Below are positions 1 through 64,000 of a stretch of DNA of 64,000 nt, in pieces (within the stretch, counting starts at the first letter, position 1; every line of letters starts with the position of its first letter). The notes beneath the pieces are model-generated. The model searched no databases. It was given only the letters and a program-made list of their open reading frames with translations, and had not been told where the DNA came from. The translations under genes were made by a program, and so were the position numbers. The DNA is from Candidatus Bathyarchaeota archaeon. Lineage in GTDB: Archaea > Thermoproteota > Bathyarchaeia > 40CM-2-53-6 > DTDX01. Where the stretch lies: the NCBI GenBank assembly GCA_018396815.1, contig JAGTQY010000003.1, positions 1 through 64,000 on the forward strand, written 5' to 3'.

Positions 1-148
1 TACTTTATTGTTTGATGCTTTAATAAGCCGTGGTAGAGAGTTTCCTTTTAATCTTGAATTCGCCGTAACCTATAAATGCAACTTAAAGTGTATACAATGC
101 GATATTTGGTGTTATAACGAGAAAAATTTACTGGAGCTTTTTTCTTAA
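1..148 (+). pseudogene. Radical SAM protein, N-terminal fragment (broken)
   Basis: Reading from base 2, an open frame of about 48 codons ends in a stop at 146-148. It carries the hallmark CxxxCxxC cluster (KCNLKCIQC, about bases 82-108) that binds the [4Fe-4S] of radical SAM enzymes, preceded by a beta-strand-like lead-in (NLEFAVTYKC). Family members run on for 250 or more residues. Here the frame stops about 14 codons after the cluster, and a glycosyltransferase frame starts overlapping it. The gene begins before the window, or just at its edge. I read it as a remnant cut by deletion or by an assembly join; the original substrate cannot be told. Confidence 0.6.
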
Positions 149-255
149 AGCATAATGTTGGAGAAAAACTTGCTTTTTTAAAAAAGCTTGCAGTAATCTT
201 TACGGTTAAATTAATTGATTTATTCTCGAAAGCTATAATAGTTCATAATATTTTA

Positions 256-945
256 ATGAAAAATTGTTTAGTTAACGAGTATTCTATAAGAAAAAATAAA
301 GTTTTTGTTATACCTCATGGAGTAGAGGCACCGCTAATAGAAAACATATGCATTAAAAAAGATTTAAAGAATAATGTTATTTTATTTTTTGGGTTTATAA
401 CTCCAGATAAAGGAGTAGAAGTATTAATTGATGCTTTTTCAAAAATAACAAATATTTTACCGAAAGTTAAGCTTTTAATTTTAGGGAGTTATCGCCCTAG
501 GCTTTACAAGGAGAATCCTAACTATATAGGGGCTATAGAAAGAAAATTAAAAGAAACAAAACTTAATGATAAAGTTATATTTGAAGACAAATTTGTTAAC
601 GATAATTATCTTCAATCTTACATTCAAATAGCAGATATAATTGTGTTTCCATATGTAGATGAAAATGTAATAGGTGCAAGTGGAGCTTTAGCAAGCTGCA
701 TAAATTTTGGAAAACCAATAATAGCAACAAATATTCCTAGATTTAATACTGAATTAAAAAATGGTGTTAACAGTATATTGGTTAATCCCAATGATAAAGA
801 GGAATTATATAAAGCGCTGATTAAACTATTATTAGATGAAGAATTACGAATAAAACTGAGCTTAAATATAAAAAATCTTGGAAAAGAAAGGAGCTGGTTT
901 AACATAGCAATAAAAACGATGGAAGTTTATAATAAATTTTTATGA
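256..945 (+). CDS. Glycosyltransferase family 4, truncated at the 5' end
   Basis: C-terminal Rossmann half of a GT-B glycosyltransferase that would move a sugar from a nucleotide-sugar donor. Visible family marks are the linker VIPHGVE (about residues 18-24), a GFITPDKGVE beta-strand and helix, the donor-site stretch from about 135 to 165 (FPYVDENVIGASGALA, then GKPIIATNIP), and the late segment NGVNSILVNPND. Homology-like sequence continues in frame upstream to about base 118 (VIFTVKLIDLFSKAIIVHN, typical of the end of the N-terminal domain). The ATG at 256 is therefore not a natural domain start, and about 100-150 acceptor-domain residues are missing. They are replaced by the radical SAM fragment. 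The remainder is probably non-functional unless a neighbouring protein supplies the acceptor domain. Confidence 0.7.
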   Translation: MKNCLVNEYSIRKNKVFVIPHGVEAPLIENICIKKDLKNNVILFFGFITPDKGVEVLIDAFSKITNILPKVKLLILGSYRPRLYKENPNYIGAIERKLKETKLNDKVIFEDKFVNDNYLQSYIQIADIIVFPYVDENVIGASGALASCINFGKPIIATNIPRFNTELKNGVNSILVNPNDKEELYKALIKLLLDEELRIKLSLNIKNLGKERSWFNIAIKTMEVYNKFL

Positions 946-1032
946 TGAAGAAATAATGTGGAGAATTTTAAGCTTGGAAAGAAGCCGAAGTAAAAGGTTT
1001 TCTAGTTTAATTTAACTGCGTATATATATAAT

Positions 1033-1818
1033 TTAAAAAGGGTAGAAAAGAAGAAGCCATGTTGGAACAGTGATTAAAGCCCATATTATTGAATTCCATT
1101 CAAAAACTTTTTTTCCATCCATTACTCCAAAAGGAAGTAAGTTAAATGCAGCTAGCCACATGTTTATTTTAAAACCTATCCACCCAATACTTCTTAGTGA
1201 TTCATAAAAAATTGTTAGTAAAAGAAAAATTAAAGCGATAATAATATTTGTTAATGGACCTGATAACGCTATTTTGCCATATTTATCTTTAGAAATTAAA
1301 GTGAAATATTTAGGTGTTATATATACTGCGCCTGGTGCAGCAAAGATAATTTTTCCTCCTGAAATTAAAGCGAGAATTAAAGCCATAATTAACCCTAAAG
1401 GCCAAAGTTTAAATTCAGCAATGCAACCGTAAAATTTAGCTACATTTCTATGCGCGACTTCATGCATCATAAATCCTAAACCAACCGTAATTAATGAAAT
1501 TAAGAATTTGCTTAAAAAACTTGATTTAAATAAAGCTTCAATAGAGAAACAAAATGATAAAACAAACCAAGCAATAACTAATTGATTAAACTCTTTCTTT
1601 TTAATTTCTTGAATTAAAGCTAATAAAGAAAAAGGTCTTGATTTATGAATAGTTTCTTTTCTGGATTTATATAACCAAGTCTTCTCAGTTTTAATTAACG
1701 CTAATTTACTGCAAAAATGATTTTCAGGTAGCCTATGATTTATACAATAATATTTTTCGCAGTAAGCGCATTTAAAGGGAAGATAAACCTCAACTCCACA
1801 AACTTCACATTTAACCAA
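1033..1818 (-). CDS. AN1-type zinc finger fused to M50 site-2 protease-like membrane peptidase
   Basis: Residues 4-36 form a complete AN1 zinc finger: C4, C7, C17, C20, C25, H28, H34, C36. After a linker come hydrophobic segments (about 80-110, 140-165, 185-205). The metalloprotease motif HExxH lies at 119-123 (HEVAH), and the second zinc-ligand motif NLLPFGVMDG at 226-235 supplies the aspartate. This is the arrangement of intramembrane S2P-like proteases, which cut membrane-anchored substrates. The start is TTG at 1818. AN1 fingers usually bind ubiquitin-like or chaperone partners, so the finger may recruit clients; that part is inference. It is followed on the other strand by the dnaK operon, so a stress role is plausible. 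Confidence 0.85.
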   Translation of the reverse strand: MVKCEVCGVEVYLPFKCAYCEKYYCINHRLPENHFCSKLALIKTEKTWLYKSRKETIHKSRPFSLLALIQEIKKKEFNQLVIAWFVLSFCFSIEALFKSSFLSKFLISLITVGLGFMMHEVAHRNVAKFYGCIAEFKLWPLGLIMALILALISGGKIIFAAPGAVYITPKYFTLISKDKYGKIALSGPLTNIIIALIFLLLTIFYESLRSIGWIGFKINMWLAAFNLLPFGVMDGKKVFEWNSIIWALITVPTWLLLFYPF

Positions 1819-2015
1819 TTTAATTATAACCTTAAAGCTATATTGTTTCTTTAAATATTATAAAGTGTAAAAGAGGCTTTTTAAAGCTTAAATGCTGAGA
1901 TAAAATTTTTATTTAACCTTTATTATCTTTTAGCTGTGAAAAATTAAATAGGGGTTAATTTTTAATTTAAGTCTTAATTGCTTTCTAAAAGCTTTTTTTA
2001 AAGAGGTGTTAAAAA

Positions 2016-2579
2016 TTGTCTTCTCAAGCTAACGTTGATAATGCAACTCAAAAAGAAAACAATGCATGCAGTGAAACTGTTAAGAATGAAATTGAAAGCT
2101 TAAAAAAAGCTTTAGAAGCTGAAAAAGCTAGAGCTGAAGAATACCTTAATAGATTAAAGTATCTTCAAGCAGATTTTGAAAACTATATTAAAAAAGTTAA
2201 AAAAGATTTTGAAAATGCTATTAAATTTAGCAGTGAAAAATTAATTTTAAATCTAATTGATGTAATTGAGGATTTTGAAAGAGTTCTTCAAACTGAAGAA
2301 AACTTTAACTCAATTAATAATAAGGCATTACTGGAGGGTGTTAAATTAATCTATAAGAAACTTAAAAATATTCTTGAAAATGAAGGCGTAAAACAAATAG
2401 AGGCCGTTGGAAAAATATTTAATCCTGCCTTTCATGAAGCTGTAGGGTTTATTGAAACATCTGAACATCCTGAAGGAACAATTGTAAAAGAGCTTCGTAA
2501 AGGCTATTTTTTAGGCGATAAAGTAATTAAACCAAGTATTGTTGAAGTTGCTAAAGCTCCCCCATCTTCCAAAAAATAA
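2016..2579 (+). CDS. grpE: GrpE nucleotide exchange factor
   Basis: GrpE releases ADP from DnaK so that the chaperone can be reloaded with ATP. The 187 residues show a charged, low-complexity N-terminus, a long coiled coil (about 18-75), then the GrpE core with LIDVIEDFERVL and NPAFHEAVGF, and the closing beta-domain signature (KGYFLGDKVIKPSIVEVAK). The start is TTG at 2016 behind the site GAGGTG. It is first in the grpE-dnaK-dnaJ operon, with dnaK beginning about 15 bases after its stop. In archaea this trio was acquired from bacteria and is patchy in distribution. Confidence 0.95.
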   Translation: MSSQANVDNATQKENNACSETVKNEIESLKKALEAEKARAEEYLNRLKYLQADFENYIKKVKKDFENAIKFSSEKLILNLIDVIEDFERVLQTEENFNSINNKALLEGVKLIYKKLKNILENEGVKQIEAVGKIFNPAFHEAVGFIETSEHPEGTIVKELRKGYFLGDKVIKPSIVEVAKAPPSSKK

Positions 2580-2594
2580 AAGGGGGTGAAAAAT

Positions 2595-4445
2595 TTGAGT
2601 GAAGGAAAAAAAGAAAAAATTATTGGTATAGATTTAGGAACAACTAATTCAGCAGCTGCTGTTATGCTTGGTGGTAGACCTGTGGTTATTCCAAGCGCTG
2701 AAGGAACAACAATAGGTGGTAAAGCTTTCCCATCAGTTGTAGCTTTCACAAAAGATGGACAATTACTTGTTGGTGAACCAGCTAGAAGACAAGCAATTTT
2801 AAACCCTGAAGGAACAATATTCGCTATAAAAAGGAAAATGGGCACAGACTATAAAGTTAAAGTTTTCGGTAAAGAGTATACGCCTCAACAAATTTCAGCT
2901 TTTATACTTCAAAAAATAAAAAGAGATTCTGAAGCTTTTCTTGGAGAAAAAATTAGTAAAGCTGTAATCACTGTTCCAGCTTACTTTAATGATAACCAGA
3001 GGCAAGCAACAAAGGATGCTGGAGCTATAGCAGGGTTAGATGTTGTTAGAATAATAAATGAGCCTACTGCTGCTGCCTTAGCTTATGGTTTAGATAAATC
3101 TGAAACAGAGCAAAAAATTATGGTTTTCGATTTAGGCGGTGGAACATTAGATGTTACAATTCTAGAATTTGGTGGTGGAGTTTTCGAGGTTAAAGCTACT
3201 AGTGGAGATACTCAACTTGGTGGAACAGACATGGATAATGCTATAGTAGATTATCTAGTTTCAGAATTTAAGAAACAAACAAATATTGATTTAACTGAAG
3301 ATAAAATGGCTATGGCAAGGCTTAGAGAAGCTGCTGAAAAAGCTAAAATAGAGCTTTCTTCACTTTTATCAACTGATATAAACCTTCCATTTATTGCTTC
3401 AGATGCTAGTGGACCAAAGCATTTAAACATGACTTTAACTAGAGCGAAACTTGAAGAGCTTGTTAAACCAATAGTGGAAAGATGTAGAGAACCAATGATG
3501 CAAGCTTTAAGCGACGCTAAATTAAAACCTCAAGATATAGATAAAATAATTTTGGTTGGTGGTCCAACAAGAATGCCTATTGTACGAAGGTTTGTAGAAG
3601 AAACTATGGGTAAACCAGCTGAAAGAGGTATTGACCCAATGGAATGCGTAGCAATGGGTGCAGCTATTCAAGGAGCTGTTTTAGCTGGAGAAATAAAAGA
3701 TATAGTGCTTTTAGATGTAACCCCTCTCTCTCTTGGAGTTGAAACTTTAGGAGGTGTATTCACAAAGATTATTGAAAGAAACACAACTATACCATGTAGA
3801 AGAAGCCAAATATTCACAACTGCTCAAGATTTCCAAACAAGCGTTACAATTCACGTGCTTCAAGGAGAAAGACCAATGGCTGCAGATAACGTTTCTTTAG
3901 GAATGTTTCATCTTGTTGGTATTCCACCAGCACCTAGAGGTGTTCCACAAATTGAAGTAACATTTGATATAGATGCTAATGGAATCCTACATGTTTCAGC
4001 TAAAGATTTAGCTACTGGAAAAGAACAAAAAATTACAATTACCTCTGCTGTAAAGCTTTCAAAAGAAGAAATTGAAAAAATGATGAAGGAAGCTGAGCAG
4101 TTTGCTGAGCAAGATAAAAAGAAGCTTGAAGAAGCTGAAGCAAGAAATAGAGCCGACTCAATAATTTATACAGCTGAAAAAACTAAAGCTGATTTAAAAG
4201 ATAAATTATCTTCAGACCAAATTGAACAAATTAATAAAGGCATTAATGAATTAAAGGAAGCCTTAGCAGGAAAAGATGTTGATAAAATTAAAGCTAAAAC
4301 AGAGCAGTTAGCGAAGATACTTCAAGAAATAGGCGCTTTCGTATATCAAAAAGCTGGTGCTCAACAAGCTTATCAAGCTTCATCCACTAACTCTAAAAAA
4401 ACTGGTGGAAAAACTGTAGATGCAGATTATGAAGTTGAAAAATAA
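2595..4445 (+). CDS. dnaK: Chaperone protein DnaK (Hsp70)
   Basis: ATP-driven Hsp70 chaperone. It has the phosphate-1 motif GIDLGTTNS near the N-terminus, [10 protein letters not shown], the phosphate-2 motif [12 protein letters not shown], and the adenosine motif VGGPTRMP (about 315), followed by the substrate-binding domain ([27 protein letters not shown]) and a helical lid. The C-terminus is charged (VDADYEVEK). I place the start at TTG 2595, because the site AGGGGGTG at 2581-2588 sits just before it; a GTG at 2586 would overlap that site. The resulting 616 residues match the family. It works with GrpE and DnaJ encoded on either side. Confidence 0.97.
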
Positions 4446-4478
4446 ACCATAATAAATAGTAATCAATAATTGAGGAAA

Positions 4479-5561
4479 ATGCCTAAAAAAGATTATTATG
4501 AAATTTTAGGTGTACCGAGAAACGCGACTAAAGAAGAAATTAAAAAAGCTTATCGTAAATTAGCATTAAAGTATCATCCAGATGTTAATAAATCTCCTGA
4601 CGCTGAAGAAAAATTTAAGGAAATTTCGGAAGCTTACGCTGTTTTATCTGATGATGAAAAAAGAAGACAATATGATTTATATGGTCATGAAGGAATAGGC
4701 GCTAAATACACTTATGAAGATATATTTAAAGGTGTAGACTTTGATGATATATTTAAAGATTTAGGTTTTGATTTTGGTTTTAGCAGGATATTCGAAGAGT
4801 TTTTTGGAGGGGAAAAATTTAGAGAACGCTACACACGCGGTTCAGATATAGTATATGATTTAGAAATAGGCTTAGAGGATGTAGCTAAAGGAATTAAAAC
4901 TCAAATTGAAGTTCCAAAAAAAGAGATTTGCTCAGCATGTAAAGGGAGTGGTGCTGAACCAGGGGGTTTAATAACGTGTCCTAAATGTAACGGAACTGGT
5001 CAAATTCAATATACTAGAGTTTCAGGTTTCACAAGATACGTTAGAATAGAACCATGCAATGCATGTATGGGACGCGGTTCAACAATTAAAATTTCATGCA
5101 AACAATGTCATGGAACAGGAGTGATTGAAAGAAAAAGATTAATAACAATTAAAGTTCCTAAAGGAGTTGAAGATGGTGTTAGATTGAGAATTAAGGGTGA
5201 AGGAAACCCTGGAGTTAATGGTGGAGAACCAGGAGATTTATATGTTGTAATTCATGTTAAACCTCATAAATTATTTAAAAGGAAAGGTTTAAACATTCTT
5301 TATGAAACATCAATAACTTTCCCTCAAGCTGTTTTAGGAACTGAAATTATTGTACCAACGCTTTATGGAGAAACTAAACTTAAAATTCCTGAAGGAACTC
5401 AACCTGGAACAGTGTTTAGACTTAAAGGGAAAGGTTTACCAAGCATGGATGGATATGAGCAAGGAGATGAACTTGTAAAAATTAACGTTAAAATACCTAA
5501 AAATTTAACTTGGCGTCAAAAACAGTTAATTCTTGAATTAGCGAAAGAATTAAATAATTAA
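4479..5561 (+). CDS. dnaJ: Chaperone protein DnaJ (Hsp40)
   Basis: Co-chaperone that stimulates the DnaK ATPase and delivers unfolded clients. The J domain fills residues 1-65 with the essential HPD (KYHPDVNK). A Gly/Phe-containing linker (about 65-115) is richer in Phe and Asp than in Gly. The zinc domain has four CxxCxGxG-type repeats near residues 150, 167, 193 and 207 ([32 protein letters not shown]). Two C-terminal substrate-binding beta domains follow. I choose ATG 4479, since TGAGGA lies directly upstream; a TTG at 4470 is less likely. It is the last gene of the chaperone operon. Confidence 0.96.
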
Positions 5562-5628
5562 AAAATAATCAGTTTTTATTAAGAAAATTTATTTTAATCA
5601 TTTTTGATTTGAAATTTTAGGTGAAGGC

Positions 5629-6408
5629 TTGTCTAAAGTTATTATTGTTGAAAGTTGTGATCCTGAACTTGCTGTGCATAAAGGGTTAAAATTTTTTATT
5701 AAGCCATTAAAGCGAAAAATAGTTCTTAAACCAAATTTAATTACCGCTGAACCTCCTCCAACAACAACTCCATGCGAAACCATAGAGGCTTTAGCAAAGT
5801 ATTATTTGGAAGAGGGTTGTGAAGTGGTTGTGGCTGAAGGCTCTGGTTGGTGTGAAACTTTTGAAGCTTATAAAAAGCTGGGTTACTTAAGGCTTAAAGA
5901 AAAATATAGAGTTAAGCTTATCGACTTAAATAATGATGCATTTGAAATAATAGAAAATCAAAAAGCCTTCTTTCTTAAGGAGTTTGAATTCCCCTTAACC
6001 CTTAAAGACGCTTATATTGTTTCTGTTCCAGTTTTAAAAGAGCATTCAATAACATATGCAACTCTTTCATTAAAGAATATGCTTGGAGCAACTTTAGGTG
6101 AGAAAGCTAAAATAGCTAAAAAAGGAAGATTTCATGAAAAACTTGATGAAAGCATAGTTGACGTAAATCTTTATCTTAAACCAAGCCTTGCTGTAATAGA
6201 TGGGCGTATAGCTGGAGTTGGAGGAGAACTTAAACCAAAACCGAAAAAACTTAACATAATGATTTTCTCTGAAGATTTAGTTGCAGCTGATGCTGTTGCC
6301 GCATCTTACTTAGGCATAAACCCATTTTCCATTCGATATTTAAGGTTAGCTCAAGAAGCAGGTTTAGGAACAGCTGATTTAAATAAAATAGAAATTGTGA
6401 AAATTTAA
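5629..6408 (+). CDS. DUF362 domain protein
   Basis: The 259 residues show the DUF362 pattern: an early KIVLKPNLI segment, then CETIEAL, a VVVAEGSGW motif, and a later VPVLKEHSITYATLSLKNMLG stretch split by loops. The C-terminal part (DLVAADAVAASYLGI) is also typical. Members are often found beside Fe-S proteins and are poorly understood; some carry ferredoxin domains, but this one has no cysteine cluster. The start is TTG at 5629 behind AGGTGA. It ends two bases before the next start, so the two genes almost certainly form an operon with the radical SAM enzyme downstream. No reaction can be assigned. Confidence 0.75.
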   Translation: MSKVIIVESCDPELAVHKGLKFFIKPLKRKIVLKPNLITAEPPPTTTPCETIEALAKYYLEEGCEVVVAEGSGWCETFEAYKKLGYLRLKEKYRVKLIDLNNDAFEIIENQKAFFLKEFEFPLTLKDAYIVSVPVLKEHSITYATLSLKNMLGATLGEKAKIAKKGRFHEKLDESIVDVNLYLKPSLAVIDGRIAGVGGELKPKPKKLNIMIFSEDLVAADAVAASYLGINPFSIRYLRLAQEAGLGTADLNKIEIVKI

Positions 6409-6410
6409 AA

Positions 6411-7265
6411 ATGAGCTACCAAAGGTTTTTAACACCAAACTTTAAACCTTTTAACCCTTTAAAATTAGCTGAAGAAACTGAAAAAATCGTAACCAAAATC
6501 GGTCCTGAAGGTTTAGAAAGAAAATATACCGATTTTTATTCTGTTCCAGTTTATGGTGGAATAGCTACAGGTTACGCTGTTGGATGCTGCTTAAGATGCA
6601 TTTATTGCTGGAGTAACTGGTCAAGAGACTTTCCAGAGAAACTTGGAAAATTTTATTCCCCCAAAGAATCTTGTAAAAATCTTTTTAAAGCAGCTGAAGA
6701 AGGAATAACTTACTCAATCTACTGGAAAAAACTTATTCCTAAAATAAATAAATTGCGTTTATCAGGTTGCGAACCAACAATAGGGAAAGCTCATTTACTT
6801 TCTTTACTTAATATTATTGATTCATCAAAATACTCCCTTTTTATTCTTGAAACGAATGGGTTACTTATAGGAGCAGACAAAAACTATGCGAAGCAACTAG
6901 CTGAATTTAAAAATAAACTTTATGTAAGAGTTTCATTTAAAGCAGCGACACCTGAAGGTTTCACTCGAAGAACAGGTGCAATAGGTGAATATTATGAATT
7001 ACCATTTAAAGCTTTAAATTATCTTTTAAATGAAGGGATTTATGCTAGAGCAGCTGCAATGACTGATCCAAAAATAATGCCTAAAGAAGAAAGAAAAATA
7101 TTAATTGAAAAATTAGAGGAAATAGATCCTAGCGCAAATTATAAGGAAACTTTAGAGGAAGAGGTTGTTGACGCTTACGACACAACTGTAAAAAGGTTTA
7201 AAGCTCATTTAGATTTTGAATTCGCAAAGAAACTAGAGAAAATTCTTTCTTCACAATTGAGTTAA
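6411..7265 (+). CDS. Radical SAM protein of unknown substrate
   Basis: The cluster motif CxxxCxxC is at C59, C63 and C66 (GCCLRCIYCW), followed by RLSGCEPTIG, which corresponds to the glycine-rich SAM-binding strand, and by LFILETNGLL and a beta-barrel pattern to about residue 220. There is no SPASM or other auxiliary cysteine cluster near the C-terminus. Its start lies two bases after the DUF362 gene, so the two are translationally linked. The enzyme should cleave SAM to a 5'-deoxyadenosyl radical; the substrate is unknown. The unusual pairing of a DUF362 protein and a radical SAM enzyme may be informative. Confidence 0.85.
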   Translation: MSYQRFLTPNFKPFNPLKLAEETEKIVTKIGPEGLERKYTDFYSVPVYGGIATGYAVGCCLRCIYCWSNWSRDFPEKLGKFYSPKESCKNLFKAAEEGITYSIYWKKLIPKINKLRLSGCEPTIGKAHLLSLLNIIDSSKYSLFILETNGLLIGADKNYAKQLAEFKNKLYVRVSFKAATPEGFTRRTGAIGEYYELPFKALNYLLNEGIYARAAAMTDPKIMPKEERKILIEKLEEIDPSANYKETLEEEVVDAYDTTVKRFKAHLDFEFAKKLEKILSSQLS

Positions 7266-7304
7266 CGTTTTCAAACATACTTGAAAAATAATAGTTATTA
7301 AATT

Positions 7305-7742
7305 TCACTCTTTTATTTTTTCTAAAATTATTGATGGACATATTTTTTTTACTCCATCAATTTTAGCTATTTTCTCAGAGATTATTCTTGTTAAATCTTT
7401 TCCATCTTTAGCCCAAACTTCCATCATAATCATATGATCCCCAGTTGAAGTAGCTACAAATTTTGCTTCAGGAATTTCTGAAAGTTTCTGAGCTGTAGTC
7501 AGTAATGTTGAAGGGTCAACCTCAATACCTATAATTGCGATAGAGTTTTTTCCAAGTTTAACTGGATCTACGGTAATTGTGAATTTTTTAATAACTTTAT
7601 TTTTAATAAGGTTTAAAACTCTTTTTCTTACTGTGGATTCTTTCATTTTTAGTTTTTCAGCTAACTCTTTATAAGTGAGTTTAGCATTTTCCATTAAAGC
7701 CTCAATTATTTTTTCATCAACTTCATCTATCATTGTTCTCAT
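7305..7742 (-). CDS. Lrp/AsnC family transcriptional regulator
   Basis: An N-terminal winged helix-turn-helix (residues about 5-60: VDEKIIEALMENAKLTYKELAEKL and the recognition helix with STVRKRV) is joined to a RAM ligand-binding domain (about 70-140, ending KKICPSIILEK). At 142-145 residues it has the usual length. The start may be 7742 or the ATG three codons in. It lies head to head with rubrerythrin, with about 140 bases between the starts, so it may control the oxygen-defence genes or itself. That link is inferred only from position. Lrp proteins usually sense amino acids, but some archaeal members respond to redox state. Confidence 0.9.
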   Translation of the reverse strand: MRTMIDEVDEKIIEALMENAKLTYKELAEKLKMKESTVRKRVLNLIKNKVIKKFTITVDPVKLGKNSIAIIGIEVDPSTLLTTAQKLSEIPEAKFVATSTGDHMIMMEVWAKDGKDLTRIISEKIAKIDGVKKICPSIILEKIKE

Positions 7743-7821
7743 CTAAAATTAATTATTTCTTCTTTCTTATTAATTTTTCACTTTATTTTCATAATTGTTT
7801 CTGATTGAAAAGTTAGAAAAT

Positions 7822-7828
7822 TTTATAA
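7822..7828 (+). promoter_or_regulatory. TATA box for rubrerythrin
   Basis: TTTATAA follows an A-rich BRE-like run (GAAAA). Transcription would start near 7850, giving a leader of about 35 bases that contains the ribosome site AAAGGTGA at 7872-7879 before ATG 7886. The AT-rich gap to the Lrp gene may hold its operator; I see no clear dyad. Confidence 0.5.
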
Positions 7829-7885
7829 GTAAGTAAATAATAATTATTTTAGAGTAAATTTTTATGAAAGTAAAGGTGAATTAAA

Positions 7886-8434
7886 ATGAAAAAAATTACC
7901 GAAAGTAACCTTATAAGCGCTTTTGCTGGAGAAAGCCAAGCCCATATGCGTTATTTAGCTTTTGCTGAAATAGCTGAAATTGAAGGTTTTCCAAATGTTT
8001 CAAGATTATTTAGAGCTATAGCTGATGCTGAAAGAATCCATGCAACAAATCATTTTAGAGCTTTAGCGCATTTAGATAGTGATAAACTAACTATAGCTGG
8101 AGCTGTTTTCGGTCCTGGAAACACATCTAAAAACTTGAAGCTTTCCATTATTGGAGAAACTTTTGAAATTGAAGAAATGTATCCTGCTTATCTAGAAGTG
8201 GCTAAGCTTCAAGAAGAAAAAAGCGCTGAAAGAAGTTTTAAGGCTGCTTTAGAATCTGAGAAAATCCATGCGGAACTATATAAAAAAGCTAAAGAAGCTG
8301 TTGATTCAGGGAAAGATGTTGAACTTGGTCCAATACAGGTATGTCAAGTATGCGGTTATACAGTTGAAGGTAAAGCTCCTGAAAAATGCCCTATATGCGG
8401 TGCACCAATAGATAAATTTAAAACCTTTAAATAA
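7886..8434 (+). CDS. rbr: Rubrerythrin
   Basis: Non-haem di-iron peroxidase that reduces hydrogen peroxide in anaerobes. Residues 1-140 form a four-helix ferritin-like domain with paired ExxH sites (ESQAHMRY, DAERIHA, EEMYPAY, ESEKIHAELY). The C-terminal rubredoxin-like domain has CQVCGYTVEG then CPICGAP, so one FeS4 centre passes electrons to the di-iron site. The length of 182 residues is typical. It starts a same-strand run with superoxide reductase (23 bases later) and a ferritin-like protein. FprA and rubredoxin, encoded just downstream, are natural partners. Confidence 0.96.
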   Translation: MKKITESNLISAFAGESQAHMRYLAFAEIAEIEGFPNVSRLFRAIADAERIHATNHFRALAHLDSDKLTIAGAVFGPGNTSKNLKLSIIGETFEIEEMYPAYLEVAKLQEEKSAERSFKAALESEKIHAELYKKAKEAVDSGKDVELGPIQVCQVCGYTVEGKAPEKCPICGAPIDKFKTFK

Positions 8435-8457
8435 AATTTTATATTGAGGGAAAAATT

Positions 8458-8850
8458 TTGTCTGAAGAATTTTCTTTAAAAGAAATTAATAAAGCTAAGA
8501 ACCCTGAAAATTTAACAGCTATGGAGAAAAAGCATCTCCCTATTATTGATGCTCCAAGCAGTGTTGAGAAAGGGAAACCATTCCTTGTAAAAGTGAAAGT
8601 TGGGGGTATAGATGGTGTAGAACATCCCAATATGCTTGGACACTGGATAAATTGGGTTGAACTTTATGCAGGTGAAATCCCAATTGCTAAAGTTAATTTT
8701 GCTCCAGTAGTAAGCAATGGTTATGAAGTAACATTTAAAATTTCACTAGAGGAATCAACAATTTTAAAAGCTAGAGAATATTGTAACCTTCATGGTGTTT
8801 GGGAAGGCGATGAAATAACTGGAGGAGCTAAAAAAATAACTGTTAAATAA
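8458..8850 (+). CDS. sor: Superoxide reductase (neelaredoxin class)
   Basis: Reduces superoxide to hydrogen peroxide without making oxygen. The mononuclear iron site is complete: H26, H56, H62 and H112 with axial C109 (in CNLHG); E23 and K24 match the catalytic Glu-Lys pair. There is no N-terminal desulforedoxin-type FeCys4 domain, which makes it a one-iron enzyme. The 130 residues fit. Start is TTG at 8458 after TGAGGG. The peroxide it produces would be handled by the rubrerythrin encoded directly upstream, and its electrons probably come from rubredoxin. Confidence 0.95.
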   Translation: MSEEFSLKEINKAKNPENLTAMEKKHLPIIDAPSSVEKGKPFLVKVKVGGIDGVEHPNMLGHWINWVELYAGEIPIAKVNFAPVVSNGYEVTFKISLEESTILKAREYCNLHGVWEGDEITGGAKKITVK

Positions 8851-8907
8851 AAACCTTTAAATACCATATGAAACATAACTTTAAAAATAAAAAATGGAGG
8901 GTAATGC

Positions 8908-9354
8908 TTGAGTAAAGAAACAATTTTAAAAATGTTAAATCATGCGCTTGAATTAGAGCATGCAGCTTTCATTCAATATTTAAGCCACGCTGAAATCATT
9001 GATGGCGAAAACGCTGAACCAATAATCGCTAGATTAAAAGAAATAGCTGAGGATGAGAAAAAGCATCAAGAACAATTTAGAAAGCTTATTGGGATTCTTG
9101 GTGGAATACCATCAATGAGTATAGCTGAAACTCATTCAGCGAAGAATCTTAAAGAAATTCTTGAGCAAAATTTAAAAGATGAAAAATTGGCTGTTGATAC
9201 TTACCGAAAAATTCTTGAAGAACTTAAAAAAGAGAAAACACAAGGTTATTATGACTATATACTTGAACATGAAATAAGGCATATTTTAATGGATGAACAA
9301 GAACATATAACCGAGCTGGAACTACTTCTTGGAATTTCAGGAAGCAGCTATTAA
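8908..9354 (+). CDS. Ferritin-like di-iron protein
   Basis: A single ferritin-like four-helix domain. Carboxylate/His ligands are visible as ELEHAAFIQY, EDEKKHQEQF, LKDEKLAVDTYRK and DEQEHITELE, so the di-iron centre should be intact. There is no rubredoxin domain. It is most like bacterioferritin/rubrerythrin relatives, and could store iron or act as a peroxidase. Start is TTG at 8908 behind GGAGGG. The gene is followed by a run of eight T, a likely transcription end for the rubrerythrin-SOR-ferritin group. Confidence 0.85.
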   Translation: MSKETILKMLNHALELEHAAFIQYLSHAEIIDGENAEPIIARLKEIAEDEKKHQEQFRKLIGILGGIPSMSIAETHSAKNLKEILEQNLKDEKLAVDTYRKILEELKKEKTQGYYDYILEHEIRHILMDEQEHITELELLLGISGSSY

Positions 9355-9360
9355 ACCTCC

Positions 9361-9368
9361 TTTTTTTT
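9361..9368 (+). terminator. T8 tract, likely archaeal terminator
   Basis: Eight consecutive T seven bases after the stop of the ferritin-like gene, with no stem needed, as is usual for archaeal RNA polymerase. It would separate the rubrerythrin group from fprA, which starts only 26 bases later. Confidence 0.4.
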
Positions 9369-9393
9369 ACAATTTTATAGGGTTTATATTAAA

Positions 9394-10572
9394 TTGAAGA
9401 AAGCGGTTAAAATTTCAGATTCAGTTTACTGGGTTGGAGCTTTAGACTATAATTTAAGAAATTTTCATGGTATAGCTGCTCCTGAAGGAGGAACTTATAA
9501 TTCATATTTAATTCTTAATGAAGAAATTTTTTTAATTGATACTGTTAAACATGAGTTTTTTAAGGAGCATCTTGAAAGAATATCCAGCGTAATAAATCCC
9601 AATGAAATTGATTATGTTATTTCAAATCATTCTGAAATTGACCATTCAGGTTCAATTCAAGAAATTTTAAAAATAGCTAATAAAGCTAAACTTGTGACTA
9701 CAGAAAAAGGAAAAAAGTATTTATCTAAAATATTTAATAGTGAATTCTCATTTTTAACGGTTAAAGATAATGATGAAATTAAAAATTTAAAATTTATTGA
9801 AGCTCCTATGCTTCATTGGCCTGAAACAATGATGACTTATATGAAAAATGAAAATATTCTTTTTTCATGCGATTTATTCGGCGCTCAAATAGCTGATTCA
9901 AGAATATTCGCGGATTTAATTCCTAACGTGATGAGTTATGTAAAGCGTTATTACGCTTTTATTTTTAGGCCCTTCGCTTATGCTGTTTTAAATGGATTAA
10001 AAAAACTTGAAGGTTTAAATATAAATATAATTGCGCCTTCTCACGGTCCTGTATGGCGAACTCAAGCTCAAATAAAAGATTTAATAAATGCTTATGCTAA
10101 ATGGAGCGTTAACCCTGAAAAAGAGAAAGCTGTTGTTTTATATGCTGGAATCTGGGGTGCAACAAGAAAAATAGCTGAAGCAATAGCTGACGGATTAAGT
10201 TCATTAAATATAGAAGTGAAAATTTACGATTTAACTAATTTAACTCTTATTCAATGGAGTGATTTAATGGCTGATTTAATGGAAGCTAAAGCTATAGCTA
10301 TAGGCTCAAATACTTTAATTGGTCAAATGTTTCCAACAGTTAAAACTGCTTTACAACTCCTTAAATATATAAATCCTAAAGAAAAAATAGGTTTAGTTTT
10401 TGGAAGTTACGGCTGGGTTGGTGGAGCTGTTAAAGCTATTGAAAACGAGCTAAAAAACATGGGTTTAAACTTAATTGATTCAATTGAGATTCAATTTAAC
10501 CCAAATAAAAATGAAATAGAAAAATGCTTTAAGTTAGGTGAAGAATTAGCTAAAAAAGTTAAGGAGGTGTAG
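9394..10572 (+). CDS. fprA: FprA-type flavodiiron protein (A-type flavoprotein)
   Basis: Reduces oxygen to water (or NO to N2O) in anaerobes. The N-terminal metallo-beta-lactamase-like domain keeps the di-iron ligands HxExDH (HSEIDH, about 79-84), the His of LHWPETM, the Asp of SCDLFG and the His of PSHGPVW. From about residue 245 a flavodoxin domain binds FMN ([14 protein letters not shown], later [10 protein letters not shown]). At 392 residues it is full length. The start is TTG at 9394. The rubredoxin gene begins six bases after the stop and its ribosome site lies inside the last fprA codons, so the two are one operon. The electron donor is rubredoxin or reduced F420. Confidence 0.95.
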
Positions 10573-10577
10573 CTTTA

Positions 10578-10739
10578 TTGGCGAAATATAAATGTTTAAT
10601 ATGCGGTTACATTTATGATGAAGCTAAAGGAGATCCAGATAATGGAATTCCTCCAAACACTAAATTTGAAGATTTACCTAACGATTGGGTTTGCCCAGTA
10701 TGCGGAGCAGAGAAAACTCAATTCGAAAAAATCGAATAA
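10578..10739 (+). CDS. Rubredoxin
   Basis: A 53-residue electron carrier with one Fe(Cys)4 centre from C6, C9, C39 and C42 ([10 protein letters not shown] and WVCPVCGA). The fold marks GDPDNGI and FEDLPNDW are present. The start is TTG at 10578. The perfect ribosome site AAGGAGGTG (10561-10569) overlaps the last codons of fprA, which ties its translation to that gene. It should feed FprA, and probably also rubrerythrin and superoxide reductase. Confidence 0.97.
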
Positions 10740-10786
10740 AACCTTAAAGCTAAAAAATAAAAAATAAATTTTTTATAATAAAAAAT

Positions 10787-11206
10787 TTATTTTTCTCCTA
10801 AAAGAGTTTTAAACGTGTTTTCATGCTCTTCTTCATCAGCTAAAATTTCTTCAAAAAGCCTTCTAGTAACAATATCATCTTCTTCTTCAGCTGTTTTTAT
10901 AACTTGTTTATAAAGCGTTATTGCTTCTTTCTCAGCTTCTAAATCATCTTTAAGCATTTTTTTAAGGTCTCCACCAACCTTAATTTCTGATGGTTTAGTT
11001 GTTGGAATACCGCCTAAATAATCAAGTCTTTCAGCAATTTTCTCAGCATGCTTCATTTCTGTAATCGCTATTTTCTTAAATATATCAGTTACCGCTGGGC
11101 TTTCAATTCCAACAGCCATAATATGATGCCACATATATTGAATGGAAACAGCTAACTCTCTAGCTATGGATTGATTTAATAAATTCATTAATTTTTCACT
11201 AACCAA
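10787..11206 (-). CDS. Bacterioferritin-like/Dps-like ferritin
   Basis: A 139-residue four-helix ferritin-like protein. Di-iron ligands are seen in RELAVSIQYMWHH, TEMKHAEK, LEAEKEAITLYK and LADEEEHENTF. It is close in size to bacterioferritin-like proteins that bind iron and remove peroxide; no haem-binding Met is obvious to me. Start is TTG at 11206 behind AAGGTG. It is convergent with rubredoxin, about 50 bases apart, so it is expressed separately. It completes an oxygen- and iron-stress block running from 7.3 to 11.2 kb. Confidence 0.88.
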   Translation of the reverse strand: MVSEKLMNLLNQSIARELAVSIQYMWHHIMAVGIESPAVTDIFKKIAITEMKHAEKIAERLDYLGGIPTTKPSEIKVGGDLKKMLKDDLEAEKEAITLYKQVIKTAEEEDDIVTRRLFEEILADEEEHENTFKTLLGEK

Positions 11207-11388
11207 CTTTTTTACACCTTCTTAAAATTAAAGCAAAGCAAACTATTTAACGCTTTCTGTTTTTTAAAAATATTAATTAAAAAATTAAAGTAATGCTTAT
11301 TAAATGGTAGAGCATTAAAAAAGCAAAAGTTAAATTTTAGCGTTTAAAACTTTATGTTTGAATTATTAAGGGAGAAGGAAAAAGGAGT

Positions 11389-11826
11389 ATGGGTAAGAAA
11401 GCTAAAGGTTTGCATGCTGGAAGAAAATTAAGGTTAAACAGGAAAAAAATGAGATGGAAGTATCCACCTTACAAACGAAGAGTCTTAAAACTTGATGAAA
11501 AAGTAGATCCATTAGAAGGGGCGCCTCAAGCTAGAGGAATAGTGTTAGAGAAAGTTGGAATAGAATGTAGGCAACCTAACAGCGCTGTAAGAAAATGTGT
11601 TAGGGTTCAATTAATTAAAAACGGTAAAGTTGTAACTGCTTTTTTACCTAAAGATGGAGCGTTAAACTTTGTTGATGAACATGATGAAGTTGTTATAGAG
11701 GGTATAGGCGGACCAGAAGGAAAAGCTTACGGAGATCTTCCTGGCGTTAGATATAGAGTATTTAAAATTAATGGTGTTTCTCTTTCTGCTTTAATGAGCG
11801 GCAAAAAAGAGAAACCTAGACGTTAA
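11389..11826 (+). CDS. rps12: 30S ribosomal protein S12
   Basis: Archaeal-type S12 (uS12) of 145 residues, in the decoding centre of the small subunit. It has the basic N-terminus typical of archaea and eukaryotes ([18 protein letters not shown]), the conserved [14 protein letters not shown] loop, and [18 protein letters not shown]. The start is ATG 11389 behind AAAGGAG. In many archaea rps12 sits with rps7, nusA and elongation factor genes. Here it stands alone, followed by tRNA-Ser, so this part of the str operon has been broken up. Confidence 0.97.
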
Positions 11827-11863
11827 ATCTTTTTTTAAATTTAATGTTATATTTGAAAGAAAA

Positions 11864-11870
11864 ATATAAA
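11864..11870 (+). promoter_or_regulatory. TATA box for tRNA-Ser
   Basis: ATATAAA centred about 41 bases before the mature tRNA 5' end; transcription near 11894 would leave a short leader for RNase P. A second AT-rich box (TTTATAA, 11891-11897) lies too close to the tRNA to serve alone. Confidence 0.4.
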
Positions 11871-11907
11871 AGGTTCATTTATGTAAAAAATTTATAAGGA
11901 GGTTTTC

Positions 11908-12013
11908 GCCGGGATTGCCTAGCCTGGTAAGGCGTCGGCTTGCTAAATTTTTATTTGCGAAAAGCCGATGACCCATTCGGGTCGCGTGGGTTCAAATCCC
12001 ACTCCCGGCGCCA
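11908..12013 (+). tRNA. tRNA-Ser(GCT) with a 17-nt intron and encoded CCA
   Basis: Acceptor stem GCCGGGA pairs with TCCCGGC, followed by discriminator G (12010) and an encoded CCA (12011-12013). The anticodon stem TCGGC/GCCGA encloses anticodon GCT at 11942-11944. An intron of 17 bases (11946-11962) sits after position 37. TTGC pairs with GCGA to make the 4-bp central helix, with 3-nt bulges TAA and AAA: a bulge-helix-bulge for the archaeal splicing endonuclease. The long variable arm (GACCC/GGGTC) and G73 confirm a serine tRNA. Confidence 0.93.
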
Positions 12014-12178
12014 AAAAACATACGATGCCAATTATTTTATTTTACCATATTTATAAAAAAAATTTATAAAATTTCTCTTTATGGATATCCCTTAAACTAC
12101 AGAAAGTAATATAAAAGCAACTGTAAAAATAATCCTTTTAATGCCTATATAAATTTACAAATTTGTGGTGTTAAATTT

Positions 12179-13171
12179 TTGGTTTACGCTATTGAAATTA
12201 AAAATTTAACGAAAGTTTACAACGGTGAAGTTAAGGCTTTAGATAAAGTTAATTTAGTTATTGAAGCTGGTAAAGTTTTTGCTTTGCTTGGTCCTAATGG
12301 CGCTGGAAAAACAACTTTAATAAGAATTTTAACTACGCAGCTTAAACCTACTTATGGGGAAGCTTATATTTTTGGTTTAAATGTTTCTAGCGAAAGCAGT
12401 AAAGTAAAAAGATTAATCGGTTATATTCCGCAGGAAGTGTGTGTTTGGAGTGATATAAGCGGTTATGAAAACCTTCTTTTTTATGCTAAGCTTTATGGTG
12501 TTTCCAAAAGCGAAAGAAAAAATATTATTAATGAAGTTTTAGAGAAAATGGGTTTAAGTAAAGTTGCAAATAACCTTGTTAAAACTTATTCTGGAGGAAT
12601 GGTTAGAAGACTTGAAATAGCATGCGCTTTATTAACTAAACCTAAAATTTTATTTTTAGATGAACCTACAATAGGATTAGATCCTTCAGCTAGAAAAACT
12701 GTTTGGGAAGAACTTACCTTCTTTAAGAAAGAGTATGGTTCAACAATATTTTTTAGCACGCATTATATGGATGAAGCTGAATTCTATGCAGATGAAATAG
12801 CTATAATTAATAACGGGAGAATCGTTAAAACTGGAACAGTTGAAGAACTTAAACGTTCTATTAAAGGTGAAGTAATTTCATTAACCTTTGAAGGAAATAT
12901 TTTAAATTGTTTAGATAAAATTAAAATGTTAAATTTAGTTAATGACGTATCTGTAAATAACTCTGAATTAATTATATCTTCAGAAAAAGCTGAATCTATT
13001 TTATTAAGCATTATTGAAATTTTAAAAACAAATAATATTCAAATAAAAAAACTTTCAATTAATAAGCCAAGTTTAGACAATGTTTTCTTAAAGTATGCTA
13101 GTGTTAAAATTGAATCTAGCGGTAAAATTAATGATGTTGCACAAATTAGGAAAATGATTGTAAAAAGGTGA
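12179..13171 (+). CDS. ABC transporter ATP-binding protein (DrrA/NatA type)
   Basis: ATPase subunit of an ABC-2 exporter. Walker A is LLGPNGAGKTT (about 36-46), Q-loop GYIPQE, signature YSGGMVRR, Walker B ILFLDEPTIGLD, and switch His in FSTHYMDEAE. A C-terminal extension of about 100 residues (230-330) resembles the regulatory tail found in DrrA/CcmA-like ATPases. The start is TTG at 12179. The gene ends nine bases before the permease gene, so the pair forms one transporter. The cargo may be a drug, lipid or polysaccharide and cannot be told from the sequence. Confidence 0.93.
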   Translation: MVYAIEIKNLTKVYNGEVKALDKVNLVIEAGKVFALLGPNGAGKTTLIRILTTQLKPTYGEAYIFGLNVSSESSKVKRLIGYIPQEVCVWSDISGYENLLFYAKLYGVSKSERKNIINEVLEKMGLSKVANNLVKTYSGGMVRRLEIACALLTKPKILFLDEPTIGLDPSARKTVWEELTFFKKEYGSTIFFSTHYMDEAEFYADEIAIINNGRIVKTGTVEELKRSIKGEVISLTFEGNILNCLDKIKMLNLVNDVSVNNSELIISSEKAESILLSIIEILKTNNIQIKKLSINKPSLDNVFLKYASVKIESSGKINDVAQIRKMIVKR

Positions 13172-13180
13172 AAAAATGTA

Positions 13181-13945
13181 ATGATTAATTTTTTAAGAAA
13201 TATGATCGTAATGATTGAGCTTGAACTTAGACGGCTTAAACATGATAGAACAGAAGTTTATACTAGATCTATTCAACCTATTTTATGGCTTGTTATTTAT
13301 GGCTCTACTATGAGTAGTATTAAAGCTATTCCAACATATGGAATACCATATATAGATTACATTACACCTGGAATTCTTATTCAATCAACAACTTTTACAT
13401 CAATTTTTTATGGTTTAATAATTGTTTGGGAAAGAGAATCTGGTATTTTAAAGAAACTTTTGGTTACTCCCTCCTCAAACTACTCAATTGTTGTAGGGAG
13501 ATCTATGGCTTCAGGTGTTAGAGCATTATTCCAAACTTTAATAATAATTCCAGTAGCATTAATTTTAGGAGTTAAGTTTTTACGAAACCCTTTATTTTTT
13601 ACTTTAGCTTTTTTAATAATTTTTTTTGCTTCAGGAGGTTTTGCAGCATTATCCATATTTATAGCTAGTTTTTTAAAAACTAGGGAAAGATTCATGGGAA
13701 TAGGACAAGCAATAACTTTTCCATTATTCTTTTCAAGCAGTGCTTTATACCCTATTGAGTTAATGCCCCCTATTCTTAAAGAATTCGCTTTATTTAACCC
13801 AATGAGTTACATAGTTGATGCTGTAAGAGGATTAATAATTACTGGAAATTTAACAAATCTTTTAATAGATTTAATTGCAATAGGAGTTTTTGATTTTATA
13901 ATATTTACAGCTGCTTCAATAAACATTAAAAGAATCATAGAATAA
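13181..13945 (+). CDS. ABC-2 type permease (DrrB/NodJ family)
   Basis: Membrane subunit of the exporter, 254 residues with about six hydrophobic segments (about 30-50, 60-80, 105-130, 140-165, 175-190, 225-245). The ABC-2 signature region FPLFFSSSALYPIELMPPI and FNPMSYIVDAVRG near the C-terminus are clear. It follows its ATPase after nine bases. A tRNA-Leu gene on the opposite strand begins 15 bases after the stop. Confidence 0.9.
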   Translation: MINFLRNMIVMIELELRRLKHDRTEVYTRSIQPILWLVIYGSTMSSIKAIPTYGIPYIDYITPGILIQSTTFTSIFYGLIIVWERESGILKKLLVTPSSNYSIVVGRSMASGVRALFQTLIIIPVALILGVKFLRNPLFFTLAFLIIFFASGGFAALSIFIASFLKTRERFMGIGQAITFPLFFSSSALYPIELMPPILKEFALFNPMSYIVDAVRGLIITGNLTNLLIDLIAIGVFDFIIFTAASINIKRIIE

Positions 13946-13959
13946 TTTTGCCATATAAG

Positions 13960-14044
13960 TGCGGGAGGTGGGATTTGAACCCACGAAGGCCTACGCCACG
14001 AGGCTCTGAACCTCGCCCCTTAAACCTAGCTTGGGTACTCCCGC
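13960..14044 (-). tRNA. tRNA-Leu(CAG)
   Basis: Read on the minus strand: acceptor GCGGGAG/CTCCCGC, D-stem CCC/GGG, anticodon stem CGAGG/CCTCG with loop TTCAGAG (anticodon CAG, complement at 14005-14007), a long variable arm as expected for Leu, T-arm GTGGG-TTCAAAT-CCCAC, and discriminator A. No intron, and no CCA is encoded, in contrast to the two other tRNA genes here. Confidence 0.93.
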
Positions 14045-14068
14045 AATTTTAAAAGAATAAAAACTTTT

Positions 14069-14584
14069 TTAAATTTTTTGTCTTTTTCCATGATAAGTTT
14101 TTAGAATTTTAATTATTGTTAATACTGAAGTTAATAATCCTAGCGTTATAAAAAGTTTCCCTAAAGTTTCGTAGGGTTTAATAAAGTTTTCATATTCGAC
14201 TGTAAATTGATAAATAGTTACTGGGTTTAAGTTTTTGTTTTCTATAAGCCAAGTTAATTCTGTAAAACCTTTTGAAACCTTCATGATTTTTTCTTCATTT
14301 CTTAATTTTTGAGTTTGTTTAGCATATAAAATCTTTGTTGATGGATAATCTATCGCTTTAACCCAAACAGTTGAGTTTGCTTCCAGATTTATTTTAAACC
14401 TATAGTATAATTCAGGAGTTAATTTTAAACCCCACGTTAATCTTACTGCTTTTCCTTCAATAATTGAGTTTTCTTTTATCCAGAATTTAACTGAAGCTTC
14501 CTTAGGCTCTTCAATAAAATACGCATAGATACCTAAAATAGATAAAGTTAAACTTAAAAACAGTGCTGCTAAAAGAACTTTCAT
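14069..14584 (-). CDS. Hypothetical membrane-anchored protein, two TM segments
   Basis: I do not recognise this 171-residue protein. It begins with a hydrophobic signal/anchor (residues 2-23, LLAALFLSLTLSILGIYAYF) and ends with a second segment (about 140-160) followed by basic residues (KTYHGKRQKI). The middle of about 115 residues is beta-rich and would lie outside the cell. It is divergent from the VWA/CARDB surface protein, with about 115 bases between starts, so a joint role at the surface is possible. tRNA-Leu lies 24 bases downstream on the same strand and could share its transcript. Confidence 0.65.
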   Translation of the reverse strand: MKVLLAALFLSLTLSILGIYAYFIEEPKEASVKFWIKENSIIEGKAVRLTWGLKLTPELYYRFKINLEANSTVWVKAIDYPSTKILYAKQTQKLRNEEKIMKVSKGFTELTWLIENKNLNPVTIYQFTVEYENFIKPYETLGKLFITLGLLTSVLTIIKILKTYHGKRQKI

Positions 14585-14700
14585 ATTTCTCCCTTTTTTC
14601 GTTAAAAATTAATGTTTAAAACTTTTTTAAATAGTTTATTTTCTTAGAGAATCAAGTTTTTTAATTACGAAATAACAATTATTTAATTAGGGGGATATCC

Positions 14701-16287
14701 TTGAAGCTTCGCTTTACCTTAATTTTCTTTCTAATGTTAACATTTTTATCCTTCTCATCTTTAACTCCATTAGCTTTAGCTCAACAACCTGAATTCCCTC
14801 ATATAGAAGCTGTTAAAACTGTTTCTTTAAATAAAGTTAATGAAGGAGAATTTGTAACTGTTAAAATTACTTTAAGAGGAGCGGGAGGTTTCATTTTAAC
14901 ACCTGTGGATGTTGCTTTAATTTTAGATAGATCCGGAAGCATGAGTGGACAAAAAATTATTGATGCTCAAAACGCAGCTATAGCTTTTCTTAATTTTCTT
15001 GATGAAAAAGATAGAGCTGTATTAATTTCGTATAGCCACACAATCTCTGTAGGTAATTTAGCATATATGACTTCAGATAATAAGGAAAAGTTAAAGAATG
15101 AAATAAAAAGCTTAAAGGCTGAAGGTCGAACAGATATTTATAATGCTATGGTTGCAGCTATTCAAGTTCTTTCAGCTAACCCTCGTGAAAATGCCCCTCC
15201 AGTAGCAATTCTTTTAACTGATGGATTACATAATTGGCCTACTTTACTTCCAGATTCAGATTTTATAGCTTTAGCTGAACAAGCTAAAAATTATGATATA
15301 ATGTTTTATACGATAGGATTAGGGAGAGATGTTAATGAACCTCTTCTTAAAAAAATAGCATTCATAACTAATGGTAAATATTATTTTGCAGCTACTTCAA
15401 ATGAACTTAAAAGTATTTACGAAGAAATAGGAAGCAAATTAGCTTTTGCTGGAACAAAAATAGAAGTTTTAGAGCGTATTCCACCATATTTGACTTATAG
15501 TGGAGACGCCTCTAAAACACCTTATTCTGTTTCTAGTAATGGTGAAACAACGCTCATATGGAAAATTGGTAGTTTAAAAGTTGGGGAAGAATGGGAAGTA
15601 ACTTATACAGCTAAAGCTAATAAAGCCGTGGAATATGATATGTACACGATCCAAGCTCAAGTTCAATATATTACTGCAATTGGTGCTTCAGCGATAATAA
15701 ATTTACCACCAGGCGCTATATGGAACGATTTAGCCTTAACTAACCAAATAGTTAATCCAATAGAAGTTAATAAGGGAGAGCTTATTTATGTTAATATTAC
15801 TATAGAAAACAAAGGTTTAATTAGAAAAAACTTCAAGCTATCCTCTTTTCTTGGAGATTTAAAAATTTACGAGCAAGAATTAGCGTTGAATCCTGGAGAA
15901 TCTAAGTTAATAAGTTTTTCTTGGAACACTTCCAATACTGAAGTTGGAACCTATAATTTAACTTCTATAATTGACTCTGAAAATGAAGTTTTTGAAGTTA
16001 ATGAAAATAATAATATAGGTGTTACTCAAGTTAAAATTTATGAGCAAACAGGCTCAGCTTTATTCATTATTTTATTAATCATTATGGTTTCAACTCTTAC
16101 TGTAGGTGGATCCATAGGATATTTAAAAATAAAGAAATTTTTAAAGCCTAGTTTAAAACCTAAACATTTAAAAACGAAAATTGTTAAACCAAGATATTTA
16201 TGTAAAGCTTGTGGAAACCCGTTAGTTTATGATTTAAAGTTTAAAGAGTGGCATTGTAAATTTTGTGGGAGAAAATATAAAGTTTAA
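14701..16287 (+). CDS. VWA-domain surface protein with CARDB domain, TM anchor and zinc ribbon
   Basis: Secreted-then-anchored protein of 528 residues. A signal peptide (1-27, ending LALAQQ) is followed by a von Willebrand A domain (about 60-235) with a complete MIDAS metal site: DRSGS (DxSxS), the Thr of GRTD, and the Asp of LLTDG. Next come a beta-sandwich (about 250-335), a CARDB adhesion-type domain (about 345-440, DLALTNQIVNPIEVNKGE and ENKGLIRKNF) and one TM helix (about 450-475). A cytoplasmic zinc ribbon closes it (CKACG and CKFCG). The layout suggests an outside adhesion or ligand-binding head linked to a cytoplasmic zinc domain. Start is TTG at 14701. Confidence 0.88.
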   Translation: MKLRFTLIFFLMLTFLSFSSLTPLALAQQPEFPHIEAVKTVSLNKVNEGEFVTVKITLRGAGGFILTPVDVALILDRSGSMSGQKIIDAQNAAIAFLNFLDEKDRAVLISYSHTISVGNLAYMTSDNKEKLKNEIKSLKAEGRTDIYNAMVAAIQVLSANPRENAPPVAILLTDGLHNWPTLLPDSDFIALAEQAKNYDIMFYTIGLGRDVNEPLLKKIAFITNGKYYFAATSNELKSIYEEIGSKLAFAGTKIEVLERIPPYLTYSGDASKTPYSVSSNGETTLIWKIGSLKVGEEWEVTYTAKANKAVEYDMYTIQAQVQYITAIGASAIINLPPGAIWNDLALTNQIVNPIEVNKGELIYVNITIENKGLIRKNFKLSSFLGDLKIYEQELALNPGESKLISFSWNTSNTEVGTYNLTSIIDSENEVFEVNENNNIGVTQVKIYEQTGSALFIILLIIMVSTLTVGGSIGYLKIKKFLKPSLKPKHLKTKIVKPRYLCKACGNPLVYDLKFKEWHCKFCGRKYKV

Positions 16288-16291
16288 AAAC

Positions 16292-17338
16292 TTAGGTTTT
16301 AGAAAGTAAATCCATTATAGCTAAATTTAAGACTATTTCAGCTATATCTTCAGCGTATTCAGCTACTCTTCTTATGCTTTCAAGAATCAACCTAAGATTT
16401 GATACATCTTTTGTATCGAAGCCTTGATTTAAAAGATGAGATACAACTTCATTTTCTAAGTTTTCTATTTCATGACTTTGCTCTAAAGCTTCTTCAGCTA
16501 AATTATAGTTTCTTGAAAGCAAAGCATTTATAGCCATTTCAAAAATTGAATCAGAAAACTCGTTTAACTGTGTTATTTTCTCTATCGTTTGTTTATTTAA
16601 TGGGTTCTTAAAAGTTAAAACTTTTTCAGCTATTCTAACAGCATGATCAGCTATTCTTTCAATACTTTTAGTAACAAGCCTATATCCTAAACAATCTCTA
16701 GGATTAGTTAATCCCATTTCCTTAATTTCATACGGGTCTTGAACAGCTGATTTAAGTTGCCTAACAATATAAAGGTTAAAACGATCAACTTCATCATCAA
16801 GATCTATAACATTTTTAGCAAGCTCATAATTCAATCCAGTTAAAGCTGTTAAAGCATCTTTATGCATTGAACGGGCTAAAGAACACATTCTGCTTAAAGC
16901 TGTTTCAATTGATAACTCAGGATAACTTAAAAGTATTTTTAAGTTCATTTCGCTTGGTGAATCAGTAATTATTTCAGCACCAATAAGTTTTTTCCTAACA
17001 ATTTCCTTAATTACTTTCCTTTGATCAGAAGATATTCTTTCATTTTCAGCAATCAATTTAATTGTGTTAAAACCTATTAAATATAATGAAATAATTTTTC
17101 GAGCAATTGCATCAGGGTTATCTTTAGAAGAAACTTTTAAAAAAACATCTTTTTCAGGAGTAATTTTTTTAGATTTTGGTGTAATCAATAAAGCCGCCTC
17201 ACTTTGCCTTTTAATAACTAATTGATCTCCAGCATTAAGTTTCATTTCTTTAACCCATTTTTTAGGTAAAGAAACAATGTATGTGGATCTACCAGTTAAC
17301 TGCATTTTCCTAGTTTCTTCAAAACTTGATTTACTCAA
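16292..17338 (-). CDS. PhoU-domain regulator with N-terminal AbrB-like DNA-binding domain
   Basis: Residues about 10-55 form a SpoVT/AbrB-type swapped-hairpin DNA-binding domain (QLTGRSTYIVSLPKKWVKEM, then AGDQLVI). From about 130 to 345 there are two PhoU-like three-helix repeats with the metal-binding EDIAE/RIADHAVRIAE type motifs. Such AbrB-PhoU fusions are an archaeal form of phosphate-uptake regulator, but no pst transporter gene is in this window, so its target is unknown. Start is TTG at 17338 behind GGTGAAGG. It is convergent with the VWA gene, four bases apart. Confidence 0.88.
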   Translation of the reverse strand: MSKSSFEETRKMQLTGRSTYIVSLPKKWVKEMKLNAGDQLVIKRQSEAALLITPKSKKITPEKDVFLKVSSKDNPDAIARKIISLYLIGFNTIKLIAENERISSDQRKVIKEIVRKKLIGAEIITDSPSEMNLKILLSYPELSIETALSRMCSLARSMHKDALTALTGLNYELAKNVIDLDDEVDRFNLYIVRQLKSAVQDPYEIKEMGLTNPRDCLGYRLVTKSIERIADHAVRIAEKVLTFKNPLNKQTIEKITQLNEFSDSIFEMAINALLSRNYNLAEEALEQSHEIENLENEVVSHLLNQGFDTKDVSNLRLILESIRRVAEYAEDIAEIVLNLAIMDLLSKT

Positions 17339-17633
17339 AAACCTTCACCATCTAAAAATCTTGTATTATATATAACTACTATACCAATTATATACTTACC
17401 ATTTGGTGATAAGATATATTTATTATCTCTTCATATATATTAATTTATCGCTATAAAAATTAAAATAAACATCTTAATGAAAAATAAGGTTAGTAAAGTA
17501 AATATGGATTTAAACCCTATAAATTTGAGGAAACTAATGGTTTTTTAAATTTATAGAAAAACATAATTTAAAGTTATATATTTATGATGGGAATTATATT
17601 GATTTTCTTATGATTCTAATGCTAAATTAAAAA
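17339..17633. promoter_or_regulatory. AT-rich gap with PhoU-like promoter and small dyads
   Basis: No gene seen. On the minus strand a TATA-like TTATATATAAT lies about 30 bases before the PhoU-like start, consistent with an almost leaderless mRNA. Upstream of it is a small dyad ACCA-TT-TGGT (about 17399-17408) and a GATAA...TTATC pair, possible operator sequences. The rest is AT-rich without an open frame. Confidence 0.35.
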
Positions 17634-19004
17634 TTAAGTTGCTTCTTTATCTGAAATTTTTAATGCATCATCTATAGCATCTACAAAAAAATCTATTTCC
17701 TCTTTATTAACTATTAATGGTGGGACTATCCATATGCCAAATTTATCTGCTGGTATATAGACATTTTTTTCTTCAAGCAGGTATTTAGCTATTTTATTAA
17801 TGATTGTTTCTTCATATTTTTTAGTTGGAGATCTAAACGGTTCCTTTGTTTTCCTATCCTTCACAAGTTCTAATTGCCAAAATAAGCCTAAACCTCTAAT
17901 ATCACCGACTGATTTATGGCTTTCTAATTCCTTTAATCTTTTACTTAAGTAGTTACCCATAGTTTTAACATGATTTAATATATTCTCTTCTAAAAGAACT
18001 TTAATACTAGCTAAAGCTGCTGCACAAGCTAAAGCATGACCTGAATAACTTTGACCATGACAAAATAAGTTATCTTCAAATGCTTCAGCAATTTTCTTAC
18101 TAAAAATTGTTGCGCCAAGAGGACAATATACACCTAAAGCTTTCCCCATAACTATTATGTCTGGAACAACTTTATAATGATTTATCGCAAACATTTCTCC
18201 TGTTCTTCCAAAACCACTCATTATTTCATCTACAATTAAAAGTATATTCCGTTTATCACATATTTCTTTTATTATTGGAAAATACTCTTTTGGAGGGGGA
18301 ATTATTCCATTTGATCCAACTATAGGCTCAAGTATTATAGCAGCAACTTTATCCGAGCCTCCTTCAAGTTCAATCATTTCATCTATATAGTTGGCACATG
18401 TTATATCACAACTTGGATATTCTTGATTGAATGGACATCTATAACAGTACGCATCTGGAGCATATATCACGCCTGGAACAACTAAAGGTTCTATACACCA
18501 TCGTCTAGGGTCTCCACTTAAACTTATGGCCCCGTAAGTTGCACCATGATATGATCTATATCGTGAAATTATTTTATATGGGTAAGGATATAATGGAGAT
18601 GAAGGTTTATTAAACTTAAAAGTTTCAATATATTTGTAAAATCGGGCTCCTTTCACAGCAGCTTCAACAGCTGCAGCTCCACTTTGAGAAAACCAAACTT
18701 TTTTATTCGGGTCTCCAGGACTTATTTTTGCTAATGTCTCAGCTAATTCTGCTGTAGGCTCTGTTGCAAAATCATCTGTAACATAAATTACTTTTTCCAT
18801 TTGTTTACACATAGCTTTAATTACCTTTTCGTTCCTAAATCCTAAATTTATAGATTCGTGAGCGCTACGAAGATCAAAAATTTTTCTTCCATCTGTAGTA
18901 TATATCCAGCATCCCTCAGTCTTGTATACTGGAATAGGATTATAATTTTTTTGTATTCCCCAACACTGCATTACATACTTTTTTTGAATTTCACTAAAAC
19001 TCAA
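17634..19004 (-). CDS. Class III aminotransferase (omega-amino acid type)
   Basis: PLP enzyme that moves the amino group from an omega-amine or amino acid to a keto acid. Family marks are SQSGAAAVEAAVKGAR, the aromatic stacking region YRSYHGATYGA, a cysteine-containing insert (CYRCPF and CDITCANY), the PLP aspartate motif VDEIMSGFGRTG, and the Schiff-base lysine in VMGKALG. The 456 residues are full length. It resembles beta-alanine/taurine-pyruvate and 4-aminobutyrate transaminases. Start is TTG at 19004. It is divergent from a second class III enzyme 154 bases away, and a third follows; the substrate cannot be fixed from sequence. Confidence 0.9.
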   Translation of the reverse strand: MSFSEIQKKYVMQCWGIQKNYNPIPVYKTEGCWIYTTDGRKIFDLRSAHESINLGFRNEKVIKAMCKQMEKVIYVTDDFATEPTAELAETLAKISPGDPNKKVWFSQSGAAAVEAAVKGARFYKYIETFKFNKPSSPLYPYPYKIISRYRSYHGATYGAISLSGDPRRWCIEPLVVPGVIYAPDAYCYRCPFNQEYPSCDITCANYIDEMIELEGGSDKVAAIILEPIVGSNGIIPPPKEYFPIIKEICDKRNILLIVDEIMSGFGRTGEMFAINHYKVVPDIIVMGKALGVYCPLGATIFSKKIAEAFEDNLFCHGQSYSGHALACAAALASIKVLLEENILNHVKTMGNYLSKRLKELESHKSVGDIRGLGLFWQLELVKDRKTKEPFRSPTKKYEETIINKIAKYLLEEKNVYIPADKFGIWIVPPLIVNKEEIDFFVDAIDDALKISDKEAT

Positions 19005-19157
19005 ATTTTACCCCTCAATAAAAATATTAATCTAGGGTTTAATTATATAATTTTGATCACATAATGAGTTTTTATTCAACAAATAAAATAGTTAATAAAA
19101 AGCAAAGTTAAAAGTTAGGTTCTTACTATTAATAAGTTTAAGCAAATAATTCTTATT

Positions 19158-20561
19158 ATGGAGGATGCAGAAATTTTGGGGTCATCATTTAATGAGAAAA
19201 TTCTTGAAAAATTTAAAACTGAAGGTGATTTAAGTATTTCTAAGCTGAGATTAAAATGGTGGGAAAAACTTTCAGAAGATACCAGAAAACTTTTAAAGGA
19301 AGACAATAAATATTACCTTCATCAATCTTTATCAACTCCATGTTTAAACGTTTTAAGTGAATGCAAAGATGTTTATATTATGGATGTTTCAGGGAAACGA
19401 TATTTAGATTTTCATGGTAATTGCGTGCATAATGTTGGTTTTTCTAATCCTAAAGTTATTCAAGCCATAAAAGATCAACTTGATAAATTAACTTTTTGTC
19501 CAAGAAGATACACTAATGAGATTGCTATAAAACTTGCTAAAAAGCTTACTGAACTTACTTCAGGAAATTTAAGTAGATGTTTACTTTCTCCAGGAGGAGC
19601 TGAAGCTGTAGAAATGGCTTTAAAATTAGCGATGGGATATACAAAAAGATATAAGATTCTTTCATGGTGGGATTCATTTCACGGAGCCACCTTCGCTACA
19701 ATAAGCATTGGTGGAGAAGCTATTTTTAGAGGAGAAATTAGCTTATTACCTGGGACAATTCATGTTCATCCTCCAGATTGTTATCGATGCCCCTATGGAC
19801 ATGAAAGTCAAGAAAAATGTAGCTTTACGTGTATAGAAATTGTTAAAAGTGTTATAGAAAAAGAGGGTGGAGATTTATGTGCAATGATAGCTGAGCCTAT
19901 ACGAGGGGCTCATGCTATTGTACCACCATTAAATTACTGGAGGGAAATTAAAAAAATATGTACAGAATATGGAATTTTACTTATATTTGATGAAATATTA
20001 ATTGGTTTAGGTCGAACAGGTAAAATGTTTGCTTATGAACATTTTAATATAGTTCCCGATATTCTTGTTTTAGGTAAATCACTTGGTGGCGGTATCTTAC
20101 CTATTGCGGGGATCGTAGCTAGAGATGATTTAAATGTTATGGGCCATAGAGCTTTAGGGCATTTTACCCATGAGAAAAACCCTGTTTTATGCGCAGCTGC
20201 ATTAGCAACAATTAGAGTTTTACAAGAAGAAAACCTTGTTGAAAATGCTGCTAAAATAGGCGAATATGCTTTAAAAAGGATGAATGAAATGAAGGAGTTT
20301 CATCAGCTTATAGGTGATGTAAGAGGAAAAGGGCTTTTACTTGCTATTGAGCTTGTTAAAGATAAAAAAAGAAAGATTCGCGCTTCTGAAGAAGGAGAAT
20401 TAGTTATGTATAAATGCCTCGAGAAAGGCTTGAATCTAAAATTAACAATGGGCAACATTTTAGCTTTAACTCCTGCATTAACAATAACTAAAGAACAAAT
20501 GGATAAAGCTTTAGATATTATAGATGAAGCATTAAGTGAAGTTGAAAAAAACTATTATTGA
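19158..20561 (+). CDS. Class III aminotransferase (4-aminobutyrate type)
   Basis: A 467-residue relative of the gene upstream. It has SPGGAEAVEMALKLA, the stacking region WWDSFHGATFA, the same type of Cys insert (CYRCPY and CSFTCIE), the PLP aspartate in FDEILIGLGRTG, and the Schiff-base lysine in VLGKSLGGG. An N-terminal extension of about 40 residues precedes the usual fold. Start ATG 19158. The two neighbours on either side are also class III aminotransferases, so the locus seems devoted to amine or amino-acid conversion. 4-Aminobutyrate, beta-alanine or another omega-amine are all possible substrates. Confidence 0.9.
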   Translation: MEDAEILGSSFNEKILEKFKTEGDLSISKLRLKWWEKLSEDTRKLLKEDNKYYLHQSLSTPCLNVLSECKDVYIMDVSGKRYLDFHGNCVHNVGFSNPKVIQAIKDQLDKLTFCPRRYTNEIAIKLAKKLTELTSGNLSRCLLSPGGAEAVEMALKLAMGYTKRYKILSWWDSFHGATFATISIGGEAIFRGEISLLPGTIHVHPPDCYRCPYGHESQEKCSFTCIEIVKSVIEKEGGDLCAMIAEPIRGAHAIVPPLNYWREIKKICTEYGILLIFDEILIGLGRTGKMFAYEHFNIVPDILVLGKSLGGGILPIAGIVARDDLNVMGHRALGHFTHEKNPVLCAAALATIRVLQEENLVENAAKIGEYALKRMNEMKEFHQLIGDVRGKGLLLAIELVKDKKRKIRASEEGELVMYKCLEKGLNLKLTMGNILALTPALTITKEQMDKALDIIDEALSEVEKNYY

Positions 20562-20628
20562 AAATTTTGTAATTTTTATGGGCGAAAATCTTATAAATGT
20601 TAACTAATGTAAAACGAAATGATGAAAC

Positions 20629-21975
20629 TTGAATGAAGAAGAAATATTGGATAGATATAAAAAGCTTCATTCAAAATCTTATGAAATGTATCAGGAGTAC
20701 TCAAAAATTCTTCCAGGCGGTGTAGCTGCTTTCGGTCAATATAAATCTCCATTTCCAATATATTTTTCAAGAGCTAAAGGTAGTAGAATGTGGGATGTAG
20801 ATGGAAACGAGTATATAGATACACATGCAGGTTATGGTCCATTAATTTTGGGGCACAATCATCCTGTTGTTCTTCAAGCTATTGAAGAAGCAAAAGAGAG
20901 AGGATTACAATATGGGGCGCCATCGGATTTAATTGGTGAATGGGCTAAAATAATAATTAAGCATGTTCCATCGATTGAAATGATTCGATTTCTTAATAGT
21001 GGTTCAGAAGCTATAAATGTGGCTGTTAGAATTGCTAGAGCTTACACTAATAGAATTAAAGTAGGTAAAATTGAAGGATGCTATCATGGTTCTAACACAG
21101 ATTGGGCTTGTGTAAGCGTTCATGAATTTGCGGGATCGCCGGAAAATCCGGAACCTGCTCCGCATTCTTTAGGTGTTTATGATGCATTAAAAAATACAGT
21201 TGTCCTTCCTTTTAATGATCCTCCTAACGCTGAAAGAATTATTAAAAAACATAGCAATGAATTAGCTTGCGTATTAATGGAGCCTATTTCTGGAACAGGT
21301 TTAAGTTTCGCCGAACCAACTCAAGAATACGTTAAAACATTAAGGGAAGTTACAGCTGAACATGATATACCATTAATATTTGATGAAATAATGGTTGGTT
21401 TCAGATATGGAAATATGAGTTGCGCGCAAGGATACCTAAAAGTTAAGCCAGATATAACTGTTCTTGGGAAAGTAATAGGTGGGGGGGCTCCAGTTGGAGC
21501 TGTTGGAGGAAGAAAAGATATAATGGATATGGTTAATCCTACACGTGGTAAAACAGCTTCGGAAAGAGTTTATCAAAGTGGAACATTCTGCGGAAATCCT
21601 TTCACAGCAGCTATTGGACTTGCAACTTTAAAATATTTAGATGCAAATGAAAGCAAAGTATATTCACATATTAATAGTTTAGCTGAAAAAATTAGAAAGG
21701 GGTTAAAAGAAATAATTGAGGATTTAAAAATACCCGCTCAAGTTGTTGGAAACTTTTCAACTTATGAAGCTATTTTTGAAGAAAAAATGCATAGAAATCT
21801 GCGCGAACTTTTAAGAGCAGACTCAAAAAAACTAAAATTAAGGGACATCGAACTAATAAATAGAGGCATATTTAAATCTATAGGGCATTTTGCATTTACA
21901 TGTTTACCTCACACAAATGAAGATGTTGAAAAAATTTTAAATGCATATGCTGAAGCCTTTAAAGCCGTTAGTTAA
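20629..21975 (+). CDS. Class III aminotransferase (glutamate-1-semialdehyde aminomutase-like)
   Basis: The third class III PLP enzyme in a row, 448 residues. It resembles glutamate-1-semialdehyde 2,1-aminomutase in its N-terminus (LPGGVAAFGQY) and RAKGSRMWDVDGNEYID, with FLNSGSEAINVAVRIAR, the PLP aspartate in FDEIMVGFR, and Schiff-base lysine in VLGKVIGGGAPVGA. Without haem or corrinoid genes beside it, HemL function is uncertain; archaeal relatives include amino-acid racemases and transaminases. Start is TTG at 20629. It is 67 bases after the previous gene and probably co-transcribed. Confidence 0.87.
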   Translation: MNEEEILDRYKKLHSKSYEMYQEYSKILPGGVAAFGQYKSPFPIYFSRAKGSRMWDVDGNEYIDTHAGYGPLILGHNHPVVLQAIEEAKERGLQYGAPSDLIGEWAKIIIKHVPSIEMIRFLNSGSEAINVAVRIARAYTNRIKVGKIEGCYHGSNTDWACVSVHEFAGSPENPEPAPHSLGVYDALKNTVVLPFNDPPNAERIIKKHSNELACVLMEPISGTGLSFAEPTQEYVKTLREVTAEHDIPLIFDEIMVGFRYGNMSCAQGYLKVKPDITVLGKVIGGGAPVGAVGGRKDIMDMVNPTRGKTASERVYQSGTFCGNPFTAAIGLATLKYLDANESKVYSHINSLAEKIRKGLKEIIEDLKIPAQVVGNFSTYEAIFEEKMHRNLRELLRADSKKLKLRDIELINRGIFKSIGHFAFTCLPHTNEDVEKILNAYAEAFKAVS

Positions 21976-21989
21976 CTTTTTTCTCTTCC

Positions 21990-24686
21990 TTACTTAATTT
22001 TATTAAGAACATATTTAAGTGTCTCCATAAATATCATCGTTATTCCGCATAGCAAGACAATTATTATAATATCCATTAAATTTGGATAAATTATTTTAAA
22101 GGCTTGGCGAGTTACTGGAATTATAATTAACAATATTGTTTGAATGGTTGTGATTAAAACTGCTAATGAAAGAAATTTATCCGGCTTAACTTTTATTATA
22201 CTATATTTTAATGATCTGCTGGAAAGCGCTACAGTTAACTCAAAAAATACAAAAGCTAAAAATAATCTTGTTCGAGCTAAGCTTTCATTATGAGCAAAGA
22301 AAGATGTTAAAAACAATCCTAAGAGTATAACGCTTAAAATAACTGGAAAAATCGCTAAAAAGTATTTAACATCTTTAGTGAAAATACTTTCCTTAGGATT
22401 TCTAGGCGGCCTTTGCATTAGATCAGGATCAGGTGGCCCTACTCCTAAAGCTATAGCTGGCAACCCATCTGTAGCTAAATTTATATAAAGGATTTGAGCT
22501 GGAAAAAGCGGTAATGGAACGCCTATTAAAACTCCAGTTGCTAAAACTATCATTTCAACTATGTTGCATCTAAGAATATATATTAAATATTTCTTTATGT
22601 TATCATAAATCCATCTTCCTCTTTCTACAGCTTTAACTATAGTAGCGAAATTATCATCAGCTATAACCATATCTGAAGCTTCTTTAGCCACTTCTGTTCC
22701 AGTTATTCCCATAGCCACTCCTATATCAGCTTGTTTTAAGGCTGGGGCATCATTAACACCATCCCCTGTCATTGCTACAACTTCACCTTTAGCTTTCCAA
22801 GCTCTCACAATTCTTAATTTATGAATTGGAGAAACTCTTGCATAAACTGTTACTTTATCAACAATTTTATTAAATTCTTCATCAGTTAAAGCTTCAAGTT
22901 CAGCACCAGTTAGAACTAAATCGCCTTCATTATAAATACCCATTTCTTTAGCTATAGCTAAAGCTGTAAGTTTATGATCACCTGTAATCATCACAGGCTT
23001 CATTTTAACTTGTTTACATAATTTTATAGCTTCAATAGCCTCTTCTCTAGGTGGGTCAATCATTCCAACTAAGCCTATAAAGATTAAGTTTGTTTCAATA
23101 GCCTCCTCATTTTGATTCATTAAATCGTATTCTTCTTTATATGCTACTCCTAAAACTCTAAGTGCATTATTTGCCATTTCTTCATTAACTTTTAATATCT
23201 TATTTTTTTCTTCTTCTGAAATAGATTTAATGTTATTTTCCATTAAAATTTTATTACAACGCTCTAAAACTACTTCAGGTGCACCTTTCATAAAAACAAA
23301 AATTTTTCCCTCTTCCGTTTTATGAATTGTAGTCATTCTTTTCCTTTCAGAGCTGAATGGAATCTCGTTTATGCGTGGATAAAGCTTTTTAAGTTCTTCT
23401 TGAGTTAAACCTGCTTTAACAGTAGCTACTATTAATGCCCCTTCTGTTGGATCACCTAAAATTTGCCATCCTCTCTCATTTTTAATTAATTTAGCTTCAT
23501 TACATAGTGAAGCAGCTTTTAAAAGCAGAGTTAAAGCGTAATCATTTAATGGGTTAATTTTCTCGTTCCTAATTATGAATTCTCCTTTAGGCTCAAATCC
23601 TACCCCCGTAACATCAATAATATTACCATTAACATATATTTTTTTTACGGTCATTTCCCCCTTAGTTAATGTTCCAGTTTTATCAGCGCATATAACTGTT
23701 GTGCAACCTAAAGTTTCTACAGCCGCCATTTTCCTTACTATCGCATTTCTTTTAGCCATTTCTCGCATTCCTATAGCTAATGTTCCAGTAACTATAGCTG
23801 GTAAAGCTTCTGGAACAGCAGCTACCGCTAAAGCAACTCCAAACAAGATCATTTCAATCAAAAATTCGAAACTTAATTTTCCATGAATAAAAAATTCTTC
23901 AATAATCCCAATGCCAATAACTATGAAGCACGCAGTAAGCATAAGCTTACTTAAAATTTTTCCCACCTCATCCATTCTTTGTTCAAGTGGAGTTTTTTCT
24001 TTTTCTATAGTAGCTACTTCTTTGGCGATTTTACCAAACTCTGTATTTGACCCTGTTGCAACAACAATAGCTTTTCCTTTACCATCAGTAACTGTTGTTC
24101 CAGCAAAAATCATATTTCTCATTTCTGAAACTTGTGTTTCTTTTGGCATAATTATTGCTTGTTTAACTACAGGTACAGACTCACCAGTTAATGGGGCTTC
24201 ATTAACTTGTAGATGAAAAGCCTCTATAATTCTTCCATCAGCTGGAATTTTATCTCCAGCCTCTAATACGAGAATGTCTCCTGGAACAATCTCTTTAGCA
24301 GGAATCTTTTTCTCTTCTGAATCTCGAATAACTGTAGCTACAGGAGTAAGCATTTTCTTTAAAGCTTCTATAGCTTTCTCAGCTTTATACTCTTGGAAAA
24401 AACCTAAAACTGCAGCTGCAACAACAATAACTAAAATAGTTAAAGCATCAATAATTTCTCCAACTATAAAGGATAAAACTGTAGCTGCTAAAAGAATTAT
24501 TATTAAAATGTTAGTGAATTGTTCACCAAGAATTTTTAATGGTGAAATTTTTTTAGGTTTTTCTAATTCATTAAACCCATACTGCATCAATCTTTTTTTA
24601 GCTTCTTCTTCTGTTAAACCATTAATACTTGAGTTAAGTCTTTTAAGAACTTCTTCAATGTTTAAACTATGCCAATGTTCACTCAA
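21990..24686 (-). CDS. P2-type cation-transporting ATPase (Ca2+-ATPase-like)
   Basis: Cation pump of about 898 residues. Visible parts in order: N-terminal actuator, TGES phosphatase loop, M4 motif VPEALPA, phosphorylation site DKTGTLTKG (Asp about 333), nucleotide site KGAPE, hinge TGDGVNDAPALKQADIG, and M6 motif NLATDGLPA with cation-ligand Asn/Asp. Four C-terminal TM segments follow. PEALP with NxxTD favours Ca2+ or another P2 cation over heavy metals, and there is no heavy-metal-binding domain. I place the start at TTG 24686, because GGAGGGGGAT lies just upstream (24690-24699); a TTG at 24701 would sit within that site. Confidence 0.92.
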   Translation of the reverse strand: MSEHWHSLNIEEVLKRLNSSINGLTEEEAKKRLMQYGFNELEKPKKISPLKILGEQFTNILIIILLAATVLSFIVGEIIDALTILVIVVAAAVLGFFQEYKAEKAIEALKKMLTPVATVIRDSEEKKIPAKEIVPGDILVLEAGDKIPADGRIIEAFHLQVNEAPLTGESVPVVKQAIIMPKETQVSEMRNMIFAGTTVTDGKGKAIVVATGSNTEFGKIAKEVATIEKEKTPLEQRMDEVGKILSKLMLTACFIVIGIGIIEEFFIHGKLSFEFLIEMILFGVALAVAAVPEALPAIVTGTLAIGMREMAKRNAIVRKMAAVETLGCTTVICADKTGTLTKGEMTVKKIYVNGNIIDVTGVGFEPKGEFIIRNEKINPLNDYALTLLLKAASLCNEAKLIKNERGWQILGDPTEGALIVATVKAGLTQEELKKLYPRINEIPFSSERKRMTTIHKTEEGKIFVFMKGAPEVVLERCNKILMENNIKSISEEEKNKILKVNEEMANNALRVLGVAYKEEYDLMNQNEEAIETNLIFIGLVGMIDPPREEAIEAIKLCKQVKMKPVMITGDHKLTALAIAKEMGIYNEGDLVLTGAELEALTDEEFNKIVDKVTVYARVSPIHKLRIVRAWKAKGEVVAMTGDGVNDAPALKQADIGVAMGITGTEVAKEASDMVIADDNFATIVKAVERGRWIYDNIKKYLIYILRCNIVEMIVLATGVLIGVPLPLFPAQILYINLATDGLPAIALGVGPPDPDLMQRPPRNPKESIFTKDVKYFLAIFPVILSVILLGLFLTSFFAHNESLARTRLFLAFVFFELTVALSSRSLKYSIIKVKPDKFLSLAVLITTIQTILLIIIPVTRQAFKIIYPNLMDIIIIVLLCGITMIFMETLKYVLNKIK

Positions 24687-24701
24687 GCTATCCCCCTCCA
24701 A

Positions 24702-25048
24702 AATCTTTGATAAGATTAGTTATGAAGAATAAAATTGAAATGAAATTTATTTGATGAATCTTATAACTTCTAATCTTTCCTTTATTATTCAGTATAGTTA
24801 AGGCGATCCTCCTCCTCTATTACTATGATTTTTTAAATTATTTTTTCTTCATTATTTAATCTAAATGGAAAATAGCGGTTTAAATCTTCTTAAACAGAAT
24901 ATTTCAAGCCTTAATATATAAAGTATATATAGTTGTAAAACAAAATTATAATTGTGTTATAAGTTTATATGATGAGTTTATTTTCAGTTATCTTTCTTAT
25001 TTGCTATTAAGTTAGGTAATAGGGCGTACCACCGTTTAAAACGAAAAA
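24702..25048. other. Gene-free stretch between the cation ATPase and ParB-like genes
   Basis: No convincing gene. AATATATAAAGTATATATAG near 24909-24928 offers promoter boxes on both strands. On the minus strand a strong ribosome-site-like GAGGAGGAG (24809-24817) stands without a usual start codon behind it; an open frame of about 35 codons after it runs into the ATPase ribosome site. I would not call a gene on this. Confidence 0.4.
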
Positions 25049-25055
25049 TATATAA
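25049..25055 (+). promoter_or_regulatory. TATA box of the ParB-like operon
   Basis: TATATAA after an A-rich BRE-like run. Transcription would begin near 25079, giving an unusually long leader of about 180 bases that holds both inverted repeats listed next. Confidence 0.45.
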
Positions 25056-25113
25056 GCTAGATACTTCTATCTACAGAAATGTAGCTTACTTTTCTAGTTG
25101 AAACAAATTAAAA

Positions 25114-25140
25114 ATGTCAACACCTTTAAGGTGTTGACAT
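25114..25140. promoter_or_regulatory. Perfect 13-bp inverted repeat, candidate operator or RNA hairpin
   Basis: The arms ATGTCAACACCTT (25114-25126) and AAGGTGTTGACAT (25128-25140) are perfect reverse complements around a single T. As DNA this is a 27-bp dyad, ideal for a dimeric binding protein such as the ParB-like product. As RNA it would give an 11-bp stem with a 5-base loop. It does not look like the bacterial parS consensus. Confidence 0.75.
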
Positions 25141-25173
25141 AGCATTAGTAATTTGCTTCTTTCTTCATTGGAG

Positions 25174-25225
25174 TTAAGGGGTGGTTTCGCTGTATAAAAA
25201 ACGGAAACGAAATCTAACCCCTTAA
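25174..25225 (+). ncRNA. Long structured leader hairpin before the ParB-like gene
   Basis: TTAAGGGGT (25174-25182) pairs with ACCCCTTAA (25217-25225). Directly inside, GGTTTCG (25183-25189) pairs with CGAAATC (25208-25214) with one G-U, leaving a 2-base TA bulge and an 18-base loop. A stem of about 16 bp is strong for such AT-rich DNA. It ends about 30 bases before the start codon, close to the ribosome sites GGAGG and AGGTG, so it could control translation. Confidence 0.55.
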
Positions 25226-25256
25226 TATAGGAGGAAATTTAGTAGGTGTAAAATCC

Positions 25257-25967
25257 ATGACAAAAGTTGAAGGTTTAGTCTCTTCAATTACTTACGTTGA
25301 AGTTAGTAAGATTATTCCAAATAAATTTAAGGTTAGAGAACTTGATGAAACAGTTGTTAAGGAACTTATGGACTCTATTAAAATTAATGGTTTACTTCAA
25401 CCTATAATGGTTAGACCTATAGAAGCTGGAATAGGATATGAGATAATATTTGGTTTACACAGATTTGAAGCGGTTAAACGATTGGGCTTAAAGTTAATTC
25501 CTGCAATAATTACTTCTGTTTCAGATGAAGAAGCTCTCTTAATGAATATTATTGAAAACCTTCAACGAAATATTAAAGTGAATCCAATAATGGAAGCTCA
25601 ATGTTATAAAAACCTTATTTCTAAAGGTTGGACAATTCATGAAATTGCACAAAAAATTGGAAAAAGCGATAGCTACGTTTACGAAAGGTTAAGATTGCTT
25701 GATAGACTTCACCCAGTTATTCAGAGAAAATTAATTACACGCGCGTGTAATACATTTATAACTCCGTCACATGCCGAACGTTTAGCTCTTATTAATGATA
25801 AAAAACAGCAGCTTAAATTAGCTAAATTGATTGAAGAAAAACACCTATCTCTTCATCAGTTAGAAAGATTAACTGGACGAGCATATTCCCTACCTAAAAA
25901 TTGTTTATGTTTAAAATGCTCTAATTATCCATGTAAACTCTTAAAATCTCATAAATTACGATTGTAA
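25257..25967 (+). CDS. ParB/RepB/Spo0J-like DNA-binding protein
   Basis: A 236-residue protein with a ParB N-terminal domain (about 15-110): the nuclease/CTPase-like fold with IKINGLLQPIMVRP, the GLHRFEA form of the GxHR motif, and IIENLQRNIKVNPIMEA. A helix-turn-helix follows (about 120-165, HEIAQKIGKSDSYVYERLRLL). The C-terminus carries a small cysteine cluster (CLCLKCSNYPC) not usual in Spo0J. No parA is adjacent. The start is ATG 25257, behind AGGTG. It is three bases upstream of an HD-domain gene. The two inverted repeats in its leader are candidate binding sites. Confidence 0.9.
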   Translation: MTKVEGLVSSITYVEVSKIIPNKFKVRELDETVVKELMDSIKINGLLQPIMVRPIEAGIGYEIIFGLHRFEAVKRLGLKLIPAIITSVSDEEALLMNIIENLQRNIKVNPIMEAQCYKNLISKGWTIHEIAQKIGKSDSYVYERLRLLDRLHPVIQRKLITRACNTFITPSHAERLALINDKKQQLKLAKLIEEKHLSLHQLERLTGRAYSLPKNCLCLKCSNYPCKLLKSHKLRL

Positions 25968-25970
25968 AAG

Positions 25971-26513
25971 ATGAAAAAAATTAAGCTCCCGTCTAGAGAA
26001 GAATGCTTTATCTTAATGAAAAAATATAATGTTCCAGAAAATATTTTAAAGCATTCACTAGTAGTTAACAAATTTGCAATTCAATTAGCAAACTTACTAA
26101 TTAATGAGGGAGAACAAGTAAACAAAATTTTAGTTGATAGAGCCTCTCTTCTTCATGATATAGGTAAATTTAAAGCCTTAAATAAAGGAGTCTCTCATGA
26201 AGAAGAAGGTTATAAAATATTAAAGAAAGAAGGTTTTAATGAAATAGCAAACATAGTTAAAAAGCATTCTTTATTTAGTGTTTTAAATAAGAAAGAAGCT
26301 CCTGTTACTTGGGAGGAAAAAATAGTTTTTTACGCAGATAAAAGAGTTAACGAAGATAAAATTGTAACCTTAAAAGAACGAATGAACTATTTAAAAAAAA
26401 GATACGGAAAAAATAAAAAAATCCTTAAAAAAATTGAAGCTGCTGAACCATTAATTTATCAAATTGAAAAAGAGATTTTTAATAAAATAAGCAAGACGTC
26501 ACTTAATTTTTAA
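25971..26513 (+). CDS. HD-domain metal-dependent phosphohydrolase
   Basis: 180 residues with an HD signature: first His H28 (ILKHSLVVNKFA), then H62-D63 in LLHDIGKF, and a later VKKHS and DKRV, which match the metal ligands of the family. HD proteins hydrolyse nucleotides or nucleic-acid phosphoesters. The substrate is not evident. It is the second gene of a likely operon with the ParB-like protein, which suggests a DNA- or nucleotide-related role. An AT-rich gap of 255 bases without features follows. Confidence 0.88.
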   Translation: MKKIKLPSREECFILMKKYNVPENILKHSLVVNKFAIQLANLLINEGEQVNKILVDRASLLHDIGKFKALNKGVSHEEEGYKILKKEGFNEIANIVKKHSLFSVLNKKEAPVTWEEKIVFYADKRVNEDKIVTLKERMNYLKKRYGKNKKILKKIEAAEPLIYQIEKEIFNKISKTSLNF

Positions 26514-26768
26514 TTAAATCAGACAATGCATCAAACATTTATCACAAAATGCGTGTAATAAAATTTAAGATCACGTAAGTTTTTATGATAGAATAAAAAA
26601 TAGACGATACCAATAGATAAGGGTTTATTAAAACTAAAGAGGCGAAAATTATTTCATTAGGAAAATAAATTAAGCACTGAAGTTTTTATCAAAAAACTAT
26701 TCAAAATTCTTCCATTTAATTTTAATTTTTAAACAAAATTAGGGGTTAAATAAAATTTGCCTTTAGAT

Positions 26769-27032
26769 TTAACCTCCAGAGATTGGTGGAATTAAAGCTA
26801 CTTCATCCCCATCCTTTAGTTTTACATTTTCTAAAGCAATTTTATTATTAACAAGTATTGCTATGGTTTCCCCAGGCGCGAGTTTAGTTAATATTTCTTT
26901 AAATTCAGGGGATTTTTCCTTCAAGAAATTTATTACATCTTTAACGTAAGTTATGTGTGCGCTTTCATATTCTATTTCTTTTTGACCTACTGCTTTTCTA
27001 AGATGACCAAAAAGAAGCACTTTAATTTTCAA
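26769..27032 (-). CDS. moaD: MoaD/ThiS-family sulfur carrier protein
   Basis: An 87-residue ubiquitin-like protein ending in the double glycine (PPISGG) that is adenylated and thiocarboxylated to donate sulfur. The pattern KVLLFGHLRKAVGQ and LKDGDEVALIPP is typical of MoaD of molybdopterin synthase. Tungsto- or molybdopterin made with its help would be needed by the aldehyde:ferredoxin oxidoreductase encoded at 36.4 kb. Archaeal members may also act as small modifiers (SAMPs) attached to proteins. Start is TTG at 27032. Confidence 0.88.
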   Translation of the reverse strand: MKIKVLLFGHLRKAVGQKEIEYESAHITYVKDVINFLKEKSPEFKEILTKLAPGETIAILVNNKIALENVKLKDGDEVALIPPISGG

Positions 27033-27121
27033 TTTATCTCACATTAAAAAAGGATTTCAATTAATAATAATTTTGTTAAATATGCTAAAAAATTAAGGGT
27101 AAAGAAATAATGTTTCTAATT

Positions 27122-27475
27122 CTAACTAAATGTTAGATTTTGATATTCTTCATCTACTTTTTTAGCAAATTCTAATCCTTTATTTTTATCTCTTGAAAAC
27201 TCTAATCCTTCCATTAAACCTATTTTACGAGCTAGAGCCATAACTTTAGGTTCAAATAACCTATACTCAGAGATAGCATCAATCCATTCATCATCTATAA
27301 AATCTACGATTTTCCATCGCAATGAAGCAAGATAAGTTACCCTGTTTACAAATACAGGGTCATCAAAGTTTTTTGATAACCATTGATGAAACTCCGTTAA
27401 AGAATTGAATATATGCTCTTCCTTTACATTATTATTGTACATATTTACTCGTTTAACAGTTATAGGTTTAACCAT
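27122..27475 (-). CDS. Hypothetical protein next to the citryl-CoA-lyase-like gene
   Basis: I do not recognise this 117-residue soluble protein. It is rich in aromatic and acidic residues (FHQWLSKNFDDP, VDFIDDEWIDAISEY), with no cysteine motif and no TM segment. The ATG start at 27475 has a good site, GAGGTGA. It follows the citryl-CoA-lyase-like gene on the same strand after 28 bases, so they are probably co-transcribed. It may be an accessory subunit of that enzyme, which is inference from position only. Confidence 0.65.
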   Translation of the reverse strand: MVKPITVKRVNMYNNNVKEEHIFNSLTEFHQWLSKNFDDPVFVNRVTYLASLRWKIVDFIDDEWIDAISEYRLFEPKVMALARKIGLMEGLEFSRDKNKGLEFAKKVDEEYQNLTFS

Positions 27476-27503
27476 TTTAATTTTTCACCTCGAAACAAAA
27501 ATT

Positions 27504-28496
27504 TTACTTTAGTTTTTGACCACAATATGGGCATGCTTTAAATTCAGGTAAAAGTTCTGAAGCACCGCAGTTTGGACATTTAATATATTTTTCAGGAACA
27601 GGCCTATCTGGTGGTCCATCATAACTTATTCTTGGATCCTGCACTTCTAAACTCATTAAATCAGCCATTTTAGTTTTAAATGATCCTCTCCAAGCTCTTT
27701 CTCTTTCCATCTCTTCTACAGCATGAGCTGCGCAACTAAATCCTCTTGCAAGAACGCCAATACACCATGCTGCTAATGGGCTAAATCCAAGATCCAATAA
27801 TACAGAGTCGCCTGCACCAACCATATTTGGGTGCATACGCTTTCCTTTAGCTTTCTCAAGAGCTTTTATAATTTCTAATTGAAATTTAACATATTTACCT
27901 GCCACACCTAATTCAAAAGCCTTCTTTATAACAGCATAAGCTCTTGGATCTCCATGTATATGTTGAGGTTGATGAATACCCATAATAGGTTTTTTAGCTT
28001 CTAAATGTTCTTTAACAAGAATTTCAGCCATCTCCTTTAAACTTTTCCCTTCTTTTTCAGCTCTGTTAAGGTATTCAGTCATTATTTCAGCATGAGACCA
28101 ACCAGGACCATGAGCCATACCAAAAGTCATTATACCTGCTGCAAAAGCAGCATTAATTAATGGTCTACCTGAAGCTACTATTCGAGCTGCAGCAGCTGAG
28201 GGAGAAATTGCATGTTCACAAAAAGCTCCTAATAAATAATCAAGCATTTTTGCTTCATTAGGTTTAGGTAATCTACCTTGAAATATTAGAAAAAGAACGT
28301 CCATGAATCCATAGCCTTTTTCCACAAGCTCCGTAGTATCATAACCTTTAGCTACAATTTTGCTTACAGTTTTGTAAGATATACTTGTTCGCCAATGGAA
28401 AGGTTCCCTATCCTTGAAAAGTTCTTCAAAAATTTTCTTTCTTTCTTCTTCACTTCTTTCTAAAGCAGTAGACTTGACTTTTTCTTCTGAAGACAA
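27504..28496 (-). CDS. Citrate synthase/citryl-CoA lyase-like protein with C-terminal zinc ribbon
   Basis: A 330-residue member of the citrate synthase superfamily, closest in pattern to citryl-CoA lyase and the C-terminal part of ATP-citrate lyase: SPSAAAARIVASGRPL, GIMTFGMAHGPG, GIHQPQHIHGDPRA and RGFSCAAHAVEEME. A zinc ribbon (CPNCG and CPYCG) closes the protein, which is not usual for the family. The NVDG segment that holds the catalytic Asp reads NMVGAGD, so the Asp appears to be replaced or shifted. It could cleave citryl-CoA, or another acyl-CoA adduct, or be non-catalytic. The start is TTG at 28496 behind GGAGGA. Confidence 0.8.
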   Translation of the reverse strand: MSSEEKVKSTALERSEEERKKIFEELFKDREPFHWRTSISYKTVSKIVAKGYDTTELVEKGYGFMDVLFLIFQGRLPKPNEAKMLDYLLGAFCEHAISPSAAAARIVASGRPLINAAFAAGIMTFGMAHGPGWSHAEIMTEYLNRAEKEGKSLKEMAEILVKEHLEAKKPIMGIHQPQHIHGDPRAYAVIKKAFELGVAGKYVKFQLEIIKALEKAKGKRMHPNMVGAGDSVLLDLGFSPLAAWCIGVLARGFSCAAHAVEEMERERAWRGSFKTKMADLMSLEVQDPRISYDGPPDRPVPEKYIKCPNCGASELLPEFKACPYCGQKLK

Positions 28497-28616
28497 TTTA
28501 CAATTCCTCCATTAAAGCTTCATAACAATATAAGTTAAAAATACCTTTTCAAAGATAGTAAAACTTCTTTAAATATAAACCTTATTCTTCCCTAGTTTTA
28601 TAAAAAAGCTCAAAAC

Positions 28617-29171
28617 TCAGTTTTTTAATAAATGTATTATTTTCATTATTTGATTTCTAGTAGCTATATAAGCTGCCAACCATACTTTTATTAAATCTCC
28701 TATTAAAAATGGAAAAACCCCAAGCATAACTGCTTTCTTAAAACTTCCAACCCATATTGAAAGTTGAAAAACGCCAATGCCGTAAATAATGATTGTTCCA
28801 ATAAGATTTGAGAAAATAAACCAGATGAAAGCAGGTGAAGATCTAAGTTTAGCAAGTTTACCAATAATAAAAGCTGCAGCTATAAACCCTATTAAGTATC
28901 CTCCTGTTGGTCCAATTAAAACTTCTATTCCTCCTCTACCTCTTGCGAAAACAGGCAATCCTGAAATTCCAAGTAATATATATATAACTTGACTTAACGC
29001 ACCTAAATATCCTCCCAAAATATCACCTGATAAATATACAAATAGTGTTTGTAAAGTAATCGGAACAGGAGTGAATGGTAATGGAATAAAAATATATGCT
29101 CCTAAAGCTGTTAAAACAGCAAATAAAGCTACTAAAGGTATAAATCGAGTTTTCTTCAGCATTTTTCTCAC
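28617..29171 (-). CDS. bioY: Biotin transporter BioY
   Basis: Six-helix integral membrane S component that binds biotin for import, alone or with an ECF module. The 184 residues show FTPVPITLQTLFVYL, GGYLGALSQVIYILLG and the signature GPTGGYLIGF. No energy-coupling genes are next to it. It is head to head with biotin ligase, and the biotin-dependent decarboxylase genes follow, so import, attachment and use of biotin are grouped. Start is GTG at 29171, or ATG three codons in. Confidence 0.95.
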   Translation of the reverse strand: MRKMLKKTRFIPLVALFAVLTALGAYIFIPLPFTPVPITLQTLFVYLSGDILGGYLGALSQVIYILLGISGLPVFARGRGGIEVLIGPTGGYLIGFIAAAFIIGKLAKLRSSPAFIWFIFSNLIGTIIIYGIGVFQLSIWVGSFKKAVMLGVFPFLIGDLIKVWLAAYIATRNQIMKIIHLLKN

Positions 29172-29217
29172 ACTCTGAAGTTATGGAAAAGCTTATGAAA
29201 ATCCCTATTTTTATACT
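29139..29217. promoter_or_regulatory. Interlocked divergent promoters of bioY and birA
   Basis: Only 11 bases separate the two starts. A plus-strand TATAAA at 29139-29144 lies inside the first codons of bioY and fits birA. A minus-strand TATAAAAA at about 29208-29215 lies inside the first codons of birA and fits bioY. The two promoters therefore face across each other's coding sequence and may interfere. Confidence 0.45.
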
Positions 29218-29989
29218 TCTTAAATTAACCTTGAATAATAACGAGTTTAAAATCCTTTGGTTTAAAACTGTTGATTCAACAAATAATATAGCTAAAAAAC
29301 TTGCTGAGGAAGGTTTTGAGGAAGGAACAATTATCGTAGCTGAAACTCAAACAAAAGGAAGAGGCCGGTATAGAAGAACATGGTTTTCTCCTAAGGGAGG
29401 GCTATGGTTTTCTATAATATTGAGACCTGAAATGTCACCTAATGAAGTTTTCAAACTAAACTTTTTAACAACATTATCGATAGTCAAAGCGATTAATGAC
29501 CTTTATAATCTAAAAGCAGAAATTAAATGGCCGAATGATGTTTTAATTAATGGAAAAAAAGTTTGTGGAGTATTAAATGAAACTAAAATTAAAGATGGGA
29601 AACTAGAATTTGTAATTTTAGGAATAGGTATGAATGTGAATATACCATTAGAAGTTTTTCCTAAGGAATTGAGAAAGACTTCAACATCATTAAAGATCTT
29701 ATTAAGAGAAAATGTCCCAATAATGGTGCTTTTACAAAAAATACTTAAAAATATATTTTTTTATTATTCCGAAGTTAAAAAAAATTTTATTCAAATCTTA
29801 AATGAATATAAATGCTTTATGAAAATGTTAAATTCCTGGGTAGAAATTAATGTTGGAAATAAAAAAATGAAAGGACAAGTTATTGATGTAAACGAAGAAA
29901 CTGGGGCATTAATCGTGAAACTTAGAAATAATAATTTTCAAGAAATTTTTGACATAAATAACTGTCGCATTAAATTGTTAACTTCATAA
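29183..29989 (+). CDS. birA: Biotin--protein ligase BirA
   Basis: Activates biotin to biotinyl-AMP and attaches it to a lysine of the carrier protein. Seen are VDSTNNIAKKL, the biotinyl-AMP loop ETQTKGRGRYRRTWFSP, KWPNDVLINGKKVCGVL, and a C-terminal SH3-like barrel (WVEINVGNKKMKGQV). No N-terminal winged helix is present, so it is a pure enzyme, not a repressor. ATG 29183 gives 268 residues; ATG 29195 is also possible. The target is the biotin carrier subunit encoded at 30.4 kb. Confidence 0.94.
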   Translation: MEKLMKIPIFILLKLTLNNNEFKILWFKTVDSTNNIAKKLAEEGFEEGTIIVAETQTKGRGRYRRTWFSPKGGLWFSIILRPEMSPNEVFKLNFLTTLSIVKAINDLYNLKAEIKWPNDVLINGKKVCGVLNETKIKDGKLEFVILGIGMNVNIPLEVFPKELRKTSTSLKILLRENVPIMVLLQKILKNIFFYYSEVKKNFIQILNEYKCFMKMLNSWVEINVGNKKMKGQVIDVNEETGALIVKLRNNNFQEIFDINNCRIKLLTS

Positions 29990-30086
29990 CGCTCATTATT
30001 AATGAAGTTTTTTAATAAAGTTTTTAAATCAGGCTTTAATAATTAGTTTCTTTAAGCAAACTAAACCTTTCTGAGAGTGAAATTAA

Positions 30087-30392
30087 ATGTTTTCTAATTT
30101 AGAGTTTGGGCTTAAACTTGCCACTATTGGAATACCGTTAGTTTTTTTATCTTTAGGAGTAATTGCGGTATTTTTTGAGTTAATTAAAAGAAAATTTAGA
30201 GTTGAGGAAAAAGTTAAAGAAGAAAAATCTTTTGAAAAAGAGTTAGCTGCAGCAATTATCGCTGCTGTCTATGCTGCTACAACCCTACCAAAAGAAACTT
30301 TTAAACTTCAAAAAACGGGCCTTAATATTGAGTGGAAATCAACCCCGATTTGGAACCTTGCTGGAAGATTAGAGTTAACATCTAAAAAATAA
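30087..30392 (+). CDS. Sodium-pumping decarboxylase small membrane subunit (OadG/MmdD-like)
   Basis: A 101-residue protein with one N-terminal TM helix (about 10-33, LATIGIPLVFLSLGVIAVFFELI) and a charged, then Ala-rich cytoplasmic part (ELAAAIIAAVYAAT). This is the layout of the gamma/delta subunit that holds the decarboxylase complex together. It is 14 bases upstream of the biotin carrier gene and part of an operon with it and the beta subunit. Start ATG 30087. Confidence 0.82.
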   Translation: MFSNLEFGLKLATIGIPLVFLSLGVIAVFFELIKRKFRVEEKVKEEKSFEKELAAAIIAAVYAATTLPKETFKLQKTGLNIEWKSTPIWNLAGRLELTSKK

Positions 30393-30406
30393 AGAGGTGT
30401 TTAGTA

Positions 30407-30784
30407 ATGAAGAGAAAATTTAAAGTTACAATAGAAGAGAAAACCTTCATTGTTGAGGTAGAAGAAATTAGTGAACAGGAATTAACTAAACCTATTTTTA
30501 AACCGGAAATAACTTTAAAAAAAGAGGAAACACCTATTCAAATTCAGAAAAAAGTTATTAAAGAAGCTGAAGAATCAATTATAAAAGCTCCTATGGATGG
30601 TACAATAATTCGTATAGAGAAAAAACTTGGGGATAAAGTTTCTGAAGGTGAAGTTTTATTAGTGTTAGAGGCTATGAAAATGGAGAATGAAATATGCGCG
30701 CCTAAATCAGGTGTAATTAAAGAGTTAAATGTTTCTAAAGGGGCTTCTGTTCGTCAAGGTGATGTTCTAGCTGTTATAGAATGA
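30407..30784 (+). CDS. Biotin carrier subunit of the decarboxylase
   Basis: A 125-residue biotinyl-domain protein with the biotinylation site EAMKMENE, where the first Lys is modified, within a barrel from about residue 58 to the end (IKAPMDGTIIRIEKKLGDKV). The N-terminal 50 residues are a charged linker. Its stop overlaps the start of the beta subunit by four bases (ATGA), a sign of coupled translation. It carries CO2 from the carboxyltransferase to the membrane subunit. Confidence 0.95.
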   Translation: MKRKFKVTIEEKTFIVEVEEISEQELTKPIFKPEITLKKEETPIQIQKKVIKEAEESIIKAPMDGTIIRIEKKLGDKVSEGEVLLVLEAMKMENEICAPKSGVIKELNVSKGASVRQGDVLAVIE

Positions 30785-31896
30785 AAAAGGTGAAGTTACT
30801 TTTGTTCCCCTTTCCCTACGGAAACGTTATAATGATCGCAGTTGGGTGTTTCTTTATTTATTTAGCTATTAAAAAACATTATGAACCTCTCCTTTTGCTT
30901 CCTATAGGTTTTAGCGCAATTTTAGTGAATATTCCATATGGAGGATTAATGGAACCCGGAGGCTTCTTTAAGTTTCTTTATGACTTCGGGATAATTACTG
31001 AAGTTTTCCCAATATTGATTTTTATTGGTATAGGTGCCATGTGTGATTTTGGTATTCTTTTAGAGAGACCTTGGCTTCTTATATTCGCTGCAGCAGGACA
31101 AATTGGGATTTTTACTGCCTTAATAGCTGCTTTATTATCTGGGTTTACTCCGCTTGAGTCTGTAGCTGTTGGAATTATTGGAGCAATGGATGGTCCAACG
31201 GCCATATATGTAACATCTAAATTTACTCCTGAAATTTTAGGACCAGTAACCGTATGCGCTTACTCATATATGGCTATGGTGCCTCTTCTTCAAGTTCCAA
31301 TTTCAAAAGCTCTTACAACTAAAAAAGAAAGATTGGTTAGGATGCCTTATAAACGTGAATCCTACTCTAAAACAATTCGCTTAATTTTCCCTATAATAGT
31401 AACTTTAATAACAGGGTTAATAGCTCCAAAAGGTCTTCCTTTAATGGGTGCATTAATGTTTGGAAATTTTATGAAGGAAAGCGGTGTTGTAGAAAGATTA
31501 ACTAAAACTGCTGAAAATGAACTTGCAAACATTACAACCTTACTCTTAGGAATCGCAATTGGTGGAACAATGATGGCTGAACAATTTTTAACAATTAAAA
31601 CTTTACTTATATTTGGGTTAGGTTTAATAGCATTTTCTTCAGCTTTAGCTTCTGGAATACTATTTGGTAAATTAGTTTATCTTATTACAAGAGGAAAAGT
31701 TAACCCATTAATAGGCGCTTGTGGTGTTTCAGCATTTCCAATGGCTGGAAGAACTGCACATTTAATAGGGCGGAGAGAAGATCCAGATAACTGGCTTTTG
31801 CTTCATGCTGTAGCTACAAATGCTGGTGGACAAATAGGTTCAGTAATTGCCGGAGCAGTAGTATTAACTTATGCACCTCTTTTACTTGGTTTATAA
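30781..31896 (+). CDS. mmdB: Sodium-pumping decarboxylase beta subunit (MmdB/OadB)
   Basis: Integral membrane subunit that decarboxylates carboxybiotin and exports Na+. The 371 residues contain about ten hydrophobic segments and the family motifs [26 protein letters not shown] (the conserved Asp involved in Na+ passage), [14 protein letters not shown] and ISAFPMAGR-like [10 protein letters not shown]. It overlaps the carrier gene by four bases. At its 3' end it overlaps the convergent carboxyltransferase gene by six bases. Confidence 0.93.
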
Positions 31897-33432
31897 AGGA
31901 ATATTTCCATGTTTCCTAGAAAAGCCAGGTTTACCTCTTTTTCTTTGTAATGCAATTAAATAGTTTATAAGTATTTTTCTTGTATCTCGGGGATCAATAA
32001 TTGATGTAACGTAGCCTTTAGAGGCAGCTACATATGGATTCGTTATTTTCTCTCTATATTTTTGAGCAAAATTTAAGAGAGCCTCTTCAGGTTTTTCAGC
32101 TTTCGCAATTTCTTTGCTAAAAATTATTTCAGCGGCTCCTTCAGGTCCCATAACTGCAATTTCAGCTGTAGGCCAAGCTAAAACAGCGTCAGCTCCCAAA
32201 TGTTTACTGCACATAGCTATATAACCTCCTCCATAAGCTTTGCGAATTATAACAGTAAGCTTAGGTACTGTAGCTTCTGAATAAGCATAAATAACCTTTG
32301 CTCCATGCCTAATTATTCCTTCATACTCTTGATTTACACCAGGGAGATAACCCGGCACATCCACTAAAGTTATAAGCGGAATATTAAAAGCATCACAAAA
32401 TCTTACAAATCTTGCAATTTTATCTGATGAATCTACATCTAAAACTCCCGTAAGTACAGCTGGTTGATTAGCAATAACTCCAACGCTAAATCCATTTAAC
32501 CTAGCAAATCCAACAATAGCATTAGGCGCATAATGCTTATGTACTTCAAAAAATGAATTCTTGTCAAATATTTTATTAATTATATCAATCATATTATAGG
32601 GCTTTCTTGGGTCTTCTGGAACTAAATCCATGATTCTTTCAGGTTCATCAGGTTCGATTGAAGGTAGTATAGGGGGGTCCTCTAAATTGTTTAATGGAAG
32701 ATAACTTAAAAGTTGTCTAACCATTAATAAGCATTCTTCCTCATTTTCTGCTAGAAAGTGGGCTACTCCACTAGATTTAGAATGAACTTCTCCTCCACCA
32801 AGTTGTTCTGGGGTTACATCTTCTCCAGTCACAGCTTTAACCACTTTGGGACCAGTTATAAACATATAACTTGTTTTCTTCACCATAAAAATGAAATCTG
32901 TTAAAGCAGGTGAATAAACAGCGCCTCCTGCGCATGGTCCCATAATAACTGATATCTGTGGCACAACACCTGAAGCTAGAACATTCCTATAGAAAATTTC
33001 CCCATAACCTGCAAGAGATGAGACCCCTTCTTGAATTCTTGCTCCTCCAGAATCGTTTAATCCTATTATAGGAACGCCAATTTTTAAAGCTAAATCCATA
33101 ACTTCACATATTTTTTTTGCATGCATTTCTCCTAATGAACCGCCCATAAAAGTAAAATCTTGGGCGAAAACAGCTACAGGTCTGCCATCAATTGTTCCAA
33201 ATCCTGTAATTACACCGTCTCCGAAAACCTTTTTTTTATCCATATCGAACTCTACACAATGGTGTGTAACAAATTGGTTTAACTCAATAAATGTATCATG
33301 ATCTAAAAGTTTCTCTAATCTTTCACGTGCAGTTAACTTTCCCTTTTTATGTTGTGCTTCTATAGCTTCAATTCCTCCTCCAAGTTTAGCTTGTTCTACT
33401 GCTTTTTTAAGTTCCTCAATTTTTTTTAACAA
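31891..33432 (-). CDS. mmdA: Methylmalonyl-CoA decarboxylase-type carboxyltransferase (alpha) subunit
   Basis: A 513-residue acyl-CoA carboxyltransferase with the two crotonase-like halves. It has [45 protein letters not shown], the oxyanion region [13 protein letters not shown], and [12 protein letters not shown] with [11 protein letters not shown]. This family serves methylmalonyl-CoA decarboxylase and propionyl- or acetyl-CoA carboxylase. With OadB-type and OadG-type subunits beside it, and no biotin carboxylase gene in the window, the Na+-pumping decarboxylase is the better reading. It is on the opposite strand to its partners, which is unusual for such clusters. Confidence 0.92.
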
Positions 33433-33599
33433 TTGAGTTTCCCTCTAAAATAATCATAAATTTATTAGTAGTATTTTAATTATAAAACCTAAAACTTAAT
33501 AGCAATATGGAGAGTTTAACGTTAAAAACTTTTTTATATTATAATGATTGCTTAATTTAACATAAGAGGTGCATAATAAAAGAGGGGGAACGAGGAAAA

Positions 33600-34946
33600 T
33601 TGCCTTATCTACTTGAATATGAGGCAAAACAAATTTTTAGGAAAGAAGGTTTACCAATTCCTGAAGGTGAAGTTGCAGAAACGTCTGAACAGGCTAAGAA
33701 TATTGCTGAACGAATAGGAAAACCTGTTGTTGTTAAAATTCAAATTCCAACTGGAAGGCGAGGGCGCGCTGGAGGAGTTAAATTAGCTAATAATGCTGAA
33801 GAAGCTGAAAAAATAGCTAAAGAGCTTCTTGGAAAAGAATTTTTAGGACATAAAGTTAATAAAGTTTTGGTTGAGGAAAAACTAAATATAAAAAGGGAAT
33901 TTTACATTGGAGTTGTTAATGATAGAGCAGCAAAATCTCCCGCTATTCTTATGAGTTCAGAAGGCGGAATGGAAATTGAAGAAATAACTCAAAAATTTCC
34001 AGAGAAACTTGCAAAAATAAATGTTAATATATTCAAAGGATTACAGGTGTTCCAGGTAAGAAATGCTGCAAAGAAAGTTGGTATCCCACTTGAGTTAATT
34101 AATAATGTTAGTAATATGCTTTATAATCTTTACTGGAAAATTTATCGAAAATACGATGCAACTTTTACTGAAATAAATCCTCTCTGCTTAACTAATGATG
34201 GAAAACTTATTGCAGCTGATGCTCGTTTATCTATAGATGATGATGCTATGTTTAGGCATAAAGAAATAACACCTGAAGCTGAAAAACATTTAAATGAAAG
34301 GGAAAAACATGCAAAGGAGAAAGGTTACGTTTACGTAGAGCTTGATCCAAATGGTGAGATAGCTTGCATATCTAATGGAGCTGGATTAGGAATGAGCGTT
34401 ATGGATTATGTAAATGAAGCTGGAGGTAAACTCGCATGCTTTATGGATGTTGGTGGAAGATTCTATGAGTTAGCTGGAGATGCTTTAAAAACTGTATTAA
34501 CATTACCAAACCTTAAAGCAGTGCTTTTTCATGTTTATGCAGGGCTTACAAGAGCCAATATAATAGCTAAAGGTGTATGCGAAGCAATAAAAGAAGTAAA
34601 ACCTAAAGTACCAATCTTTATTCAAGTTTCAGGAACAGGTGAAAAAGGAGCGATTGAAATAATGAAGAAAGAATCTGAAGAATTTAGAAAAATGGGCTTA
34701 ATTGTAGAATGGTGTTCTCATACTGTAACTGGAAAAGAAAGTCCATTAGCTCATAAAGGTGGAGTTGACACTATTGAAATACCTGTTAAAAGAGTTTTAG
34801 AATGGTGTGGAATTAAATATAAACGAAATCCACCCGAATGGTTGCCTGAACATCCAGAATGGGAGAAAATAACTAGGGAAATTATGAGAAAAACCCTTCC
34901 ATTAAGGCCTGAACCTGAATATAATGAATTAGCGAAGTATGAATAA
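33600..34946 (+). CDS. Acyl-CoA synthetase beta subunit (succinyl/citryl-CoA synthetase-like)
   Basis: ATP-grasp subunit, 448 residues, longer than SucC (about 390) because of a C-terminal extension of about 50. ATP-grasp marks are VVVKIQIPTGRRGRAGGVK, SSEGGMEIEE and EINPLCL. The C-terminal domain has NGAGLGM and FMDVGG. Where SucC has NIFGGI, this protein has HVYAGLTRAN, so the acid-binding loop differs from succinate enzymes. Large subunits of citryl-CoA synthetase have similar length. It forms CoA esters with ATP use, or ATP from CoA esters. The alpha subunit gene follows 18 bases later. Confidence 0.85.
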   Translation: MPYLLEYEAKQIFRKEGLPIPEGEVAETSEQAKNIAERIGKPVVVKIQIPTGRRGRAGGVKLANNAEEAEKIAKELLGKEFLGHKVNKVLVEEKLNIKREFYIGVVNDRAAKSPAILMSSEGGMEIEEITQKFPEKLAKINVNIFKGLQVFQVRNAAKKVGIPLELINNVSNMLYNLYWKIYRKYDATFTEINPLCLTNDGKLIAADARLSIDDDAMFRHKEITPEAEKHLNEREKHAKEKGYVYVELDPNGEIACISNGAGLGMSVMDYVNEAGGKLACFMDVGGRFYELAGDALKTVLTLPNLKAVLFHVYAGLTRANIIAKGVCEAIKEVKPKVPIFIQVSGTGEKGAIEIMKKESEEFRKMGLIVEWCSHTVTGKESPLAHKGGVDTIEIPVKRVLEWCGIKYKRNPPEWLPEHPEWEKITREIMRKTLPLRPEPEYNELAKYE

Positions 34947-34964
34947 AAGAGAGGTGAAATATTA

Positions 34965-35894
34965 ATGGCTGTTTTTGCAACAGAGAAGACTGTAGTGTTA
35001 GTTCAAGGAATTACAGGGAAAGAAGGAGCTTTTAGAACGAAAAGAATGCTTGAATATGGAACAAAAATTGTAGCTGGAGTGACACCAGGTAAAGGAGGAC
35101 AAGAAGTTCATGGTATCCCAGTATATGATAGTGTTGAAGAAGCTATAAAAGCTCATCCAGAAATAAACACGGTTGTCCAGTTTGTTCCTGCTAGACTTGC
35201 AAAAGACGCCTCTTTCGAAGCTATAGAATCAGGAATAAAAAATCTTTTAATAATTGCTGAAGGTATACCATTTCAAGATACTATGGAGATCATAGCTGCA
35301 GCTGAAGAAAAAGGTGTAACCGTAGTAGGTCCCAACACTTCAGGAGTCATTTCACCACCTATATGTGAGTTGGGAGCATGCTGTCAATCAGCTTTTCACG
35401 GACCAGGGAAAATAGGAGTTGTTTCAACAACAGGAAGTGTTCAATGGTATATATCTAGACTTATATCGCTTGGAGGATGGGGTGTAAGCACTATGATGCA
35501 AATAGGCGGAGACCCTATTAGAGGAACAGACTTTCCAGAAGCCTTATTAATGTATGAAAAGGATCCTCAAACCGAAGCAATAGTAATGATAGGAGAAATT
35601 GGTGGAGATGCTGAAATTAGAGCTGCTGATTTAATTGAGCGAGGAGAAGTGAAAAAACCAGTTATCGCCTATATTTATGCGCGTACAGCTCCACCAGGAA
35701 AAAGATTAGGTCATGCAGGTGCTATTATTGAGAGAGGTGGAGGTGTAGAAGCTAAAGTTAAAGCTTTACAAAAAGCTGGAGCTATAGTAATTACTTACCC
35801 ATGGGAAATACTTGGTGCTATAAAGGAGTTAGGAATAGAACCTATTCCAGAACTTTTTAAAACACCAATTAAAGAATCAAAGATTGAAGAATAA
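34965..35894 (+). CDS. Acyl-CoA synthetase alpha subunit (succinyl/citryl-CoA synthetase-like)
   Basis: A 309-residue SucD-like subunit. It has the CoA-binding Rossmann start (VLVQGITGKEG), PGKGGQEVHGIPVYDSV, GPNTSGVISPP, MIGEIGGDAE, and the phospho-histidine region GKRLGHAGAI, where the His carries the phosphate. The segment that in SucD reads roughly SRSGTLTYE is STTGSVQWY here. That matches the altered loop in the beta subunit and argues for an acid other than succinate. Citrate or another hydroxy-acid is possible. The start is ATG behind GAGAGGTGA. Confidence 0.87.
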   Translation: MAVFATEKTVVLVQGITGKEGAFRTKRMLEYGTKIVAGVTPGKGGQEVHGIPVYDSVEEAIKAHPEINTVVQFVPARLAKDASFEAIESGIKNLLIIAEGIPFQDTMEIIAAAEEKGVTVVGPNTSGVISPPICELGACCQSAFHGPGKIGVVSTTGSVQWYISRLISLGGWGVSTMMQIGGDPIRGTDFPEALLMYEKDPQTEAIVMIGEIGGDAEIRAADLIERGEVKKPVIAYIYARTAPPGKRLGHAGAIIERGGGVEAKVKALQKAGAIVITYPWEILGAIKELGIEPIPELFKTPIKESKIEE

Positions 35895-35999
35895 AAGTAA
35901 AGGTAAAATAATAAAAATAAAAACCAATATGAAACTAAATTAGAGATTAAACTGGTTTTCACTTTAAAAATTTATACCTTATATTTAATTGGGAGAATT

Positions 36000-36377
36000 A
36001 TGAAAATTAAGTTTTATCCTGAACGATGTACTGGATGCAAAATTTGTGAAATGGCTTGTTCTATAAGAAATGAAAATGTGATTAATCCTAGTAAAGCTAG
36101 ATTAAGGATCTATAGAGAAGCAATGGATAAATTCATAATAAAAATTTGTGATTTATGTGGTGAATGCATAAAAGTTTGTAATCCTAAAGCTATATATATG
36201 GAAAATGGTGTTTTTAAGGTTGACGATAAAAAATGCAACATGTGCCTTGAATGTCTTAAAGCTTGTCCTCAAGATGCAATCTTTACTCATAAAGATTTAC
36301 GATACCCCTTATTTTGTATCTTTTGTGGTGCATGCGTAGCTAATTGTCCTCAAAAAGCTTTAGAATTAGTAAGGTGA
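36000..36377 (+). CDS. Polyferredoxin with four [4Fe-4S] motifs
   Basis: 125 residues with four cysteine clusters: CTGCKICEMAC (from C10), CDLCGECIKVC, CNMCLECLKAC and CIFCGACVANC, sixteen Cys in all, enough for four [4Fe-4S] centres. It resembles the small electron-transfer subunits that accompany aldehyde:ferredoxin oxidoreductases and other molybdopterin enzymes. The stop is six bases before the AOR start, so they are one operon. It should take the electrons released by AOR. Confidence 0.93.
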   Translation: MKIKFYPERCTGCKICEMACSIRNENVINPSKARLRIYREAMDKFIIKICDLCGECIKVCNPKAIYMENGVFKVDDKKCNMCLECLKACPQDAIFTHKDLRYPLFCIFCGACVANCPQKALELVR

Positions 36378-36383
36378 AATTTT

Positions 36384-38231
36384 ATGAAGTATAAAGGTTA
36401 TATGGGAAAAATTCTTAGGGTGAACTTAAACTCAAAAAGGGTTTGGATACAGGAAGTAACAGATGAAATGGCTCGTATGTATCTTGGTGGAAATGGTTTT
36501 GCCGCAAGAATTCTTTATGATGAACTTAAACCTGGTATAGATGCTTTAAGTTCAGAAAATAAAATTTTCATTGGTAGTGGACCATTAAATGGGACTCGTA
36601 TTCCATTTTGCGCTAAAACATACGTTGCTTCTAAATCCCCATTAACAGGTTTATGGGGGGATACTAATTGCGGTGGGCACTTTTCAGCTGAATTAAAATT
36701 TACTGGATATGATGCGATAGTTGTTGAGGGAAAAGCTGAAAAACCCGTGTATATATCAATTTTAGATAATGAAGTTAAGATTAATGATGCTTCTCATTTA
36801 TGGGGAAAAACAACTTATGAAACTGAAGAAATAATAAAAAAGGATTTAGGTGAAAAAGGGGCTTATTCGATAAGTATTGGGCCAGCTGGAGAAAACTTAG
36901 TTAGATATGCTTGTTTAATATCTGCTTATAGAGCTGGTGGACGTTGCGGTTTAGGTGCAGTCATGGGTTCAAAAAATTTAAAAGCCATAGCTGTTAAAGG
37001 AAGTAAAGATGTTGAAGTAGCAGATTTGAATGGGCTTGAAAAATATGTTAGCGAAGTAAGATTTAAAAAATTTCCAGGTTCAACATTGGATAAAGGTTAT
37101 TCCTCGCTTGGAACACCTATGCTTCCAACAATAATTAATAAACTTGGTTTATTAGGAACAAAAAATTGGAGTGATGAAGTGTTTGATGAAGTAGATAAGA
37201 TTGGATATGATGCTTTACATAAATATGAAGTAAAACGAGTTTCATGCTTTGGCTGCTTAGCACATTGTTGTGGAGTGTATAAAGTTGAAAATGGAATTTA
37301 TGCAGGAGCTATGAATGAAGGCCCTGAATATGAAACAATTTACGCTTTAGGTTCGATGTGTCTCAATAATGATATAACTTCCATCATAAAAATGGATAGA
37401 ATGTGTGATGAGTTAGGTTTAGATACAATTTCCACGGGTGTAACTTTAGCTTTCGCTATGGAGTGCAGAGAAAAAGGCATCTTAACAAAGGAAGATATGG
37501 ATGGATTAGATTTAAGATTTGGTAATCCTGAAGCAATGATTGTTATGATAGAGCGTATTGCTTACAGAAAAGGTTTTGGCTCGATTTTAGCTGAAGGAAC
37601 TAAAAGAGCTGCTGGAAAAATAGGTAAGGGAGCAGAATATTACGCGATAAACACTAAAGGGCTTGAACACCCAGGGCACTCAACTAGAGGCACAAAAGGA
37701 ATGGCTTTAAGCTATGCTATAGGCAATAGAGGAGCGCATCATCATGATGGAAGAGATTTTGAATATTCACCAAACCCCCTTTTAGGTTATGACGGAAACG
37801 CAGAAGCTATAGAGGGGAAAGGTAAAATGGTTGCTAAAATAACACGATGGACAGCTTTCGCTGATTGCTGCTGCTATTGTCACTTTGCTGAGAAAGTTTA
37901 CGGTATATTAATAAGCCAGGAGCATGTTACTCAAATAAACTTGGTTACTGGAATGAATGTTAGTTTAGAGGATTTATGGAAAATAGGCGAAAGAGTATAC
38001 ACGTTAGAAAGATTATTTAATATTAGAGAAGGTGTAAGAAGAGTCCACGATACGATTCCTGAAAGATTTTTTAAAGAACCTATTCCAAGAGGGCCTCATA
38101 AAGGCGCTATTTTAACTCAAGAAGAACTAAATAAAATGCTTGATGAATTTTATGAAGAGTACGGATGGGATAAAAAAACAGGAGTTCCAACTGAAGAAAG
38201 ACTTAAAATGCTAGATTTACGCGTTTCATAA
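36384..38231 (+). CDS. aor: Aldehyde:ferredoxin oxidoreductase (tungsten type)
   Basis: 615 residues with the AOR family layout. The N-terminal domain that binds bis-pterin tungsten has GYMGKILRVNLN, YLGGNGFAARIL, SPLTGLWGDTNCGGHFSAELK and GRCGLGAVMGSKNLKAI. The [4Fe-4S] ligands are CFGCLAHC in the middle (about 290) and a late Cys in the CCCYC stretch (about 495). It oxidises aldehydes to acids with reduction of ferredoxin. The substrate range of this subgroup cannot be told. The MoaD-like protein at 26.8 kb could help make its cofactor. RBS GGTGA. Confidence 0.95.
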   Translation: MKYKGYMGKILRVNLNSKRVWIQEVTDEMARMYLGGNGFAARILYDELKPGIDALSSENKIFIGSGPLNGTRIPFCAKTYVASKSPLTGLWGDTNCGGHFSAELKFTGYDAIVVEGKAEKPVYISILDNEVKINDASHLWGKTTYETEEIIKKDLGEKGAYSISIGPAGENLVRYACLISAYRAGGRCGLGAVMGSKNLKAIAVKGSKDVEVADLNGLEKYVSEVRFKKFPGSTLDKGYSSLGTPMLPTIINKLGLLGTKNWSDEVFDEVDKIGYDALHKYEVKRVSCFGCLAHCCGVYKVENGIYAGAMNEGPEYETIYALGSMCLNNDITSIIKMDRMCDELGLDTISTGVTLAFAMECREKGILTKEDMDGLDLRFGNPEAMIVMIERIAYRKGFGSILAEGTKRAAGKIGKGAEYYAINTKGLEHPGHSTRGTKGMALSYAIGNRGAHHHDGRDFEYSPNPLLGYDGNAEAIEGKGKMVAKITRWTAFADCCCYCHFAEKVYGILISQEHVTQINLVTGMNVSLEDLWKIGERVYTLERLFNIREGVRRVHDTIPERFFKEPIPRGPHKGAILTQEELNKMLDEFYEEYGWDKKTGVPTEERLKMLDLRVS

Positions 38232-38410
38232 CATAATTAAAAAAATTAGGATACTGCTTAGTTGTAAGGTGATCTTACCTATACTTAAGGTTGCAGAATT
38301 TTTGCGTAAACTTTAAATATTATAGTTGACTTATATATGTTGTATATAAAGCCTATATAGATTAGGAATATTTTGATTAAACTACTAGAGTATAAAAAGG
38401 AGGTTTCTTA
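38232..38410 (+). promoter_or_regulatory. Promoter region of the first ABC importer
   Basis: Several TATA-like boxes occur (TATATGTTGTATATAAAG near 38332-38350 and TATAAAAAGG just before the start). The permease ribosome site AAGGAGG lies at 38398-38404. A small dyad GTAAG-GTGAT-CTTAC sits near 38264-38278. No gene seen. Confidence 0.35.
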
Positions 38411-40081
38411 TTGACTTTAAAAATAACTAGAAGAAAAATAATAAATGCAGTAGGTGGATACTTCATACTTTCTATATTTATTTTCTTTGTCTTAAGACCT
38501 ATTTTCATGGTATTTCTTAAGAGCTTTGAAGCTAAAGGTGGAGGCTTCACATTATATAATTGGTATAAATTCTTTTCTTTTCCAATGCTTGTTAAACTCA
38601 TTCCAAACAGTGTAGGAGTTGGCTTATTTACAGCTTCGCTTACAGTTTTTCTTGCAATGCTTATTTCTTATACAATTGTAAAAACTGATGTCCCATTAAG
38701 AGGTTTCTTTAGAATAGTTACATTAATGCCTTTGGTTGCTCCCCCATTTATAGTACCTTTTTCTATGCTATTACTTTTCGGTAGAAGCGGTTTAATTACT
38801 AAACAACTACTTGGATTAGACATTTCGGTATATGGCTTTTGGGGAATGGTAATAGCGCTTCTATTTACGTATCTACCATACGCTTTAACAGTTATGATAG
38901 GAGTATTCCAATCTTTAGATGTTACAATCGAACAATCAGCTAGATCTTTAGGGGCTTCACCATTTACTACATTCAGAACTATAACCTTTAATTTGCTTAA
39001 ACCTGGAATACTAGGAGCTTTCACTATAGTGTTTTTCCTTTCCTTAACTGATTTTGCAACACCTTTAATTCTTCAAGGAAGTTTCAGAGTACTTGCAACA
39101 GAAGCTTATTTTAGTATACTTTCAGATCCAAGTTTAAGAATGGGTTCAGTTATTTCAATCATATTGTTTGCTATATGTGCTGTAGCCAATATTTTAAGTA
39201 GAAGATGGCTAGGGAAAGTTTCTTATACCACGATAACTGGAAAAGGAGAATTTAGAGAATTAAGTAAAGGATCATCCCCCTACGTAAAATGGCCCCTATT
39301 CATTATTTGTTTAGGTGTTTGCATTTTTATCTTGCTAGTCTACATTAATATAGTTGTAAATGCTTTTGCAAAATTACCTGGTTATGATTATACTTTTACT
39401 CTTGAAAACTTTAAGCTTAGACAAGTTTCTGGAGCGGCTGCAGCTCAAGGTGGAATAGTTATGCTTAGAAACAGTATTTTTGCAGCAACTATAGCTGGAG
39501 TTTCAGGTGCATTATTATCAGCTGCAACAGCATACTTAGTGGTTAGAGGTATTTTCCCAGGCAAAGCTTTTCTTGATCAAGCAGCTTTAAGTACTTTTGC
39601 TGTTCCAGGTGCATTATTAGGAATAGGGTATATTCTAGCTTTTAATAAACCTCCTTTAGCTTTAACAGGTACAGCTGCAATAGTAATATTGTGTATGCTA
39701 TTTCAAAAGTTACCCCTTGCTTATCAATCTGTTAAAGCTTCTTTAATGCAAGTAGATCAGAGCATAGAGCAAGCCTCAAGAAGTTTAGGAGCAGGACGAT
39801 TTACAACATTTGCTAGAATAGTTTTACCTCTTGTTGGTACAGGATTTACTGGAGGATTGCTTTTTGCATTTATAGCAGCAGTTAATACCGTAAGCGCTGT
39901 AATTTTCCTTGTAACTTCAGAGTTTCCATTAGCTTCAGTTGAAGTATTACTAGAAACAAATGAACCTATTGTAAATACTGGAGTAGCATTAGCTACATTG
40001 CTTATGGCAATATCATTTTTAGCCTTTGCTATTATAGGAATTATTGCAAAGAAAGGTGGCGGTAGTGCAATTAAATTTTAA
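38411..40081 (+). CDS. ABC importer permease, fused double domain (FbpB/PhnU-V type)
   Basis: 556 residues made of two tandem permease domains of about six TM helices each, so one polypeptide forms the whole channel. Each half ends with the EAA-type coupling loop: EQSARSLGASPFTTFRTI in the first half and EQASRSLGAGRFTTFARI in the second. This fused form is typical of Fe3+ (FbpB/SfuB) and 2-aminoethylphosphonate importers. The start is TTG at 38411 behind AAGGAGG. The binding-protein gene and the ATPase gene follow. A second, paralogous system lies at 45.6-49.5 kb. Confidence 0.92.
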   Translation: MTLKITRRKIINAVGGYFILSIFIFFVLRPIFMVFLKSFEAKGGGFTLYNWYKFFSFPMLVKLIPNSVGVGLFTASLTVFLAMLISYTIVKTDVPLRGFFRIVTLMPLVAPPFIVPFSMLLLFGRSGLITKQLLGLDISVYGFWGMVIALLFTYLPYALTVMIGVFQSLDVTIEQSARSLGASPFTTFRTITFNLLKPGILGAFTIVFFLSLTDFATPLILQGSFRVLATEAYFSILSDPSLRMGSVISIILFAICAVANILSRRWLGKVSYTTITGKGEFRELSKGSSPYVKWPLFIICLGVCIFILLVYINIVVNAFAKLPGYDYTFTLENFKLRQVSGAAAAQGGIVMLRNSIFAATIAGVSGALLSAATAYLVVRGIFPGKAFLDQAALSTFAVPGALLGIGYILAFNKPPLALTGTAAIVILCMLFQKLPLAYQSVKASLMQVDQSIEQASRSLGAGRFTTFARIVLPLVGTGFTGGLLFAFIAAVNTVSAVIFLVTSEFPLASVEVLLETNEPIVNTGVALATLLMAISFLAFAIIGIIAKKGGGSAIKF

Positions 40082-40331
40082 TATAATATCCTTCTTTAAA
40101 TTTTATTTTTTCTATATTTATGCTGTAGTAAATTACTCTTTAACTAATAAATTTAAAAATTAAGTATACTTTAGGTAGCGACTTGAGTTTCATTCATAAA
40201 TTAATACAATAAAAAGTATAATTTAATTTTGTTCTTAAAATAATAAATGGTATTTTACATAGTAAATCTTATATACTGATTAATACTAACATATATTTGC
40301 TATATAAAAAAGTTTTAGGGGGGTTTTGTTT

Positions 40332-41486
40332 TTGGGTGAAGAGAAGAAGGAGGCTCCTTCTAGAAGGGGTTATTTGAAGGCTGTTGGTGCTGGTGTTGTT
40401 GGTTTAGCTGTTGGAGCAGCTATAGGTTATGGAGCAGCCCCCAAAGCAGCTCCAGGAGCAGTAACAACAATAACAAAAACAGAAACAAAAACAGTAACAG
40501 CACCTGGAGCACCAGTTGAAGGGAGAAAAGTCTCTATATACACCTATTTTGAAGCTTATGAACAAGAAGGTTATATGCCCTTATTAGTTGATATGACTGG
40601 TCTCGATATAAGCACTTGGACTGAATCAACAGGTACTGTTATGGCTCGTTTAATCTCTGAGAAAGCAGCTCCGGTTGCTGATATAGTTTGGGGCTTATCT
40701 GACTGGGCTTTAGAAACATTAAAGGAGGAAAAGGTTATCGTAAAACCTGATCAACCATTAGCTAATGCTGATAAGATAGATCCTAAGCTTACGGATCCTG
40801 AAGGTGTATGGTTTGGCTTAGGATACTGGACTGCACCTATGGGTGTTTTCCATACAAAAAGAGCGGCGGAAAAAGGTTTAACTATGCCTAAAAGCTACTG
40901 GGATTTAACAGATCCAAAATGGAAAGGAGAAATAATAATGCCAAACCCAAAAACATCAGGAACAGCTACTATGTTTCTTACTGGCATAATGATTCTTTTT
41001 GGTGAAGATAAAGGATGGGAATTTTTCGATAAGCTCGTTCCAAATTGCGCGCAGATAACTCCAAGCGGTTCAGCACCTGGAAAACTTGCGCAAACTGGTG
41101 AATGTGTTTTAGGACTTACTTTTGATTATCAAACGGTGAAAAGTAAAGAGGCAGGTTATCCTGTAGAGATTTGGGTACCTGAAGAAGGTGTGGCAGTTAA
41201 TATTCATGGTGCAGCTATAATTAATGGTGCTAAACGACCTGGAAATGCATGGAGGGTCCTCCAAGCCGCTATATCTAAACCAATGATGTATGAGTATTAC
41301 AGGAGCGGTTCATGGCTTAAAGTTTCTAGAACAGACTTTCCATTTCCAGAAGATCTCGCTGCAGCGCATCCAGCATGGAAATGGCTTATAGAAAACCATA
41401 AAATTATGCCAAATTATGACTTCAAATGGGTTGCAAAAAACAGAGAAAGACTTTTAGATGAATGGACAAAACGTTACGGAGCTTAA
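40332..41486 (+). CDS. ABC importer substrate-binding protein with Tat-type signal
   Basis: FbpA-like extracellular binding protein of about 384 residues. The N-terminus has a twin arginine (SRRGYLKAVGA) before a hydrophobic stretch, so export in folded form is likely. A Thr-rich linker (TITKTETKTVT) leads to the two-lobed domain: VSIYTYFEA, GLGYWTAPMGVF, DLTDPKWKGEIIMPNPKTSGTA. I choose TTG 40332, since AGGGGGG (about 40317-40323) fits it better than TTG 40326. The ligand is unknown. Fe3+ relatives use Tyr pairs, which I cannot confirm here, so an organic ligand remains possible. Confidence 0.9.
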   Translation: MGEEKKEAPSRRGYLKAVGAGVVGLAVGAAIGYGAAPKAAPGAVTTITKTETKTVTAPGAPVEGRKVSIYTYFEAYEQEGYMPLLVDMTGLDISTWTESTGTVMARLISEKAAPVADIVWGLSDWALETLKEEKVIVKPDQPLANADKIDPKLTDPEGVWFGLGYWTAPMGVFHTKRAAEKGLTMPKSYWDLTDPKWKGEIIMPNPKTSGTATMFLTGIMILFGEDKGWEFFDKLVPNCAQITPSGSAPGKLAQTGECVLGLTFDYQTVKSKEAGYPVEIWVPEEGVAVNIHGAAIINGAKRPGNAWRVLQAAISKPMMYEYYRSGSWLKVSRTDFPFPEDLAAAHPAWKWLIENHKIMPNYDFKWVAKNRERLLDEWTKRYGA

Positions 41487-41500
41487 ACTTCCACTTTCTC

Positions 41501-41508
41501 TTTTTTTT
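41501..41508 (+). terminator. T8 tract after the first binding-protein gene
   Basis: Eight T fourteen bases after the stop. It could end most transcripts here so that the binding protein is made in excess over the ATPase encoded downstream. Confidence 0.35.
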
Positions 41509-41597
41509 ATAAAGTTTATATACTTCTTTTTTCCTTTATATTCATTTGTGAAGTTAATCTAATAGTTTGATGAATACAAAAGAGGAGGCAAAAATTA

Positions 41598-42677
41598 TTG
41601 CCCCATGTAAAATTAAGAAATGTTGTAAAACAATTTGATAAAGTAATTGTTGTGGACCATATATCGTTTGATGTTGAGCGAGGCGACTTCTTTACTATGC
41701 TTGGTCCAAGCGGTTGTGGAAAAACTACTACCCTAAGAATGATTTCAGGTTTCTATGAACCTGATGAAGGTGAAATTTATATAAATGATAAAATTGTTAA
41801 CCATATTCCACCTGAAAAGAGAAATTGTGGTTTCGTTTTTCAAAGTTACGCTCTTTTTCCGCATATGACGGTATTCGATAATGTAGCTTATGGATTAAAG
41901 ATTCGTAAAATTCCTAAAGATGAAATAAAAAAGAGAGTTAAAGAAGCTTTAAGCATAGTTGGTCTTGCGGGTTACGAATCTAGAAGACCTGATCAACTTA
42001 GTGGTGGAGAACAGCAAAGAGTTGCTCTTGCAAGAGTTTTAGTTATAAATCCTGAAGTTCTTCTTTTAGATGAGCCTTTAAGCAATTTAGATGCTAAACT
42101 TAGAGTTCATATGAGAAGTGAATTAAGAAAAATTCAACGATCTTTAGGAATAACAACTATTTATGTAACTCATGATCAAGCTGAAGCTTTAAGCATGTCA
42201 ACTAAAATAGCTGTAATGAATAAAGGTCGAATAGAACAAATAGGAACACCTATAGAAATCTATGGTTGTCCAAAAACAAAATTTGTAGCTGATTTTATGG
42301 GTTTATCAAATATATTTCCAGCTAAAATTCTTCAATCATCAGGTGAACTTAAGCTTATAGAAACGGAATTTGGGACTTTCAATGTTAAGGCTTCAGAAAG
42401 CTTTTCAGAAAATGAATCAATTTATTTACTTATAAGACCGGAAGCTATTGAGTTGGAGAAGAGTGAAGTTAATGAACCGTTAAAAAAGAATGAGCTTTAC
42501 GGAAAAATTATTGAAGCAAGCTTTGTAGGCGGTGTAGCCAAGTACACAATTGATATTAAAAATAACTTATCTTTAACAGTTAGCATGCAAGATCCCTTAT
42601 CAAAAGGTATAATTAAGGAAGGAGTTAATGTTAAAGTTAAAATTCCAGAAACAGGATTTGTAATCCTTAAACCTTAA
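41598..42677 (+). CDS. ABC importer ATP-binding protein (PotA/FbpC type)
   Basis: 359 residues. Walker A GPSGCGKTT (about 38-46), Q-loop FQSYALFPHMTV, signature [13 protein letters not shown], Walker B VLLLDEPLSNLDAKLR and switch His THDQAEALSMS. From about 240 an OB-fold regulatory domain (TOBE) follows, as in spermidine, maltose and Fe3+ importers. The start is TTG at 41598 behind GAGGAGG. It serves the permease and binding protein directly upstream. Confidence 0.93.
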   Translation: MPHVKLRNVVKQFDKVIVVDHISFDVERGDFFTMLGPSGCGKTTTLRMISGFYEPDEGEIYINDKIVNHIPPEKRNCGFVFQSYALFPHMTVFDNVAYGLKIRKIPKDEIKKRVKEALSIVGLAGYESRRPDQLSGGEQQRVALARVLVINPEVLLLDEPLSNLDAKLRVHMRSELRKIQRSLGITTIYVTHDQAEALSMSTKIAVMNKGRIEQIGTPIEIYGCPKTKFVADFMGLSNIFPAKILQSSGELKLIETEFGTFNVKASESFSENESIYLLIRPEAIELEKSEVNEPLKKNELYGKIIEASFVGGVAKYTIDIKNNLSLTVSMQDPLSKGIIKEGVNVKVKIPETGFVILKP

Positions 42678-42712
42678 TATTTACCTATTTTTAAGAGGGA
42701 TTCTTTCTTATC

Positions 42713-43885
42713 TTGAAGGTTTTAGTTTTAGGTGGAGCTGGAACTATTTGTTCAGAAGCTATTAAAGATCTCAGCTTTACTAGCGACTTCTCTGAAATAA
42801 CAATTGGAGAAATAAATGTTGAAAAAGCTAAAGCATTAGCTTCAGAATTGAATGATAATAGAATCTCAATAATTAAGGTAAATGCGGAAAATATAAAAGA
42901 ATTATCAAGCCTAATGAAAAATTATGATATAATAGTTAATGGTTTACCATTTAAATATGATGAAAAAGTAACTGAAGCTGCTATAGCAGCTAAAGTAAAT
43001 GGACTTGATGTAAGCGGATTACAAGATTTAGAAAAACATGATGAAGAAGCAAAAAAAGCTGGAGTAATATATGTTCCAGGTGTTGGAGCAACTCCAGGCG
43101 TTACAAATCTTCTCGCTAAATACGCAGCTAACAATTTAGATCAAGTTTATGAAATTCAAATCTCGCATGCAGCATATAGATGTTTAGCCCCATCTCTCGG
43201 TCTTTTAGATACAACATTATGGGAATATGATCCAGCAGTAAAAGAGAGATGTTATTATGAAGATGGTAGATATATATATGTGCCTCCATTTTCTGGAGAG
43301 AAAATAGTAGAATTTCCAGAACCGATTGGGGCTCAAAAAACTTATTATATACCTCATCCTGAACTTAAAACTTTACCTAAATCTATAAAAGGTGTAAGAA
43401 AAATTGAAGTTCGAGGAACATGGCCACCTAAAGTAATGCAGTTAATTAAAGCATTATATGACTTTGGTTTTTATAAAGATGATGAAATTAAAATTAAAGG
43501 TTGCCCAATGAAAAGAAGAGATTTTCTATATTCATATATTAGGGGATACTTAAGCCAAGTTCCAGAAGCAAAAGAAACTGAAATATGGGGATACTCTTTA
43601 AATGTAGAAGTAACTGGAGTTAAAAACGGGCGTTTTATGAAACTTAAATTTTTTACTTCCCATCCACCAATGGATAAATGGGGTGGAACATCAGCTTATG
43701 CAAAAAATGTTGGTATTCCCCTATCGATTGGAACTCAAATGCTAGCTAAACTTATTTCTAAAGGAACTAATTTAAAAGGCGTTCTTCCACCAGAACAAGT
43801 ATTTAATCCAGAACTCTTCTTCACAGAATTAGCTAAAAGAGGAATAAAAGTGCATATGAAAATTGAAAGTGAATACACGTATTAA
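42713..43885 (+). CDS. Saccharopine dehydrogenase-like oxidoreductase
   Basis: A 390-residue enzyme of the saccharopine dehydrogenase superfamily. It has an NAD(P)-binding Rossmann start (VLVLGGAGTICSEAI), the family's DVSGLQDLEKHDEEAKKAGV, and GVGATPGVTNLLAKYAA, followed by a C-terminal catalytic domain. Relatives make or break secondary amine (C-N-C) links, as in saccharopine, carboxynorspermidine, or lysine 6-dehydrogenase activity. It lies between an ABC importer and the MtmB-like gene, so its substrate may be the imported amine or a product of demethylation. This is inference from position. Start is TTG at 42713. Confidence 0.87.
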   Translation: MKVLVLGGAGTICSEAIKDLSFTSDFSEITIGEINVEKAKALASELNDNRISIIKVNAENIKELSSLMKNYDIIVNGLPFKYDEKVTEAAIAAKVNGLDVSGLQDLEKHDEEAKKAGVIYVPGVGATPGVTNLLAKYAANNLDQVYEIQISHAAYRCLAPSLGLLDTTLWEYDPAVKERCYYEDGRYIYVPPFSGEKIVEFPEPIGAQKTYYIPHPELKTLPKSIKGVRKIEVRGTWPPKVMQLIKALYDFGFYKDDEIKIKGCPMKRRDFLYSYIRGYLSQVPEAKETEIWGYSLNVEVTGVKNGRFMKLKFFTSHPPMDKWGGTSAYAKNVGIPLSIGTQMLAKLISKGTNLKGVLPPEQVFNPELFFTELAKRGIKVHMKIESEYTY

Positions 43886-44011
43886 TTTTCTTCATAAAAT
43901 TTAAAACTTTATTACATACTAAATTGTTCATTTAAAAATACAAGGAAAATAAATAAGGAAATTAGGAGGGAACATAAAATATATACAAATAATTCTGCTA
44001 ATTTTTTTGAA

Positions 44012-45358
44012 GTGTTAAAACGTATTTCTTCAGGCCCAATAATTTCTGAAAAAGAGTTTAACATATTAGTGTCTAAGAAACTTAAGGAAGTTGTAAAAGA
44101 ATATGATATAAAATTTGATGGCGAAACTTTAGTTCCTTCTGATGATAGCTTAGCTGATGATGTTTATAAAGCAGCTTTAGATTTTTACATTGAAGTCGGC
44201 ACTTACTGTATGGATACTGAAAGAGTAATAAAATTTTCAGAAGAGGAAATAAAGGAAGGTCTAAAAAACGCTCCTCATAAAGCTTTTTTTGGGGAAGGAA
44301 AAGAAGCAAAAACTTTTATACCTAGAAAACCTGAAAGCAAAGATCCTCCATGGTGTCATGTAGGTGCCGGAATAGCTGTATCAAATGAAGAAATTCACTC
44401 AAAGTTAGTTGAGGGATACGCAAGTATTCCAGAAGCGGATTCTATAAGTGTTCCAGCATTAGCTTTTATAGAAGGGACTCCAATAAGAGAACCTCCAATA
44501 GAGTTTTATGGAGCTTTAAAAATGTTAGCTTCAGCTAAAGAAGCTTTAAGAAGAGTTGGGCGTCCAGGTTTACCAATTCTAAATTTAGTTTCTACAGCAG
44601 CTTCTCAAATAGCTGGAATAGCTGCTAGTGCTGCTCAATTTGGTTTAACACCTTCTAATGGATGGTTAGTCCCTACTTATCCAGAGTTAAAAATTGGAAA
44701 CAATGAATTATGTAAAATAGCTTATTTACTTAGTTGGGGAGCAAATGTTGGCGCTGAATATTCGCCGTTAATAGGTGGTTACTCTGGTGGACCAGAGGGT
44801 ACCGCAGTAGTATTTGTCGCTAATTGTATTCAAGGAATACTTGTTTTAAAATCTACTTATCAACTTGCTTGGATAACAAATGTTATTGATAGATGTTCAA
44901 CAACTAAAGATGCTATATGGGCTTTAGCTGTAAGCGGTCAAGCAATAAGCAGAAATATATCTTTTCCACTTATTCAATTTCATTATCAAGCAGCCGGTCC
45001 AGCAACTAAAATGCTGCTTTATGAAGTTGCTGCAGGTATGATTGAAATAGTTGCTTCAGGTCAAGCTATAGAAACAGCACATCCAGCTAGAGCTGTAGAA
45101 ATAGATCATGTAACACCATTAGAAATGAAATTCTCTGTAGAAGTAGCTCGTGCAGCAGCAGGAATAAAAAGAACAGCTGCAAATGAAATAGTTAAAGAGC
45201 TGTTAAAAAAATATGAAAATAATATTAAAAATGCTCCTAAAGGAAAAAGGTATCAAGAATGTTTTAACTTAAAGACGAATAAACCTAGCGAGGAATATTT
45301 GAAAATATATAATGAAGTAAAGAAAGAGCTTAAAGATATAGGTATTCCTTTTGAATAA
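44012..45358 (+). CDS. MtmB-family methylamine methyltransferase homologue lacking pyrrolysine
   Basis: 448 residues along the full length of monomethylamine:corrinoid methyltransferase (458 in Methanosarcina). Matching blocks are YCMDTERVIKFSEEEI, GRPGLPIL, PLIGGYSGGPEGTAV, AAGPATKMLLYEVAAG, ARAAAGIKR and GKRYQECFNLKTNKPSEEYL. From my memory of the Methanosarcina sequence, its GRPGMGV is followed by pyrrolysine (UAG codon). Here GRPGLPI is followed by Leu190, and the frame has no internal TAG. The enzyme may therefore act on another methylated amine, as MtgB does within the MttB family. GTG 44012 has no ribosome site. The match to MtmB and the site AGGAGGG at 43963-43970 point to a start near 43979 (ATA). 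Confidence 0.85.
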   Translation: MLKRISSGPIISEKEFNILVSKKLKEVVKEYDIKFDGETLVPSDDSLADDVYKAALDFYIEVGTYCMDTERVIKFSEEEIKEGLKNAPHKAFFGEGKEAKTFIPRKPESKDPPWCHVGAGIAVSNEEIHSKLVEGYASIPEADSISVPALAFIEGTPIREPPIEFYGALKMLASAKEALRRVGRPGLPILNLVSTAASQIAGIAASAAQFGLTPSNGWLVPTYPELKIGNNELCKIAYLLSWGANVGAEYSPLIGGYSGGPEGTAVVFVANCIQGILVLKSTYQLAWITNVIDRCSTTKDAIWALAVSGQAISRNISFPLIQFHYQAAGPATKMLLYEVAAGMIEIVASGQAIETAHPARAVEIDHVTPLEMKFSVEVARAAAGIKRTAANEIVKELLKKYENNIKNAPKGKRYQECFNLKTNKPSEEYLKIYNEVKKELKDIGIPFE

Positions 45359-45565
45359 CTTTTTTCTTACTATCTATTATTTATATATTTATTATTTATT
45401 TATTATTTATATATTTTGCTAAAAATTTTGTGATATTTTTAACTTGCTAATTAATTCTAAACCACATAAAATATTTATTATTATAATAATTATTAAAATT
45501 TACTACCGTAAATTTTAATAATATCTATAAATGATATATAGTTTCCAACCAAGGAGGCATGCAGT
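45359..45565 (+). promoter_or_regulatory. AT-rich promoter region of the second ABC importer
   Basis: Holds two copies of TATTATTTATATATTT (about 45378-45417) separated by TATTATTT-like bases, an imperfect tandem array. Further AT-rich boxes lead to the ribosome site AAGGAGG (about 45552-45558) before ATG 45566. No gene seen. Confidence 0.4.
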
Positions 45566-46726
45566 ATGAGTGAAGAAAAAAAGGAAGAGAAGGCTGTTTC
45601 TAGGCGTAAGTATTTGGGGGCTGTTGGTGGTTTAGCTGTTGCTGCAGCTATAGGTTGGGGTTTAGCAGGATATTTAGCAAGCAAACCACCAGCAGCTGTA
45701 AAAACAATAACAAAAACAGAAACAATAACAGCAACAGCGACACCAACAGTTCCAGCATATACTTTAGATAAAGGACCGTTAAGCATATATACTGCACTTG
45801 AAGAGGATGAAGCTGCTTACTATTTGAAAGAGGGTTTCTATAAAGATGTGCCTTACTTTTCTGAAAAAAATGTCACTTGGTTGAGACAATCCACAGGAGA
45901 AATAGTTGCGAGAATTATTGCTGAAAAGGATAATCCTCAAGCAGATGTTTTATGGGGGACTTCAGCTGATCAATTTGCTCAATTAGTTGATATGGGTTTA
46001 ATAGAGCCTTATGTTTCTTCAGAAGCAAAATACTACGATGATAAATTTAAAGATCCTAATGGCTATTGGGTTGCTGCCACAATGTGGGTTGATAATATAA
46101 GCATTAATACTAAAGTTTTTGAAGAGCAAAAGCTTGGTGATCCACCGCAAACATGGGAAGATCTTTTAGATCCGAAATGGAAGGGAAAAATTTTAGCTCC
46201 AAACCCAAACACTAGTGGAACAGGTTTCTCATGGTATGTTGGAATGGTTAGTCTTTTAGGTGAAGAGGGCGCAATAAACTACTGTAAGAAACTTGATGAA
46301 AATGTTATTGAGTGGACTAAATCTGGAGGCGCAACTTGTAGACGTTTAGGAACAGGAGAAAATGCTGTCAGCATTACAGGTACCTATATATCTTGGGTTT
46401 ATATTAAGGAGGGTTATCCAATAAAAAATATCTTTCCACCAGAGGGTTGTCCATGGGCAGCTGAAGCGACAGGTTTAATTAAAGGAGCTAAAAACCCGAA
46501 TATGGCTAAAGCATTTATTGATTGGGCCTTAGGAAAACATGCAAATGAGCTTTATAGAGAATTTAGGAAAGAAGATTGTTCAACAAGAAAGGATCTAGCG
46601 CCTTTACCTGGTCTTCCAAGAGATATAGATCAACCTCTCGTAGAAATCGACTTCTATTGGGCTGGGAAAAATAAAGCAAGGCTTTTAGAAGCCCTTAATA
46701 AAGCTATTCCAAGGCTTGCAGGTTAA
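45566..46726 (+). CDS. ABC importer substrate-binding protein with Tat-type signal (second system)
   Basis: 386 residues, paralogous to the binding protein at 40.3 kb. It has a twin arginine (SRRKYLGAVGG), a hydrophobic helix, a Thr-rich linker (TITKTETITATATPT), and FbpA-like lobes with LSIYTALEE, DVLWGTSADQF, DLLDPKWKGKILAPNPNTSGTG. The conserved PNPxTSGT loop is shared by both copies. The start is ATG behind AAGGAGG. The two proteins differ widely elsewhere, so the two systems probably bind different but related ligands. Confidence 0.9.
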   Translation: MSEEKKEEKAVSRRKYLGAVGGLAVAAAIGWGLAGYLASKPPAAVKTITKTETITATATPTVPAYTLDKGPLSIYTALEEDEAAYYLKEGFYKDVPYFSEKNVTWLRQSTGEIVARIIAEKDNPQADVLWGTSADQFAQLVDMGLIEPYVSSEAKYYDDKFKDPNGYWVAATMWVDNISINTKVFEEQKLGDPPQTWEDLLDPKWKGKILAPNPNTSGTGFSWYVGMVSLLGEEGAINYCKKLDENVIEWTKSGGATCRRLGTGENAVSITGTYISWVYIKEGYPIKNIFPPEGCPWAAEATGLIKGAKNPNMAKAFIDWALGKHANELYREFRKEDCSTRKDLAPLPGLPRDIDQPLVEIDFYWAGKNKARLLEALNKAIPRLAG

Positions 46727-46750
46727 GAAATTTTTAAATATCCCTTCTTC

Positions 46751-46757
46751 TTTTTTT
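46751..46757 (+). terminator. T7 tract after the second binding-protein gene
   Basis: Seven T about 25 bases after the stop, in the same place relative to the binding-protein gene as the T8 in the first system. It may reduce read-through into the permease gene. Confidence 0.3.
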
Positions 46758-46773
46758 ATGGTGGTTTTTAAAA

Positions 46774-48411
46774 TTGAAAGTTGTTAAACGATATTTAAAG
46801 GAACCCGTCGTATTGTTTTTAACGTTATTAATGATTATTCTTCTTATTTTATTTGTTGCATACCCAATGATTTCTATGCTTCAAACAAGTTTTTTTGAAA
46901 ATGGTAAATTTACTACTTATTATTATAGTAAATTGTTAACCGATAGGGGTTTATATATATCTATTCCAAATAGTTTTAGAGTTTCAATAATCTCTACAGT
47001 ATTTGCTGTAATTATAGGTTTTCTATTAGCATATACAATTGCTCGCACAAATGTGCCTGGAAAAACCTTTATAAGCATGGCTGCTTTAATTCCGCTTGTA
47101 GCTCCACCATACATTTCAGCTTTATCAATGATTTTGTTATTTGGTCCTAACGGGCTTTTACTTAAAACTAAAATCTACGGCATGTGGGGAATAATTTTAG
47201 CTCAAACATTTTCTTGGCTTCCAGTAGCTTTCTTAATGATTTATTCAACTTTTGTTTCTATACCAGTTAGCCTTGAAGATGCTGGAGCAACTTTAGGAGC
47301 TAATGGATCATATGTTTTTAGAACTATAACTATTCCATTAATGATGCCTGCTTTAGTATCAGCTTTTCTAACACTTTTTATGCTTAACATGGCGGATTTT
47401 GGAAATCCAATAATTATTGGAGGTGGGTACAGTGTTTTAGCTACGAGAATCTTTATTGAAGTTGAAGGTCTTCAAAGATTTGGAGCAGCCTCTGTTTTAG
47501 GTGTCCTATTATTGGCTATAGCTGTTCCAGCTTATTTACTATCTAAATATTCTACAAGAAAATCTTACGCTATAATTACTGGTAAACCAAGTAAAATTGA
47601 GCCTAAACCAACTAAACCAATAATTAAATATACGCTTGGGGCATTTTCTTATGGAGTAGTTGCATTTATACTATTGATTTATGCAACAGTAATTTATGGA
47701 AGTTTTGTTAAAATTTGGGGTTACGACTTCACGTTTACAACTAAAAATTATTATACTTTAACTATGGGTGGAATGGGTGTAGTTTGGACAAGTTTTAAAG
47801 TAGCTATTACAGCTGCTTTAATAACTGGATTTTTAGGTTTAATAATTGCATGGCTTCTTGTAAAAAAGAATCCTCCAGCAAAACATTTCTTTGAATACTT
47901 AACTTTAACACCATTAATTATTCCTGGAACTGTTATGGGGCTTGGTTACGCCATAGCCTTTAATAAATCTCCTTTACTTTTAACAGGAACATTATGGATT
48001 CTTATACTTTCAGTAGTTTTTAGGGAGTTACCTGTGGCTGTTTTATCTAATGAAAGTGTTTTAAAGCAAATTTCATCTTCTCTTGAAGATGCTTCAGCAA
48101 GTTTAGGCGGTGGCACATTAAGAACATTATTTAAAATAATTTTTCCTTTAGCTAGAAATGGCTTCTTTAGCGGTTTTGTTTACACATTTATGCAAGGAAT
48201 GATAACTTTAAGCGCTGTAGTTTTTCTTTTTACAGGAAAAACAATGTTAGCTTCTATAGCTATAGTTTTTCAAGCTGAAGCAGGTAGAATAGGATATGCA
48301 TGCGCTTTATCAACCGTTTTAATAGCAACAGTTTTAGCTTCACTTATTATATTTAGAATTTTAGCTGGAAAGAAAGGTTTAGAAATGTTTTCTTTTGGAA
48401 TAGGGGGATGA
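46774..48411 (+). CDS. ABC importer permease, fused double domain (second system)
   Basis: 545 residues, two tandem permease domains, paralogous to the permease at 38.4 kb. Coupling loops are LEDAGATLGANGSYVFRTI and LEDASASLGGGTLRTLFKI. About twelve hydrophobic segments can be counted. The start is TTG at 46774 behind GGTGG. The ATPase start follows three bases after its stop. The gene order here is binding protein, permease, ATPase, whereas the first system is permease, binding protein, ATPase. Confidence 0.92.
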   Translation: MKVVKRYLKEPVVLFLTLLMIILLILFVAYPMISMLQTSFFENGKFTTYYYSKLLTDRGLYISIPNSFRVSIISTVFAVIIGFLLAYTIARTNVPGKTFISMAALIPLVAPPYISALSMILLFGPNGLLLKTKIYGMWGIILAQTFSWLPVAFLMIYSTFVSIPVSLEDAGATLGANGSYVFRTITIPLMMPALVSAFLTLFMLNMADFGNPIIIGGGYSVLATRIFIEVEGLQRFGAASVLGVLLLAIAVPAYLLSKYSTRKSYAIITGKPSKIEPKPTKPIIKYTLGAFSYGVVAFILLIYATVIYGSFVKIWGYDFTFTTKNYYTLTMGGMGVVWTSFKVAITAALITGFLGLIIAWLLVKKNPPAKHFFEYLTLTPLIIPGTVMGLGYAIAFNKSPLLLTGTLWILILSVVFRELPVAVLSNESVLKQISSSLEDASASLGGGTLRTLFKIIFPLARNGFFSGFVYTFMQGMITLSAVVFLFTGKTMLASIAIVFQAEAGRIGYACALSTVLIATVLASLIIFRILAGKKGLEMFSFGIGG

Positions 48412-48414
48412 AAA

Positions 48415-49488
48415 TTGGTTAAAGTTTATGTAGAAAATATAGTTAAAAAGTTTGGTGAAGTAGTAGCTTTAAACCATATAACACAAGAGTTTGCTGATAA
48501 AGCTTTAAGTAGCATGGTTGGTCCAAGCGGTTGCGGAAAAACAACTCTTCTTAGAGTTATTTCAGGGCTTTATGACCCAGATGAAGGCGATGTATATTTT
48601 GACAATGAAAAAGTAACTAATAAACCTCCATTTAAAAGACAAATTGGATTAGTTTTTCAAGATTATGCTCTTTTCCCACATATGACTGTTTATGAAAATA
48701 TAGCTTATGGCTTAAAAATTAGGAAGCTTCCAAAAAAGGAGATAGATAAAAAAGTTAAAGAAGTGCTAGAATTTGTTAAGCTTCCAGGAATTGAAAAAAG
48801 ATATCCTCACCAGTTAAGTGGCGGTCAACAACAAAGAGTAGCTTTAGCTAGAACATTAGTTACTGAACCTAAAGTCCTTCTTTTAGATGAACCACTAAGC
48901 AATTTAGATGCTCAAATAAGAATTATTGTTAGAGGAGAACTTAAACAAATTCAAAAGCAATTAGGAATAACAGCTATTTACGTAACTCATGATCAAGTTG
49001 AAGCTATGAGCATATCTGATTATATAGCTATAATGAAGGATGGTCAAATAGTTCAAGTAGGTACTCCAATAGAAATATATAGGAGACCAAAGAATGAATT
49101 TGTAGCAAGCTTTATAGGGCAATGCAACTTTTTAGATGGAAAAGTAACGAGTATTGAAGGTTTAAAAGCAACAATTGAAACTCCAGAAGGTGAGATAAAA
49201 GCTTTAATTCCAGATGAAACCTTTAAAGAAGGAGATTCTGTACTTGTGGTTTTAAGGCCAGAGTATATTGAGATGCAACCAATAAAAGAATCTTCAAAAA
49301 GCTTCATTAAAGGTAAAGTTAGAGTAGCTCTTTATCAAGGTGGAACAACAAGATTTACAATTGATTTACCTACAGGAAAATCTATAATAGTTGATTCTTC
49401 AGATCCATTAATTCTTGAAAAAATTAAAGAAGGCGATTATGTAAGCTTAACCTTTAAGGAAGAATTAATTCACTTAATAAAAAAATAA
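48415..49488 (+). CDS. ABC importer ATP-binding protein (second system)
   Basis: 357 residues. Walker A GPSGCGKTT, Q-loop FQDYALFPHMTV, signature LSGGQQQRVALAR, Walker B VLLLDEPLSNLD, switch His in THDQVEAMS, and a C-terminal TOBE domain from about 240. It is a close paralogue of the ATPase at 41.6 kb. TTG 48415 follows the site GGGGGATGA that overlaps the permease stop, so the two genes are coupled. Confidence 0.93.
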   Translation: MVKVYVENIVKKFGEVVALNHITQEFADKALSSMVGPSGCGKTTLLRVISGLYDPDEGDVYFDNEKVTNKPPFKRQIGLVFQDYALFPHMTVYENIAYGLKIRKLPKKEIDKKVKEVLEFVKLPGIEKRYPHQLSGGQQQRVALARTLVTEPKVLLLDEPLSNLDAQIRIIVRGELKQIQKQLGITAIYVTHDQVEAMSISDYIAIMKDGQIVQVGTPIEIYRRPKNEFVASFIGQCNFLDGKVTSIEGLKATIETPEGEIKALIPDETFKEGDSVLVVLRPEYIEMQPIKESSKSFIKGKVRVALYQGGTTRFTIDLPTGKSIIVDSSDPLILEKIKEGDYVSLTFKEELIHLIKK

Positions 49489-49839
49489 GCTTCTTTTAAA
49501 GGAAGATTGACCCTTCATAAACATTTTTTAAATTTAAAAGTTAAATTTATTAAATAAACTTATTTTTGTCTAATTTAAGTTCCTCCAGAAATTTTTAAAT
49601 AAAAACAAGTTAGAAAAAGCGTCAAAATTATAATTTTAGATAATGAATTTACTATGCTTTATTAAGCCTTACTATAAATATAGCATAAAAAATGTCAATT
49701 TTATATCGGTTAAATCATTATTATTTCTAATAAAGTTTAAAATGATGTTTTAATAATCGTAATTAAATTAAAAAATGTTTTTTATAATTTAATTTATTAT
49801 TAAAAATAAAAGGTGAAAAAGGGGGCAAAAAATATCATA
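49489..49839. other. AT-rich gap before fae-hps
   Basis: No gene or RNA recognised. CTTCTTTTAAAGGAAG just after the ATPase stop is a near palindrome and may help end transcription. TATGCT...AGCATA (about 49655-49687) is a weak dyad. The last 100 bases are extremely AT-rich and probably hold the fae-hps promoter. Confidence 0.35.
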
Positions 49840-51021
49840 ATGTTTTTAGTTGGTGAAGCTCTTGTCGGTTCCGGTCCTGAAGTAGCTCATATAGATTTAA
49901 TTATAGGTGATAAAGAAGGGGTTGTAGGCCAAGCTTTTGCTACAAGCTTAGCTAATTTATCAGCTGGTCATACACCCTTACTAGCTGTTATAAGACCTAA
50001 TTTACCACCTAAACCTTTCACATTGCTTATTCCTAAAGTAACTATTAAAAATATGGAGCAAGCTGCTAAAGTTTTTGGTCCAGCTCAAGCAGCTGTAGCT
50101 AAAGCTGTTGCAGATGCTGTTGAAGAAGGTATTATTCCGAAAGATAAAATTGATGAATGGGTTATTATATGCAGTGTTTTTATTCATCCAGAAGCTAAAG
50201 ATCCAAGGCGAATATATCATTACAATTATAGCGCAACTAAATTAGCGCTTAAAAGAGCTTTAATGAATTACCCAAGCTTAGAGAAAATAATGTATGATAA
50301 GGATAGAGCAACTCATCCAATAATGGGCTTTAGAGTTCCAAGATTATGGATGCCACCTTACCTTCAAGTAGCTTTAGATATTCCAGATTTAGAGAAAACA
50401 AAAGCTATTATAGCTGAGCTTCCTAAAAGCGATAGAATAATTCTTGAAGCTGGGACTCCACTTATAAAAAGATACGGTGCTAGAGTAATTCAGGAATTAA
50501 GAGAAATAGCTAAAGATGTATTTATAATAGCTGATTTAAAAACGCTTGATGTAGGTCAAGTGGAAGTGGATTTAGCTTATGAAGAAACTGCAGATGCTGT
50601 TGTAGCTTCAGGTTTAGCCAGTATAGAAACATTAAATAAATTTATTTATGAAGCTAAAAGACTTGGGATATACGCTGCAATAGATATGATGGATGTAGCT
50701 AACCCATTAAAGCTTTTAGATCAATTAACTGATTTACCTGATATAGTTATTATTCATAGAGGAATAGATGAAGAAAAAATAAAGAAAACAAGATGGGAAT
50801 TAATTAAAGAGCTTAAAGAAAAATATAAAGAAAGAAGAATGCTTATAGCTGTAGCTGGAGGAATAGAACCTTCAACAGTTCCTTTAGCTTTAGAGTCAGG
50901 TGCAGACATAATAGTTGTAGGAAGATATATAACGCAATCGAAAGATGTTAAAAAAGCAGCGAGAGAATTCTTAGTTCACTTAGGATTAGACATGGATGTA
51001 TTTAGAGTTCATATAGAGTAA
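49840..51021 (+). CDS. fae-hps: Bifunctional formaldehyde-activating enzyme / 3-hexulose-6-phosphate synthase
   Basis: Fused enzyme of 393 residues. The N-terminal Fae domain (1-160: LVGEALVGSGPEVAHIDLIIG with the catalytic His, then QAFATSLANLSAGHTPLLAV) joins formaldehyde to tetrahydromethanopterin. The C-terminal Hps domain (about 175-393: LQVALDIPDLEKTKAI, AGTPLIKRYG, DLKTLDVGQVEVDLA, VAGGIEPSTVP) is a TIM barrel linking formaldehyde and ribulose-5-phosphate. In archaea the fusion mainly makes pentose phosphates while trapping formaldehyde. I place the start at ATG 49840, where Fae proteins begin; GTG 49813 adds nine non-family residues. Confidence 0.95.
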   Translation: MFLVGEALVGSGPEVAHIDLIIGDKEGVVGQAFATSLANLSAGHTPLLAVIRPNLPPKPFTLLIPKVTIKNMEQAAKVFGPAQAAVAKAVADAVEEGIIPKDKIDEWVIICSVFIHPEAKDPRRIYHYNYSATKLALKRALMNYPSLEKIMYDKDRATHPIMGFRVPRLWMPPYLQVALDIPDLEKTKAIIAELPKSDRIILEAGTPLIKRYGARVIQELREIAKDVFIIADLKTLDVGQVEVDLAYEETADAVVASGLASIETLNKFIYEAKRLGIYAAIDMMDVANPLKLLDQLTDLPDIVIIHRGIDEEKIKKTRWELIKELKEKYKERRMLIAVAGGIEPSTVPLALESGADIIVVGRYITQSKDVKKAAREFLVHLGLDMDVFRVHIE

Positions 51022-51099
51022 CTGCTATGCTTTTAAAGTAACAGTGAAAAAGCAAAATTATAAATTTTTATTATACTAAAATATCTATTATTTCTTTTC

Positions 51100-52326
51100 A
51101 TGAACTTAGAATCTGATTTTATTAAATGGAAATGGCGTATCTTAATAATTTGGAACATTTTCTATATCTTTTATTATCTTGGTAGAGTTCATTATGGGCT
51201 TACGCTTCCATGGATAAAAGGAGATTTAAAACTTACAATTACAGAAGCAAGCTTTATAGCTTCAGGAGGTTTTTGGGCTTATGCTTTAGGCAACATAATA
51301 TTTGGAAGAGTTAGCGATAAAATAGGTTATAAAAAACTATTGTTTTCAGCAGCAGTTCTTACAACTATAATGAATTGGATCGCCAGCTTTGCTTATTCAT
51401 TTCAAGCACTTTTAATACCATTCATAATTAATGGTTTTATTCAAGCTATGGGTTATGCTCCTGGGGAAGCTATGGTTGCTCAATGGTGGCGAAGAAAAGA
51501 ATGGGGAACAACAGTTGGCTTCACAGGTTTAAGCGCATCTTTATCTATTCTCGTTGTTTGGGTTATAACTGGTTGGTTTGCTTCAAATTATGGTTGGAGA
51601 GCAGCATGGCGATACCCTTTATTAATAACTTTATCAATTGGGATAATTCTCTATATTATTGCTAAAGATAAACCAAGTGACGTGGGTTTCCCAATGTATA
51701 ATGATTTCAACGGAGATAATCAAGCCATAAAAGAAAAATTCAACCCCTACATTTATTTATTTTCAAACAAGAAATTTCTATTAATTTGTTTTGTTGGTGC
51801 ATTGCTTTTTATTGGTCGATATGGATTAATAACTTGGATACCTCTATACTATGCTGAAAATGGAATAGCCTTATCAATTATCCCATTAACAACTATAACT
51901 TTACCTATAGGGCAAGCTTTAGGAGCTGTTTCAGCTGGTTTAATATCAGATAAATTTTTTAAATCTAACCGCTATAAAACTGTTTGCATATACTCAATTG
52001 CTGGTTGTTTAACATTAGTTGCTTTAGCTTTAACCTCTATTAACTTAAATCCTATTCTTTCAGCAATATTATTAGCTTTAGGAGGGTTCTTCACTTTTGG
52101 AGCCGCTATACCTGTGTTTGTATTAGCTTTAGAAACTGGGAGAAGAGAAATGCCTGGAACAGCTGTTGGAATTTTTGATTTCTTTTGTTATGTAGGTAGC
52201 GGTCTTCAAGGTTTAATTATAGGGTTTATTCTTTATATAACAAATAACAATTGGTTGATAACCTTCATTATTTTAGCTGGTTTGATTGCTTCTTCATCAG
52301 TGTTAATTTTTGCAACAAAAAAGTAA
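51100..52326 (+). CDS. Major facilitator superfamily transporter
   Basis: 408 residues with about twelve TM helices and the MFS loop signature GRVSDKIGYKKLL between helices 2 and 3, repeated more weakly in the second half (GLISDKFFKSNRYK). The pattern is nearest to organophosphate/hexuronate-type carriers. The ATG start has no ribosome site, but a TTTTATTAT box about 29 bases upstream suggests a leaderless message. Substrate unknown; the location after fae-hps gives only a weak hint. Confidence 0.88.
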   Translation: MNLESDFIKWKWRILIIWNIFYIFYYLGRVHYGLTLPWIKGDLKLTITEASFIASGGFWAYALGNIIFGRVSDKIGYKKLLFSAAVLTTIMNWIASFAYSFQALLIPFIINGFIQAMGYAPGEAMVAQWWRRKEWGTTVGFTGLSASLSILVVWVITGWFASNYGWRAAWRYPLLITLSIGIILYIIAKDKPSDVGFPMYNDFNGDNQAIKEKFNPYIYLFSNKKFLLICFVGALLFIGRYGLITWIPLYYAENGIALSIIPLTTITLPIGQALGAVSAGLISDKFFKSNRYKTVCIYSIAGCLTLVALALTSINLNPILSAILLALGGFFTFGAAIPVFVLALETGRREMPGTAVGIFDFFCYVGSGLQGLIIGFILYITNNNWLITFIILAGLIASSSVLIFATKK

Positions 52327-52388
52327 AATATTAAATTTTAAATTAATAAAATATTTTTACAATAATAGATTTCGGTGAGATTTTTAAA

Positions 52389-53123
52389 TTGAATAATTAT
52401 TCATTAAGTGAATTTCAAGATGCTTCTTTATTTTCCTCCCCAATTATTGAGGTATTTAATTTAGAAAAAATTTATAGTATAGGTTCTGTTAAAGTGTATG
52501 CGCTTAAAGGAATTAACCTTTCTATAAAGAAGGGGGAATTTATAGCTGTGGTTGGTCCAAGTGGTTGCGGAAAATCTACACTTTTAAATTTACTTGGAGC
52601 TTTAGATAAACCTACGAAAGGTAAAATAATAGTTGATGGAATTGATATAACTCAGTTGACTGATAAACAATTAGCTAAATTTAGAAATTTAAAAGTTGGC
52701 TTTATATTCCAATCTTATAACTTAATAAATCGAAGCAGTGTCCTTAAAAATGTAGAGTTACCAGCTATTGTTAGTGGGGTTCCAGCCAAAATTAGACGAA
52801 TGAAAGCTTTAACCCTTTTAAAACTTGTAGGTTTAGAAGAAAAAGTTTATAGAAAACCTATGGAGCTTAGTGGTGGTGAACAACAAAGAGTTGCTATTGC
52901 TAGAGCGTTAATAAACGATCCAGCAATTATTTTAGCTGATGAACCAACTGGAAATTTAGATTCAAAAACTGGAAACGAAATAATTCAACTTTTAACTAAA
53001 ATAAATAAGGAGCGTAACGCTACTATAGTGATGGTTACCCATAACTTAGAGTTAGCTAATAAAACTGATAAAATAATATGGTTAAAGGATGGTCAAATTG
53101 AAAAAATTATTAAACCATTTTAA
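52389..53123 (+). CDS. ABC transporter ATP-binding protein (MacB/LolD type)
   Basis: 244 residues. Walker [10 protein letters not shown], signature [13 protein letters not shown], Walker [13 protein letters not shown], switch His VTHNLELA. This type powers FtsX-like permeases that do not import but move or signal across the membrane. The start is TTG at 52389 behind GGTGAG. The next gene overlaps its end by 35 bases in another frame, and the FtsX-like permease follows, so the four genes to 58.3 kb look like one operon. Confidence 0.92.
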
Positions 53124-54036
53124 TAAAAAAAGTTTAGAAGCTTTAATTTTATTAATTCCATTAATTTTCATATCTTATTATACAATTACTCCTTCATACG
53201 CTCAAATAACTTATTTAAAAGTTGAAGCTTCAACAACATTGCTTAAAGCAGGCTTCATAAATAACGTTACCTTAACGATATTTAACGATTTTGAAACTAT
53301 TTATGAACTTTATGCTAGTTTATCTTTTCAAACTTTTAATGCTCCCACAGTTCTTGGAGCATCATCTTGGAAACTTGGAAAACTCATGAAGGGTAATCAA
53401 GCTGAAATTAAAGTTGCTATATTTGCACCTGATAGTATTGCGGGTAATGCCTACACAGCAAATTTAGTTTTAACTTATAAACGGTTAGGTTATATTTCAT
53501 CGTATACAGAAGTTCATACATTAGGGTTTTATGTTAAGGGCTGGATTGAAATTACTCTTTATGATTTAATGGTTGATCCTAACCCTGCTTATCCTGGAAA
53601 CACAATCTCTTTTACAGCAAGTATTTTAAATAAAGGAAACATTCCAGCTTCTTTCACTAATGTATCATTATTAAAAAATGATGTTTTAATTCTTACATTT
53701 GAAAGCTTTAATTACTTAGGTGAAATAGATTCAGCTTCTTCTACACCATTCACTTTAGAAGCTATTGTAAATCCTGAAGCTTATGAAGGAAATTATACCG
53801 CAACCATTATAGTAAGTTACGAAGATAAAGAGCATAACATTCACACAATTAATTATCAAATTCCATTTAGTGTAATTAAACCTAGTGAAACTCAATCTTC
53901 CACTAAAAACGCATCAAAATACGTTTTAACTTACTTACTTCAACATTGGTTTCCTATTTTTTTATTAATTACTTTTATAGTTTTAATAGTTAGTTATATA
54001 GTTTTCAAATTTAAATCTAAAACAAAATCCCTTTAA
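53089..54036 (+). CDS. CARDB-like extracellular protein with C-terminal TM anchor
   Basis: 315 residues. An N-terminal signal or TM helix (about 17-33, ALILLIPLIFISYYTI), two beta-sandwich units of CARDB/NEW3 type (about 45-150 and 155-265, with NPAYPGNTISFTASILNKGN), and a C-terminal TM helix (about 285-305) with a basic tail. The start could be ATG 53089 or TTG 53098; both overlap the ATPase gene. Placed between ATPase and permease genes, it may act as the outer adaptor of the MacB-like transporter, in place of the MacA protein of bacteria (inference). Confidence 0.78.
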   Translation: MVKLKKLLNHFNKKSLEALILLIPLIFISYYTITPSYAQITYLKVEASTTLLKAGFINNVTLTIFNDFETIYELYASLSFQTFNAPTVLGASSWKLGKLMKGNQAEIKVAIFAPDSIAGNAYTANLVLTYKRLGYISSYTEVHTLGFYVKGWIEITLYDLMVDPNPAYPGNTISFTASILNKGNIPASFTNVSLLKNDVLILTFESFNYLGEIDSASSTPFTLEAIVNPEAYEGNYTATIIVSYEDKEHNIHTINYQIPFSVIKPSETQSSTKNASKYVLTYLLQHWFPIFLLITFIVLIVSYIVFKFKSKTKSL

Positions 54037-54055
54037 TTTTTATGAGGATGTTTAA

Positions 54056-55285
54056 ATGAATTTTTTAGAGCTTATTAAAATGGCTTTATCAGCTTTAAAT
54101 GAAAGAAAATTAAGAACAAGTTTAACAATGTTAATGGTGGTGATAGGTTCAACCTTAATAACTTCACTTAACGGATTAAACGCTGGTGTCTCAGTATTTA
54201 TATATGATCAACTTAGCATGTTAGGGGGAAACATGTTAATAATAAGTCCTTCAGGATCAACGAATTTGTTTAACTCTAGAGAAACTGGAAAAATTCCATT
54301 AACTTCTCAAACAGTTAAAACATTATCTAGAATTAAATGGGTTGATGATACTATACCTTTCATAAGAGGAGTTGCAACAATTCAACTTGCAAAAAAAGAA
54401 ACATCAATACTAATTGTTGGAATGGATCAAAATAAATTTAAGCTTGTTGTTCCAAAAGCAGAGCTTCTTAAAGGAGTTTTTGTTTCTCCCACAGATTCCG
54501 CAGGTATAGTGTTAGGTTATAAAATAGCTTATGATGAGAAAGGAGAATTAAAATTTAATATTGGTCAAACATTAGTTTTAAAAGTAAGCAAAGTAGAAGT
54601 TATAGGTGGGACTCAAAAAGTTGTATTAAAAGAAAAAACTTTCCAAGTTAAAGGTGTACTAAAGGAATTAGGAAATCAACTTATAGATGAACAAGCATAT
54701 GTATCTCTTTCAGCTGCTGCTGCACTTTTTGGTAAAACAAATGAGTATGATGGCATATATGTAATTACTAAAGATACAAAATATAATGATGAAGTGGAAA
54801 AAACCATAAGACGTATTTACGGCAGTAACATAGGAATAACATCACCTAAAGCTATAGCTGAAACAATAAATAATATCGTATCAACTTTCAACGCTTACAT
54901 ATTTAGTATAGCTTTTGTATCGCTTTTAGTTGGGGCAATTGGCATTATAACAACTTTATTTACTTCTGTAATGGAAAGAACACGTGAAATAGGATTGCTA
55001 AAAGCATTAGGGTTTAACAATACCATAATTCTTCTATTATTTTTATTTGAATCTATGATTATAGGTGGAGCTGGAGGAGTTTTAGGTTTCGCCACAGGTA
55101 TAATTGGGGCGCATTTGCTTGCTAAAATAATTCCTTTTGGAATCACAGGTATAAAACCAGTATTTTATATTAAAAACGTACTTTATATATGGTTGCTTGT
55201 TTTTACATTAAGTATACTAGCTGGTTTATATCCAGCCTGGAGAGCATCTAAACTTAATCCTATAGAAGCTCTTAGAAAAGAGTAA
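54056..55285 (+). CDS. MacB/FtsX-like ABC permease
   Basis: 409 residues with one N-terminal TM helix, a large extracytoplasmic domain (about 45-270) and three C-terminal TM helices. The FtsX core is clear: ALNERKLRTSLTMLMVVIGS at the start, and TSVMERTREIGLLKALGF and YPAWRASKLNPIEALRKE near the end. This is the mechanotransmission type of transporter. The operon partners are the LolD-like ATPase, the CARDB-like protein and the 1000-residue secreted protein. Confidence 0.92.
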   Translation: MNFLELIKMALSALNERKLRTSLTMLMVVIGSTLITSLNGLNAGVSVFIYDQLSMLGGNMLIISPSGSTNLFNSRETGKIPLTSQTVKTLSRIKWVDDTIPFIRGVATIQLAKKETSILIVGMDQNKFKLVVPKAELLKGVFVSPTDSAGIVLGYKIAYDEKGELKFNIGQTLVLKVSKVEVIGGTQKVVLKEKTFQVKGVLKELGNQLIDEQAYVSLSAAAALFGKTNEYDGIYVITKDTKYNDEVEKTIRRIYGSNIGITSPKAIAETINNIVSTFNAYIFSIAFVSLLVGAIGIITTLFTSVMERTREIGLLKALGFNNTIILLLFLFESMIIGGAGGVLGFATGIIGAHLLAKIIPFGITGIKPVFYIKNVLYIWLLVFTLSILAGLYPAWRASKLNPIEALRKE

Positions 55286-55305
55286 CCTTAAAGAGGGTAT
55301 AAATT

Positions 55306-58300
55306 ATGGTGGCATTTATAAAACGTTTTAAAACATTAATATTACTATATATTTTAATGATTTCATTTTTTTTATTAAATGTAAAACCTGTTAAGCTTTT
55401 TAAAGTTGATAATGTAACAGTTTCCCCAGGTAAATTCTCTCATTTTTTAGGGAAAAATTTTCCTAAAAGCGACTTAATTGTTTTAGAGTATCCAAAAAGC
55501 ATTATATTAACTAAGACTAAAGGAGAGCTTTTATTTAATGTAACATTAACGAATTTAAATCAAAGCGATATATTTCATAGCCCAAATAAACAATCTTACG
55601 CTACATCTCAAATAAATAAATCTATAACAATATATATTCCTCCTGAATTTGAAATTGGAAATGGAATATCATCTATTTGGACAAGCTTTACAAACGATTA
55701 TAATCCACAAAGCGTTTCATTAAGCAAAACTCAAATTAATGATCCTATAGCGCCAGGGTGGTGGAAACTTTCAATAGAAAAATTAACTATTGTAACTTGT
55801 AATCCAAATGTTAAAGAGCGTAAATTTCTCGCGAACACAACGCAATATATTAGAATATTTAATGTAACTTCTCCTTCAATAGCAGGTAGATACTTCTTTA
55901 AAGTTTTCATTACAGTTTATACATCTTCAAGTTATGAAGTTTTCTCTATAGGTACTGAAAATTTCCCAACAATAATTGTATCTGCTGGGCTTAACCCCGC
56001 ATATATATCTGGGGTAATCAAGTATTGTGGAAAACTTAAACCACACTTGTACGGATTACCATTAGATTCTACACAACATTTTGATGGAACCATATTGCTT
56101 CCTAATGGTTATGGAGGGAAAGTTTACGCTAAAGGCTTTAGCGAGGATGGAAAAATTATAGAAGCTCAAGCATATTTTAATGCTACAGCAAAAGGAAGAT
56201 ATGTGCTTTATGGTTTAGAAGCAGGTACATATAATATTACTGTTCAAGCTGCAGGTTATAAAACTAAAATTATTGAAGGAATCTCTGTTAAAGCAGGGCA
56301 ATCCCTAGAAAATGTTGATATATACATGGAGGATGGTCTAGAAGTTTCTGGTGTTGTCTATTCAAAACATAGAGGTATAGAAGTATCATGGGGATACACT
56401 TACAATTATATGAATCCATTTACATCTAAAAAAAAGTTTATACGAATAGAAGTAACTGATTTAAATGAGAATATTTTAATGGAAACACCATTAGTTCTTA
56501 TTGATGCTCTTCATCTTAAAACTAAACCTAGAGATGAATTAGAGCCATCATCATCAATTTATAAATTTTCATTAAGGTATGAATCTAATTGGGATGGTCA
56601 TATACCTCAAGATTATGCTAATTATACAAGCGGGCTCTCTTCTGGAGACTATTACATAAAAGCTTATGTTTCAGGTTATGTTCAAATCTATTATCCAGTT
56701 ATCCACGTCACTAATGAAACATTAATGGTTAAAGTCGATGTAGAGCTTCAAAAAACTAGTTATTTTGAGTTTACAATATATTTTATGGAGGGTTCCATAA
56801 ATAGGTTAATTCCTTCCTATACGCGAGTCAGCGGTTTTCTTTATGCAGAAATTTTAGATTCTATGGGGAAAGTTGCAGGTTTCAACATTTCATACGTGCC
56901 AGTTGGAGTTAAAAACTTTACAATTCAAGTTCATGGATTTGATTTATGGAATAGATTCATTAATGAAGAATCTAAAAGAATAGCTTGGATTTACGCTAGA
57001 GATAAAGGACTTTTACCAGGAAACTATAAAGTAAATATTCTTTTTATAAATGGCAGTGTTGATATAATCGCTTTAAATGCTTTATTAGTTGCTTCACCTG
57101 AGCTTCGAGAAATTTTTCCAATACAAACTCAAACTTTAACAACAGCTTTTCCACAACAAATTTTAGAGTTAGCAAGTAGAGAAACATCTCTCTATATTCA
57201 ATTAGATTATGTCGCAGCATCTATAGGATATTTCTGTAATTCCCCAAGCATAACGAGTATAAAACTTTTAAAAGCTGGAGGTTTAGATGTAACCTTTTAC
57301 TCCATAGACTGGGAGAAACCCTCACTCATTAAGCCATGGCGTCACCCAGGAGCTCCAATAAGAATTGAAATATACAACTCTAAAGGAAATCTTATAAGCT
57401 CTATTTATGGAGTTCAACCTCCACCACCATACGCAAGCGTTAGAGTTTCAACAGAAGGCTTTATGCAATGGGGAAACGGACCGCTTTTTCCTATTCAAGC
57501 AATAGGCTTAAAACCTGATATATATAAGTTAAAAGTTTATACTTTAGGTTATTTAGAAGATTTTCATACATTTTCTTATGATTTACCTGTTAACTATGGA
57601 ACAATAACTGATAGTAAATATAATTTAATTATAGGCGCCTCTATAGAAGTCACATTAATATTTAAAACAGAAGGCATTTTCACACCAATAAATAATCAAT
57701 TACCTTATGTTTGGCCTATTAACAATTTAGATGCTACTCCAGCTAGAATAGAATTGTTTAACGAAAATGGAGAATTTAAAGCTGCAAAACTTATTTATAT
57801 TCCAAAAGATTTAAATCAATTCACCTTTAATATTTTTGGTTTTAACTCTTATTGTGGGAATCCTAGAATTCTTTGGACAAACTTTTATGATACAGTAGAT
57901 GCTATTATGCAGAAAGATTATGGAATTAAGGAAGATACATACTTATTGAGAGTAAGCATACCAGGATACTACCAAAGCAATTTACTCAAAATAAACATAT
58001 GTTCCTGTAGCGATATTGTTTCAGTAGTGCAAAGTGTAGAGCGAATAGCCTATATTCATGGTGAAGTTTTATGGATAAACCAATATAATGAAGCTTTACC
58101 TTTATCTTGGGCTTCTTTAACAGTTTACTCAACTAATGGATTTAAAGAAGTTTACACCTTCACTATAGATGGTAAATATGGGATGTGGGTTACAGCTGGA
58201 AAATATGATTTTGCAGTTTATCATCCAAGCTTAGGCTCAAAATATTTTGAAGCTGGGTTAATCATATCTTGGGGTTCTACAATAGGCATAGACTTCATAT

Positions 58301-58308
58301 ATGGTTAA
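55306..58308 (+). CDS. Giant secreted protein with repeated carboxypeptidase-regulatory-like domains
   Basis: 1000 residues with an N-terminal signal or anchor (about 10-27) and no C-terminal TM helix. The rest is beta-rich. At least five units resemble CarboxypepD-reg/PEGA folds with the motif G-x-Y-x-L/I-x-V-x-x-x-G-Y: LEAGTYNITVQAAGY, LSSGDYYIKAYVSGY, LKPDIYKLKVYTLGY, GIKEDTYLLRVSIPGY, and a last one near the C-terminus. There is no catalytic motif I recognise. It starts 20 bases after the FtsX-like permease, so it may be its cargo or its partner outside the cell. Confidence 0.75.
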   Translation: MVAFIKRFKTLILLYILMISFFLLNVKPVKLFKVDNVTVSPGKFSHFLGKNFPKSDLIVLEYPKSIILTKTKGELLFNVTLTNLNQSDIFHSPNKQSYATSQINKSITIYIPPEFEIGNGISSIWTSFTNDYNPQSVSLSKTQINDPIAPGWWKLSIEKLTIVTCNPNVKERKFLANTTQYIRIFNVTSPSIAGRYFFKVFITVYTSSSYEVFSIGTENFPTIIVSAGLNPAYISGVIKYCGKLKPHLYGLPLDSTQHFDGTILLPNGYGGKVYAKGFSEDGKIIEAQAYFNATAKGRYVLYGLEAGTYNITVQAAGYKTKIIEGISVKAGQSLENVDIYMEDGLEVSGVVYSKHRGIEVSWGYTYNYMNPFTSKKKFIRIEVTDLNENILMETPLVLIDALHLKTKPRDELEPSSSIYKFSLRYESNWDGHIPQDYANYTSGLSSGDYYIKAYVSGYVQIYYPVIHVTNETLMVKVDVELQKTSYFEFTIYFMEGSINRLIPSYTRVSGFLYAEILDSMGKVAGFNISYVPVGVKNFTIQVHGFDLWNRFINEESKRIAWIYARDKGLLPGNYKVNILFINGSVDIIALNALLVASPELREIFPIQTQTLTTAFPQQILELASRETSLYIQLDYVAASIGYFCNSPSITSIKLLKAGGLDVTFYSIDWEKPSLIKPWRHPGAPIRIEIYNSKGNLISSIYGVQPPPPYASVRVSTEGFMQWGNGPLFPIQAIGLKPDIYKLKVYTLGYLEDFHTFSYDLPVNYGTITDSKYNLIIGASIEVTLIFKTEGIFTPINNQLPYVWPINNLDATPARIELFNENGEFKAAKLIYIPKDLNQFTFNIFGFNSYCGNPRILWTNFYDTVDAIMQKDYGIKEDTYLLRVSIPGYYQSNLLKINICSCSDIVSVVQSVERIAYIHGEVLWINQYNEALPLSWASLTVYSTNGFKEVYTFTIDGKYGMWVTAGKYDFAVYHPSLGSKYFEAGLIISWGSTIGIDFIYG

Positions 58309-58390
58309 AGATTTTTCATAATATTTAATCAATGCTTTTATTTATCGCTAAGGCTTAACTACATGAAATCGGAAAGTTAAAGAAAAAGTA

Positions 58391-58467
58391 AAAATTAATG
58401 AAGCTTTTCGCTTGCTTAATTAAATTTGATTAGCTTTTTAAACAAAGCAAAAAGCTTCATCAATTTT
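58391..58467. repeat. Long near-perfect inverted repeat (77 bases)
   Basis: Arms AAAATTAATGAAGCTTTT (58391-58408) and AAAAGCTTCATCAATTTT (58450-58467) match at 17 of 18 positions. Inside them TTGCTT (58412-58417) pairs with AAGCAA (58445-58450). The hairpin could be a MITE-like remnant, a bidirectional terminator or a small RNA. It is in a gene-poor stretch (58309-58714) with no other feature that I see. Confidence 0.6.
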
Positions 58468-58714
58468 ACTTAACTATTTTAAAGCTAAGCAGCTCGTTTA
58501 ACATGTAAATAATGCGCAGAAAGTAGAAGGATTTCATTTATTTTTCTTCTAATACTCCACTGAGCAAGGCTTAAATAAAACGATTGCTTATACAATTTTA
58601 ATCTATAAGGCTTTTTTATTTATATTAAGCAAAATTTATTTACTGCACATGTGTAGTCTTGCAGCTCTTTTCATTGAAATCTTTATTGAAGGCCATTTAA
58701 CAATAATCCCCCTT

Positions 58715-59110
58715 TTATACTTTCATTACTTTGATTCCTTCTTTTTTCGCGATCTCTGCTTGTTTATCATCCGAAGTAACTAGCTCTAGATTAATGCTTT
58801 TTGCAAGCTCGATGAAAAGCGAATCGTATACTGTTATTTTATGCTTAACAGCTATTCTGAATGCAGCAATTAAATAATCTTCTTGGCAATGGAGTTTAAT
58901 TGCATTCGATTTAATTAAATCCTTCAATATTTCTTCTACATCTTCAATTTTGGCTTCTTGAGATAAGACTTTTTTCCATAAGGCATTAGCAACTTCTTTA
59001 ATTGAAAGATCTAAAGTTACAGCGCCTTCTAGAAGGATTTTTTCCACTTTTTGCCATCCCTCTTCTCTAGAAAAGAATTTCGTTAAAGAAGAGGAATCAA
59101 TGACTTTCAC
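58715..59110 (-). CDS. vapC: VapC-type PIN-domain toxin
   Basis: 131-residue PIN ribonuclease with the acidic active site: D5 (KVIDSSSLTK), Glu in KEVANALWK, Asp in TVYDSLFIELA and Asp in VTSDDKQAE. VapC toxins cut tRNA or rRNA when free of antitoxin. The GTG start at 59110 lies within the antitoxin gene; the two overlap by 14 bases, the usual arrangement for translational coupling. It sits in a scarred, gene-poor area near tRNA-Ile, as expected for a mobile addiction module. Confidence 0.92.
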   Translation of the reverse strand: MKVIDSSSLTKFFSREEGWQKVEKILLEGAVTLDLSIKEVANALWKKVLSQEAKIEDVEEILKDLIKSNAIKLHCQEDYLIAAFRIAVKHKITVYDSLFIELAKSINLELVTSDDKQAEIAKKEGIKVMKV

Positions 59111-59321
59111 GATCCTCGCGCACGCTCCTCACAGAAAAACCTTCTTCGCTAGGCTTTATTTTAGCTAAGATCGCATTCCATTTTTCAATTTGTTTTTTAA
59201 TCTTTACTTGCCAAGCTAGATCTTCAAGCGTTTTCTTAATTTCTTTGCTTATGTTTATTCCAGCTTTTTCAAGCTCTTCTTTTATTTCTTTTTTAATTCT
59301 AACGCTAACAATTGCAGACAT
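59097..59321 (-). CDS. vapB: VapB-type antitoxin
   Basis: 74 residues. A short N-terminal strand and helices (SAIVSVRIKKEIKEELEKAGINISKE split by turns) look like a ribbon-helix-helix DNA-binding fold. The C-terminal charged tail would wrap around VapC. It precedes and overlaps the toxin gene by 14 bases, and should repress its own promoter. Confidence 0.85.
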   Translation of the reverse strand: MSAIVSVRIKKEIKEELEKAGINISKEIKKTLEDLAWQVKIKKQIEKWNAILAKIKPSEEGFSVRSVREDRESH

Positions 59322-59840
59322 TTTTGTATATATTAAAGTAAACTAAAATATAAACTTTTTTGTTGACTTAAGTGAAATCATGGTATCGCCTTAAAGCGAT
59401 GTTAAGCTTAGATTAATAATTCTAGCAATAAACTATAGTTTTTTGCAATAACCTTATTTTTTCAGAGAGAATTTTTGAGTTAATTAAAATTGTAAGAGGG
59501 AATAATGTAAAAAGCATCCTTTAGCTGAAGCTATCTTAAAAAAGGCATATGGAGTAGCTTACATAGATTATAAGCCATTCCTCCATGGAAATAAAATTTG
59601 GAAAATACATTATCTTCCTTAAGTTTAATAAGTTTAAAACTTATAATATAAATAATATAAAAAATTTCAATGAAATAAATTTTGAAATTATTTAATTTAA
59701 TTTTAATTGTAACTTCTGTTCTATTTCCTTTACAATGCAAATTTTGAAGGAAATTTATGTTTTAATGGATGCTTAGAAAAGTAAAGTGTGTTAAAAATTC
59801 AGATAAGGGTATTTTCTTAACTTCAAGCTGGTAAAATAAT
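59322..59840. other. Gene-poor stretch with decayed coding fragments
   Basis: No intact gene. On the plus strand a coding-like run at 59509-59622 (KKHPLAEAILKKAYGVAYID, then YKPFLHGNKIW) is open but has no start. Sequence that could belong to it lies just upstream in another frame (about 59432-59528), which suggests a frameshifted remnant. A minus-strand frame of 69 codons at 59531-59740 is AT-rich and lacks features; I do not call it a gene. Confidence 0.4.
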
Positions 59841-60114
59841 ATGATTAAAAGAGAACAGGAATTTAACAAAAGTTTAAGGGAAAAGTTTTCAAGCAATCTT
59901 GGAGAATTTAAAGAAAAAACTTATTTTAAATCTAATAAAAGAGTAATTAAGGGAATGCATGTTAGAGTATGCAACATATGTGGGGAAACTATAAATAAGT
60001 TTAATATATGTTTTCTTTGCAAACTTTGAGGAATACAGCATTCACTATAGAAATAGAATTTATTGTGAAGAATGCTTAAGTAAAGCCTTAAGATTAATCT
60101 TATTTAACTTGTAA
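59841..60114 (+). pseudogene. Frameshifted small zinc-ribbon protein
   Basis: Starting at ATG 59841 the frame reads VCNICGETINKFN and then stops at 60027-60029. The next frame over continues with EEYSIHYRNRIYCEECLSKAL and stops at 60112-60114. Joined by a one-base shift near 60000, these would give a treble-clef/zinc-ribbon-like protein of about 90 residues (CxxC, then CxxC). Either the gene is broken or there is a sequencing error. An unknown role. Confidence 0.5.
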
Positions 60115-60185
60115 TAAAAATCTATTCCTAAAATAAACTATAGTGTTAGCATAAGGTTTAATAGTTAAACTCTTAAATTAACGTT

Positions 60186-60280
60186 TTACATCTTTATTTT
60201 TAAGCAGGTAACCCATTCTTGTTTTTCAAGCTTCTTTAAGTAAGCTAAAAATAGATTTGCTTTTTTTGGAGTTAAAAATT
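60186..60280 (-). other. Open coding-like fragment abutting the tRNA-Ile 3' end
   Basis: Directly after the tRNA CCA on the minus strand is an open run (FLTPKKANLFLAYLKKLEKQ, then EWVTCLKIKM) ending at 60186-60188. It has no start codon. Such runs at tRNA 3' ends can be scars of integrated elements, but I cannot identify a family. Confidence 0.35.
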
Positions 60281-60388
60281 TGGTGGGCCGGGTGGGATTT
60301 GAACCCATGACCTCACGGTTTCCAAGTTTTCTTATCAGCCGTGCGCTCTATGGCGTTTTTATGCTTAACCAAGCTGAGCTACCGGCCC
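60281..60388 (-). tRNA. tRNA-Ile(GAT) with two introns and encoded CCA
   Basis: Acceptor GGGCCGG (complement of 60382-60388) pairs with CCGGCCC, then A73 and encoded CCA (complement 60281-60283). Anticodon GAT is complementary to 60334-60336. Intron 1: 17 bases in the D-loop (60349-60365); TGGT pairs with GCCA as central helix, with 3-nt bulges TAA and TAG flanked by GCT/AGC. Intron 2: 13 bases after position 37 (60320-60332); CTGA pairs with TTGG, bulges TAA and AAA. Removing both gives a normal cloverleaf. Confidence 0.93.
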
Positions 60389-60961
60389 ATATTTAACTAA
60401 CATTTTTTCTTCTATTCTTTCTTTCTTAATAAGTGATTTATAAATTTGGCGGATTAAGAATTGTAAAGTAAATTGTGATGATGTTGAGTAAACTTGCTTC
60501 ATTTTATTATTAATGCTTAAATTAATTACTTCAGGTAAAATTTTATTTATTAAATAATTTGTAGGTTTACCAGTTTTTACATTAGGGCATCGTTTATCAA
60601 CATAAATATAGAAGTTTTCTCCCTTGTAATTAAATAATGCTTCATCATTTTTTTGTTTCGATTTAGTTAATATTATAAAAGGCCAAAGTTTGCAAGCTAA
60701 AGGTTTTATCTCTTGAATTCCACAAATCCATTTTTTATTCTTTAATTTTTGGAAAATACATCTTTTAGTTAATGGATTCTTCCTTAAATATGCTTTACCT
60801 AAATCTAACTCAATTACATTCTTTCCGAAAATACTTGTAATTTCAACGTATTCAAACATTGTTAATGGAACATGAAATTTTTTGCAGCATTCTCCACAAG
60901 CTGAGCAATACCAAAAACTGGTTTTTCTCCATGGTATTAAAACTTGAAGATTCATTTTCAA
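60365..60961 (-). CDS. YkgJ-family cysteine-cluster protein, overlapping tRNA-Ile
   Basis: 198 residues with the family's Cys-rich signature CSACGECCKKF near residue 19, a second group CIFQKLKNKKWICGIQEIKPLACKLWPF (in pieces: CIF, CGI, ACKLWPF), and a later KRCP. These bind a metal or Fe-S cluster. Its function is not known. The last eight codons (YGPVAQLG) and the stop lie in the tRNA-Ile gene on the same strand, a 24-base overlap. The stop TAA uses the last two exon bases and the first base of the D-loop intron. The start is TTG 60961, or ATG 60955. Confidence 0.85.
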   Translation of the reverse strand: MKMNLQVLIPWRKTSFWYCSACGECCKKFHVPLTMFEYVEITSIFGKNVIELDLGKAYLRKNPLTKRCIFQKLKNKKWICGIQEIKPLACKLWPFIILTKSKQKNDEALFNYKGENFYIYVDKRCPNVKTGKPTNYLINKILPEVINLSINNKMKQVYSTSSQFTLQFLIRQIYKSLIKKERIEEKMLVKYGPVAQLG

Positions 60962-61000
60962 TTTATAAGGAAAAATAAAAGCTGCTTATATGTTTTTAAA

Positions 61001-61939
61001 TCATAAATTTTGGTTATAAAACTTTTTTAAAGCGTTAATATATTTTAAAAATTCTTGAGCTTTAATTTTAATTTCCTCAGGTTTAATAATTCCTTCTTCA
61101 GTTATTAAAGCTGTAATCAAGCTTGATTTTGTAATATCAAAATATAAATTTTTAACTTCTATGTTTTTAGGTAGGTTTTCAACAACTTCCCTTTTATTTG
61201 CTTCCTCTAAATTTACTTCATGAATATTTTTTGGTGAAATTTTAGTAATTTCAGAAGCAACATAAAAAGGTATATTGTTATCTTTAGCTGCTAAAGCTAA
61301 AAGGTATGTTCCAACCTTATTTACTATTGAACCATCAACTAAAATAGTGTCGCATCCAACTAAAGTAGCTTCAGCTTCTTTAGAAATAAAAAAGCCTAAA
61401 GCAGCATCAGTTATTAAAACTGTTGGGATATTAAATTTAGATAATTGAATAACTGTTTTTCTACCTTCAAATAAAGGTCTACCTTCTGAAACTATAACCT
61501 TTTTTACAAAAGATTTTTTAATTGCTTCAATTGCTGTTGAACTGAAACTATGTGTAACAATAGTTTTTTCTTTAATAACTTTTGATGTTAATTCAGCTAT
61601 TTTATTTATAGCTGTTTCAGATTCAAAAATTGCTTCATCAATTTTTAATATTGAAAACTCTTTTAATTCTTTTAAGGAAAAATTTTTTGCTTCTTCATTA
61701 ATTAAATAAATAGTTTTACTGATAACATTCATTAAGGATGCCATGCTTGGTCTTGCATTAGCAAGTTTAAATCCTGCTTTATTAATGTTATTTAGAAACT
61801 CAGTCAAGTTTTTGCTTTCATCTTTTTTAATGATTAATTTTAATGCTTTAAGAGCTTCTTTAGTTAATTGACTTGCTCCATGTTTTTTATCAAACTTAAG
61901 TTTTTTTACAGATTCATTAATTATTATTGATTTTTTCAT
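61001..61939 (-). CDS. eIF2B alpha/beta/delta family protein (aIF2B or ribose-1,5-bisphosphate isomerase-like)
   Basis: 312 residues. A helical N-terminal domain (1-120) is followed by a Rossmann-like domain with THSFSSTAIEAI, SEGRPLFEGRK, ITDAALGFFI, GCDTILVDGSIVNKVGTYLLALAAK and FYVASEITK. This matches initiation factor 2B-related proteins, a family that also contains ribose-1,5-bisphosphate isomerase of the archaeal AMP pathway. No AMP phosphorylase or RubisCO gene is near, so I keep both options open. I choose ATG 61939; TTG 61945 is also in frame. Confidence 0.87.
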   Translation of the reverse strand: MKKSIIINESVKKLKFDKKHGASQLTKEALKALKLIIKKDESKNLTEFLNNINKAGFKLANARPSMASLMNVISKTIYLINEEAKNFSLKELKEFSILKIDEAIFESETAINKIAELTSKVIKEKTIVTHSFSSTAIEAIKKSFVKKVIVSEGRPLFEGRKTVIQLSKFNIPTVLITDAALGFFISKEAEATLVGCDTILVDGSIVNKVGTYLLALAAKDNNIPFYVASEITKISPKNIHEVNLEEANKREVVENLPKNIEVKNLYFDITKSSLITALITEEGIIKPEEIKIKAQEFLKYINALKKFYNQNL

Positions 61940-61980
61940 AAACAAAAATTTTTATTTAATGCTTGATAAAAGTATTTTTT

Positions 61981-62790
61981 ATGAAAGTTTATTTAGGGCC
62001 TGCTGGTATTCCCGGTTCAACTGAAGAAAAAACAACTTTAAATGGTTTAATGAAAGTTTCAGAGTTAAAATTAAACGCTATGGAAGTTGAATTTGTAAGA
62101 AGCATTTATTTAAATAGGAAAGCTGCTGAAGAAGTAGGTGATTTAGCTAAACAATTAAAAATTCAATTAACTGTGCATGCACCTTACTTTATTAATCTCC
62201 TTTCTGAAAAAAAAGATGTTGTTGAATCTTCTAAAAAAAGGGTTTTAGATTCTCTTGATAAAGCTGAAGCTATGAATGCTGAAGCTGTTGTGGTTCATGC
62301 TGCTTATTATGGAAAATTAAGCGAGGAAGAAGCTTTTAATAAAATGCGTGAAATAACCCTAAGTATTTTAGATAAAGGGTTTAAACCTAAACTTGCTTAT
62401 GAAACAATGGCTAAAAAAACTCAATTTGCTGATTTAGATACATTGCTAAAATTAATTAATGAAGTAAAATCTAATCGATTAACAGCTTGTGTTGATTTTG
62501 CTCATTTATTTGTTAGAGAAAACGGTAAAATAAATTATGGTGAAATACTAAATAAACTTAAAGAATTTACACATATTTACTCTCATTTTTCAAATGTTAA
62601 ATATAATGTAAAAACAAAAAAATTTATGGATGTGCATGAACCTATAAATAATCATCCACCTTTTAAACCTTTAGCTGAAGAAATTTTAAAAAGAAAAATT
62701 AATATAACAATTATTAGTGAAAGCCCAATTTTAGAGCTTGATTCTCTTAAAATGAAGAAGATTCTGCAAGATTTAGGTTTAAAAACATAA
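61981..62790 (+). CDS. nfo: Endonuclease IV-like AP endonuclease
   Basis: 269-residue TIM barrel of the Nfo family, which cuts DNA 5' of abasic sites. Zinc ligands can be followed: His in TVHAPYFINL, His in VVHAAYYG, Glu in AYETMA, Asp and His in CVDFAHLF, His in YSHFSN, Asp and His in FMDVHEP, and Glu in IISESP. I choose ATG 61981, since MKVYLGPAGIPGS is the usual family start; an ATG at 61963 is 18 bases farther up. It is divergent from the eIF2B-family gene, 41 bases apart. Confidence 0.92.
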   Translation: MKVYLGPAGIPGSTEEKTTLNGLMKVSELKLNAMEVEFVRSIYLNRKAAEEVGDLAKQLKIQLTVHAPYFINLLSEKKDVVESSKKRVLDSLDKAEAMNAEAVVVHAAYYGKLSEEEAFNKMREITLSILDKGFKPKLAYETMAKKTQFADLDTLLKLINEVKSNRLTACVDFAHLFVRENGKINYGEILNKLKEFTHIYSHFSNVKYNVKTKKFMDVHEPINNHPPFKPLAEEILKRKINITIISESPILELDSLKMKKILQDLGLKT

Positions 62791-62803
62791 AAATAAAATA
62801 TTT

Positions 62804-63805
62804 TTATGGTGAAACCTCCTCTCTTTGAAGAGAGGAAGCTTTTATTATAGGTGTTCCATCGCTATACGCGCATCTAATACCATATTTTAATGCGCATTTT
62901 AAGCAAAGAGCGGGATTGCATAAAGTTGTAGATAAATATTTTTCTCCTCCATCAGGAGCAATCGCTACTATAACTCCTCTCTCTATTTCCTCAGCTTTTT
63001 TTAATGCGATTTTAAATATTGCACCTGAGCTTGGTCCAACAAATATTCCTTCTTGTAAAGTTAAAAGCCTAGCCATTTCTTCCGCTTCATTAGGATCCAC
63101 CTCATATATTTCATCCACTAATTCTCTTCTCCAAATTTCAGGAACATATTGAACTTGAAGATTTTTTAAACCTTGTATTGTTGTACCTGCTTTTGGTTGA
63201 ACAGCAATAATTTGAATATCAGGATTATATTCTTTAAGTCTTTTTGAAACACCCATAAGTGTTCCGCTTGTTCCTATACCAGCAACAAAATGTGTTATTT
63301 TACCTTTAGTATCTCTCCATATTTCTTCAGCTGTAGTCTCATAATGAGCTAAAACATTAGCTGGATTCGCAAATTGATTAGGCATAAAATATTTATCAGG
63401 GTTTCTACTAACAATTTCCCTAGCTAAATCTTCAGCTCCATTCATTCCTTTACTACCTTCACTTAAAATTATTTTCGCTCCTAAAGCTATAAGAATCTGT
63501 CTTCTTTCTAAACTCATTGTTTCAGGCATAACAAGTGTAAGATTATAACCTTTTACTCTGCAAACTAAAGCTAAACCAATTCCAGTGTTACCGCTTGTAG
63601 GCTCTATAACTATTTTATCTTTAGTAAGTTTACCAGTTTTTTCAGCTTGCTCAATCATATATTTAGCTATACGATCTTTAACAGATCCGCCTGGATTAAA
63701 CTTCTCAAGCTTTAAATAAAGCTCAACTTTTGGGTTTGGATTCAAGTAATTTACTTTAACCATTGGCGTATTACCGATAAGATCTAGAATATTGTTTACA
63801 ATCAA
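62804..63805 (-). CDS. cysK: Cysteine synthase / cystathionine beta-synthase-like PLP enzyme
   Basis: 333 residues of the fold-type II PLP family. The Schiff-base lysine lies in GGSVKDRIAKY, the substrate loop in PTSGNTGIGLA, the phosphate loop in GIGTSGTLMG, and PSSGAIF near the end. It makes cysteine from O-acetylserine or O-phosphoserine, or cystathionine. The C-terminal 35 residues carry four cysteines (CNPALCLKCALKYGIRC), which could bind a metal or Fe-S and are not usual for CysK. The start is TTG at 63805. Convergent with endonuclease IV, 13 bases apart. Confidence 0.93.
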   Translation of the reverse strand: MIVNNILDLIGNTPMVKVNYLNPNPKVELYLKLEKFNPGGSVKDRIAKYMIEQAEKTGKLTKDKIVIEPTSGNTGIGLALVCRVKGYNLTLVMPETMSLERRQILIALGAKIILSEGSKGMNGAEDLAREIVSRNPDKYFMPNQFANPANVLAHYETTAEEIWRDTKGKITHFVAGIGTSGTLMGVSKRLKEYNPDIQIIAVQPKAGTTIQGLKNLQVQYVPEIWRRELVDEIYEVDPNEAEEMARLLTLQEGIFVGPSSGAIFKIALKKAEEIERGVIVAIAPDGGEKYLSTTLCNPALCLKCALKYGIRCAYSDGTPIIKASSLQREEVSP

Positions 63806-63900
63806 TTTTATTACCTTAATTAGGGTAATTTTAATTTATTATAATATAACATGGTTATAAATTTTTCTAACAATAACCACTCCTAAAATAAAATTCCCTT

Positions 63901-64000
63901 TTAAATCAACTTTAAACTATACTTCTTTAATCTTTTAAAATGCTTATCTCTTGTTTTTAACACTATACTTTGAGATATTGCTGTTGCAGCAATAGGAAGA
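63901..64000 (-). CDS. PIN-domain protein, C-terminal end (cut by window edge)
   Basis: The last 32 codons of a gene that begins beyond the window. IAATAISQSIVLKTRDKHF and the tail LKKYSLKLI match the end of VapC-like PIN ribonucleases, with the catalytic Asp in TRDKHF. It would be a second PIN protein in this window; an antitoxin should lie just outside. Confidence 0.75.
   Translation of the reverse strand, partial: LPIAATAISQSIVLKTRDKHFKRLKKYSLKLI

Follow-up and report, generated by a model that had tools for sequence, protein, structure and literature searches.

Structured cis-regulatory leaders, such as riboswitch candidates and ribosomal-protein leaders, combine paired stems and a conserved core with compensatory changes and a place before one operon, and 104 candidate structured RNAs have been obtained from bacteria, archaea and metagenomes by comparative genomics (PMC2864571). 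Archaeal leaders are usually short, with a median of 12 nt in Thermococcus onnurineus (PMC5316973). ParB and Noc, which carry a CTPase-type domain and a helix-turn-helix (HTH), go with partition-type sites, taken here as 16-bp palindromes, GTTTCNNNNGAAAC (parS) or ATTTCCCGGGAAAT (NBS), and in ParABS systems parA stands beside parB. Two residues of Caulobacter ParB, R173 and G201, have been reported to be absolutely conserved in ParB orthologs and are Q and R in Noc, while N178 and R204 are conserved DNA contacts in both proteins (PMC7383237). According to a recent survey, ParA seldom accompanies archaeal HTH-bearing ParB proteins, for which a role in chromosome segregation is unlikely (PMC12704722). 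The ParB-family fold is also used outside chromosome segregation. KorB, a ParB relative, regulates promoters. The same has been described for VirB, another ParB relative (PMC10770331).

The locus described here lies in a 64 kb stretch of DNA, referred to as the window, from a genome of 1.49 Mb in 12 contigs (G000). The archaeon is uncultured, and because Candidatus Hecatella falls in the same class, it probably belongs to Bathyarchaeia or stands close to them. Like the structured leaders above, it has paired stems, a conserved core, a single operon and compensatory changes; unlike them, it matches no family, occurs in two species and is placed before a ParB-like gene. Its features are as follows.

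25040-25056, + strand: BRE AACGAAAA and TATA box TATATAAG, likely promoter
25114-25140, + strand: hairpin P1, a perfect dyad ATGTCAACACCTT-T-AAGGTGTTGACAT of 13 perfect pairs with a one-base centre
25141-25157, + strand: small hairpin P1a, AGCA/UGCU, from the RNAalifold consensus
25153-25172, + strand: conserved linker TTGCTTCTTTCTTCATTGGA, identical at 20 of 20 positions in the congeneric genome
25174-25225, + strand: hairpin P2, with an outer stem, inner stem UUUCG/CGAAA, AAA bulge, 4-bp helix and loop
25244-25248, + strand: likely Shine-Dalgarno sequence AGGTG, 8 nt before the ATG and present in both species
25257-25967, + strand: orphan ParB/Noc-type gene, 236 aa, with ParB_N domain, HTH and Cys-rich tail CLCLKCSNYPC
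25971-26513, + strand: HD-domain phosphohydrolase-like gene (PF01966, 1.8e-13), probably in the same operon as the parB-like gene

Promoter, leader extent and operon

The archaeal BRE follows the rule RNWAAW, and the box at 25040-25056 fits it. A total of 100 related genomes were compared, of which one (G001) belongs to the same genus and carries the same leader and the same gene pair at the syntenic place. One base of the BRE/TATA box differs in G001, and the DNA upstream of it is about 40 % identical. Counts of the BRE/TATA consensus before other genes of the window were not discriminating in this AT-rich genome. About 200 nt separate the box from the ATG at 25257, and transcription starting, as we infer, about 25 nt past the TATA box would give a leader of about 180 nt, which is unusual because archaeal leaders are usually short. 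A TATAAAA within hairpin P2 was rejected as the main promoter for its poor BRE and is kept as a minor possibility.

The spacing between AGGTG and the ATG is 8 nt in G000 and 10 nt in G001. GGAGG at 25230-25234 was rejected as the ribosome-binding site because it is not conserved in G001, and a leader peptide was rejected because indels between the two genomes break all reading frames. The leader is flanked by a conserved BRE/TATA box upstream and a conserved AGGTG/ATG downstream, both of them predicted, with the start site taken from the sequence. The original prediction of a long leader with two stems behind a TATA box is supported, and both stems are real.

The parB-like and HD genes are separated by a gap of 3 nt. 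The neighbours of the parB-like gene are a P-type ATPase gene and the HD gene, in agreement with the prediction of an HD phosphohydrolase companion and no adjacent parA; ParA-like ATPase domains occur on other contigs of the genome, and a parA beside parB is absent at this locus. The parB-like/HD pair is adjacent in G001 too and not in Hecatella, whose parB has neither such a leader nor an HD neighbour. Elsewhere in the window, the cluster at 30087-33432 resembles a sodium-pumping decarboxylase, judged from translations alone, which suggest a small subunit, a biotin carrier, a membrane beta-type subunit and a carboxyltransferase.

Conservation and folding of the leader

Over about 35 kb of synteny with G001, the leader is the most conserved non-coding stretch other than tRNA. 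Its best 60-nt window is 92 % identical, a value exceeded only at a rubredoxin-like gene and at two tRNA loci. Identity is 80-90 % from 25135 to 25212, and conservation is poor over the 5' part of the leader. The second most conserved non-coding interval, at 7743-7885 between divergent genes, is 78 % identical overall and 87 % in its best 60-nt window. Both repeats, whose absence from close relatives had been named in advance as counting against the original prediction, are kept in G001.

The predicted 13-bp inverted repeat with a one-base centre is found exactly as described at 25114-25140 (P1). Among the perfect short-loop repeats of the 64 kb whose arms reach 10 bp or more, it alone is not made almost wholly of A+T, and 20 first-order-Markov sequences gave two repeats in total with arms of at least 13 and none with at least 5 G/C per arm. 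The RNA fold of P1 has z = -6.7, and none of 200 shuffles was equally stable. In G001 its arms read GTGTTAACGCCTT/AAGGCGTTAATAC in place of ATGTCAACACCTT/AAGGTGTTGACAT, and all 13 pairs are kept despite 7 substitutions: pairs 1, 5 and 9 carry two-sided changes, pair 3 changes from G-C to G-U, none is broken, and the loop is one base longer. When seven substitutions were placed at random, all P1 pairs survived in 0.6 % of trials; in 0.07 % (about 7 in 10,000) they survived and three or more pairs had changed on both sides. Two other perfect repeats of the window are of A+T type. That at 10760-10794 has 17-bp arms of A/T only and a one-base centre, lies between the rubredoxin-like gene (about 10580-10739), which it follows directly, and the next gene, and may be a shared transcription end. 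That at 45489-45522 has 15-bp arms, nearly all A+T, with a 4-nt loop, and sits between a gene ending at 45358 and one starting at 45566.

P2 had been predicted as a 16-bp hairpin. A large stem is indeed present at 25174-25225, with 20 pairs interrupted by bulges rather than 16 in an unbroken run: 9 bp, a 2-nt bulge, 7 bp, the 3-nt AAA bulge (25205-25207), the 4-bp helix CUGU/ACGG (25190-25193/25201-25204) and a 7-nt loop (25194-25200). It has z = -5.1 as RNA, the whole 150 nt has z = -6.5, and in both cases 0 of 200 shuffles were equally stable. G001 has the 30-nt core of P2, GGTTTCGCTGTAT(A)AAAAACGGAAACGAAAT, unchanged except for one loop A, which leaves a loop of 6 nt there, and the 4-bp helix and the AAA bulge are unchanged. 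In the outer stem, one G-C becomes C-G and one G-C becomes G-U when a gap is placed by hand, so the proposed covariation check of this stem gives one two-sided change, dependent on that gap and on one relative. P1a does not vary between the two genomes, is hence uninformative on covariation, and has a pairing probability of 0.49-0.58 in G000 and 0.91-1.0 in G001. On weaker evidence, UUUCUUC of the linker (25160-25166) may pair with GAGGAAA (25231-25237) around P2; this pairing is lost under the hand-corrected alignment.

RNAalifold gave 40 consensus pairs for G000 and G001, none of them broken. Measured against alignment shuffles, the consensus fold of the transcript strand reaches z = -7.2 and that of the opposite strand -4.2, values which, like the covariation with its four two-sided changes in total, describe one species pair. 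With the hand-corrected gap, in an alignment adjusted to the structure, these become -9.6 and -6.0; where the P2 gap is not placed by hand, the part outside P1 has z = -1.9 only. The strand bias of the fold arises because G-U pairs form on the transcript strand alone. Pairing is conserved through compensatory changes, as in structured leaders, here between two species.

The element is single. The proposed search for the arm ATGTCAACACC was run through the 1.49 Mb genome and returned no other exact copy, and with at most one mismatch 18 occurrences were counted against 25 in the control, which is control level. The whole dyad, the P2 core and the whole leader likewise have no further copies in the genome. 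Four viral contigs that contain the 17-mer GGTTTCGCTGTATAAAA were set aside as unrelated chance matches. A covariance model found the G000 and G001 loci and no others among 257 genomes of the class and 398 of the phylum. A weak match in one further genome (G071, E = 0.016), before Sm-like and methionine-adenosyltransferase-like genes named from translations, was rejected because the P2 core is not shared. No family of Rfam release 15 exceeds its gathering threshold at the leader, the best match having 24.6 bits against 70, and a search of the open-licence literature on Bathyarchaeia and archaeal RNA motifs found no description of the element. Two tRNA matches from Rfam in the window, at 11908-12010 (+) and 60284-60388 (-), are not reported by ARAGORN in bacterial mode, and their length of 103-105 nt suggests introns.

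The ParB-like protein

The product of the parB-like gene carries PF02195 (1.2e-22) and PF17762 (1.8e-17), both above cut-off together with TIGR00180, and has the GLHR and ENLQR motifs. By its predicted CTPase-type ParB_N motifs and HTH_ParB domain it is a member of the ParB/Noc family, and Noc and Spo0J are the closest to it in sequence and among solved structures. The structure model is middling (pLDDT 70, pTM 0.50) and was used for fold confirmation only. The gene is the only one with ParB_N in the genome, and the protein is 84 % identical to that of G001. At the C-terminus (25874-25967), a Cys-rich tail, CLCxKCxNYPCK, stands where the usual ParB has its dimerisation domain, which sets it apart from other ParB proteins. 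The tail, CLCLKCSNYPC, is also found in the ParB-like proteins of G001 and Hecatella and may bind metal.

By alignment to Noc, the residues corresponding to R173, G201, N178 and R204 of ParB are D138, S171, E143 and E174, so that the DNA-reading positions are partly occupied by acidic residues. All four relatives share D138 and S171 in place of the R/Q173 and G/R201 that read parS or NBS, and position 143 is E or D. Because these residues are replaced, recognition of neither parS nor NBS is expected. The recognition helix KSDSYVYERLRLLD is identical in G000 and G001.

The locus thus resembles parS/NBS with ParB/Noc in its ParB CTPase-type domain, its HTH and a core with GTTTC/GAAAC, and differs from it in the replaced DNA-reading residues and in the lack of a 16-bp palindrome and of an adjacent parA. 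No parS-type match is present at the locus and no NBS palindrome in the leader; in the window, parS with one mismatch occurs 5 times against 2.45 expected, which is near chance. The leader dyad is not a partition site.

Rival readings and proposed function

The dyad had been proposed as an autoregulatory or partition-like DNA site, and this part of the original prediction is not supported. A DNA operator, in which a dimeric regulator, the ParB-like protein or another, binds the repeats as duplex and represses or activates the operon, has a small but real chance. It would accord with KorB and VirB, ParB relatives that regulate promoters, and the GTTTC/GAAAC half-sites of the 30-bp core resemble parS, as GGTTTCGC and CGGAAACG are like half of parS within a core that is near-identical in both species; binding of the ParB-like protein to the 30-bp core is possible. 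However, dyad 1 has changed at three symmetric positions and in its centre spacing under the identical helix KSDSYVYERLRLLD, and with the replaced residues this makes 25114-25140 implausible as a site of the ParB-like protein. The GTTTC/GAAAC spacing differs by one base between the species, the four DNA-contact equivalents are D, S, E and E, and there is one copy per genome, unlike KorB and VirB in that no operator family was found in this genome. If a protein read the dyad as DNA, no strand bias would arise, and spacing and letters would be expected to stay stable under an unchanged reader. The retained G-U pairs and the strand bias favour RNA instead, and the changes of 1-2 bases in loop and linker length, which RNA tolerates, count towards an RNA leader.

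Among the readings at the RNA level, a separate trans-acting small RNA, processed or terminated from the leader and only incidentally placed before parB, would fit the compact stable fold, the promoter of its own and a conserved linker suited to target pairing. It is nevertheless quite improbable, as P2 is followed directly by the ribosome-binding site and not by a U-rich terminator, synteny with parB holds in both species and Rfam has no match. Cleavage of P2 as a relaxed HBh' splice motif by the tRNA splicing endonuclease is very improbable. P2 does show the layout of such a motif, a flanking helix beside a 4-bp helix that is bulged by 3 nt on the 3' side, this 4-bp helix and its bulge are unchanged between the species, HBh' splice sites are known in archaeal tRNA genes (PMC4090602) and pre-mRNA splicing in archaea is known for CBF5 (PMC2738675), and the 103-105 nt tRNA matches suggest introns in this genome. 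Unlike a bulge-helix-bulge, in which two 3-nt bulges flank a 4-bp helix, P2 has a single bulge, ends in a loop where the second would be and lacks any exon logic; the implied intron would be merely 10-11 nt with no clear use in a leader, and a 3-nt bulge by a 4-bp helix is common. A chance fold or decaying remnant without present function could explain the restriction to one genus and two genomes, but conservation is well above that of the flanks and pairing is preserved, and this too is hardly to be expected.

The leader is probably a lineage-restricted RNA control element and not a ParB binding site in DNA. On balance, and with modest confidence, it is read as a genus-restricted cis-acting RNA element of the parB-like/HD operon and a candidate for control of translation or mRNA stability. 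Transcription driven from the BRE/TATA box at 25040-25056 would produce the leader of about 180 nt, within which the structured element spans 25114-25237 and would fold into the stable hairpin P1, the pyrimidine-rich conserved linker and P2 with its letter-conserved core. Conservation of P1 in shape and of linker and core in letters is the pattern that reading of the core by a protein or ligand would be expected to produce; core and linker would most likely be recognised by a protein or other ligand, with P1 kept for its shape only. The effect in cis would most likely fall on ribosome access to AGGTG/AUG or on mRNA stability. The AGGTG of G000 can partly pair with UUUGCU of the linker in competition with P1a, the pairings of the start region differ in G001, and no shared pairing that sequesters the Shine-Dalgarno sequence in both species was found; from the folding models, a switch hiding the ribosome-binding site is possible. 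The suggestion that P2 is placed to control ribosome access may hold, although the conserved AGGTG lies outside the stem and the GGAGG at 25230 is not conserved. It is rather unlikely that the leader belongs to a new archaeal class of ligand- or protein-sensing RNA whose targets would be an HD phosphohydrolase and a nucleotide switch of orphan ParB type, with the nucleotide handled by these two proteins as the possible signal.

The element is of a known kind, a structured mRNA leader, found in one genus so far. The gene behind it points to an orphan archaeal ParB branch that has lost the parS-reading residues. In the literature searched, descriptions of structured regulatory leaders are rare for archaea and almost absent for Bathyarchaeia. 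The present leader can be tested directly, as its fold is defined, its core conserved and its target operon clear.
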